DNA of 32,490 bases from a bacterium. Its GTDB lineage: Bacteria; Patescibacteriota; Minisyncoccia; Phycocordibacterales; VMGT01. The position numbers were made by a program, and so were the translations under genes. Of this stretch, positions 1 through 32,490 are shown piece by piece. The stretch spans positions 1 to 32,490 of the forward strand of contig JAUYPI010000017.1 of NCBI GenBank assembly GCA_030697645.1, in the 5' to 3' direction. The notes below the pieces were generated by a model. The model was not told the DNA's origin. It did no database searches and worked only from the letters and a program-made list of their open reading frames with translations. Numbering within the stretch: the stretch's first letter is position 1; the number at the start of each line of letters is the position of its first letter.

Positions 1-379
1 ACCTAGGTGTTGGAATTCCTGGCCCAGCTGGTACGGGCGCGCCGCTAAATCCAGTCAGTTGATTGAGGACGCCAACGAGACCCCACACCGCAGTCATAAC
101 GAAGAGTATCACCACACCCCAGACCATGAGATGTTTCGCCGACGCCGTTGCGTCTTCGTCGCCTCCGGCGGTGAGGAACTTCAACAGACCCCACAGGAAA
201 AAAATCAACCCAATGGCGAAAACGACCGGAATGATAACGTCAACAATGCCAATAATAACACTCGAAACCGTCTTAAATCCTGCCGTCGCATCAGCATTAA
301 GCTGCGCTCCGGCAAGGAGCGGCATGCCATAGAGCGCCGCTGCGCTCGCTGCTCGATATAGTACTCGCTTTATATTCAT
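1..379 (-). CDS. TrbC/VirB2-like pilin-type membrane protein (3' end outside window)
   Basis: Reading leftward from the ATG at 379, the frame stays open to the window edge, so the C terminus is missing. The product starts with a signal-peptide-like stretch ending in LLAGAQ, followed by two hydrophobic helices around the segments IPVVFAIGLIFFLWGLL and HLMVWGVVILFVMTAVWGLV. A charged GGDED turn lies between the helices. The F-L-W-G ... G-G-x-E ... W-G pattern is that of the small pilin-like conjugal-transfer proteins (TrbC/VirB2, Mbov_0395 type) common in Patescibacteria. It is the last of three related genes on this strand and may belong to a type IV secretion or pilus-like apparatus; that role is inferred. 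The start was chosen because the signal peptide begins there. Confidence 0.75.
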   Translation of the reverse strand, partial: MNIKRVLYRAASAAALYGMPLLAGAQLNADATAGFKTVSSVIIGIVDVIIPVVFAIGLIFFLWGLLKFLTAGGDEDATASAKHLMVWGVVILFVMTAVWGLVGVLNQLTGFSGAPVPAGPGIPTPR

Positions 380-418
380 ACGAATCACGATAAAAAAAAA
401 TTAAAATAATGGTTGTTA

Positions 419-433
419 GTAGTGTACCACTAC
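419..433. promoter_or_regulatory. Inverted repeat upstream of the pilin-like gene
   Basis: GTAGTG and CACTAC flank a 3-bp spacer, 40 bp ahead of the start codon at 379. The size and place suit an operator or a small RNA hairpin. No regulator can be tied to it. Confidence 0.25.
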
Positions 434-461
434 CAACACTTTTTCTCGACCCGTACGGTAA

Positions 462-499
462 GCGCAGAGCTTCAATCCCTATTGAAGCACGCTCTGCGG
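462..499. repeat. Imperfect hairpin in the 380-572 spacer
   Basis: CGCAGAG plus CTTCAAT on the left pairs with ATTGAAG and CTCTGCG on the right, with a short bulge. No T-tract follows on either strand, so it does not look like a simple terminator. It lies in the leader side of the pilin-like gene ending at the window edge. A TGTGGATAA word (DnaA-box-like) lies at 518-526. Confidence 0.35.
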
Positions 500-572
500 C
501 TACATACAATGGTACGTTGTGGATAACGTCTCCACGCTCAAAAAGTACAGGAGCCCCGCACACCTGACCATA

Positions 573-701
573 TTATCGCAGAACCCTCAGTATATTGCTA
601 TAGTCATCCGCCCATAGGGCAACGGATTTAAAGAGCAAAAAAGCGCCGAGGTACACCGCGGCGGCGAAGCAGAATCGTATATGGATAGCGTCCGACCTCA
701 T
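573..701 (-). CDS. Small single-pass membrane protein (42 aa)
   Basis: The ATG overlaps the TAA stop of the pilin-like gene upstream (TAATG), a typical translational-coupling arrangement. The 42-residue product has one hydrophobic helix (about residues 9-28, rich in F, A and L) and ends LRVLR. No family is recognised. The overlap and the membrane helix are the only support. It might be an accessory subunit of the pilin-like assembly or chance translation. Confidence 0.45.
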   Translation of the reverse strand: MRSDAIHIRFCFAAAVYLGAFLLFKSVALWADDYSNILRVLR

Positions 702-952
702 TAGGGGTTGAAAAAAGTCTCGGTCAGGATCGAGACGAGTCCCCAGACCGAGAACATCACGAAGAGCGCGATGAGCCCCCAGAAGATACGTCGCTTCCCG
801 TCGCGCACCGCATCCTCGCTGCCGCCTTGGAAAATCACCATCGCCGCTCCCCAGAGAAAGAGGAGAAGCGCGATACCGCCGATGACCGGAATGGCTTTGC
901 CGATGATGTCTAGAAAAAGTTTGACAAGCTCGTTGAAGGTGCTGGGAGGCAT
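701..952 (-). CDS. TrbC/VirB2-like pilin-type membrane protein
   Basis: This 83-residue protein has two hydrophobic helices, at about residues 15-38 and 52-76. It carries the FLWG ... GGSED ... FWG ... SVWGLV signature shared with the product of the gene at 1-379. It lacks an obvious cleavable signal peptide; the first helix probably serves as the export signal. It sits between two other small membrane-protein genes in the same direction, and its stop overlaps the start of the 42-residue gene. The family is the pilin-like conjugal-transfer type; function in this organism is inferred. No clear Shine-Dalgarno sequence precedes the ATG. Confidence 0.75.
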   Translation of the reverse strand: MPPSTFNELVKLFLDIIGKAIPVIGGIALLLFLWGAAMVIFQGGSEDAVRDGKRRIFWGLIALFVMFSVWGLVSILTETFFNP

Positions 953-970
953 AGAGAGTTAAACAGGTAA

Positions 971-1112
971 GTTCCAATTTCCAACCAAAAATTTCCAAAC
1001 AAATTTCAAATTCCAATGAATCAAATCTCAAACACGAACGCCGTGTTTGGAAATTGGATTTTGAGTATTGTGATTTGTTTGGAGACGGGTTTTTTGGAAT
1101 TTGAAAATTCAA
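971..1112. repeat. Long palindromic word repeat, copy A (no ORF)
   Basis: The left arm is built of repeated words such as TTTCCAA and CAAATTTC, and the right arm is their complement. The apex is AAACACG, a 5-bp loop and CGTGTTT. The left arm ends in CCAATGAATCAAATCTC. The word ATGAATCAA is exactly the start of the four-helix-bundle gene at 3251. The element fills the spacer between two pilin-like genes. Copies B, C and D are at 6356-6498, 18432-18592 and 27031-27171. Confidence 0.8.
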
Positions 1113-1176
1113 GCTTGGTATATCTCGATTATGGGTTATTATTATTTTTGACTCGATATCCCGAATTTTGCAGTCA

Positions 1177-1461
1177 CTACGGCACAACGCCTATGCTTTT
1201 TATAGTCTCAAGCACGAGCTTCGCGAGCACGCTGGCGCCGAAGAGTACCGCGATGCCGATCACCGTATAAAAGAAGGTTGTTTTTGCCTTCGTGAGCTGC
1301 GTATCACTGCCCCGCGCGGTGACAAAGAGAAACCCGGCGTAAATCATAAAAAGCACCGCGATCGGCGTGCCGATCAGGATGAAAATCTTAATGATCGTGT
1401 CCAAAAACTGCTCAATCGAGGTGATGCCGACGAGGGGCCAAAATGGATCTTCGCCTTCCAT
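1177..1461 (-). CDS. TrbC/VirB2-like small membrane protein
   Basis: This 94-residue protein has an N-terminal amphipathic stretch (ITSIEQFLDTIIKI) that runs into a first hydrophobic helix, then the turn ARGSDTQLTKAK and a second helix (about residues 63-85). The two-helix layout with a small charged loop matches the VirB2/TrbC pilin fold. Its loop and helix residues differ from the other two paralogues, which lack the IYAGFLFVTA-type first helix. It follows the solute-binding protein gene by 44 bp in the same direction, so co-transcription is likely. Role in a secretion or pilus apparatus is inferred. Confidence 0.7.
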   Translation of the reverse strand: MEGEDPFWPLVGITSIEQFLDTIIKIFILIGTPIAVLFMIYAGFLFVTARGSDTQLTKAKTTFFYTVIGIAVLFGASVLAKLVLETIKSIGVVP

Positions 1462-1505
1462 AAATATATCAAGTCTACCGCTACTCGCTTTAGGGCGAAA
1501 GTGGA

Positions 1506-2825
1506 TTACTGACGCCCCTGAAGCAGCACCGAGAGCTCGCCATGCGCGCGGAAAACTGCACCCGAGATCCGCTCGCGGCCGGAGACCGCCGCCTCCACCA
1601 TATCGCGAAAGACTGCGTCGCTCTGCCGCGGCCGCGGATCAAGCCAGCCACGAGATTGGAGCGCCGCATCGTAAAATATCGCCGCGCGCGCGTCATCCGC
1701 GGGCTTTGCGACAAGCAAATCGCGCCGCACCGGTGGCAGGAGCGATATCTCGCTCCAGAGCTTTAGGGTCTCGGCCGAGGTGAGAATCTGCGCCGCCAGC
1801 CACGCATCATTGCCAAAGGCGGTACTCAGCGTCACGGCAAGTGCCTGCATCCGCCCGAATGTCGCCCGTACCCCGGTATCCCGCGCCTGCGGGAGCTGTG
1901 CCACATCGAAGTTGAGGTTTGAGTTCTTCGCACGGAGACCCGGAACCTCGCTCGCGAACCCGAGGTAGGTTGCAAGGTTGCCCGCAAGAAACACGTTCTC
2001 CGAGGTCGGCAGGGAGCGATTCCAGGAATAGGTCGGCTTCACCGGGTTCGAGAAGTCTATGTAGAAACGCAGCGCCGCCTCGGCGGGAGAGAGCAAGCGG
2101 TCGGATCCGCTGGCGGCGAGCACGGAGACCGGTCTGTTATGCTCATCGCGCTCTACGATGGGGTTCCCCGCTTGGAAGACGAGCGCGGCGAATATGTCTT
2201 TCGCATTCGTCACATTGGCGAACTCGCCGAGCGCGACCGCACTCCTCACAATGGTTCCCGCCTCATTGCGCACGGTGAGATCCCGCGCAAGCGCAAAATA
2301 CTCATCCCAAAAACGCGGTGGCTCGACAAGCCCGGCGCTTGCAAACGTCGTCCGATTCCAGTAGAGCACCAGGGGGTCAATGCTAAACGGAAGGCCAAGA
2401 AGTCCCTTGCTCGTCAGCAAGAGCTCGCCCTCTTCGATAAAGGTGTCTTTGAACGCTCGCTCGGGGTAGAACTCAAACGGAATGACGCGCAGCTTATTTG
2501 CATACGTGAGAATCTCGTCCTGCGGAATCAAGATCAGATCAGGGCCGACGCCGCTCGCGAGCGCCTCGAGGAGATCACGTTCAAACGCCTCATGACGCTT
2601 TTCAACATATCGCACCCGAAAAGCCGCTTCCCCGAGGCGATCGGCAGTCGCCTTAATGAGCTCGCCCATGTCCCGCTCATCGATGGTCCCCCAAAGCACA
2701 ACCTCGTGGGCAAACGCGCCTTCCGGGGGCACCGCGCGGAAGCCAGCAAAGAGAATCACCCCGACGAGCGCCGCGACAAAAAAAAGCCCGAGGACGGTGA
2801 GTTGGAAGATGTTGGAATCCTTCAT
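1506..2825 (-). CDS. Membrane-anchored extracellular solute-binding protein, family 1 type
   Basis: This 439-residue protein begins with a single hydrophobic segment (about residues 9-27) without a clear cleavage site, so it is probably tethered to the membrane. It continues with a periplasmic-binding-protein fold of the ABC sugar-binding (family 1) kind. Recognisable pieces are the early VVLWGTIDER strand, GPDLILIPQDEI, LPFSIDPLVLYWNRTTF, PPRFWDEYFALARDLT and a C-terminal part with VFRDMVEAA. No permease or ATPase gene is near, which is odd for a transporter component but common for Patescibacteria. Its place before two-helix pilin genes suggests a surface role linked to uptake or attachment. 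Ligand unknown. Confidence 0.8.
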   Translation of the reverse strand: MKDSNIFQLTVLGLFFVAALVGVILFAGFRAVPPEGAFAHEVVLWGTIDERDMGELIKATADRLGEAAFRVRYVEKRHEAFERDLLEALASGVGPDLILIPQDEILTYANKLRVIPFEFYPERAFKDTFIEEGELLLTSKGLLGLPFSIDPLVLYWNRTTFASAGLVEPPRFWDEYFALARDLTVRNEAGTIVRSAVALGEFANVTNAKDIFAALVFQAGNPIVERDEHNRPVSVLAASGSDRLLSPAEAALRFYIDFSNPVKPTYSWNRSLPTSENVFLAGNLATYLGFASEVPGLRAKNSNLNFDVAQLPQARDTGVRATFGRMQALAVTLSTAFGNDAWLAAQILTSAETLKLWSEISLLPPVRRDLLVAKPADDARAAIFYDAALQSRGWLDPRPRQSDAVFRDMVEAAVSGRERISGAVFRAHGELSVLLQGRQ

Positions 2826-2880
2826 GGCGAAATTTTCAATTTACAATTTTCAATAAATTTTCCAATGGCATAATTTTCAA
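2826..2880. repeat. Inverted-repeat arm on the 3' side of the four-helix-bundle gene
   Basis: Words of the form AATTTTCAATTTACAATTTT fill the spacer and run over the TGA stop of the four-helix-bundle gene. They are complementary to the arm at 3252-3295, so the gene sits in the loop of a long inverted repeat. The same words form the arms of the ORF-free copy at 27031-27171. Confidence 0.75.
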
Positions 2881-3251
2881 TTCTCTTTTTTATCAAGCGT
2901 CGAAAGTATCTTTTGAAATATCAAGGTGAGTTCTTGCGCTTCCTTCCATAATACACGCGCAGCATCTTTGAATTTTTCTTCTGCCTTTGAGAGAATCCGC
3001 AGCCAATACTTCGTTTCCTGTATCTCCTTTTTACAGATGTACATTTTATTCCTAAAATCCTTGCGAGAACTTGCCCCAATCGCTTCACAGTAATTCGCTC
3101 CCACCGAGGTGCCCGCTCTCACGAACTGAGATATGAGAGGATGGGTCACGGTATTCTGTGGAATCTTTTTTGCAAAACTCACCACCTCTTCCGCAAATGT
3201 GGCAGTACGCTCCTCAAGATCATACTTGTTTTTGCTTGGTAATTGATTCAT
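2877..3251 (-). CDS. Four-helix-bundle protein, 23S rRNA intervening-sequence family
   Basis: This 124-residue all-alpha protein matches the four-helix-bundle family (TIGR02436/S23 type) first known from intervening sequences in 23S rRNA. The hallmark is visible: Q42, R45-A46, S49-V50, A52-N53 and E56, then S62 and F66, and the E76 ... E79 ... YWL block at 82-84. The gene lies outside any rRNA here, inside the loop of an inverted repeat whose arms are at 2826-2880 and 3252-3295. Its ATG (CAATGAATCAA) and its TGA stop both fall in repeat words. Known intervening sequences have this same stem-plus-ORF design. The molecular function is unknown; oligomeric RNA or DNA binding is suggested for relatives such as Avd. 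Confidence 0.9.
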   Translation of the reverse strand: MNQLPSKNKYDLEERTATFAEEVVSFAKKIPQNTVTHPLISQFVRAGTSVGANYCEAIGASSRKDFRNKMYICKKEIQETKYWLRILSKAEEKFKDAARVLWKEAQELTLIFQKILSTLDKKEN

Positions 3252-3295
3252 TGAAAATTATTTGAAAATTGCAAAATTGAAAATTAAAAATTCGT
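3252..3295. repeat. Inverted-repeat arm on the 5' side of the four-helix-bundle gene
   Basis: On the minus strand this reads as AATTTTCAATTTTGCAATT-type words leading straight into the ATG at 3251. It pairs with the arm at 2826-2880 and resembles the left arm of copy D near 27031-27080. Confidence 0.75.
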
Positions 3296-3302
3296 GCTCT
3301 CC

Positions 3303-3833
3303 TTATGTTTTCCTCATCACCAACCCATAGTGGTGCCCACCTGCTTCGATCTCCCGCTCAAGCGTGAATCCTCCGTGCTCAAAGAGGGCGCGCGCGGCGC
3401 TCTTCGTTACCACCTCCTGCGGCCGCGGGCCCATATTGCCGAACGAACCACTCCAGTCTACAAGGAGCACCCTGCCCCGGGCCTTGAGCACGCGAGTGGC
3501 CTCGGCGAGACAGCCCTCTCTATCCTCAAGCTGAAACAGAAGGTTCGAAACGATCACGGCGTCAAGTGTGTAATCCCGGAGTTTTGTACCGCCCGACTTC
3601 TCGACGTCTCCCCACACAACTTCGACGTTTTTCACACCGCTCTCCCCCGCGCTATTTTTGATCCGCGTCAAGAAGTCCTTCTGAACGTCTACCGCATAAA
3701 CTCTGCCGCTTACGCCGACGAGCGCTGATGCCGCAAGCGTATACGCGCCCGAGCCAGCGCCGAAGTCGGCAACACGCGCGCCTTCAGAGAGGCCGAATTG
3801 GGAGAGGGTGCGGGTGGGGTCGGCGAAGCTCAT
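3303..3833 (-). CDS. Class I SAM-dependent methyltransferase
   Basis: This 176-residue protein has a Rossmann-type methyltransferase core. Motif I is VADFGAGSG at residues 21-29, the acidic residue after strand beta-2 is D49 (YAVDV), and WGDVEKS with D76 follows. DAVIVSNLLFQLED (91-104) is motif IV-like. The strand RVLLVDWSG follows, and a C-terminal half resembles UbiE/Methyltransf_11 proteins. It is short for the family, lacking an extra lid domain. Substrate cannot be told. It is the first gene of the leftward cluster and has a plausible promoter at 3882-3910. The four-helix-bundle element lies directly downstream. Confidence 0.85.
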   Translation of the reverse strand: MSFADPTRTLSQFGLSEGARVADFGAGSGAYTLAASALVGVSGRVYAVDVQKDFLTRIKNSAGESGVKNVEVVWGDVEKSGGTKLRDYTLDAVIVSNLLFQLEDREGCLAEATRVLKARGRVLLVDWSGSFGNMGPRPQEVVTKSAARALFEHGGFTLEREIEAGGHHYGLVMRKT

Positions 3834-3881
3834 GATATAAAAATCTCAGGAAAACACAAAGCACAAAAATCTTACATTTCA

Positions 3882-3910
3882 AGTATAGAAGATTGTGGAA
3901 GATTGAGCAA
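3882..3910 (-). promoter_or_regulatory. Candidate promoter for the methyltransferase gene
   Basis: On the minus strand TATACT (3882-3887) is a good -10 and TTGCTC (3905-3910) a weak -35, 17 bp apart. The start codon lies about 50 bp downstream. Confidence 0.45.
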
Positions 3911-3949
3911 TAGACTTACTTGAGCAAAATTGAACAAATTGAACAAAAC

Positions 3950-3978
3950 TTGACTTTTTCTACAATTTATGATAAGAA
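3950..3978 (+). promoter_or_regulatory. Candidate promoter for the SPFH operon
   Basis: TTGACT (3950-3955) and TAAGAA (3973-3978) are 17 bp apart, about 100 bp ahead of the SPFH gene. The -35 is strong and the -10 weak. It is divergent from the methyltransferase promoter. Confidence 0.4.
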
Positions 3979-4079
3979 TAAAAGCGGAAATTTGACCTTT
4001 GTAAACGATCTAGGCGCGCCCAATCGGGCTGCTGGCTTAGACGCAATATCAAACCAAGGAACACACGAAGGGAGACACG

Positions 4080-5339
4080 ATGGCAGCAGCTGGAGGACAA
4101 CCAGGTGGATGGCAGAGGTTCAGGGGGTATATACGCAGTTTGTGGAACTCCCTACACCCGTTCTGGAGGTATGTGGCAATAGGCTACGGAGTCGCCATAG
4201 CAATCGTTTTTTTGCTCTGGCTCATTGTCGGCACAGTAAAAATCGATCCATCCGTGCTCGGGCTCAAAGAGTGGCAGCCGTGGCTTGCTGCACTCGAGTT
4301 TTTGGCGGGCTATACATTACTCTCATGGCGAATTGTTGGCGAAGAACAGATCGGCGCGAAGATACTGCTCGGATACCGCATACAGGATTTATCGGCTGGT
4401 TTGGCATTTGTGCCACTGCTGATATGCAGGCTACGGACTGAAACAAGCCAGACCATACAGATGGAATTTCCGGCTGAACCGGAAAATATCTGGTACGAAG
4501 CAACGGCGCCGCCTGATGCGGAGAAGCGACCGCCCATCCGGATACCATCCGGTGGCAGTAGCGCTACAACAGTTACCAATCCCCTTGACCGCGGGATTAC
4601 ACTCGAAGTCACCTATTTCGTGCGGCTGCGGATTCTCTCACTGTGCCAATTTCTTGAAGTGACCGGCTCGCAGGAAAGCGCCTTCAAGCAAATCGAGGAC
4701 ACCGTGAATCCAATCATCGTCCAGGCGTTTGCGGGGCGGTCACCACAGCAAATCCTGCTCGACTTTCCGATAATAAACGGAGAAGTCCAAACCGCCGTAC
4801 AACAACTCGTCGCGGCATCTCTTCCGGGACAGCCAGACCGACGCGCGTGGGGTGTCGCTATCGAAAGTGTGGCTCTCAAGGCACCAGACCTCACGAAACG
4901 AGTCAATCAGGCCCGGGCGGACGCTTCCGCTGCAGGATTCACCGCGCAACAGAGTATCGAGCTAGCGCGTGGAACCTCCGAAGCGAGCCGGCTCACCGAA
5001 ACAGTCGCGGCTGCGATGCGCCAGCTCTTCCTCGAAAACGAGGGTGCTGGGTTGAGTTCCCAATTCACAGCGCTCATGCAAGCGCTCAATGTCACCGACC
5101 CGGCGCACGCCCTTGCTCTGCTCGAGAGAGTGCAGGGTGTTGAGGCGCTGAAGAAAGCGGGTGATGTCACTATTATTGGCGGCGGTAGTGGTGGAGTCGC
5201 CAATCTATATGGGTTAGTACAGTCGCTCGCTCAGAGCGTACAACAGCCACAGGCTGGCACAACGAGTAGCGCCGCCCCAGCAGCACCGGCATCACCTGAA
5301 CCACCCACACCAGCGGCAACACCACCGCAGCAACCATAA
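4080..5339 (+). CDS. SPFH/band-7 domain membrane protein
   Basis: This 419-residue protein has a transmembrane helix at about residues 31-51 and a second hydrophobic patch at 66-82. An SPFH (stomatin/prohibitin/HflK-like) domain follows from about residue 84. It shows the typical start VGEEQIGAKILLGYRIQDLSA and the segment PLLICRLRTETSQTIQMEF. A helical, Ala/Gln/Glu-rich stalk (about 270-360), a Gly-rich turn and a Pro/Ala-rich tail complete it. SPFH proteins form ring-like membrane cages or microdomain scaffolds. A good ribosome site, AAGGGAG, lies five bases before the ATG, unlike most genes here. It is followed 21 bp later by an unknown membrane protein that likely works with it. Confidence 0.85.
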   Translation: MAAAGGQPGGWQRFRGYIRSLWNSLHPFWRYVAIGYGVAIAIVFLLWLIVGTVKIDPSVLGLKEWQPWLAALEFLAGYTLLSWRIVGEEQIGAKILLGYRIQDLSAGLAFVPLLICRLRTETSQTIQMEFPAEPENIWYEATAPPDAEKRPPIRIPSGGSSATTVTNPLDRGITLEVTYFVRLRILSLCQFLEVTGSQESAFKQIEDTVNPIIVQAFAGRSPQQILLDFPIINGEVQTAVQQLVAASLPGQPDRRAWGVAIESVALKAPDLTKRVNQARADASAAGFTAQQSIELARGTSEASRLTETVAAAMRQLFLENEGAGLSSQFTALMQALNVTDPAHALALLERVQGVEALKKAGDVTIIGGGSGGVANLYGLVQSLAQSVQQPQAGTTSSAAPAAPASPEPPTPAATPPQQP

Positions 5340-5360
5340 ACATGAGAGGACAGATACGAA

Positions 5361-6206
5361 ATGACACTGATAGTTTTGTCGCTATTGGCACTTGTGTTTT
5401 TGTTCGCCGCTCTACTCAACAGAACGAGCGGAGCTGCTCGAATCACGAGCCGCACCACAGTGTCGCAGGTAGGAGATCAGTCGCAAAGTGCCTCGCGCTG
5501 GAAGCTGCCTGATCTCGGGGATTACAAATGGATCGCTCTTGCTGGCGGAATTATCCTCTGCCTGCTTGTAATAGCCTGGTACCCTCGGCCGCCGGGAAAC
5601 GCATTGAGCCCAGTCACTGGTTACCCCAAGCCTCCGTCGTCTCCAGCGGAAATTTGGTGGACTGTCATTGCCGGCTCTGGCGGTACAACGATCGCACTTC
5701 TGCTGCGTACAAAAGGTACGCAGCGGCATCTCGTAGCAGCAGCGATGCTTGGAATTTTCACGGTCTGGATGATAGGCCTTGCCGTCATTCAAGGTAGTGC
5801 GTCCAAAAAAACGGCGTCGCCTCAAAAAACGGCGTCGCCTCAGAGTACGCGCGCTCCCGCCCCGCAGCAGTCGCGGACGCTTGGGCAACAAAGCCGCCAG
5901 TGGACCGGGCCGGGGGAGATTACGTTTGTGGCATATCGAGATTCGCTGTGGGGACAACAGCTAAAGATCAATGTGCCGCCGCGGTTTCGGTTCAAAACGA
6001 AGTTCGTCAGTGAGCCGTGTGAGCTTGACGCGCTTCTGAATGAAGCGGTCACCCTCAGAAAGGCAAACGAACACACAAATGTTCACAAGTTCGTGTCCGG
6101 TGGTGTCGACTCCATCCGATACCGCCCGGTGGGATGCGAAAGCGTAACGCTGAAAGTGATAGTTGACCCAATAGGGAATTCTGGGAATCCTATACTTTCA
6201 CAATAA
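5361..6206 (+). CDS. Unknown multi-pass membrane protein partnered with SPFH protein
   Basis: No family is recognised for this 281-residue protein. It has four hydrophobic segments: residues 1-19, about 56-74 (WIALAGGIILCLLVIAWY), about 95-112, and about 120-140 (LVAAAMLGIFTVWMIGLAVI). A low-complexity linker with a duplicated KKTASPQ follows, then a soluble domain of about 100 residues starting GEITFVAYRDSLWG. A ribosome site (AGAGGA, 5345-5350) precedes the ATG. Position and spacing indicate a two-gene operon with the SPFH gene, ended by the terminator at 6252-6291. The C-terminal domain is predicted to face one side of the membrane as a ligand or partner module. Confidence 0.7.
   Translation: MTLIVLSLLALVFLFAALLNRTSGAARITSRTTVSQVGDQSQSASRWKLPDLGDYKWIALAGGIILCLLVIAWYPRPPGNALSPVTGYPKPPSSPAEIWWTVIAGSGGTTIALLLRTKGTQRHLVAAAMLGIFTVWMIGLAVIQGSASKKTASPQKTASPQSTRAPAPQQSRTLGQQSRQWTGPGEITFVAYRDSLWGQQLKINVPPRFRFKTKFVSEPCELDALLNEAVTLRKANEHTNVHKFVSGGVDSIRYRPVGCESVTLKVIVDPIGNSGNPILSQ
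5806..5841 (+). repeat. Tandem 18-bp duplication inside the membrane protein gene
   Basis: Two exact copies of AAAAAACGGCGTCGCCTC in tandem encode the duplicated KTASPQ linker. Length change would stay in frame. Confidence 0.85.
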
Positions 6207-6210
6207 CAAC

Positions 6211-6242
6211 GCGGGACGGACTCATGCGTGAGTCCGTCCCGC
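6211..6242. terminator. Perfect 14-bp hairpin after the SPFH operon
   Basis: GCGGGACGGACTCA and its complement flank the loop TGCG, starting 4 bp after the stop codon. No T-run follows directly. It may assist the next hairpin or protect the mRNA 3' end. Confidence 0.55.
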
Positions 6243-6251
6243 AAACTATTT

Positions 6252-6291
6252 CGGCGCTCTTTAGCTTTAAAGAGCGCCGAGTATTTTTTTT
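6252..6291 (+). terminator. Rho-independent terminator of the SPFH operon
   Basis: A 12-bp stem (CGGCGCTCTTTA with its complement) and loop GCTT are followed by a run of eight T. This is a textbook intrinsic terminator and ends the plus-strand operon before convergent gyrA. Confidence 0.85.
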
Positions 6292-6355
6292 ATTTGAAGA
6301 GAATAGGCATTACGCGTTTGCCCCTGTCCAACATCCGATGTCACACCACGACGAA

Positions 6356-6498
6356 GCTCCAATTTCCAACCAACAAGCTCCAAACAAATTCCAATGATTC
6401 AAATCTCAAATCACAAACACGTCCTAGTCCGTGTTTGGAAGTTTGAATTTGTGTATTGAGATTTGCTTGGAGCTTGCGGGTTGGAGCTTGAAATTTTC
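6356..6498. repeat. Long palindromic word repeat, copy B (no ORF)
   Basis: The arms consist of words like CTCCAATTTCCAACC and their complements, with the apex AAACACG - 8 bp - CGTGTTT. The start-codon-like word CCAATGATTCAAATCTC is kept. It fills the convergent spacer between the SPFH operon terminator and the gyrA stop. The rest of the 6207-6541 spacer holds the two hairpins and a CATCCGATGTC word. Confidence 0.8.
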
Positions 6499-6541
6499 GC
6501 ACGGCGGGGGATATCGGAGTCTCAGATTTCGTAATTCACAG

Positions 6542-9500
6542 TCAAAGACAAACAGTTGACGCAATCGCATCACCTTCCCGGAGCTTCATGATCCGTACTC
6601 CCTGCGTCGCGCGGCCGAGGAGCGGAATCTCGCGGAGCGCAAGACGAATCACCTGTCCGCGCTTTGAAATCGCGACGACTTCCGCCTCGCTCTCCTCGAC
6701 GACACCCGCGCGGATGAGACGGCCGGTTTTTGCGCTCACCTTGAGCGTCTTGATGCCCCCGCCGCCACGGCCCTGAACTTTGTACTCCTTAAGCGCGGTG
6801 CGCTTCCCGAAGCCCTTCTCGCTCACGACAAGGAGCGCGGGCGCCTCCAGGGTGGAGCGAACCGAATCCGCCCCGACGACGCTGTCCCCCTTCGCGAGAC
6901 GCATGCCGCGGACGCCCGCGGCGGCACGTCCCATCTCGCGGACTGTGGATGCTTTGAACCGGATCGCCTGCCCGGCAGCAGTCGCGATGATCGCGTCGTC
7001 TCCGCGGCCGACAAAAAAGGTCGAGACGAGCTGGTCGTCCGCGGGGATCGTGATCGCGATGAGTCCGCTCCTGCGCACCTCGTGGAAACTCTTCGCCGCG
7101 ACACGTTTTACTCTGCCCTGCCGCGTTACCATCATCACCGAGAGCGCCTCCTCCGCGCGCCTCTCTGAGAGCATCACAAGCACGGAGCTGACCTCCTCGC
7201 CTTGAGAAAGCGGCAGGAAGTTCATGATGGACTTGCCGCGCGTCGCCTTCCTCCCCTCCGGCACATCATACATCTTCGTCTGGTAAACCTTCCCGCGATT
7301 GGTGAAAAAGAGGATGTCGGAGAGCGTACTTCCCGTGAGCAGAGTCGTTACGAAATCCTCCTCTTTGGTATTCATATCAATGACGCCGACGCCGCCGCGC
7401 CGCTGCCTGCGGTACTCGGACGGATTCGTGCGCTTCACGTAGCCCCCTCGGGTGAGCACGAGCACCGACTCCTCGTCCGGAATCAGATCCTCGTCGGTCA
7501 TTTCCTTGACGCCATGCCGGACGATGCGCGTCCGCCGCTCGTCGCCGTACTTCGCCGCGACCTCGGCAAGCTCGGTTTTAATCACCCCGCGGATCCTCTT
7601 CGGGCTCACGAGGAGCGCTCTGAGGTCGGCGATCAGCTTCTCTACCGCGAGCAGCTCCTCTTCTACCTTTTTGCGCTCGAGCCCGGCGAGCTTCTGGAGC
7701 CGCATCTCGAGGATCGCGGTCGCCTGCCTGTCGGAAAAGCGAAATTCGCGCATCAACGCCGTATGCGCCCCTGTGACATCGCGCGAGCCACGGATCGTCT
7801 TGATGATTTTGTCTATCTGATCGAGCGCCTTTTTGAGGCCGAGGAGGATGTGCTCGCGCTCCTCAGAACGCGCGAGGTCAAAGCGGCTCCGCCGCTCCAC
7901 GACATCAATACGGTGCTCGACAAACTTCTCCAGCATGCCCTTCAGCGAAAAGGTACGGGGGACGCCCTCATCAAGCGCCACCATATTGAAGTGGAAGGTG
8001 TCTTCGAGCCCCGTGTGCTTGTAGATGAAATTCAGGACTTGCTTCGGCTGCGCCGTGCCCTTCAGCCCGACGACGACGCGAATGTCTTTTGTGGACTCAT
8101 CGCGAAGCTCTTTAATCCCCTCGAGCTTTTTGTCACGCACCAAAGCCGCGATGCTCTCCATGAGGTCGGCCTTGTTCGTACGGTACGGGATCGAGGTGAT
8201 GATGATCTGCGTCGTGCCATCTTTCCCTTCGGTGATCTCCGCCTCCCCGCGCACGACGACGCCGCCACGGCCGGTCGCGTAGGCGTGGTGGAGGTCGCGC
8301 GTCCCATAGAGCACCGCGCCAATCGGGAAATCCGGACCTTTAATATACTCGAGCATTTCTTCGGTCGTCGCCTCGGGATTATCAATGAGATGCGCGAGCG
8401 CGGCCGCCACCTCGCCGAGATTGTGCGGCGGGATATTGGTCGCCATACCGACCGCGATGCCAAGCGTGCCGTTGAGGAGGAGGTTCGGCAGAGCGGCAGG
8501 CAGCACCACGGGCTCGCGTCGCGTCGCGTCGTAGTTTGGGCGCCAGTCAGTGGTCTCTTTCTCAAGGTCGCGCAGGAGCTCCGCAGAGAGCCGCGCCATC
8601 TTCGCCTCAGAATATCTCATTGCCGCCGCAGGGTCGCCGTCGATTGAGTTGTGTACAAAAACGCCAGCCGCAAGCGCAAAGTTATGCGTACCGTCAACAG
8701 TCACATCGTATACGTCCTCGCGCTCATGGAGCCGCTCGACGAGCACGACCGAGTGGTTATACTGCCGCGCAAGAGTTATCATCTCGTCAACGCCTGAAAA
8801 ATAGGCGAGTGCTTTTTCATAATGCGGAATTCCTGTGCCGCGATTGGCCTCATACATTTCCTCCGAAACAGACTCCTCTACCGCGAGCAGCTTCCTCACA
8901 TATCCCAAAATTCTACTCCGCATAACACCCCGTCCGTATGATGGATCGTTCCACTTCTCCCGCAAAGCAACACTCGCGCGCTCGGTGAGCCGCTGCATAA
9001 AAGAAGGGTCGAGCTCAACGCGGCTCTCATATGCGCGCGCCCTGCCACGGGCGGCTTTCTCCCGAAAAGACGGATCCTCGAGTTGTCGCGCCATCTTTTG
9101 GCTATGCATATCGCGCATCTCCGGATTCTCCCAGAGCGTTTTTGCGGCATTCACGAAATGGTCGCGCGGAAAATGCGCTCTATATAACGGGTCATCCCAT
9201 TGCCGTCTTGCGCGCTCCGTGTGCAGCTCTCTATAATCCGCTCTCTGCCATGCGCGCTGTGTTGCGCCAGAAATATGCGCACGATGCTCTTCGGACCGCC
9301 ACAGTTCTTGCGACATGAGACGCATGCGCTCTGCCTGCGCTGCGCGATAGCGAGCATCCTGCCACCGCTCGCGCATCTCGACAGACTTAACTTCGCTCAT
9401 ATGCGACCGAAATTCATCTTTCTTCCATGCTTCTTTTAATCGCGCGCTCGCTTCAGCCGCACGCTCTGCCTTATATTCCGGATTAAGCCATCGCTCCTTG

Positions 9501-10570
9501 AGGGCAGCGGCCTGCTGCACTCGATACGCCGGACTGCGCCACATTTCTGCGTTACGCTCTCGCATGCGCTCGGCACGCTCTTCGCGCGCTGCTCCCTGTG
9601 CGTAGTAGGCGGCGCGGCCTGCGGCAAGACGTTCTCGGTACGCGGCATCATGCGCGTGTCGCTCAGCGGCGATTTCATAATGTACCCGCCAGTGCTCCTG
9701 CCACGGTAGACGAACGATATTATCCGGGTTATTGTTCCTCTTATTAAAATCTTTGTAGTGGCGAACTTTCCCCTCTCGACGATGGTAGACCAAATGCGCA
9801 AGATTCCATTCATCAGCAAGATGGTGCGTATAACCCCACGTGTGGCTCCATGGCTGGAGCACCATTTCATAATCGACGATGTGCGGATCATCTTCTTTTG
9901 TTGAAGGACGAGTGTAGAGCGGCATGAGCGAATCGCCAGGCGCTAGAAGCCGTGCTTCACTGAATGAACCATCCCGGAGGAGAAAGCGGTGATCGGGCGT
10001 ACAACGAATACGCTCGCCATTATCAAGGGTAACGCGCACAAGTTCGGCATCTCGTCTCGTCACTCGAGGATGCTCTACAAGCGCAAGTCGTATGTTTTTT
10101 GACTTTTTATCATAGGTATAGATGTAATTTTTCTTTCCCGCTGCATCCTCTGCTACCAATTCTATAAATGAGAGCACGCGCCCATCGGCAAGCTGTAGCT
10201 TCGTATCGCCGGTAAAACAGCCAAAATTTCCTTGCCCCAGCACGAGAGGGTAACGCATCGAAAAATCTTGCGCCATTTTGACGAGCGCATCGTAGATCGC
10301 GGAGTCGCCGTGCGGGTGATATTGGGCCATCACGCTCCCCACGACCGCTGCAGATTTGCGGAACTTCGCCCCGGCATGAAGCCCCATCTGCTGCATGGTG
10401 TAGAGAATGCGGCGGTGGACGGGCTTCAGCCCGTCCCGCACGTCAGGAAGCGCGCGGGCGGTAATCACCGACATCGCGTAGTCGAGGTAGGACTCCCTCA
10501 TCTCGTCGCTTATGCTGCGCGGGACGATACCACGTTGCCTGCTCTCGGCTTCCTTTGTCTCCTCCGCCAT
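6542..10570 (-). CDS. gyrA: DNA gyrase subunit A precursor with intein
   Basis: The 1342-residue precursor gives an 818-residue GyrA after removal of a 524-residue intein (residues 118-641). The N-extein has the winged-helix region and the QRDR block [12 protein letters not shown]90 and D94 match E. coli S83 and D87, so no quinolone-resistance change is seen at these two sites. The catalytic tyrosine is Y653 of the precursor, in [11 protein letters not shown]. The C-terminal beta-propeller carries a GyrA box (QRRGGVG), supporting gyrase rather than topoisomerase IV. GyrA introduces negative supercoils with GyrB (not in this window). A promoter at 10579-10607 places the transcript start within about two bases of the ATG, suggesting a leaderless mRNA. 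Confidence 0.97.
8648..10219 (-). mobile_element. GyrA intein with HNH homing endonuclease and W-repeat array
   Basis: The intein starts at C118 of the precursor, just after GQGNFG, and ends at VHN before S642. Splicing residues are present: Cys1, block-B TPDH (intein 74-77), and block [12 protein letters not shown] to H523-N524 with Ser at +1. Residues about 131-181 form an HNH-type nuclease (HH at 132-133, then [10 protein letters not shown] and EHWRVHY). Residues 189-432 hold a tandem array with tryptophans at 227, 244, 265, 286, 307, 324, 341, 363 and 423. Leucines stand in at 380 and 403, and most units read W-x-x-P-x-Y/F-R. The site differs from the mycobacterial GyrA intein site at the catalytic Tyr. 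The nuclease looks intact, so homing may still be active. Confidence 0.93.
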
Positions 10571-10578
10571 AGGGCTTT

Positions 10579-10607
10579 AGTATACCCGAATTGAGCTTGA
10601 AATTCAA
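10579..10607 (-). promoter_or_regulatory. gyrA promoter, probably leaderless
   Basis: On the minus strand TTGAAT (10602-10607) and TATACT (10579-10584) are separated by exactly 17 bp. The expected start point (about 10572) is next to the ATG at 10570, and no Shine-Dalgarno sequence fits in between. Confidence 0.65.
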
Positions 10608-10612
10608 AGGGT

Positions 10613-11086
10613 TTACTGCTCGCGCGAAGGCTCCGACGCCGCTGCCCACTTACCGCCGCCGGCAAGGACTTCCTCAACTTTTGTGACAATATCCCGAGGC
10701 AGAGCGTTTGCTTTGATGATGTAGTCAACGGCGCCGAGGCGTCGCGCCTCGTCGATGTGCTCCTGATCGCCGAGGTTTGAAACGACAATCACCGGAATCG
10801 TCTTTGTCGCGGGATCCATTTTTAGCTTCTTCAGAATTTCGAATCCGTTTATATTCGGCAGGAGGATATCAAGCAAGACGATATCAACGCCCGTCATCTC
10901 CTCGCGGTTCCCGACGCGCCGCATCGCCGCCTCGCCGTCGTAGAGACACTCTGCGATATACTGCTGGTCGCGAAAATACTTCGCGAGCATGTCGCTGATA
11001 TAGAGATCGTCCTCGATAAAAAGTATCGTACGCGCGCTGCGCACTTGAGCATCGTCGTGCGTGTCCCGAGTCTCTGTGTTATCCAT
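10613..11086 (-). CDS. Response regulator receiver-domain protein (REC only)
   Basis: This 157-residue protein consists of one CheY-like receiver domain with short tails. Visible key residues are the acidic pair D26-D27 (FIEDD), phospho-acceptor D73 in DIVLLDILLP, the serine in PVIVVSNLG and the lysine in DYIIKANA. No output domain follows; the tail is AGGGKWAAASEPSREQ. The ATG at 11086 was preferred to one at 11143, because the extra residues run through the promoter region and look non-coding. It precedes gyrA on the same strand but gyrA has its own promoter. The partner kinase is not in the window. It may act in phosphorelay or by protein contact. Confidence 0.88.
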   Translation of the reverse strand: MDNTETRDTHDDAQVRSARTILFIEDDLYISDMLAKYFRDQQYIAECLYDGEAAMRRVGNREEMTGVDIVLLDILLPNINGFEILKKLKMDPATKTIPVIVVSNLGDQEHIDEARRLGAVDYIIKANALPRDIVTKVEEVLAGGGKWAAASEPSREQ

Positions 11087-11157
11087 ATGCACCCATAGTA
11101 AGAGATGTCTGCAACAAATGCAACGCGGGTATCCACAGGGCAATACACTCCATGTAG

Positions 11158-11165
11158 AGTATAAT
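11158..11165. promoter_or_regulatory. Overlapping divergent -10 elements
   Basis: TATAAT at 11160-11165 (plus strand, 34 bp before the cupredoxin ATG) overlaps TATACT at 11163-11158 (minus strand, facing the response regulator). Neither has a convincing -35 at 16-18 bp. The two genes may compete for polymerase here. Confidence 0.4.
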
Positions 11166-11198
11166 AAACTCTATTATTCAACATAATATCCATACACC

Positions 11199-11834
11199 AT
11201 GTCCACACGAACCGCTCTCGCCCTTGTTGGCGTCATTATCATCTTTGGTGCCGGCGTACTCATTATGCGACGACCGGCGGAAGCACCGACGACAAACGAA
11301 ATGCCATCGAGCGGCCACCTTCCTCCGGCAAACGTGCCCCCTGCAAACCCGGCGCTCCTGCCTCCGAGAAATGTGCCGCCCGCTAGCAACACGCCGCCAC
11401 CAACCCTTCCACCAACATCAAACCTGCCTGCAGCAAATCCTGTGCTATTGCCACCACCCGGGCCGACCACCAATGAGACCACGACTCCTCCCGCAAGCAC
11501 TTTGACTATTCGCATCACCGCGAGCGGTTTCTCGCCTGCGGCCGTCTCGGTGAGTCCAGGCACGCGCGTCACATTCCGCAACGAGAGCGCCGGGATGGAC
11601 GGCGTCGGAGACTCCTGGCCCGCATCGGCCATGCACCCGACGCACAAGCTCTACCCGGGGTCTGACATTAAGAAATGTGGCACTCTTCAGGGCGGGGAAA
11701 AAAATGCCATGTTTGACGCCTGCGGCGCTGTTACCCCCGGCGCTTCATGGAGCTTCACCTTCACTGAACTTGGGTCGTGGAAATACCACGACCACCTTAA
11801 TCCGCTACACACGGGGACGATCGTAGTAGAGTAA
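11199..11834 (+). CDS. Membrane-anchored cupredoxin-like protein
   Basis: This 211-residue protein has an N-terminal membrane anchor (about residues 5-23), a Pro/Asn/Ala-rich linker (26-100) with repeated PPAN/LLPP words, and a cupredoxin-type beta-sandwich (about 101-211). The domain shows TIRITASGFSPAAVSVSPGTRVTFRN, then WPASAMHPTHKLYPG with H146 and H149. It ends with WKYHDHLNPLHTGTIVV (H197, H199, H204). The usual YHC cysteine of blue copper sites is replaced by the YHDH form, so the metal site may be unlike plastocyanin; C160 and C175 may form a disulfide. Predicted outside the cell membrane. It is followed 36 bp later by recG in the same direction. Confidence 0.82.
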   Translation: MSTRTALALVGVIIIFGAGVLIMRRPAEAPTTNEMPSSGHLPPANVPPANPALLPPRNVPPASNTPPPTLPPTSNLPAANPVLLPPPGPTTNETTTPPASTLTIRITASGFSPAAVSVSPGTRVTFRNESAGMDGVGDSWPASAMHPTHKLYPGSDIKKCGTLQGGEKNAMFDACGAVTPGASWSFTFTELGSWKYHDHLNPLHTGTIVVE

Positions 11835-11870
11835 TTTGCCACCGCTCCGAAGGCCGCATACCATGCATGC

Positions 11871-14201
11871 ATGAACCTCGATCCCGACACGCCGCTTGAA
11901 GAGATTTTCCGACTAACTCCGGCGCATAAACAAGCGCTGAGGAAACTCCAGCTCACAAGCGCCCGCGACCTCCTCTATCACTTCCCTGTCCGCTACCAAA
12001 GCGCGGGTGTTGCGCACGCGGTTAGCGAGCTCATCTCCGGCGAGAATGCGATAGTATCCGGCACGCTCGCGAAAATTGAAGCCCTCAAAACATTCCGCCG
12101 CAAGGTTCCGGCGACTAAGGCAGTACTCCGTGATGAGAGCGGCGCGCTTTCGGTAACGTGGCTCCACCAGCCCTACCTCGCGACGATGCTCCGCGAAGGT
12201 ACGAAGGTACGCCTCACCGGGAAAGTTACGACGCAGGGCGGCCGACCCACGATGTTCAACCCTGAAGTGGAGCGCGCCGACGCGGACACGATGCAGAGCG
12301 ACGCCGACTTGCGCGGACCGAACGCAAATACGACGCAGGCAGTACGCGGACAAAACGCGGACACGCCCCTCTTTCCCGTCTACGCCGAGAGTCGCGGCGT
12401 CTCATCGCGCTGGATGTTCTACGCAGTACACAAGCTCTTGGAGAGGGGAGTCCTCGCACTCCTCGAAGACCCGCTGCCCAAGGAGCTGCTCCACCGCTAC
12501 CATCTGCCTGCTCTCGATGCGGCGCTCCGCTACATCCACGCACCGAAAAGCGAGCGGCACAGCATCGCCGCGCGCAAGCGCTTCGCTTTCGAGGAAGTGT
12601 TCCTCATCCAGCTCGCGCGGCTCGGCGAGCGCCAGACGCTCGACGCGCTCCCCTCGTTCCGCATTGAAAAAACGCTCTCCGACCTCGCCGGCTTTCTCTC
12701 ACGTTTGCCGTTTGAGCTGACAGAGGCGCAAAAACGCGCGATTGAAGCTGTGCTTCGCGACTTCGAGAGCGGCCACCCGATGTCACGCCTCCTTGAGGGC
12801 GATGTCGGCTCTGGAAAAACCGCGGTCGCTGCGGCGACTGCGTATGCGATAGTCACCACGCGTCCAAGGAGGCCCGCCGCGAGAGAGGAGCTCGGCGCTG
12901 CGAAACTCGCCTCCGCAGAGGGCTACGACGGAGCAAAGCAGGACTTCGGCAATCTTCAAGTCGCCTATATGGCGCCGACCGAGATCCTTGCCAAACAGCA
13001 CTTCGCCACGTTTATTGAACTTTTTTCCCATCTGCCTATACATATCGGCCTCATAACCTCAAGCGGCTGTAAAAAATTTCCATCAAAAACAAGGCCTGAC
13101 GAGGCGACGGCAATCTCCCGAGTGCAACTGCTACGCTGGGTCGCAAGCGGCGAAATCGCCATCCTCATCGGCACGCATGCGCTTATTCAAAAAAGTGTCC
13201 TGTTCAAGCACCTTGCGTACGTCATTATTGACGAACAGCACCGATTCGGAGTCAGCCAGCGCGCGGCGCTGGTTCGCAGACACACGCAGACTGAACGCAG
13301 AATTTCGCAGAAACAAATCGCAGCGGAGGTGTCCGCGTTAAGTCCGCATCAGTCCGCGTCTATTCCGCATCTGCTCTCTATGACCGCGACACCGATCCCC
13401 CGCACACTCGCGCTCACGATCTACGGCGACCTCGACTTGACACTCCTCGACGAGATGCCGCATGGGAGAAAACCGGTGCTCACTGAGATTCTGGTTGCCG
13501 CGCAGCGCGAGAGAGCCTACGAGCGGATGCGCTCCGAGCTCGCCCGCGGCCGTCAGTGCTATGTGATCTGCCCACGCATTGATGAGCCGGACCCGGAAAA
13601 GGAGCTCGCGCTTCAGGCAAAGTCGGTGAAAGAAGAGGCGGCGCGGCTCAGCCGCGATGTCTTTCCACGCCAGAAAATCGAAGTGCTTCACGGCGCCCTG
13701 ACCCCGGCTGTGCGCGAGGCGACGATGCAGAGATTTGCTGCAGGCGAAGTACACATTCTTGTCGCAACTTCTGTCGTCGAGGTCGGCGTCAACGTGCCGA
13801 ATACAACCGTGATCTTGATCGAAGGTTCCGAGCGCTTCGGGCTCGCGCAGCTACACCAGCTCCGCGGCCGCGTGCTCAGGAGCACCGACCAGGCGTATTG
13901 CTTTGCACTCACCGAGAGCCGCTCAAAACTCGTCGCCGAGCGCCTGCGTGCTCTCAAAACCGCAAAAAACGGCTTCGAGCTCGCGGAGCTCGATCTCAAG
14001 ATCCGCGGCCCGGGTGAGCTCTCGGGTGCTCGCCAGTGGGGCCTCTCCGACGTCGGCATGGAGGCGCTGAAAAACATCAAAATGGTCGAGGCCGCGCGGA
14101 CAGAGGCCGCGCGGCTCATCAGGGAAGATCCGGAGCTCGAACGTCACCCGTCACTTCGAGCCCTTGCCGAGAGCAGACAGACCGCTATTCACTTCGAGTG
14201 A
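11871..14201 (+). CDS. recG: ATP-dependent DNA helicase RecG
   Basis: RecG reverses stalled forks and processes branched DNA. The protein has an N-terminal wedge/OB domain (VSGTLAKIEALKTFRR ... LTGKVTTQGGRPTMFNPE). Walker A is GDVGSGKT at residues 310-317, followed by MAPTEILAKQHF, the DEQH box at 454-457 in VIIDEQHRFGV, MTATPIPRTLAL, VATSVVEVGVNVPN and the C-terminal QLRGRVLRS block. At 776 residues it is about 80 longer than E. coli RecG. The extra length sits in three loop insertions: residues about 134-163, 330-358 and 467-495. Each is rich in short repeated DNA words and keeps frame. All helicase motifs are intact, so it should work. Confidence 0.96.
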   Translation: MNLDPDTPLEEIFRLTPAHKQALRKLQLTSARDLLYHFPVRYQSAGVAHAVSELISGENAIVSGTLAKIEALKTFRRKVPATKAVLRDESGALSVTWLHQPYLATMLREGTKVRLTGKVTTQGGRPTMFNPEVERADADTMQSDADLRGPNANTTQAVRGQNADTPLFPVYAESRGVSSRWMFYAVHKLLERGVLALLEDPLPKELLHRYHLPALDAALRYIHAPKSERHSIAARKRFAFEEVFLIQLARLGERQTLDALPSFRIEKTLSDLAGFLSRLPFELTEAQKRAIEAVLRDFESGHPMSRLLEGDVGSGKTAVAAATAYAIVTTRPRRPAAREELGAAKLASAEGYDGAKQDFGNLQVAYMAPTEILAKQHFATFIELFSHLPIHIGLITSSGCKKFPSKTRPDEATAISRVQLLRWVASGEIAILIGTHALIQKSVLFKHLAYVIIDEQHRFGVSQRAALVRRHTQTERRISQKQIAAEVSALSPHQSASIPHLLSMTATPIPRTLALTIYGDLDLTLLDEMPHGRKPVLTEILVAAQRERAYERMRSELARGRQCYVICPRIDEPDPEKELALQAKSVKEEAARLSRDVFPRQKIEVLHGALTPAVREATMQRFAAGEVHILVATSVVEVGVNVPNTTVILIEGSERFGLAQLHQLRGRVLRSTDQAYCFALTESRSKLVAERLRALKTAKNGFELAELDLKIRGPGELSGARQWGLSDVGMEALKNIKMVEAARTEAARLIREDPELERHPSLRALAESRQTAIHFE
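12268..12360 (+). repeat. In-frame repeat insertion 1 in recG
   Basis: Four spaced copies of the word GCGGAC lie in this stretch. It encodes an Asp/Asn/Ala/Thr-rich segment between NPE of the wedge domain and LFPVY, where RecG proteins normally have a short loop. The same word occurs on the other strand of insertion 3. Confidence 0.6.
12909..12942 (+). repeat. In-frame palindromic repeat (insertion 2) in recG
   Basis: GCCTCCGC and CGGAGC arms surround a short centre and are followed by CAAAGCAGG. The segment reads ASAEGYDGAKQ and lies between Walker A and the MAPTEI motif, where RecG normally has no such loop. A related repeat at 29683-29713 in the MNT gene reads ASAKGFGGQ in the same frame. 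Confidence 0.65.
13281..13370 (+). repeat. In-frame palindromic insertion 3 in recG
   Basis: The left half has GCAGACT/GCAGAA-type words and the right half their approximate complement (GTCCGCGTTAAGTCCGCA and similar), forming an imperfect long hairpin. The encoded residues lie between the DEQH box region and MTATPIPRT and replace a normally short loop. Confidence 0.6.
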
Positions 14202-14331
14202 CTACTGGCGTACTATAGACATCACGCTATGAAACGGCATCAAAACACATATCGCGAGCGAAACGAGATTTATAATTTGCAATAATTAAGCGACCGCATT
14301 GTTATTGCAAGTAAAGACACCGCGGCACCAC

Positions 14332-14402
14332 GCGCCCATAGCTCAATGGTAGAGCATCCGTCTTATACACGGCGTACGGGGGTCCGATTCCCTCTGGGCG
14401 CA
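14332..14402 (+). tRNA. tRNA with anticodon TAT, predicted tRNA-Ile
   Basis: A full cloverleaf can be drawn over 71 nt: acceptor GCGCCCA with TGGGCGC, D-arm GCTC/GAGC, anticodon stem TCCGT/ACGGC with loop CTTATAC, and T-arm GGGGG/CCCTC with loop TCCGATT. The anticodon at 14364-14366 is TAT, which reads AUA (Ile). The top pair of the anticodon stem is a T-C mismatch, and the T-loop has C where U55 is usual. CCA is not encoded. Most bacteria read AUA with a CAT tRNA modified to lysidine, so a TAT tRNA is unusual. Confidence 0.85.
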
Positions 14403-14492
14403 GAATAACTCCAAATTTTGCTGAGTAAATTACTCGATCTTCACGATTTATCGGACGTCGGACGTGCCATGACGTAATGCAGGCATAACGCC

Positions 14493-14529
14493 AACGCACC
14501 GCTCGAGGGAAAACCCGAGTGGTGCGTTT
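14493..14529. terminator. Hairpin between tRNA and the surface-protein operon
   Basis: ACGCACC-G-CTCG and its near complement flank AAAA, with one wobble pair and one bulged A. The T-tracts on both sides are short. It could end the minus-strand peptidoglycan-binding gene and the tRNA transcript alike. The rest of 14202-14568 holds only the tRNA and an ATCGGACGTCGGACGT word near 14450. Confidence 0.5.
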
Positions 14530-14568
14530 GCGTGAATATGTCGCCACTGAAACCTAAAACCTCATCAA

Positions 14569-15948
14569 TCACTGCCCCGCCGGTAGCTTCTTCTGAAGCT
14601 CTTGCACTTGTCGAACGAGGTCAGAGATTTGCTGCTGTAGTTTCTGCTCGGCGGTCAGAGAAGGAGATGGGGCGCTCGTTGCCTGTTCGGCTTCGGCCGC
14701 AGGAGTCTGGCTCGGCTGCCCCTGGCTGAACACTTCCGTGAGTTTTGCTCTCGTCTTCGGACCGACGAAGCCATAGCCGGGGTCTGTATCTGATTTGACG
14801 AGGCCGTGCTTCATCTGGAATTTAGCGATCGCAGCTTTGGTGAGCGAGCCGAAGTATTCAGATTCGTTCCCAGGAGCTCCGGCACCGCTTGCGGCGATTT
14901 GTGTGTCTTTGTCGCTGTTGAGAAGCTGCTGCAGGCGCTTCACGTCCTCGCCCTTGCTGCCGACATCAAGGCCGCGGTTGAACACAGGAGAGACTGCGCC
15001 CGCAATCGGTGAAGGAGTCGGTGACATGCCCACCGAAGCATCGGGAGAAGGCCCTGCTTGTTGCATACCCTCAGCGACACGCTGATTGTATACCTCAACT
15101 ATCTTCGTTCTCGTTGCCGGTCCCACAAGCCCGAAGCCGGTGGTCTCTGGTGTGCCAGAGGAAGCAAGGCCGTACTTCTTCTGGAAACGCTCAACTGCTC
15201 GCTGGGTGAGCTTTCCGAAGAAGTCTGTTTCCTTACCGGGAGACCCTGTGCCGCTTGCGGCAATTTGCGTGTCAGGGTCGGAGTTCAGGAGCAGCTGGAG
15301 GCGCTTTACGTCCGCATGAGTCATGCCGGGGCGGAGCGTGCGGTTGAAGACGGGGGAGACGAGGAGGGCGCGGGCGGAAGGCTGCGCTGAAGCAGAGGGT
15401 ATTGCGGGAGTTGCTGGGGTTGCGGGGGAGACGCCTGGGACGGCAGGGGTTGCGGGTACTGCGGGGGTTGCAGACTTTGCGAGTAGTGGGTCCGAACCGC
15501 CTCCGCCACCACCTCCTCCGCCTCCGCCACCACCTCCTGAAATTCCTCCACCGCCACCGCCTGACCCGCAGGTGGCTGTTGAAACATCTACCGTTACCGA
15601 TTGCGTGCCAGACGACGGGTTTGCGATAGTCACCGATGACTCGGTACTCTCACAAATTTGTCCCAGCGCAAACTCTGAGGGCGTGATCGTCATTTTATTC
15701 TTCCCCGCTGCAGAAATTTTCATCGTCGAGGTACCGGACATCACCACAGAAAAAGTTGTACTCTGGACGGTGATGGAATCAATATTCGCGTTGCTGCCGA
15801 TGATGTTGATCGTCGCGCTGTTGACGCTGATCTCAGCCTGGCCCTGACCGAGGGTCACGTCATTCACCGCGCCTGCAATGGCAGGCAGGAAGAGAGCGCC
15901 TGCAATCACTCCAGTGCGTACAATGCAGAAGAAAAATCGACGTGTCAT
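14569..15948 (-). CDS. Secreted protein with two peptidoglycan-binding domains
   Basis: The start at 15948 (MTRRFFF) gives a 459-residue protein with a signal peptide ending near AIAGA. An ATG at 15990 would overlap the upstream gene and precede the signal peptide. After a beta-rich domain of about 100 residues comes a poly-Gly linker and a Pro/Ala linker. Two peptidoglycan_binding_1 domains follow, each with the DVKRLQ.LLNSD.DTQIAASG core, FG.LT..A...FQ and a GFVGP.TR.K end. The last 30 residues form a coiled coil (SLTAEQKLQQQISDLVRQVQELQ). It is probably anchored to the cell wall and exposed at the surface. It lies 23 bp after the 36-residue repeat protein gene and is likely in one operon with it. 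Confidence 0.85.
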   Translation of the reverse strand: MTRRFFFCIVRTGVIAGALFLPAIAGAVNDVTLGQGQAEISVNSATINIIGSNANIDSITVQSTTFSVVMSGTSTMKISAAGKNKMTITPSEFALGQICESTESSVTIANPSSGTQSVTVDVSTATCGSGGGGGGISGGGGGGGGGGGGGGSDPLLAKSATPAVPATPAVPGVSPATPATPAIPSASAQPSARALLVSPVFNRTLRPGMTHADVKRLQLLLNSDPDTQIAASGTGSPGKETDFFGKLTQRAVERFQKKYGLASSGTPETTGFGLVGPATRTKIVEVYNQRVAEGMQQAGPSPDASVGMSPTPSPIAGAVSPVFNRGLDVGSKGEDVKRLQQLLNSDKDTQIAASGAGAPGNESEYFGSLTKAAIAKFQMKHGLVKSDTDPGYGFVGPKTRAKLTEVFSQGQPSQTPAAEAEQATSAPSPSLTAEQKLQQQISDLVRQVQELQKKLPAGQ

Positions 15949-15971
15949 CGTATAAAGATTAGCTAATAAAA

Positions 15972-17300
15972 CTACGATGGTGATTGGCAACTCCCTTTAT
16001 CGATCACGAGATTTCTGAAGTCTACGCTTGCAGTTGAAGTCGCCGCAATATATAGCCGGTACCATACGCCATCCGTACTGCGCAGTTGCAGACAGCCACC
16101 AGAGTTTGCATCGGTCGAATCAAGCATAATGGTTGTGGTGGCTCCTGAACTTGCAATAACATCACCAAGGACGCCCACTTCCTGCCCTGGGGTTGAAGTC
16201 GCACCAACGCCGAGCGTCCCTGTGTCGACACGGAGGTTCTGAGCAAACACGGTGGATGATGCATTAAGCACGCCGGAAACATTGAGGCTGGAGTTCACGG
16301 TTGAAGACGCGCTGCTCACGATGCCGCCAGCGGCGGTGAGTAAACCGCCTGTCAGTGCCGTGGACGACGCTTGGAAGACGCCGGAGACATTCAGTGTCGA
16401 GCCGACGGTTGAGGAAGCATTACTAATGAAGCCGCCGACTGCGGTGGTCAAACCACTGATAAGAGCGGTTGAAGAGGCCTGGAAGACGCCGGAGACAGTG
16501 AGTGTTGAACCAACCGTAGAAGATGCATTGCTTATGAAACCACCAAATGCAGTGAGCAATCCAGTCGTAAGAACTGTAGACGAGGCATTGACAGCGCCAG
16601 AGACGGTGAGCGCACCATTAATGGTAGACGATGCGCTCGAGACAAATCCCGCAATGCGGCCCTTACCGTCAATCGAAAAGAGTGTGGTAGAAGCGCTGTC
16701 CGCGACAACAAAAGAGCTTCCGGAATAGTCAAGGCCGCCTGAAACTGCCCGCGTTTTGAGCGTGAGGATGCTTCCTGCGGTTGAGGTCGCGGTGAGCGTC
16801 GCGACAGAGCGAACATCTGTCTCGGTCGTCGTCCCCATTGCCACATGGTCGCCTATTGCCTGGAGGCGAAGGACGATCCCGTCGTCAACCCATCCGTCTG
16901 AAGTACTATCGTCAGTGCAATAAACATTACCACTTGCGTCAGTCGTCAACAGGCCGCCACTCGAAAATACGCTACAGTCTACTGTACTAATCGTGAGCCC
17001 GCCGGTACGGAGCTTTAACCCGCCACTGAATGTTGACGTGCCGGTGCCCGACGTATAGAGCTGGTCTGCTTCAATATCGCCGGCTGCATCCACATTTCCC
17101 GCAAATGTTGAGGTTGCGGTGCTTCCGACGGTCACGACACCCGTGAGCGTGCTCGCGCCGTCCACAGTGAGTGTGCCGTTCGTCGTTATATTCGTGCTAA
17201 TCGTTGATGCCGCGGATGCGGAGAGCGCCACGAACGCAAGCGCAAGGCCGACGGCAAGTGCACTCGTATATACATTTTGCTTTCTAGTAAAGGTAAACAT
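15972..17300 (-). CDS. Secreted surface protein with 36-residue repeats
   Basis: This 442-residue protein has a signal peptide ending near ALSASA. It is almost wholly Ser/Thr/Gly/Val-rich. Four consecutive 36-residue repeats occupy the middle, each with ASSTV(N/G)..L.VSG...ASST and a closing GL.TA.GG. The consensus suggests a beta-helix or stacked-strand fibre. The N-terminal part has looser ASTLTGVVTVGSTATSTF copies. A non-repetitive C-terminal domain (GGCLQLRSTDGVWYRLYIAATSTASVDF) may be a cap or ligand-binding end. Proteins of this style are common on Patescibacteria cells, but the function is not known. Two peptidoglycan-binding proteins are its neighbours. Confidence 0.8.
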   Translation of the reverse strand: MFTFTRKQNVYTSALAVGLALAFVALSASAASTISTNITTNGTLTVDGASTLTGVVTVGSTATSTFAGNVDAAGDIEADQLYTSGTGTSTFSGGLKLRTGGLTISTVDCSVFSSGGLLTTDASGNVYCTDDSTSDGWVDDGIVLRLQAIGDHVAMGTTTETDVRSVATLTATSTAGSILTLKTRAVSGGLDYSGSSFVVADSASTTLFSIDGKGRIAGFVSSASSTINGALTVSGAVNASSTVLTTGLLTAFGGFISNASSTVGSTLTVSGVFQASSTALISGLTTAVGGFISNASSTVGSTLNVSGVFQASSTALTGGLLTAAGGIVSSASSTVNSSLNVSGVLNASSTVFAQNLRVDTGTLGVGATSTPGQEVGVLGDVIASSGATTTIMLDSTDANSGGCLQLRSTDGVWYRLYIAATSTASVDFRNLVIDKGSCQSPS

Positions 17301-17484
17301 ACGAAACTTTATTCAGTTACGAATACTTATAATTAATGAAGCGAATAATAAAAATGTCTAAAAAATTGCGTGCCGCACCGACCAAGACGCGACGACGCGG
17401 TTATCTGCGATGCCCAAGTCGCAGATGTTAACTACAGTATAAAACATACGCGCAAGAAAAGCGCTGTGGATAACTCGGTGGCGA

Positions 17485-17605
17485 GGAACTAGCAACCAGT
17501 AACTGGTAACTAGGGAACGGAAACACACCGCTCTGGCTTTGCCAGAGCGGTGTGTTTCTATCCGCCCGTCGTATCACCAGTTACGAGTGACTAGTTACCA
17601 GTTCC
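17485..17605. repeat. Palindromic 3'-end element, copy 1
   Basis: Arms of GGAACTRGYAAC-type words (GTAACTGGTAACTAG on one side, CTAGTTACCAGTTCC on the other) enclose a perfect hairpin. The element reaches into the TPR gene: its arm encodes the last residues G-T-G-N and the TAG stop. Copy 2 starts at the end of recA (32415). Confidence 0.8.
17521..17557. terminator. 17-bp hairpin inside the 3'-end element
   Basis: AAACACACCGCTCTGGC pairs perfectly with its complement across the loop TTT. It lies 34 bp after the TPR gene stop on the minus strand. The T-tract is short but the stem is very strong. The remaining spacer to 17300 holds a TGTGGATAA word (17465-17473) and a TATAAG -10-like word at 17326-17331. 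Confidence 0.65.
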
Positions 17606-18337
17606 TAACGCCGCCACCGCCTCGTCCACGCGCTCGACCATCTTACTATCGCCCGCCTGTTCAGCAAGTGTGCGTACCTGCCGGTAATATTCTCGCGCTC
17701 TTGCATGTTCACCATCGCTCGCATAATACTCCGCAAGAGTAAAGAGGAGGCCTATGTGCCCGGGGAGCTTGCCGAGACCCTCGAGGAGAATGTCGTCTGC
17801 AAGCTCCTTTTTCTCACTCCACGAGAGCGCATAAAGTTCGTAAAATTTCATATACAATGCGGGGTACGTGTCATCGCGCCGAAGTGCCGCGCGGTAGTAC
17901 CGCTCGGCGCGCGGGTAGTCGCGGATATAGAGGTGATAGAGATCGCCCAAGTTCTCGTATGCGGCGCGGTCATGCGGCCAGTTCGCGGCCATGTAGAGCC
18001 ATATTTCTTCTGCGCCGGCATAATCGCCGGCAAGTTTTCGATAGGATCCTAAGTCAAGCCACGAGTCGTAGAGGGTCAAGTCTTCGTTGAGCGCCGCGAC
18101 GATACGCTCGATATCTGGGCGAAGCCGCGCTTGCTCTGTCGCGCTCACCGAATCCGCAAACACCGGTGCGTCAAGGTTTGGCACGGCGACTTCCCCGCCC
18201 CCTGCGACATCTTCAGTGCCCGAAACACCGCTCTTGTCAACGTCGGCTCCGTCTCGAAGCTCACCCCAAAAATACCAGAGAGCAAGGCCGAAGGAGCCTG
18301 CAATAAGGAAAATAGCGCCGAGTTTCTTCGTCTTCAT
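17591..18337 (-). CDS. Membrane-anchored TPR protein
   Basis: The start at 18337 (MKTKKLGAIFLIAG) gives 248 residues with one membrane helix (about 6-24). A longer frame to 18496 would run through the palindrome at 18432-18592. After an acidic linker come at least three TPR-like helix pairs. Clear examples are LYDSWLDLGSYRKLAGDYAG, AAYENLGDLYHLYIRDYPRA and HIGLLFTLAEYYASDGEHAR. Such domains hold protein complexes together. The C-terminal GTGN and stop come from the palindromic 3'-end element at 17485-17605. It lies between two surface-protein genes and may help their export or assembly. Confidence 0.82.
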   Translation of the reverse strand: MKTKKLGAIFLIAGSFGLALWYFWGELRDGADVDKSGVSGTEDVAGGGEVAVPNLDAPVFADSVSATEQARLRPDIERIVAALNEDLTLYDSWLDLGSYRKLAGDYAGAEEIWLYMAANWPHDRAAYENLGDLYHLYIRDYPRAERYYRAALRRDDTYPALYMKFYELYALSWSEKKELADDILLEGLGKLPGHIGLLFTLAEYYASDGEHARAREYYRQVRTLAEQAGDSKMVERVDEAVAALGTGN

Positions 18338-18431
18338 AAAAAGAAGTGTACGGGAATACTGGGAAAATGCAACCGTGTCACGAAATCCGAAGCACCCTGG
18401 CCGACCGCTGCCCGCGTTCAGCGAGCTAGGC

Positions 18432-18592
18432 GAAATACGAAACTCACAAAAACACAAAGCACAAAACCCAAACAAAGCCCAATTTCGAAAGACCAAAGCC
18501 CAAACACGGAGTGCGACCGTTCGGGTTTGGGAATTTGTGTTTTGGGCTTTTGAAATTGTTTGGGTTTTGTGATTTGGGTTTTGGGTTTTTTA
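18432..18592. repeat. Long palindromic word repeat, copy C (no ORF)
   Basis: Left arm words such as CAAAACCCAAACAAAGCCC are complementary to right arm words such as GTTTGGGTTTTGTGATTTGG. The apex has AAACACGG and CCGTTCGGGTTT. It occupies the leader region of the TPR gene. A palindromic GACATCGGATGTC follows near 18600. The spacer 18338-18759 holds only this, a terminator and another palindrome. Confidence 0.75.
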
Positions 18593-18654
18593 GTGGGGGA
18601 CATCGGATGTCCGACGTTCGTTCCAGCCTCTAATTTCTCACTTCCAACTTCCAC

Positions 18655-18693
18655 TAAAAAACAAACCCCCAACCATAAGTGGTTGGGGGTTTG
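18655..18693 (-). terminator. Terminator of the S-layer-like gene
   Basis: A 14-bp stem (CAAACCCCCAACCA with complement) with loop TAAG is followed on the minus strand by TTTTTT. It lies about 65 bp after the stop codon of the 1256-residue gene. Confidence 0.85.
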
Positions 18694-18705
18694 CCGTCCT
18701 TCCGT

Positions 18706-18743
18706 CTCGATATTTCGATATATCGATATTTCGAAATTTCGAG
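18706..18743. repeat. AT-rich 38-bp palindrome
   Basis: CTCGATATTTCGATA and TATCGATATTTCGAAATTTCG form a near-perfect palindrome between the S-layer-like gene stop and its terminator. Iterated TTTCGATA words make it. Its role is unknown. Confidence 0.6.
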
Positions 18744-18759
18744 CGCGGACACAAGAGGA

Positions 18760-21700
18760 CTAGTTTGCCGACGTGAGCGTCTCGGCTGCCATGGATACTC
18801 CGGCAAGACCCGGTACCTGGTAGCCGTTCGTCCAGTCAAGGGCTTGGAGCGTTGCGGTCGTTGTCGTTGAGAGCGGCGACCAGATCAGGTCATCGTTCGT
18901 GTCCGTATCAATTCCCTCAGAATCGCTCATTGCAAATCCTGCGGTATTGAACGAACCATTGAGTCCATTCGGACTCGGGACCGCTGTTGGGTAGGCAAGA
19001 TCGCCGTTGAGCCGCACGTCGATCGACTCGGTGCCAGTCTGCGTCTCAACACTGGAAACGGTTGCACGGAACTCAAACCAGCGTGTCGCACCTGACGGAA
19101 CGGTATACGTCGTTGTTGCAACGCCGCCGCCAGAACAACCAGTCGCACTCTTATCAAGCGTAATCTCAATGCCAGTGTCAGCGATGCCAACTGTGTTCGC
19201 CGTGGTCTGACTGTTCTCGTTACCATAGCAGGAGTTGGAGTTCAGGAGGCCATCAGCGCCGTTGTCACCCGCAGTCGTTGACTGGAAGGTCGAGTCCGGA
19301 GTCGTGAACGCATCGGTGTAAACGTAAAGCGCATACTTCGACGTCGTTGCCTTCGCAAATGTACCAGTTGAGCTGCTGTGCTGGAAGGTAAACTTGGTAA
19401 ACGCCACCGGGCCGTTCATTGCCGTCACCTTGAACTTATAGAGCACCTTGTTGGAGCCGGTCTGGAGCACGCGCTCTGAAGTTGAGAGGTCAATTTTCTC
19501 AAACTTCGGGTATGCTCTCATCACGCGCACGCCGGTCGGTGTCACATCAGCCGTCGAACTCACCGCTATACTCGTGCCGCCCTGGGCACCAGTCCCGTAG
19601 TTACCGCCGGATACCGGGGTCGAGCTGTTCACGTTCTGCGCATCCCACGCGATGACAACAAGGTCGCCGGAGGCGGTGAGCGGGCCTGCAGTTGAGTTGA
19701 TAGCAGAGACGGTACCCTTCACGGTCATAGTCTTGCTGCCGCCTGCAGGAACAGTGAACGGCGTGGCGCTGTTTATCGTCGAAGTCGCATAGTCGCCATT
19801 ATTGACGAAGAGCGCCTCGCCAACCTGCGTTGTGCCGTCCCAGAGAGTAACCTTCTGGCCGACGAGGTCAACTGGCGTGTTCGTTGCGGCACTCGCAAAC
19901 TGGAATCCGACTTTCATAATATTGATGTCTTCCGTGGTACCGGTGAACTTGAGTTTGAGCAGCGTCGCTTCAATGCCTGGAGTCACGATCGAGTAGCCGG
20001 GGCTTGAATCATCCACAACGGTGTATGTGCCGCCGGTGTTGAGCGTGATTATCTGGCCGACGCTTGTGTTGATGGTGATACCCGTCGCTGCTGTCGTGAG
20101 GCTCTGCCCGGAAGTTACACCGGTCGCCTGGTTTGCCGCTGCTGAAAGTGCGGCAATGCCCCAGCGGAACTGCTGGCCGGTGCTCGAGGCAGTCGTCGAG
20201 CAGCGCATCGCCAAAGACTTGATCGTACCCTTCGGGACCACGAGCGGACTATCGAGCGTGAACGCCTGATTATCTTTGCTCGCGGTCGGAGACGCGCGGT
20301 TCGAGCCCGTCGTGAGCTCGGTCGTACCATCGAGGAGCGTACAAGACGAGATATTCGTCGCTACTCCTGAGACCACTTCGTAGTCCATAAGGAGCTGCGT
20401 GAACTGGATGTCGTCCCCGGAGTCCGATGCATCCATCTGATAGTTGGCAAAGACAAACGGATTGCCCGCCACAATCGTCTGCGCGAGCGGAACGGACGAG
20501 ACCGAGATTGTGATGACCGGCGCCTTCACCGTCATCTTCGGACCCTCAACTGGTGAGCTCGGACCGGGGGTAATCGTGTCTCCCGTCTCCTGGCCAGTCA
20601 CGGTTGTCCAGTCGTCTGCCGGTGTCGTCGAGGCGGTCACCGTGTCGTTATTGGCAAAGTCAGTGCCGTACTTTCCTTTGAGGAAGTAGGTGTTCTTGCC
20701 TTTCGGGAAGGTGATGCTGTCGGTGAAGCGTGCTCTGCCGCCCGTTCCTACCGCCGCGGCATCAACTGGACCTGCAACGACGCTCCCGTTTGCATCAGCA
20801 AGGACCACTTGTGTCATGTCGAGCGCGTTTCCGGTGCCGGTAACACCGAAGTAGAAGTCCGTGCGGCCGACTGAGATCGCCTCGCCCTTCACTTCTACGT
20901 CAAATGCGCCGAGCGCTACGTTCAGCGTGTTTTCCGCCACATTCTGTGCTGCAACGCTCTGCGACTTCGTCACGGTGATGGAGCCTTTGCCGATCGTGAT
21001 GGTTGAACCATCGTACCACGGCGTGCCGGTCGTGAACTCGGAAGCGGTTGTTGCCGCTGCTGTCGAGCCCGCGCTTGCGGTAATGCCGAAGCCGTAGGTC
21101 TCACCGGTAACAAAGAGATCAGTATCCTTGAAGATGTGGAAGATGATCGTGCGGTTCGAGCCGCCGACGATATCGCCACGAACCGCGATCTCCTTAAACA
21201 TGCCCTTATCTACAACAAGGCCATCACCGAACGTTACGGTGTAGTACTTGCCGGCCGAGTCAATGGTCATGGGATAGTCCACGCCGTCAACGCGGGTCAT
21301 AAGGTTCGCGAAGTCAGCATTTCCTGCGGAGCCTGCTTGGTTCCAACGGAGAGATCTGATGCGAACTTTCTCGTTTGTGCCTGCCTCAACCTTGATTGCG
21401 GAGAAGGTGTAGGCGGTCGAGCCGATATTTTTCGTGATGGCTGCGTTCGGGTCAAGTGTGCCCACGGAAACCGTCGCCGTGCCGATTGAGAGCTGGTCGT
21501 TCACCGTGTGTGTCGCTCCCTTGATCGGGAGCGTTCCTGTGACGGTCGCGCTCGTGTTCACGGAGACAACCTCGACAGTGACGATTTCACCAGACTTCAA
21601 GGAAGCCTTTGCGGCCATGTTGCCTGCGACGGTCATCGTCCGCGACTGTCCGGCCATCACTTTGAATGGCTCGCTGAGCGTCGCTTCGTGGTTAGAATTA

Positions 21701-22530
21701 AACGTCTTCGCGAGGCCGATCTGGTTTCCGGTCGCATCATCGAGAAGAACGAGGCCAGCGAAGTTCACGTCAGATCCGAGGCCGGTGCGGCGGATGAGAA
21801 GGCTGTTCACCGTCACATCGCCGTCGGTGCCTGCGGTAAAGACCACGCGCGTGAACGGTACGCGTGATGCGCTGCCTACTGCAAGAGAATTTGCCGGCTG
21901 GTTTGCAGCAGCCGCAACGCTAAGACCTGTGCCTGCCGCCGGAGTCGGAGTGGGCGTCGGTGTTGGCGTAGGTGTCGGCGTTGGAGTTGGAGTTGGAGTT
22001 GGAGTTGGAGTTGGTCCACCAGATGATGCGGAGCAAAGCATATTAAGCTTCGCCCTCGTCGCGGGACCAACATAGCCCGTGCCTTTCGAGAGGCCAACCG
22101 GAGTCAGCACATCTGCGGCGTACTTATCCTGGAACTTCACCACTGCCGCTTTGCTGATCGAGCCGAAGTAGCTCGTCTCGTTGCCGGCAGAGCCGACACC
22201 GCTTACCGCAAGCTGTGTTGCGGCATCGGCGTTGAGGAATTGCTGGAGGTTCCTTACGTCATCTCCCGTGCTTCCCACGGTGAGATTGCGCACCCATGTG
22301 TATGGACACACAGACGGCGTCGGTGTAACTCCACCCCCCTCCTGAATCCCTGCAAGCTGTGCTTGCAGTTGTGCGATGAGCGCAAGAAGGCTCTGAATTT
22401 GCGCCTGAAGATCAGCGGTGGTTTGTGCGGATGCCACGGGCACGCCGCCGACCACGCTGAGTACAAGTGCAAGACCGAGCATCCCTGCAACAAATCGTCT
22501 GAATTTCGAAGAATGATACTGCATAGTCAT
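18760..22530 (-). CDS. Large S-layer-like secreted protein with peptidoglycan-binding domain
   Basis: This 1256-residue protein has a signal peptide ending near VPVASA (residues 1-35). A short coiled coil (TTADLQAQIQSLLALIAQLQAQL) follows, and then a peptidoglycan_binding_1 domain (about 78-170) with GSTGDDVRNLQQFLN and GYVGPATRAKL. A Pro-Thr repeat linker leads into about 1000 residues of Thr/Ser/Gly-rich beta domains. These recur with themes such as VPAGGSKTMTVKG and MAGQSRTMTVAG. Lysine and cysteine are few. Size, composition and the wall-binding domain suggest the main S-layer or surface-coat protein; this is inferred. Two ATGs lie six bases apart at the start (22530 and 22524). No ribosome site is clear. 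Confidence 0.85.
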   Translation of the reverse strand: MTMQYHSSKFRRFVAGMLGLALVLSVVGGVPVASAQTTADLQAQIQSLLALIAQLQAQLAGIQEGGGVTPTPSVCPYTWVRNLTVGSTGDDVRNLQQFLNADAATQLAVSGVGSAGNETSYFGSISKAAVVKFQDKYAADVLTPVGLSKGTGYVGPATRAKLNMLCSASSGGPTPTPTPTPTPTPTPTPTPTPTPTPAAGTGLSVAAAANQPANSLAVGSASRVPFTRVVFTAGTDGDVTVNSLLIRRTGLGSDVNFAGLVLLDDATGNQIGLAKTFNSNHEATLSEPFKVMAGQSRTMTVAGNMAAKASLKSGEIVTVEVVSVNTSATVTGTLPIKGATHTVNDQLSIGTATVSVGTLDPNAAITKNIGSTAYTFSAIKVEAGTNEKVRIRSLRWNQAGSAGNADFANLMTRVDGVDYPMTIDSAGKYYTVTFGDGLVVDKGMFKEIAVRGDIVGGSNRTIIFHIFKDTDLFVTGETYGFGITASAGSTAAATTASEFTTGTPWYDGSTITIGKGSITVTKSQSVAAQNVAENTLNVALGAFDVEVKGEAISVGRTDFYFGVTGTGNALDMTQVVLADANGSVVAGPVDAAAVGTGGRARFTDSITFPKGKNTYFLKGKYGTDFANNDTVTASTTPADDWTTVTGQETGDTITPGPSSPVEGPKMTVKAPVITISVSSVPLAQTIVAGNPFVFANYQMDASDSGDDIQFTQLLMDYEVVSGVATNISSCTLLDGTTELTTGSNRASPTASKDNQAFTLDSPLVVPKGTIKSLAMRCSTTASSTGQQFRWGIAALSAAANQATGVTSGQSLTTAATGITINTSVGQIITLNTGGTYTVVDDSSPGYSIVTPGIEATLLKLKFTGTTEDINIMKVGFQFASAATNTPVDLVGQKVTLWDGTTQVGEALFVNNGDYATSTINSATPFTVPAGGSKTMTVKGTVSAINSTAGPLTASGDLVVIAWDAQNVNSSTPVSGGNYGTGAQGGTSIAVSSTADVTPTGVRVMRAYPKFEKIDLSTSERVLQTGSNKVLYKFKVTAMNGPVAFTKFTFQHSSSTGTFAKATTSKYALYVYTDAFTTPDSTFQSTTAGDNGADGLLNSNSCYGNENSQTTANTVGIADTGIEITLDKSATGCSGGGVATTTYTVPSGATRWFEFRATVSSVETQTGTESIDVRLNGDLAYPTAVPSPNGLNGSFNTAGFAMSDSEGIDTDTNDDLIWSPLSTTTTATLQALDWTNGYQVPGLAGVSMAAETLTSAN
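21950..22015. repeat. Hexamer tandem repeat coding a Pro-Thr linker
   Basis: On the plus strand TTGGAG repeats five times next to degenerate GGCGTC/GGTGTT copies. It encodes the (Pro-Thr)n hinge of the S-layer-like protein. Slippage would change linker length without breaking the frame. Confidence 0.8.
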
Positions 22531-22644
22531 ACTAATAAATTTAATCGATCGATCGAATGAAATGATTTGATGATCGAAAATTGAAAATTAATGAGAATAA
22601 TAATTATGATAATTGTTTGGCTAATAACGTCGTGTCTTGTATCG

Positions 22645-22691
22645 CCTCTCACGGGCTGCTTGTGTATCGACCAGCAAGTCCCGTCTAGAGG
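22645..22691. ncRNA. Structured hairpin upstream of the S-layer-like gene
   Basis: CCTCT, ACGGG and CTTG on the left pair in order with CAAG, CCCGT and AGAGG on the right, around a 12-nt loop. It lies 115 bp before the start codon and may belong to the 5' leader on the minus strand. No known riboswitch or RNA family is recognised. Confidence 0.3.
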
Positions 22692-22857
22692 AATGTGATG
22701 ATACGATGGTTGTTTATCGTTACAGGTTTTTTCTAAATCTTCAGAAAAAAATTTTCCTCTCACTCATCATGTGGCGTATTGTGCGAATTTTCTCGTGCGC
22801 AATTTCATGCGCCTTCATAGGCTTTTTTTCTGTATAGTCCTCATTTCGGAATATATA

Positions 22858-23037
22858 AGGCGTTGATTCAAAATAAATTGAACATCTTGCGCTCTCTGCA
22901 CATCCATATATCGCTCGTGCTCAATCGCGAAATCCTCACCGTATCTCGATACGATTCGGATTCGCTCATTCCGCGCCAAACGATATCTGAATATGCAAAA
23001 AACGCAATTGTGTCCAATTGATTTTGAATCAACGCCT
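22858..23037. mobile_element. 180-bp element with 26-bp terminal inverted repeats
   Basis: The end AGGCGTTGATTCAAAAT and its following 9 bp (22858-22883) recur inverted at 23012-23037 with two mismatches in 26. The 128-bp interior has partial self-complementarity (GCGAA..TCC with GGATTCGC) and no ORF. This looks like a MITE or decayed insertion sequence, or a long RNA hairpin. The rest of the 22531-23415 spacer holds no convincing gene. It has a TGTGGATAA word at 23199-23207 and a small hairpin TAGAGAC-AAAA-GTCTCTA at 23220-23237. Confidence 0.55.
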
Positions 23038-23415
23038 AATTATCAAAGAACGTGTACGCAGAAAAAACTCTCGAAACGCGCTACGCCTCGGGCGTCACCG
23101 AGACTGCCCTCGAGCGCGCTTCCACTCTTCTGCTACAATTACGCTTCAGAGACTTATTCTGAATTATAAGCCCTCTTTAAATCCCTGCAAACACAATATG
23201 TGGATAACTCGCGACGTATTAGAGACAAAAGTCTCTACGCAACGGAGTTTCTTCCCATGTGCGACACGCCATGTAGTAAAGCGCTGAGGCAATTCCAAAT
23301 GGGCCGCGAAGCGCAAGGCTTTATCTCACTTCACTGCAGAGTACGATTACGCTCGCACAGCCACTTTTAAAAGTCAACGGTTGACAAGATAAAAAATGCG
23401 ACGAGCGATTACAAT

Positions 23416-24309
23416 CTAGTTACTGGTCACTGGTAACAACGCTAGTGGGAGCTGCGAACCGTCCTTCAAAGTATAGCGGCTCCACCGCCGTGCTCCTTCT
23501 CGGTGCAACACTCCCTTTTCGACAAGGATAATGAGCTCCCGTTGCGCTGTCTTCCCACTATATTGAGGAAGTAGTCTCGCCACGTCTTTTACCGTCACCC
23601 TCCCCCTCGCGCGCACGAGGTCAAGAATTACCGAGCGGCGCTGATCTGCCTCCTCTAAAAAACGCGTCCGCCTCGCCACATTGCCTCCGATATCCGCTAT
23701 TCCAGGCCGTGGTTGAGGCGCGCTTCGATGATTTTGCGTCCCTTGGAGAATGGTGCTCCGCTTTCCGGTCTCTGCCGCTGAGCCCTTTCCGTCGCGAGCG
23801 AACGATGGGATACTATGCTTCCTTGACAAGACGGCGGCACGTGAAGAACCCGGCTGCTGCAGCAGAGGAGAGAGCGCTATCTCGTCGCAACTCTCGCCGA
23901 GCGAAGGTGCTCTGAGCAATTCCTCTGTCTCCGCCCGGATTTTTTCTACGCTGGCCACAGGCGTACCTCGGAAGAGTTGTATCAGACGCTCGATCTCCTG
24001 CGTCACCAGTTCGACGTTCCTCCCGGAGAGAGTACGGCCGCGAACCAAGACCTCCAAGTAGGAGCACGCAAGTCGCGCGCACCGCTCGATCGCTACCCCT
24101 GAGTCAGTGCCAGATCCGGTGCTGGCGACCCCCCTGTCGAAAAAGGACACCGCCATCTCGAGGATTTCTGACCCAAGAGCGCGCAGCCGCCACTTGAGCG
24201 GCTCTTGGTCCGATAAAAGACCCGACATGAGATAAATCGCCGAGACGATCGCTTCTGTCTTTTTAAATAGAAAAAGTCCTTGCGAATTGTTCTCAAGCAT
24301 ATCTGGCAT
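23416..24309 (-). CDS. Winged-helix regulator-like protein
   Basis: The 297-residue protein has a helical N-terminal domain (about 14-125; FKKTEAIVSAIYLMSGLLSD and SYLEVLVRGRTL) and a low-complexity middle (about 150-210). A C-terminal winged-helix domain follows at about 222-280: QRRSVILDLVRARGRVTVKDVARLL, then KTAQRELIILVEKGVLHREG. The recognition-helix pattern resembles DeoR/HTH_DeoR-type folds. It is transcribed away from ftsK; four direct repeats in the shared spacer could be its operators. The last residues PVTSN and the stop come from a CAGTGACCAGTAACTAG word like the one ending recA. Target genes are unknown. A second ATG is at residue 4. Confidence 0.7.
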   Translation of the reverse strand: MPDMLENNSQGLFLFKKTEAIVSAIYLMSGLLSDQEPLKWRLRALGSEILEMAVSFFDRGVASTGSGTDSGVAIERCARLACSYLEVLVRGRTLSGRNVELVTQEIERLIQLFRGTPVASVEKIRAETEELLRAPSLGESCDEIALSPLLQQPGSSRAAVLSRKHSIPSFARDGKGSAAETGKRSTILQGTQNHRSAPQPRPGIADIGGNVARRTRFLEEADQRRSVILDLVRARGRVTVKDVARLLPQYSGKTAQRELIILVEKGVLHREGARRWSRYTLKDGSQLPLALLPVTSN

Positions 24310-24330
24310 AGTAATTTTGGTATTTTATAT

Positions 24331-24398
24331 TATGTCTTTTATATGTCCTTTATATGCTACTCTACAAAATACATATGTCCTTTATGTATGTCTATTTG
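24331..24398. promoter_or_regulatory. Four direct repeats in the regulator/ftsK spacer
   Basis: TATGTCTTTTATATG at 24331-24345, TATGTCCTTTATATG at 24342-24356, TATGTCCTTTATGTATG at 24374-24390 and TATGTCTATTTG at 24387-24398 are iterons of one motif. A minus-strand TTGACA lies at 24397-24402. They sit directly ahead of the winged-helix regulator gene and fit autoregulation. Confidence 0.5.
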
Positions 24399-24459
24399 TC
24401 AAAATTACCAAAAAGACACACAGTAAGCAAGCGAGTGTCCTTTTGCATCACACTTGCAC

Positions 24460-24555
24460 CAAGCAATAAGCAACACGCAGCAAGCACGATCCTGACGTGT
24501 CCGTGCATCGTGCGTCCTGTGTTTTCCGTCGAAGATGCAGGGTGCTTACTGCTTG
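24460..24555. repeat. Palindromic repeat upstream of ftsK
   Basis: CAAGCAATAAGCA (24460-24472) pairs with TGCTTACTGCTTG (24543-24555) with one mismatch. Inside, GCACGAT (24484-24490) pairs with ATCGTGC (24507-24513). Like the other palindromes here it is built of iterated short words. The 24310-24641 spacer is otherwise empty. Confidence 0.6.
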
Positions 24556-24641
24556 CTGCACGTCCTTACGATTTCTCGAGATGAGGAAACGCAACCTGTG
24601 TGCTAATCTATGTAAAGGCAAAAGCTACTACCATTTCGGTT

Positions 24642-27026
24642 ATGTCAAAAGACTCCAAAAAACAAAAACGCCCGCGTCGGGAAAAAGAGGAGCGCGACTA
24701 CGACGAGACGGAAGAGGAGCTTCCCGAGCCGCAGAGCCTCAGCCACGAGACGATCTATCACGCTGTCGCGATTGCACTCGCAGGGACAGCTGCTTTTCTC
24801 TTGCTTGCGGCACTCGGCAAAGCGGGGCCCGTCGGCGACTCGACGTACCGACTGCTCTCGCATTTCCTCGGCGTCGGCTACTACCTCATCCCCCTAGGTG
24901 CGATCGGTGTGGCGACCGCCTTTTTTCGCACCACGCAAGCCGCGCTTACGCCGCTGCGCCTCGTCGGCGCATTCGTTTTCTTTCTCGCGGGACTCGCGCT
25001 GATCGAACTCCTCGCAGAGACCCGGGGAGGAGTCGTCGGCGGACTCTTCGCGCGGACGTTGAGCCAGCTCTTTGAGCGTCTGGCGAGCATCGTGCTGCTT
25101 GTAGCGCTCATAGCAATCACGCTTCTCGTACTCTTCGATACGCACCTCCCCACCGGGCGCATTGCCGCTCTCGTGCGTGCGATCAAAGAGCGAAAGAAAA
25201 AGGGCGAGTCTTCCTCTGAAGACTCGTACACTGTCTCCGGGCTTGACGCCGAGCATCTGAAGTCGAGCGAGGGCGAAGGTGCGCTCTCCGAGAAACGATC
25301 CCCCATCACGGGATCGAGCAGCGATCCATCTATCACCCCGTCTTCCCCGCCTGCCTCTCCGGAAGGAGAAGGTGCAAAAACGAGCACGGAGGCTGAGTCA
25401 ACCGCTCCCGGCAAACAAGGCGCCCCGCGCCCTGCTTCGATCCCGCGCCGCCGGGAAGCAGCGCCGACAGAACCGGATATAGAACTCCGCACGCTCGTCG
25501 CGACCGGTCGCTACATCCCGCCGCCGGTCTCCCTCCTTGAGGGTGATCGCGGCAAACCCGGCGTCGGCGATATCAAGGCGAACACGAACATCATCAAACG
25601 CACGCTCTCAAATTTCGGCATCACGGTCGAAATTGAAGAAGTTTCAATCGGCCCGACGGTCACCCGCTATGCGCTGAAACCCGCCGAGGGCGTCAAACTC
25701 TCGCGCATCGTCGGTCTCAAAAACGAGCTCTCGCTCGCTCTTGCGGCGCATCCGATTAGGATCGAGGCGCCGATTCCGGGCAAATCGCAGGTCGGCATCG
25801 AGCTTCCGAACACGGCAAAAACCACCGTCGGTCTCGCGCACCTCGTCGACACCGAGGAATTCAGCAACTCGGACAAACCGCTCCTCGTCGTCCTCGGCAA
25901 GAGCATTACCGGCAAAGCGCATTATGCGAGCCTTACAAAAATGCCGCACCTCCTCATAGCGGGCGCGACCGGCTCCGGGAAGTCGGTCGCGATCCACGCG
26001 CTCGTGACCTCGCTCCTCTATCGCAACGCTCCTGAGCATCTCCGGATCATACTCATAGACCCAAAGCGAGTTGAACTCACGCTCTATAACACTATTCCCC
26101 ACCTCCTCACCCCGGTCGTCACGAATGCGCGTCAAGCAATCCTCTCATTGCGCTGGGCGGCGAAGGAGATGGATCGGCGTTACGACGTGCTTGAAGCAGA
26201 GAAGGTGCGCGACATCGAGTCGTACCACAAAAACATCGTCGCACCTGCCTATGCTGGTGCGGCGGAGGTCGACGCCGCGAGCGAGGAGAGCGTCGGCATC
26301 CCTGACACCCCCGCGCTCCCCGAGCGCATGCCCTATATCGCCATCGTGATAGACGAGCTTGCCGACATCATGGCCGCCTATCCGCGAGAGCTTGAAGCCG
26401 CGATCGTGCGCCTCGCACAGATGAGCCGCGCCGTCGGCATCCACCTCGTGCTCTCGACGCAGCGGCCGAGCGTCAATGTAATCACTGGCCTCATCAAGGC
26501 CAACATCCCGACGCGGATCGCCTTCCAGGTCGCCTCGCAGATAGACTCGCGCACCATACTCGACAGCGGCGGCGCCGAGACCCTCCTTGGCGCCGGCGAT
26601 ATGCTCTACCTTGCAGGGGACATGGCGAAACCACAGCGCCTCCAGTCCGCCTTTATCTCCGAGACGGAAGTCAAAAAAGTGGTGGGCCACGTCGCGGCGA
26701 ACTACGATGCGCTGCCGCCGGAGCACATCGTGCTCACGAGCGAAAACGCTGACTCGTATGGCTCGGTCGCGCTCCCGCTCGATGAGGATGGCGGCGACGA
26801 TGACCTGCTCTACGAGCAGGCGCGAGAGGTCGTGATGCGCGCAGACAAGGCCTCAACGTCCCTCCTCCAGAGACGCCTCCGCGTTGGCTACGCGCGCGCC
26901 GCGCGTCTCGTCGACATGCTCGAGGAGCGCGGCGTCGTCGGCCCGGCGGATGGATCGAAGCCGAGGGACATATTGGTGCGGGAAGGCAACGAAAGCGCGG
27001 ATGAGAGAGAGCGCGGTGAAGTATGA
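24642..27026 (+). CDS. ftsK: DNA translocase FtsK/SpoIIIE
   Basis: FtsK pumps chromosomal DNA through the closing septum. This protein (794 residues from the ATG at 24642) has four N-terminal membrane helices between about residues 35 and 170. A charged, low-complexity linker (about 185-285) and the alpha/beta motor follow. Walker A is GATGSGKS at 441-448, and IAIVIDELADIMA is the Walker B region. The motor continues with HLVLSTQRPSVNVITGLIKANIPTRIAFQVAS. The C-terminal gamma winged helix (about 735-790; LLQRRLRVGYARAARLVDMLEERGVVGP) reads orientation sequences. A GTG at 24600 could add 14 residues, but the ATG start fits better. It overlaps nothing and is followed by palindrome copy D. Confidence 0.96.
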   Translation: MSKDSKKQKRPRREKEERDYDETEEELPEPQSLSHETIYHAVAIALAGTAAFLLLAALGKAGPVGDSTYRLLSHFLGVGYYLIPLGAIGVATAFFRTTQAALTPLRLVGAFVFFLAGLALIELLAETRGGVVGGLFARTLSQLFERLASIVLLVALIAITLLVLFDTHLPTGRIAALVRAIKERKKKGESSSEDSYTVSGLDAEHLKSSEGEGALSEKRSPITGSSSDPSITPSSPPASPEGEGAKTSTEAESTAPGKQGAPRPASIPRRREAAPTEPDIELRTLVATGRYIPPPVSLLEGDRGKPGVGDIKANTNIIKRTLSNFGITVEIEEVSIGPTVTRYALKPAEGVKLSRIVGLKNELSLALAAHPIRIEAPIPGKSQVGIELPNTAKTTVGLAHLVDTEEFSNSDKPLLVVLGKSITGKAHYASLTKMPHLLIAGATGSGKSVAIHALVTSLLYRNAPEHLRIILIDPKRVELTLYNTIPHLLTPVVTNARQAILSLRWAAKEMDRRYDVLEAEKVRDIESYHKNIVAPAYAGAAEVDAASEESVGIPDTPALPERMPYIAIVIDELADIMAAYPRELEAAIVRLAQMSRAVGIHLVLSTQRPSVNVITGLIKANIPTRIAFQVASQIDSRTILDSGGAETLLGAGDMLYLAGDMAKPQRLQSAFISETEVKKVVGHVAANYDALPPEHIVLTSENADSYGSVALPLDEDGGDDDLLYEQAREVVMRADKASTSLLQRRLRVGYARAARLVDMLEERGVVGPADGSKPRDILVREGNESADERERGEV

Positions 27027-27030
27027 GACT

Positions 27031-27171
27031 AAAATTTTCAATTATCAATTTTCAATTTTCAATAAATTTTCAATGTTCCAATGACTCAATGATGGACGAC
27101 GTCGTGTTTGAAAATTGTGTCATTGCAAAATTGATTGAAAATTGAAAATTGTAAAATTGAAAATTCAAAGT
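27031..27171. repeat. Long palindromic word repeat, copy D (no ORF)
   Basis: The arms are made of ATTTTCAATT and GAAAATTGAAAATTG words with the apex GACGACGTCGTG. The left arm ends CCAATGACTCAATGATGG, keeping an ATG-A-x-TCAA word. The words are the same as those flanking the four-helix-bundle gene. It fills the spacer between ftsK and the next gene. Confidence 0.8.
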
Positions 27172-27175
27172 AGGT

Positions 27176-27544
27176 ATGAAAAATTTCTATCGGTCTCCCT
27201 TTCGGCTCCGAACGCTGCTCAACGCCGCCCTCCTCCTCCTCGCCGGCGGCGCGCTGCTTGTGTACGCCGCAGTTGAAGCGCATGCGTATCTTGCCGGTAT
27301 CACGATCGCGGTACGCACGCCGGAGAACGGCGCGACGGTCCGTGAGCCCCTGATTACTGTCGCAGGCGAGATTGCAAACGCCGCATTCATCACACTAAAC
27401 GGCCGCGAGCTCCTCACCGATGAGGGCGGCCAATTCGAAGAGAGCATCCTCGTCTCCCCGGGCTACAACCTTTTCACCGTTGCGGCAGAAGACAAGTTTG
27501 GTAGGATGAAAGAGAAAAAACTCGAAATCATCTACCGACCCTGA
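27176..27544 (+). CDS. Membrane-anchored protein with glucodextranase-B-like beta domain
   Basis: This 122-residue protein has an N-terminal membrane helix (about residues 14-36, LLNAALLLLAGGALLVYAA). One beta-sandwich domain follows: ITIAVRTPENGATVREPLITVAGEIANAAFITLNGRELL, then GGQFEESILVSPGYNLFTVAAEDKFGR. The pattern P-x-x-G-x-x-V...V-x-G then N-G...F...L-x-x-G-x-N is that of Glucodextran_B/Big-type modules found in exported proteins. It is probably displayed outside the membrane. It is the first of a run of small genes that ends at recA. Partner unknown. Confidence 0.78.
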   Translation: MKNFYRSPFRLRTLLNAALLLLAGGALLVYAAVEAHAYLAGITIAVRTPENGATVREPLITVAGEIANAAFITLNGRELLTDEGGQFEESILVSPGYNLFTVAAEDKFGRMKEKKLEIIYRP

Positions 27545-27548
27545 GAAT

Positions 27549-27746
27549 ATGAAAAACGAAGCCGCAACCGCACAGGTGCTCTCGAATTTCTTCGCCGATG
27601 GAGCAAAGATCGTTTTCGGCTCGATGGTCGTTGGCGTACTCATCCAAAACGGTAATGTGCCCGCCCCGACGACAACAATCATTTCTGGTAGCGTCTTGAC
27701 CATATTCTTCCTGATAGTTGCGGTGCATCTACAGAAAAAAGGGTAG
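27549..27746 (+). CDS. Small two-helix membrane protein
   Basis: This 65-residue protein has two hydrophobic segments, about residues 20-34 and 42-60 (TTIISGSVLTIFFLIVAVHL), joined by a short NGNVPAP loop, and ends HLQKKG. It starts four bases after the stop of the previous gene, suggesting coupling. No family is assigned with certainty. The two-helix layout resembles small membrane accessory proteins. Confidence 0.65.
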   Translation: MKNEAATAQVLSNFFADGAKIVFGSMVVGVLIQNGNVPAPTTTIISGSVLTIFFLIVAVHLQKKG

Positions 27747-27760
27747 CCGAACATGCATCT

Positions 27761-27847
27761 ATGAATCTGCTTACATTCTATATCGCAGCAAGCATCATCG
27801 CGCTCATGGGCATCATGTGGCTTATTATTAGTGATCGAAAAAAATAA
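27761..27847 (+). CDS. 28-residue single-helix membrane peptide
   Basis: ATG at 27761 to TAA at 27845-27847 gives MNLLTFYIAASIIALMGIMW followed by LIISDRKK. It is one membrane helix with a positive tail. It begins 14 bp after the previous stop and ends 2 bp before the next small gene. Tight packing and the hydrophobic composition are the support. Confidence 0.5.
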   Translation: MNLLTFYIAASIIALMGIMWLIISDRKK

Positions 27848-27849
27848 CT

Positions 27850-27954
27850 ATGGACTCAAACACTTCGCAAACCATAATCCTGTTTGTTTTGCTCGCCATA
27901 AACGCCATTGCCATTGTCTACTACACGCGCAAGCACCCGGAAGCACTCCGATAA
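27850..27954 (+). CDS. 34-residue single-helix membrane peptide
   Basis: The ATG lies two bases after the preceding TAA. The product, MDSNTSQTIILFVLLAINAI plus AIVYYTRKHPEALR, is one membrane helix with a basic tail, similar in plan to its neighbour. It ends six bases before the next gene. Function unknown. Confidence 0.5.
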   Translation: MDSNTSQTIILFVLLAINAIAIVYYTRKHPEALR

Positions 27955-27960
27955 AAAAAT

Positions 27961-28431
27961 ATGAACTCCAAGACACCTCCACATGCCGGCTTCGGCTCGC
28001 TCGGGTTTCTCGTTGCGGTCGGCGTCGCGCTTGCTCTGTTCGCGGCGCTCGTGATCGCGCGGCCGTGGCAAACAACAACCCCGAAAGTCGTACCCGAAAT
28101 CCGGCCACCATCAGAAAAAAACATGCGCCCTACCTCTGCTCCACAACCGCCCGTTGTTGGGCAACCGACCTACGCAACCCCAAGCACAGCAGCCGTTCAA
28201 ATTCCAACAAACGACCAATCCTGCACTCTCGATACAGATTGTGTTATTGTCTCAACCATCTGCAGCACGTGCGAATGTGGCATGCCGGTAAATAAAATGC
28301 ACGAGCAGAAATATGTTGATGTATGGAAAGTCCAATGTAAGAATTATCACGGTGGCATATGCGATTATTTATGCCGCACGCCATTTGCAAAATGCCTCAG
28401 CGGTAAATGTGTATTGAGTGAGTCGCCGTAA
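27961..28431 (+). CDS. Membrane-anchored Cys-rich exported protein
   Basis: This 156-residue protein has a membrane helix at about residues 12-33 (GSLGFLVAVGVALALFAALVIA) followed by RPW. A Pro/Thr/Ser-rich linker and a small domain with many cysteines follow (SCTLDTDCVIVSTICSTCEC and later CKN, CDYLC, CLSGKC). The cysteines suggest disulfides outside the cell. The anchor region is nearly the same at DNA level as residues 146-171 of the HEPN-fusion protein at 30074, so the two genes share an ancestor or have recombined. No known family is recognised for the Cys domain. Confidence 0.72.
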   Translation: MNSKTPPHAGFGSLGFLVAVGVALALFAALVIARPWQTTTPKVVPEIRPPSEKNMRPTSAPQPPVVGQPTYATPSTAAVQIPTNDQSCTLDTDCVIVSTICSTCECGMPVNKMHEQKYVDVWKVQCKNYHGGICDYLCRTPFAKCLSGKCVLSESP

Positions 28432-28441
28432 TGCGATCCAA

Positions 28442-28469
28442 TTGATTTTTGAGCATCTCGGTGTATAGT
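28442..28469 (+). promoter_or_regulatory. Promoter of the 60-residue gene, probably leaderless
   Basis: TTGATT (28442-28447) and TATAGT (28464-28469) are 16 bp apart. The expected start point is at or beside the ATG at 28476. Confidence 0.5.
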
Positions 28470-28475
28470 TTTCCT

Positions 28476-28658
28476 ATGCACGCACCAAAACTTCCCATCA
28501 TCGACATCAAAAAGTACGGCGGCAAACAGATTGCAATCGCGAACGGTAAGATTGTCGCTGCGGGCAAAAATTCCGTTGAGGCGTTCACAAAGGCCCGGCA
28601 GAATCTTCCAGAAAAGACATGGAGACAGATCTGCTCGTCAGCGTCCCGAAAGGACTGA
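28476..28658 (+). CDS. DUF5678-like small protein
   Basis: Starting at 28476 the protein has 60 residues: a KKYGGKQIAIANGKIVAAGKN strand-turn-strand core, then helix SVEAFTKARQNLP. The pattern gk-AI-ngkiva-G-n...a...A matches the DUF5678 family of small proteins often linked to toxin-antitoxin loci. An upstream ATG at 28449 lies between promoter elements and was not used. It precedes a PIN-type pair and may be part of that locus or a separate small regulator. Confidence 0.65.
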   Translation: MHAPKLPIIDIKKYGGKQIAIANGKIVAAGKNSVEAFTKARQNLPEKTWRQICSSASRKD

Positions 28659-28683
28659 CGGTCGTATAGCTAAAATAAAAACC

Positions 28684-28887
28684 ATGACGCAAACAACCCT
28701 CTACGACAAAATTTCCGATCTCGAAACGCAACTCCAGGAATTAAAATTGGAGGCATATTTTTCGTTGCCCGAGAAAAAACGTACTGGCGGACGATACTCC
28801 GAAACAACGCTCCTTGATGCTGTAAAAAAAACGCGCCGGAATATGTGGAACAAACGATATACAAAAAAGATTGCGCGTGTTCGTTGA
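28684..28887 (+). CDS. Putative antitoxin of the PIN toxin
   Basis: This 67-residue protein has an N-terminal coiled-coil helix (TLYDKISDLETQLQELKLEAYF). A basic segment (SLPEKKRTGGRYSETTLLDAVKKTRRNMWNKRYTKKIARVR) follows. Small size, an N-terminal oligomer helix and the 17-bp overlap with the downstream PIN gene are typical of VapB-type antitoxins. No DNA-binding motif can be named with certainty. It presumably binds the toxin and the operator. Confidence 0.65.
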   Translation: MTQTTLYDKISDLETQLQELKLEAYFSLPEKKRTGGRYSETTLLDAVKKTRRNMWNKRYTKKIARVR

Positions 28888-29299
28888 CACAAGCGCTCTG
28901 CTCGCAGGCCTCAACTCACCGAGCGGCGCCGCCGGTGCGATGCTTGCAGCGCTCTTCGCCGATAAACAACTGTTCAAAATCATCCTCTCAAATCAAGTTA
29001 TCGAGGAAGCGGAACGTAACATACGCCTCAAATTTCCACTACTCACTGACGCGTGGCTCTCATTCATGCTGCATGCACCTCTCGTCGCTCCGGACGCAAC
29101 CATCGCCGAAATACGCACAGCGTTTGAGGTAATAGGCACCGATGACGCGCCGATTTTGGCAAGCGCCATCAAAGCATGCGCTGACGTCCTCGTCACCTGG
29201 AATACGCGAGACTTCATGAAAGAAAAGGTGTTGCAAGCAAACCCATTTCCCATACTCACACCGGGAAATTTTTTGAAACAGTTTGTACGAAAAACATGA
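28871..29299 (+). CDS. PIN-domain toxin (VapC-like)
   Basis: This 142-residue PIN nuclease starts at a TTG codon inside the antitoxin gene (17-bp overlap). Acidic residues of the active site are visible: D6 in VFVDTSALLAG, E45/E46 in IEEAERN, D91-D92 in GTDDAPIL and D114 in WNTRDF. The ASAIKACADVLVTWNTRDF segment fits the PIN_3 group of putative toxins. It would cleave RNA, with the 67-residue partner as antitoxin. The TTG start gives the conserved first strand; no ATG is available. The stop TGA is directly followed by a degenerate gene remnant. Confidence 0.85.
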   Translation: MRVFVDTSALLAGLNSPSGAAGAMLAALFADKQLFKIILSNQVIEEAERNIRLKFPLLTDAWLSFMLHAPLVAPDATIAEIRTAFEVIGTDDAPILASAIKACADVLVTWNTRDFMKEKVLQANPFPILTPGNFLKQFVRKT

Positions 29300-29592
29300 G
29301 CTCCAGAACACCTTGTATGGGATAATAAAGAAAAGTTGTCAGTGATTGATTGGTGGAATAAGTATGGGCCATACACTCCAGAAAGGAATTCTGTGGCCTT
29401 ACGCCAAGTACTTTTTCTGTCAAGAATAAGGTTGTGGACGATGTAGACGGCATTTATATTGGAGGGTCAGAGGGAGTTTTAACGAACTATTTCATTTTAC
29501 CTGCACCTGGTAACAAAATATTGGAGATAAATCTAATGATACTTAATAGCAAGCAGATTCTCTCCACCTTCAAATTCATAAAATCATCGTAA
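29300..29592 (+). pseudogene. Frameshifted, 5'-truncated remnant of an exported protein gene
   Basis: The DNA after the PIN stop reads APEHLVWDNKEKLSVIDWWN, then NKYGPYTPERNSVAL. After one frameshift near 29399 it reads TPSTFSVKNKVVDDVDGIYI, GGSEGVLTNYFILPAPGNKI, LEIN and finally ILSTFKFIKSS and TAA. This aligns with the C-terminal part of the HEPN-fusion protein, which also ends ILSTFKFIKSS. The length (293 nt) is not a multiple of three. The last 36 bases are almost the same as those at 31307-31342, the start of the duplicated tract. Confidence 0.7.
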
Positions 29593-29774
29593 CCATAATT
29601 CATGCTTCTTGATTCATAATTCTTAGCTACCACCATGCCCAAAAAACCTGACGACAACAAAAACGAGCAAGCGCCGGGCCCAGCCTCCGCCAAAGGCTTC
29701 GGCGGGCAAGCAGCCACGAACACCGCGATTGACGAGAGCATCCGGCAAATCAAGACGAAGTTCGGCGAGGAGGC
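29557..29774 (+). repeat. Duplicated tract, copy 1 (partner at 31307-31500)
   Basis: The last codons of the exported protein, a 42-bp leader and the first codons of recA are repeated 1750 bp downstream. Identity is near perfect up to about 29670, then drifts. Copy 1 has a 24-nt in-frame insertion. After GGCGAGGAGGC this copy continues into the MNT gene while the other continues into recA. Confidence 0.9.
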
Positions 29775-30087
29775 TGCTCGGCAACTACAGCGGGTAACGG
29801 AAAAAATCGTTGCAGAGTATCAACCGGAGAAAATAATCCTGTTCGGCTCGTGGGCCTGGGGCGTACCACATGAGTGGAGCGATCTCGATCTGTTTATCGT
29901 AAAAGATTCTCCAAAAAAACGTCGGGAGCGAGAATATGAACTGCGAATGAAACTGTTCGGCAACAAGTTTCCACCCATGGACTTGCTCATCTACACGCCG
30001 GAAGAGATGGAAAAACGCGTCCACATAGGAGACTTCTTCGTGAATGACATCCTCGACCGCGGCACCGTGCTCTATGAAAAAACATAA
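29635..30087 (+). CDS. RecA N-terminus / MNT nucleotidyltransferase fusion (antitoxin)
   Basis: This 150-residue protein has two parts. Residues 1-47 ([12 protein letters not shown] ... [17 protein letters not shown]) copy the RecA start, with an extra ASAKGFGGQ insert. Residues 48-150 form a minimal nucleotidyltransferase of the MntA antitoxin group: FGSWAWG then WSDLDLF, which is the GSx10DxD motif with G71-S72 and D83, D85, and a later MDLLIY. MntA enzymes add AMP to the HEPN toxin partner. The next gene begins 14 bases before this stop, the usual MNT-HEPN overlap. The RecA part is the helix that in RecA packs on the next subunit. Whether it is functional or only an inherited leader is open. 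Confidence 0.85.
   Translation: MPKKPDDNKNEQAPGPASAKGFGGQAATNTAIDESIRQIKTKFGEEAARQLQRVTEKIVAEYQPEKIILFGSWAWGVPHEWSDLDLFIVKDSPKKRREREYELRMKLFGNKFPPMDLLIYTPEEMEKRVHIGDFFVNDILDRGTVLYEKT
29683..29713 (+). repeat. In-frame palindromic repeat in the MNT gene
   Basis: GCCTCCGCC and GGCGGGC arms surround AAAGGCTTC and are followed by AAGCAG. It encodes ASAKGFGGQ, absent from the parallel RecA start. It matches the recG repeat at 12909-12942 in sequence and frame. Confidence 0.65.
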
Positions 30088-31342
30088 ACTCTCGGAACAA
30101 GAATTGCAGACTGAAGAATGGGTCAAGCGGGCGACCGACGATGAACTCACCGCTCGCTCAATCCTCAAACACCGCGACGCGCCGCCGATGCCGGTCTGCT
30201 TTTTCTCACAGCAACTTGCCGAGAAATATCTCAAAGCGTTCCTGGTGCACCAGAGCCGGTGGTACCCGAAAATTCACCCGCTTGATGTGCTGCTCGAGCA
30301 CTGCCGAGACCTCGATGCGGAATTTGCGAAGCTCAAAGAAGACTGCCTCTTCCTCACGTCGTTCTACCGCGACACGCGGTACCCAGCTGATACGCCAGAC
30401 TACGATTGGAATGAGTGTGAAGCGGCGTTCGCAGCGGCGATTCGCGTGAAAGAATTCGTGCAAGAAAAACTCAAAATACTCACCTACAGCGCTGAAGCAG
30501 ATCGCGGCTTCGGCGCGCTCGGGTTTCTCGTGGTGACCGGCGGCGCGCTTGCTCTGTTCGCGGCACTGATGATCGCGCGACCGTGGAGCGCGACTCCGCA
30601 ACAGACGTATCCAATTTCCGATGAGACAATCGGCGCACCAACAGGCCCGACAGACGCGACTGATTCCTACGACCGACTGTGTGAATTAACCGGCGGCACG
30701 GCCGTATCCTGCCCGGAAAATCCTCCGCCAAACGCGGGGATGTGTCTACAATGTATGTGTCCCGAAGGAACATCATGGCAACCGGCCCGTGGCGGATGCA
30801 TGCATGACGCGGAGTCCAGTCCTCTAAACTCCAATGTCCAACCACCCGACGCAAACACTCTCTCGTCAATCGACACCTCAGACTGGAAGACGTATCGTAA
30901 TGAGGAGTATGGGTTTGAGTTTCAATATCCATCTACATGGAGCATTCGAACAGATGGCATTAATGATTTATCGCTCTTGCGTCCCGGAATGAAACTACCC
31001 AGCAAAGAGAACTTACCCTCACACGATGGTGTTTATTGGGGAGACATTCTAATTGATATATTCTCGAACCCAGATAATCTTTCCATCGAAGAGTATTTGA
31101 GCAAACCGGGGAACACATGGAAGCCCTTCGATCAAAATTTACCATTTGATCAGATCGCTATAAAAAATGGTGGTGAAATTTTTATATTTAGAAACATTCC
31201 TGGATTCTTCATATCAAGCTTTGCGTATATAAAGGGAAAACGCCCAATAATAGAAATTGCTGATATAGACATAGAAGATGAGTTCCGAGAGGAAATTTTT
31301 AATCACATTCTCTCCACTTTCAAATTCATAAAATCATCGTAA
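30074..31342 (+). CDS. HEPN-domain protein fused to membrane-anchored exported protein
   Basis: Starting at 30074 (MKKHKLSEQE) the protein has 422 residues. Residues 10-133 are a HEPN domain (EWVKRATDDELTARSIL, FFSQQLAEKYLKAFLV, IHPLDVLLEHC, FYRDTRYP). A membrane helix at about 148-167 (ALGFLVVTGGALALFAALMIA) and RPW follow; this stretch matches residues 13-37 of the protein at 27961. A Cys-rich segment (about 195-240) and a PsbP-like domain come last (WKTYRNEEYGFEFQYPSTW to ILSTFKFIKSS). HEPN toxins normally end near residue 135. The fusion would tether the nuclease-like part inside the membrane and export the rest. The RYP form replaces a clear Rx4-6H motif. Context: MNT antitoxin upstream, recA downstream. 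Confidence 0.8.
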   Translation: MKKHKLSEQELQTEEWVKRATDDELTARSILKHRDAPPMPVCFFSQQLAEKYLKAFLVHQSRWYPKIHPLDVLLEHCRDLDAEFAKLKEDCLFLTSFYRDTRYPADTPDYDWNECEAAFAAAIRVKEFVQEKLKILTYSAEADRGFGALGFLVVTGGALALFAALMIARPWSATPQQTYPISDETIGAPTGPTDATDSYDRLCELTGGTAVSCPENPPPNAGMCLQCMCPEGTSWQPARGGCMHDAESSPLNSNVQPPDANTLSSIDTSDWKTYRNEEYGFEFQYPSTWSIRTDGINDLSLLRPGMKLPSKENLPSHDGVYWGDILIDIFSNPDNLSIEEYLSKPGNTWKPFDQNLPFDQIAIKNGGEIFIFRNIPGFFISSFAYIKGKRPIIEIADIDIEDEFREEIFNHILSTFKFIKSS

Positions 31343-31500
31343 CCATAATTCATGCTTCTTGATTCATAATTCTTAGCCACCACCATGCCCAAAAAACCTG
31401 ACGACAACAAAACCGAAAAAGCGTCGGGCGCCGCGAGCGCCACGAACACCGCGATTGACGACGCGATACGGCAGATCAAGACCAAGTTCGGCGAGGAGGC
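31307..31500 (+). repeat. Duplicated tract, copy 2 (partner at 29557-29774)
   Basis: This copy joins the end of the HEPN-fusion gene to the recA leader and first 39 recA codons. It lacks the 24-nt insertion and is probably the parental arrangement for the recA side. Confidence 0.9.
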
Positions 31501-32431
31501 GATTATGAAGCTCGGCGACCAGCCGAAGGTTGGCGTTGACGCGATCCCCACCGGCTCGATCGGGCTCGACTACGCGCTTGGCATCGGCGGCATCCCGCGC
31601 GGCAGGATTATCGAAATCTTTGGCCCAGAAAGTTCCGGGAAGACCTCCTTGGCGCTTCACATCGTCGCCGAGGCGCAGAAAAAGGGCGGCGTGTGCGCGT
31701 TCATTGACGCCGAGCACGCGCTCGACCCGGAGTATTCAAAAAAACTCGGCGTGAAGACTGCGGAGCTCTTGATCTCCCAGCCGGACACCGGCGAGCAGGC
31801 GCTCGAGATCACCGAGTCCCTCGTGCGCTCGGGGAAAATTGACGTCGTCGTCATTGACTCCGTCGCGGCACTCACGCCAAAAGACGAGATCGAAGGCGAG
31901 ATGGGCGCGCAACACATGGGAAAGCAAGCTCGCCTCATGAGCCAGGCGCTGCGCAAGCTCACGGCAATCGTCGCAAAGAGCAAAACCGTCGTCATTTTCA
32001 TCAACCAAATCCGGATGCAGATCGGGGTCCAGTGGGGAAATCCCGAAACCACTCCGGGCGGCAAAGCGCTCAAATTTTACACCTCGGTGCGACTCGACAT
32101 CCGCCGCATCGCGCAAATTAAGAAAGGCGAGGAAGTCGTCGGCGGGAGAGTGCGGGTCAAAGTAGTGAAAAACAAAGTCGCGCCGCCGTTCCGCTCCACC
32201 GAGTTCGACCTCCTCTACGGTGAGGGCATCGCTCGCGAGGGAGAGCTCCTCGCGCTTGGAGAGAAGTACAAGCTGATTGAGAAATCCGGCGCCTCCTACA
32301 GCTACGGCGAGCACAAACTCGGCCGCGGCTACGACGCCGCCCGCACCTTCCTCAAAGACAATCCCAAGGTCGCGGCCGACCTCCTCAAGCAAATCCGCGG
32401 TGCGATGACGAGACTGGAGACTGGTAACTAG
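31385..32431 (+). CDS. recA: Recombinase RecA
   Basis: RecA forms the ATP-dependent filament for strand exchange and DNA-damage response. The 348-residue protein has the N-terminal polymerisation helix ([20 protein letters not shown], about 21-40). Walker A is GPESSGKT at 80-87, followed by the [21 protein letters not shown] block, the L1/L2 region with [26 protein letters not shown], and a short C-terminal domain. All core motifs are present. No Shine-Dalgarno sequence precedes the ATG (GCCACCACCATG). Its last codons T-G-N and TAG come from the palindromic element at 32415-32490. Its leader and start are duplicated at 29557-29774. Confidence 0.98.
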
Positions 32432-32490
32432 TCACGAGTAACTGGGGGCTACGACGTGCGGATAGAAACGCGCCGCTCTGGCTTTGCCAG
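32415..32490. repeat. Palindromic 3'-end element, copy 2 (cut by window end)
   Basis: ACTGGTAACTAGTCACGAG, then GTGCGGATAGAAACGCGCCG and CTCTGGCTTTGCCAG, matches the complement of 17537-17605 closely. It supplies the last three codons and the stop of recA, and half of a terminator hairpin before the window ends. Confidence 0.8.

Follow-up and report, generated by a model that had tools for sequence, protein, structure and literature searches.

Two short stretches of a patescibacterial genome, one in recG and the other near the start of a gene for an MNT-type nucleotidyltransferase, very probably belong, as judged by sequence comparison, to a dispersed repeat of REP size whose copies enter new sites, conserved genes included. 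The two lie in frame in a contig stretch of 32,490 nucleotides, referred to here as the window. The existence of the repeat family, the in-frame location of its copies, the empty sites found in a paralogue and in relatives, and a bias in the choice of reading frame are supported directly by the data, and the repeat is probably mobile DNA. Protein-coding palindromes were already known in Rickettsia and Wolbachia, and within-gene REPs in some other bacteria; the present family, short and widespread, resides in frame within patescibacterial core genes. Very small genomes too would hold probably mobile repeats within essential genes.

Two copies in the window and their empty sites

The recG copy occupies positions 12909-12941 of the forward strand and is read ASAEGYDGAKQ, and the MNT gene has its copy close to the start codon, at 29683-29713 on the same strand, read ASAKGFGGQAA. 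The first-pass annotation had taken the two for the same repeat translated in one common frame, and both parts of that claim held. The codons are GCC TCC GCA GAG GGC TAC GAC GGA (ASAEGYDG) in recG and GCC TCC GCC AAA GGC TTC GGC GGG (ASAKGFGG) in the MNT gene. Pairwise alignment of the copies scored 17 (match 1, mismatch -1, gap -2), and when the rest of the window was searched with the MNT repeat, the recG place alone was found, its score of 16 exceeding the best scores of 20 Markov shuffles (11-14); a second test of their similarity gave p 0.003. A covariance model of 41 positions (CM R1), built from 27 aligned copies of foreign genomes without the window's own, recovered precisely these two places, at 29678-29718 with 40.6 bits and at 12904-12944 with 23.1 bits. 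The corresponding E-values were 6.8e-11 and 2.7e-5 window-wide, where the third-best match reached 9.8 bits, and 2.1e-9 and 8.6e-4 over the 1.03-Mb genome. Rfam recognized one tRNA in the window and nothing else.

A search of the whole genome (G000) for coding and non-coding copies, as had been proposed from the first look, yielded three more with E < 0.004 (C8:39448, C13:617 and C8:63659), the last two outside any long ORF. A place in the PheT gene (G000:C15; 14.6 bits, E 0.47 with CM R1 in its own genome) is a possible copy only. Searching this genome with the repeat pattern and 3 mismatches returned the MNT copy and little besides, because the copies differ by indels; hence the need for a covariance model.

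The recG gene (11871-14201, forward strand) encodes 776 amino acids, is open throughout and matches the NCBIfam RecG models with a best E of 2.4e-205, below their curated cut-offs. Alignment with the RecG of 28 relatives delimited a whole extra stretch of ~22 residues, RPAAREELGAAKLASAEGYDGA, at 12870-12938 of the forward strand, between helicase motifs I and Ia. Its 3' half is taken up by the repeat, and the core of the insert, missing in 80% of relatives, corresponds to 12873-12923. The segment between the two motifs is shorter in nearly all of the 28 proteins, including those of both same-family genomes, than which the window RecG has ~22 residues more, and the RecG of T. maritima (1gm5) has ~9 residues where that of the window has ~39. 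Relatives therefore lack the insert, which answers the comparison suggested in the first-pass annotation. At the same spot, the RecG of G034 (L005) bears an unrelated or decayed insert, and the recG of G048 (L244) carries a copy of the repeat at another site of the gene. Judged from these alignments, that is, from the short and variable segment in relatives, the G034 insert and the G048 copy elsewhere, the insertion spot is a tolerant loop.

Half of the recG insert is left unexplained by the repeat. The idea that the 5' half was a second, inverted copy was rejected, as it has no similarity to the repeat; it does show a weak similarity to a stretch of pheT (p 0.03). Two further stretches of the window RecG are missing in most relatives, at 12318-12341 (PNANTTQA) and at 13290-13355 (TERRISQKQIAAEVSALSPHQS). 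The loop with the 22 extra residues of the latter is also where a PD-(D/E)XK domain is nested in the RecG of two relatives, L030 (G042; tested there with PF13366) and L019 (G023).

The second copy offers an empty site within the window itself. The MNT gene (29635-30087, forward strand; PF01909, E 2.2e-9) has an upstream region and first ~40 codons that duplicate those of recA (31385-32431; TIGR02012, E 1e-155): positions 29551-29774 and 31301-31500, the latter on the forward strand and devoid of the repeat, form the D2/D8 repeats, ~90% identical over ~220 nt, and the start of the MNT protein is 79% identical to RecA residues 1-43. The extra 24 nt of the MNT copy within this duplicate, placed at 29685-29708 (forward strand) by MAFFT with an ambiguity of a few bases, are the repeat. 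The recA parallel had been cited as proof of an insertion or deletion of 24 nt in frame, and the alignment of the two regions agrees: strictly stated, they differ by an in-frame indel of 24 nt. As the RecA start of five relatives showed no repeat, the simpler view is that the MNT copy gained it. The extra residues are thus absent from relatives' recG and recA start, and the repeat exists as an order-wide family at the DNA level, the reverse of conserved protein residues with no DNA repeat elsewhere.

The MNT gene is the first of an MNT-HEPN pair (29551-31342; PF01909, then PF05168). Since this gene has captured a duplicate of the region upstream of recA together with its start codons, expression of the pair may resemble that of recA.

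Spread, hairpin and reading frames of the family

The family is defined by the core CCTYCGCCAAAGGCTNCGGCGG and by inserts of ~24-33 nt with a weak bulged hairpin. Among 247 genomes of the order, the core pattern with at most 3 mismatches gave 28 matches versus 2 for the reversed control, and of 98 genomes of the order searched with the covariance model, 42 had matches (E<=0.05), with up to 42 copies per genome; the genera of G025, G048 and G083 are rich in the repeat. Exact core matches include, among those listed, Zambryski-, Kaiser-, Nomura-, Ames-, Doudna- and Staskawiczbacteria and, beyond the phylum and again among those listed, Kiritimatiellae, Omnitrophica, Verrucomicrobia, Bacteroidales and many Bradyrhizobium. 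In Bradyrhizobium (L062-L139) the core is found inside longer CGTC-type REP-like repeats (GGATTGCTTC...GCAATGACG); these loci look as if one repeat had entered another.

The consensus stem has 7 bp with a 2-nt bulge, and its inner 4 bp are nearly invariant. Pairing was observed in 84% of cells compared with 32-48% for slid partners, for a structure that was itself chosen from the consensus. We detected no covariation in the hairpin beyond that of shuffles, and single window copies did not fold more stably than shuffled sequence. The palindromic nature of the repeat, the weak point of its description, is only moderately supported.

We counted a copy as coding when it lay in an ORF of at least 200 codons dominating its locus. 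By this criterion of ORF length, applied to the loci of the model search and 80 fetched stretches, 43 copies were coding and 33 were clearly outside such ORFs. The in-frame hosts in relatives included TopA (twice), UvrA, RecA, TrpRS, TypA and LeuRS, named by NCBIfam; ValRS and EF-G, which had 11 and 8 extra residues, respectively, compared with solved homologues; and FtsK, DnaE, AtpD and RecG, identified by sequence. In the topA gene of G046, a clean 30 nt is absent from two congeners, with no evident flanking homology; within the genus of G083, AtpD showed a variable site and no clean insertion. The family supplies many natural before/after pairs for studying how proteins tolerate inserts. 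The LeuRS of L271 (G025:C32) seems, by eye, to carry an inserted NTP pyrophosphatase-like stretch. In the window's own genome, an Ala/Arg/Glu-rich stretch of pheT (L186, G000:C15 ~59200) is coded by a long imperfect palindrome, of which 16 bases match the reverse-complemented MNT repeat exactly.

Most of the core's six reading frames are free of stops (5.2 on average, against 4.8 for shuffled sequence; p 0.03), yet genes do not use them evenly. Only 2 of the 37 copies well internal to long ORFs used the arginine-rich frames (LRQRLRR, RRSLWRR), where a third would be expected (p 5.7e-5, an approximate value since copies that related genomes inherited in common stayed in the count). The frames in use give small, flexible residues (ASAKGFGG, PSPKATAG, PAVALAK), and such biased usage would fit what selection against harmful inserts leaves behind. 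Annotators should regard ASAKGFGGQ, PSPKATAGQ and PAVALAKEG as repeat-derived peptides and not as domains.

One could argue that these peptides are convergent low-complexity linkers, in which the Ala/Ser/Gly/Lys-rich loops of a GC-rich genome would arrive at similar DNA through chance and codon bias. Both window copies do fall in regions that vary, one in a RecG loop and the other in a RecA-derived N-terminus, and the RecG loops of relatives differ greatly in length. However, the same DNA also occurs between genes, and both of its strands are translated, in more than one frame, which protein convergence cannot explain, and a model made from other genomes retrieves the window copies with E of 7e-11 and 3e-5. 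The intergenic and opposite-strand copies largely refute this explanation, and we consider it highly improbable. We give just as little credence to the proposal that the inserts are functional, for instance as RNA hairpins or protein-binding sites that control recG and other repair genes, the peptide being a by-product. Several hosts do act in DNA repair (recG, uvrA, recA), as is the case for other REPs (PMC3733652), but translation genes (ValRS, LeuRS, TrpRS, EF-G, TypA) are hosts equally often, the insertion sites in recG differ among genomes, relatives lack the inserts, and no signal of RNA structure was found. A dispersed inserting repeat is the reading that we retain. Its boldest extension, a mobile palindrome that spans phyla and is active in Patescibacteria, poor in stops and filtered by frame, which would be a steady source of flexible loops in the essential enzymes of streamlined genomes, is conceivable but rather doubtful.

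Known repeats and a candidate transposase

The first-pass annotation had compared the repeat with Rickettsia palindromic elements (RPEs; Ogata et al. 2000, 2002). These measure 105-146 bp, form long stem-loops and, in the accounts given by PMC2229807 and PMC10969869, reside in frame in many unrelated conserved genes and also between genes; the same two sources cite a Wolbachia equivalent (Ogata et al. 2005). The resemblance is one of behaviour. The patescibacterial repeat also combines in-frame copies in several unrelated conserved genes (recG and the MNT gene in the window, other genes in relatives) with intergenic copies, has open reading frames, is harboured by dependent hosts with small genomes, and has homologous sites without the insert (recA versus the MNT gene, recG of the same family, the TopA of congeners). 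The likeness does not extend to sequence and size: the repeat belongs to another phylum, is 24-33 nt long instead of 105-146, and has a weak 7-bp bulged stem, whereas the elements that bear the RPE name have a long stem-loop and terminal inverted repeats.

Closer in size are the intragenic GTAG/CGTC REPs, repeats of 20-40 bp linked to RAYT transposases and found in several phyla, also in replication, repair and aminoacyl-tRNA synthetase genes, with DNA repair accounting for many of the genes concerned (Rocco et al. 2013, PMC3733652), among which phyla Patescibacteria are not listed (PMC3733652). Our family fits them in size and copy number and has repair and aminoacyl-tRNA synthetase genes among its hosts. 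Those REPs are stem-loop repeats lying mostly between genes; here the stem is weak and without covariation, and by ORF length 43 copies are coding against 33 clearly not. The consensus (nnCCCGCCTTCGCCAAAGGCTnCGGCGGGC...) has no terminal GTAG or CGTC tag at either end. In behaviour the family resembles both RPEs and intragenic REPs; its sequence is another one, shorter and free of GTAG/CGTC end tags. In the open-access papers searched we found no description of palindromic or REP repeats in Patescibacteria, Parcubacteria or the Candidate Phyla Radiation.

RAYT/IS200-type Y1 transposases (PF01797, NF047646) are present in most genomes holding the repeat, including this one, where Y1_Tnp occurs as one ORF and one fragment. 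They make a candidate RAYT-repeat pair. Matches to the RAYT model fall below its curated cut-off; in three inspected transposases, REP_Tyr_transpos was the sole NCBIfam family matched, also below the curated cut-off. In a comparison with mostly one genome per family, Y1_Tnp was commoner with the repeat (35 of 42 genomes) than without it (23 of 56; p 2.7e-5; Spearman 0.50), and it was missing from 2 of the 21 genomes holding more than two copies. Repeats showed no excess beside transposase genes, since 3 lay within 3 kb where 3.2 would be expected by chance, and gave no sign of a REPtron arrangement, so that transposition by a RAYT in trans is something we infer rather than a result. The hairpin that such an enzyme would require is weak. 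The repeat would insert at new sites, the middles of conserved genes among them, by single-strand transposition of its hairpin carried out in trans by a RAYT-like Y1_Tnp. Copies within genes would be kept solely where the frame stays intact and the 8-11 added residues fall in a tolerant loop; most inserts would be near neutral, and the proteins bearing them would still be functional.

Spread by gene conversion or short-homology recombination, or copying along with flanking DNA, might replace transposition in this scheme. The absence of a local link to a transposase gene would be compatible with it, as would the variable length of the inserts (24, 30, 33 and ~66 nt) and the position of the MNT copy within a recombined recA duplicate; no target-site duplication was seen at the inserts. 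On the other hand, the flanks of the copies are unrelated to each other, the clean TopA empty site has no evident flanking homology, and the association with Y1_Tnp holds at the genome level. We deem recombination an unlikely route, if less so than convergence or regulatory function, and favour transposition.

Some other features deserve mention. The RAYT-like ORF of the same genome (L322, G000:C4:38200-40400) contains RGGSDPP as a repeated motif, which may be an in-frame palindrome of a different kind. In the window, GyrA (1342 aa; 6542-10570, minus strand) contains an intein (PF14890, residues ~150-641). Finally, 17533-17602 and 32420-32490 form an inverted repeat pair 15 kb apart, with segments of 46 and 26 nt (83% and 92%), the second member of which lies at the contig end.

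Follow-up and report, generated by a model that had tools for sequence, protein, structure and literature searches.

A word-built loop in a Patescibacteria RecG as the probable gene-less copy of a nuclease-bearing element nested in frame in protein genes

The 32,490-nucleotide stretch analysed here (the window) carries recG, whose product matches the Pfam domains RecG_wedge, DEAD, Helicase_C and RecG_dom3_C. A preliminary description of this DNA, made from the sequence alone, held that the gene had taken up two loops built of GCGGAC-type words and a third repeat-derived segment, with all helicase motifs remaining. The latter point is borne out, as the core is intact and the motifs GDVGSGKT, DEQH and TATPIPR are legible in the translation. 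The segments themselves are located in Table 1. Across the window, the pattern GCGGACN{3,6}GCGGAC has three matches against 0.04 expected.

Table 1. Positions of recG and of its unusual loops in the window.
Feature	Position	Strand	Remarks
recG, ATP-dependent DNA helicase RecG, host of the inserts	11871..14201	+	776 aa; Pfam and NCBIfam matches
One-direction word array between the wedge/OB domain and the LFPVY segment	12268..12366	+	32-aa linker (median of the 68 aligned RecGs: 22 aa)
Extended loop before GNLQVAYMAPTE	12861..12947	+	29 aa against a median of 7; no clear word array in the window
Left arm after DEQH: four CGCAGA words at 13276, 13286, 13297 and 13307, 10/11 nt apart	13275..13312	+	position matches the left arm of RecG::GxxExxY chimeras
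Element centre; slot of the GxxExxY nuclease domain (about 125 codons) in relatives	13313..13330		suggested by the loops of relatives
Right arm: four GCGGA words, 10/11-nt spacing; last word apparently uses the host Pro-His codons (TTCCGCAT)	13331..13371	-	

In the first loop, GCGGAC or near-words lie on the plus strand from about 12275 to 12362, 10-11 nt apart and with two positions degenerate, as read by eye. A linker between wedge and helicase is found in all 68 RecGs of the alignment, a non-random set since part of the genomes were chosen for a long loop (G057, with no single RecG open reading frame, was omitted), and its 5-95% range is 17-33 aa. As the linker is family-wide, the first array is mostly a replacement with a gain of about 10 aa, and a clean insertion was rejected. 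The loop is indeed made of words, in the form of a variable linker rebuilt with them rather than of new sequence throughout. The segment at 12909-12942 fared differently: the gain in length there is true, and its description as a word array is not borne out in the window, where the sole word pair is TCCGCAGA at 12912. Another species (G048) has a clear four-word array in the equivalent RecG loop.

The second loop follows the DEQH box. There, the plus strand reads GC[AG]GA at the four left-arm positions of Table 1 and then TC[CT]GC, which is the word on the minus strand, at 13332, 13343, 13353 and 13364. The outcome is an inverted pair of four and four words of the type CGCRGA with 10/11-nt spacing throughout and an open frame, that is, a palindromic segment in what looks like a working gene. 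The longest word run in 1,000 dinucleotide shuffles of recG was one word in 853, two in 145, three in 2 and four in none, and the arms scored 26 when aligned in inverted orientation, with 4 of 2,000 shuffles doing as well or better (28 at best). Because some shuffles reach the arm score and none a run of four, the words carry more signal than the complementarity of the arms. Between QRxxL and PHLLSMTATP, the window has 44 residues against about 20 in relatives without an insert, so this is not a conserved family-wide loop with no relation to the repeats. The word array that had been described is real, and it is more than an array, being an inverted pair at the site of a nuclease-coding element of relatives. 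No GxxExxY or PDDEXK_3 domain is present in the 44-residue loop, nor was a match to GxxExxY found in the window's own genome, which is 96.5% complete.

That element was found in the RecGs of two relatives (G023 and G042), where the loop after DEQH is about 170 residues long and contains a GxxExxY domain (PF13366/TIGR04256). The domain nested in two RecG chimeras is a member of this family well over the curated cut-offs, with 115.1 and 110.9 bits for TIGR04256 (cut-off 35) and 114.9 and 107.5 bits for PF13366 (cut-off 22). Nine RecG and five LepA chimeras exist among 397 genomes of the order, all 14 without an internal stop; the insert site in LepA is immediately before DTPGH. The loci named with L numbers come from one scan of 84,980 species genomes using a query alignment of eight domains, and the best 80 of 110 relatives were classified. 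By title, nearly all of these 80 are Patescibacteria or bacteria of no stated group, the others being three Omnitrophota and one Nanoarchaeota. Nesting was called from the stop-to-stop frame, RecG and LepA hosts were recognized by sequence motifs and other hosts by Pfam (the host of L227 by likeness to L220 instead). Thirty of the 80 loci lie in RecG, 28 in LepA and 8 in other proteins, making 66 nested loci, with 13 standing alone and one (L222) unclear. The other hosts are GatB, transketolase, an E1-E2 ATPase, a pyridine nucleotide reductase with an NDH2 C-terminus, O-antigen ligase and a family 2 glycosyltransferase, together with a second glycosyltransferase just below the Pfam cut-off that holds two PDDEXK_3 domains. 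DHFR, at a contig edge (L080), is the tenth host protein family.

Six of the nine RecG chimeras of the order search are the same genes as named loci and were merged with them before the codon comparison given below, whereas the LepA copies of the two sets were left unmerged. This gives 33 distinct RecG chimeras (30 named loci and 3 from the order search alone), with the domain nearly always between inverted word arms. A survey of 297 genomes found RecG in 269, at least 11 of which have the element in the loop after DEQH. Eight of the 11 bear the gene (one of them, G119, with divergent words) and three do not (G038, G180 and G000, the window's genome). The loops read in this survey were those of pattern-matched loci and of 21 split genomes, leaving out G137 (no single open reading frame), G144 and G215 (two RecG matches). 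A viral origin was also considered and rejected: none of the 45 pattern matches from a single scan of viral contigs was a relative.

The arms have a shared architecture. In 65 nested loci, the upstream arm contains 190 forward and 9 reverse words and the downstream arm 10 and 186, compared with 48 forward and 43 reverse words in 130 control segments of the same hosts' DNA. Successive words are spaced by 10 nt (112 times) or 11 nt (61 times), and their consensus is ACGC[AG]GA[CAT]. Counted by reading frame, there are 70, 46 and 74 words upstream and 103, 79 and 4 downstream, the latter thus mainly in two frames; since the upstream words occur in all three, their spacing is set by the DNA and not by codons or the protein. 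The 10/11-nt phase suggests that a protein reads one face of the helix. Set against 40 shuffles, inverted pairing of the arms came out above every one of them in 21 of 30 RecG and 18 of 27 LepA loci, in all 8 loci of other hosts and in 33 of 40 loci that stand alone. Within this last group, the partner arm of a copy fits it better than 89% of the partners of other copies do, and locus L078 has a perfect 32-bp arm pair. Word type tracks the nuclease clade: CGCrGA is the type in 51 of 67 loci (the 66 nested ones and L222) and CACGGA in one, against 16 with ACGAAT, 5 with CACGGA, 3 with CGCrGA and 18 with none of these among the 42 loci filed as stand-alone (L080 included). Fewer than three words were counted in 16 of the 67 and 18 of the 42.

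The nuclease itself has kept its catalytic residues. GxxExxY, P-D, ExK and Q are invariant in all eight aligned copies, and over 53 copies G, E, Y, P, E, K and Q are invariant, with D at 90% or more. The pair Q-x-x-x-Y, which we take to be a mark of the RecB, lambda-exonuclease and Cas4 branch, is also invariant in the aligned copies. A structural model of the domain, built from 53 sequences, has a pLDDT of 94.4. Foldseek against the PDB matched it to lambda exonuclease (E 6.6e-4, rmsd 14.1) and LHK-Exo (E 1e-3, rmsd 3.9), and VIA ranked the Cas4-type SSO0001 first, aligning 99 residues at 4.8 A with a Z of 8.7, and placed several restriction enzymes close behind at about 7.5, where a Z of 7 to 8 is a common noise level. 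For the predicted fold, these weak PDB matches support the PD-(D/E)XK superfamily and no particular branch. A Holliday-junction resolvase was considered and rejected: T7 endonuclease I was a weak match to one domain in a phmmer search of the PDB (E 0.39 and 0.98) and is absent among the best 50 structure matches listed, and archaeal Hjc (Z 6.2) ranks below restriction enzymes and a Cas4-type protein. In a model of one whole chimeric RecG (L155; 27 sequences, pLDDT 79), the nuclease at residues 477-592 and the RecG core are predicted to be ordered, and the word-coded stretches at 446-472 and 595-607 are mostly below a pLDDT of 50, as is the wedge-helicase linker, the place of the window's first array.

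Comparison with the host gene bears on how the insert came to be where it is. Presence of the gene-bearing insert takes 8 changes on the tree of the 68 RecGs (the starred branches force 7), close to the 8.6 of shuffled labels, so the insert is scattered as if at random on that tree. The nuclease domains cluster by host, with 7 changes for the RecG label against 24.4 when shuffled and 7 against 23.4 for LepA, so that spread to the same site must be common and host switches fewer; the RecG-borne nucleases lie on one side of a branch with support of just 33/66 in the nuclease tree. The incongruence runs in both directions: L155 and L208 share a RecG identity of 0.85 and an insert identity of 0.59, and for L179 and L185 the values are 0.54 and 0.82. 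Overall, the identities of host and insert go together to some degree (Mantel r 0.39, a value that none of 2,000 permutations reached), so vertical descent accounts for some of the history. Within a single genus, the RecGs of G079 and G140 are sisters, yet their nucleases fall with those from other families (support 100/95 and 86/85), and the congener G180 has the arms without the nuclease gene.

In the DNA alignments of L155 with L208 and of G079 with G140, identity breaks off at the first word and sets in again at the last. Against congeners with empty sites, about 6 residues are replaced between the outermost words, and by eye no target-site duplication is seen there. At the far edge of the loop, CCG is the Pro codon before CA in 24 of the 36 distinct RecGs with an insert (filled) and in 12 of the 64 without one (empty; p 3e-6, uncorrected for kinship), and TCCGC stands at the Pro-His site in 14 of 36 filled and 3 of 64 empty ones (likewise uncorrected), compared with an overall CCG share among Pro codons of 33% in filled and 24% in empty RecGs, in a set that includes duplicates. 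The last word thus appears to overwrite the host's Pro-His codons. Judged from such comparisons of sequences, the element appears to move apart from its host gene.

Words are also found in arrays that have no gene. The three-word pattern occurs in 41 of the 397 genomes of the order, and its backward control had none among the matches listed for them. The GxxExxY gene is present in 25 of these 41 genomes and in 31 of the 356 without arrays (Fisher odds ratio 16, p 5e-14, uncorrected for kinship); some of the arrays counted here lie within the nuclease-bearing element, and the genomes share ancestry. As no GxxExxY match was found in the genome of the window or in 16 of the 41 array-bearing genomes, the arrays may spread or persist without the nuclease. 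In G048, 10 of 12 distinct arrays are in frame within open frames of at least 257 aa, and their hosts include RecG, GatB, Tgt, ThrS, PheS, GlyRS and a PcrA/Rep-like helicase. Its GatB array is at the site of the nuclease in L209, its ThrS array has a counterpart in G018, and so has its Tgt array in G056, though turned the other way, in each case at the same place by eye. With a single-direction array in its first loop and an inverted one in its second, the RecG of the window is an instance of this wider pattern.

Within the 1.03-Mb genome of the window, GCGGACN{3,6}GCGGAC has six matches, three of them inside recG, and a genome-wide repeat as the source of the window's arrays was rejected on this count. 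A looser pair, GCRGAMN{2,6}GCRGAM, is hardly above its control there (28 against 24), and the three-word pattern has eight matches against none in the control. Two of the eight make up one intergenic array just 5' of an open reading frame (G000:C20:32098-32134). Among the remainder, the single matches at C14 and C13 are apparent or possible chance hits.

The loop at 13275-13371 is probably a gene-less copy, whether a relic or a non-autonomous sibling, of a Patescibacteria mobile element that resides in frame within protein genes. In full form, this element would have two arms in inverted orientation around the GxxExxY PD-(D/E)XK nuclease domain, the left one with about four ACGCRGA words at 10/11 nt. 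It would be translated within the host protein, with the words as unstructured linkers and the nuclease folding alone, so that the host can keep its own fold and may well still be active. As to mechanism, the nuclease would recognize the helically phased words and break or process the DNA wherever cognate sites or other words are present; repair templated by a copy that has the element would then insert it, in a homing-like replacement between the outermost words. Only copies in frame and in tolerant loops would survive. Loss of the nuclease would leave paired or single arms, as in the window, where the gene may instead not yet have been gained. More tentatively, and with the odds a little against so specific a scheme, we propose a class of homing elements that stay in frame and unspliced, in which the nuclease and its helically phased arms copy themselves into tolerant loops of core proteins (RecG, LepA, GatB and others) and leave gene-less arrays behind, the words serving both as recognition site and as harmless linker.

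The same observations can be read in other ways. The loop after DEQH may simply be permissive, with REP- or MITE-like words moved there by some other enzyme and GxxExxY as cargo caught between arms. Unrelated inserts do occur in this loop, namely K-rich loops in genus group f86 and an in-frame CCCCCTTTTTCAAAGGGGG-type repeat in G241, and such a passenger would also suit the 16 array-bearing genomes without GxxExxY. We nevertheless find this account unlikely, as word type follows the nuclease clade (mostly CGCrGA in nested loci and ACGAAT in stand-alone ones), the stand-alone genes are inverted-armed as well, and arrays and gene co-occur. A gain of a useful domain, in which the nuclease works together with its host and the words are mere linkers, would explain why the nuclease residues are invariant in the eight copies, and RecG is a DNA-repair protein. 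The hosts have no common function, however (LepA, GatB, transketolase, O-antigen ligase, P-type ATPase and DHFR), and together with the scattered presence, the upstream words in all frames and the words-only arrays in many more genes, this makes such a partnership highly improbable.

Removal or bypass at the RNA level has precedents in rRNA intervening sequences and translational bypass elements, and inverted arms could pair in the mRNA, with the hairpin then excised, spliced or bypassed by hopping ribosomes. Yet the frame is open through the insert in the 66 nested loci (there by definition) and in the 14 stop-free chimeras, which neither splicing nor hopping requires. Rfam gave no match over threshold for window positions 11800-14300, the best being a lncRNA at 16.4 bits against 40, which set aside a catalogued RNA element, group I and II introns included; an RNA-level explanation thus has very little to recommend it. 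Local slippage, that is, tandem codon expansions arising in place with no mobile element, agrees with the presence of arrays in disordered or variable loops. It is at odds with the inverted orientation, with a 10/11-nt spacing that breaks the codon frame and with arrays that recur at this very loop in distant species, there also with a gene enclosed by the arms. These inverted, gene-bearing copies oppose it for the second loop and leave it as an option for the first, and as a general account it would be a surprise.

Should the reading of the loop as the remnant of a nuclease-bearing mobile element be true, then a selfish element with a nuclease resides unspliced within essential proteins, and words selected at the DNA level, for repair or for the binding of a protein, act at the same time as linkers in the host protein. 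This would account for the odd long loops in RecG, LepA, tRNA synthetases and other proteins of Patescibacteria, and would give a likely role to the GxxExxY family, which is catalogued as a protein of unknown role in family descriptions that are silent on nesting and word arms. A literature search, with most subscription papers outside its coverage, gave no account of a nuclease-bearing, word-armed element in frame.

Inteins splice. The element resembles them as a nuclease-coding mobile segment that lies in frame within conserved proteins, with one site recurring in distant species. It differs in its tolerant loops, its PD-(D/E)XK GxxExxY nuclease, its inverted word arms and the lack of a Hint domain in the hosts scanned: a Pfam scan (1e-3) of two chimeric RecG stretches and nine whole host open reading frames found no Hint or splicing domain. 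REP elements with RAYT transposases (REPtrons), as described in the portion of the source at hand, likewise combine a gene flanked by inverted repeats with many gene-less repeats elsewhere (PMC3733652), so the likeness is of an armed gene plus gene-less repeats of like kind. They employ an HUH tyrosine transposase (PMC3733652) in place of a PD-(D/E)XK nuclease, and most gene-bearing copies of the present element were found in frame inside genes. PARCELs are also palindromic coding repeats that spread horizontally; from the part of the account consulted, they are 25-residue amphipathic tandem repeats in open reading frames of unknown function, with no nuclease and another sequence pattern (PMC2996958).

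Rickettsia palindromic elements and inteins are the closest known systems, and neither fits. The former are short palindromes that lie in frame in working protein genes at several unrelated loci and are translated (PMC10969869, PMC3733652, as far as the available portions go), and the second loop of the window is likewise palindromic and in frame in what looks like a working gene. Compared by description, the Rickettsia elements are about 150 bp long and have a conserved peptide, with no gene for movement named in the portions of these sources at hand (PMC10969869, PMC3733652), whereas gene-bearing copies of the present element encode a nuclease and its unit is a 10/11-nt word instead of a fixed sequence. 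A conservative filing would make it a variant of in-frame palindromic elements. If the fuller reading is true, it would provide a concrete engine for in-frame palindromic repeats, as the autonomous, gene-bearing counterpart of those of the Rickettsia type.

The RecG loop that follows the DEQH box carries, in frame at a locus of another genome (L130, G241), an inverted repeat of a different kind, the CCCCCTTTTTCAAAGGGGG type, and because of this second occupant the loop is apparently a general landing place for inserts. Another RecG loop in the window is enlarged by about 22 residues, with 29 aa where the median is 7. Immediately 5' of recG, an ORF appears by eye to encode a small, secreted protein of cupredoxin type with a Pro/Asn-rich stretch.

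In-frame arrays of four words were found in RecG, GatB, GlyRS, Tgt, a PcrA/Rep-like helicase, PheS, ThrS and IleS. The sites in ThrS and Tgt are common to different genera, as matched by eye, and the Tgt arrays lie in opposite orientations at the shared site.

Coordinates and loci of the features described
Feature	Location	Remarks
ORF 5' of recG	window 11199-11834 +	
RecG loop	window 12861-12947	
In-frame four-word arrays	L254, L257, L258, L260-L263 (G048); L247 (G018); L234 (G056); L238 (G042)	
Intergenic array	G000:C20:32098-32134 (L037 about 1099-1135)	four CGCAGA-type words, just 5' of another ORF; in the genome to which the window belongs
Glycosyltransferase-like ORF	L160:2897-5482	two nested PDDEXK_3 domains

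The residues flanking the two nuclease domains of the glycosyltransferase-like ORF are unlike each other, which suggests that two word types occur within one host. A nuclease domain also lies within a LepA-like frame in a record labeled as a Nanoarchaeota archaeon (L174); since LepA is a bacterial protein, this contig may be mis-binned. At stand-alone GxxExxY loci (L086/L078, L091, L120, L121 and others), the gene sits between long inverted arms with words specific to each copy. Some right arms at such loci extend, by eye, into the following gene's start codon.
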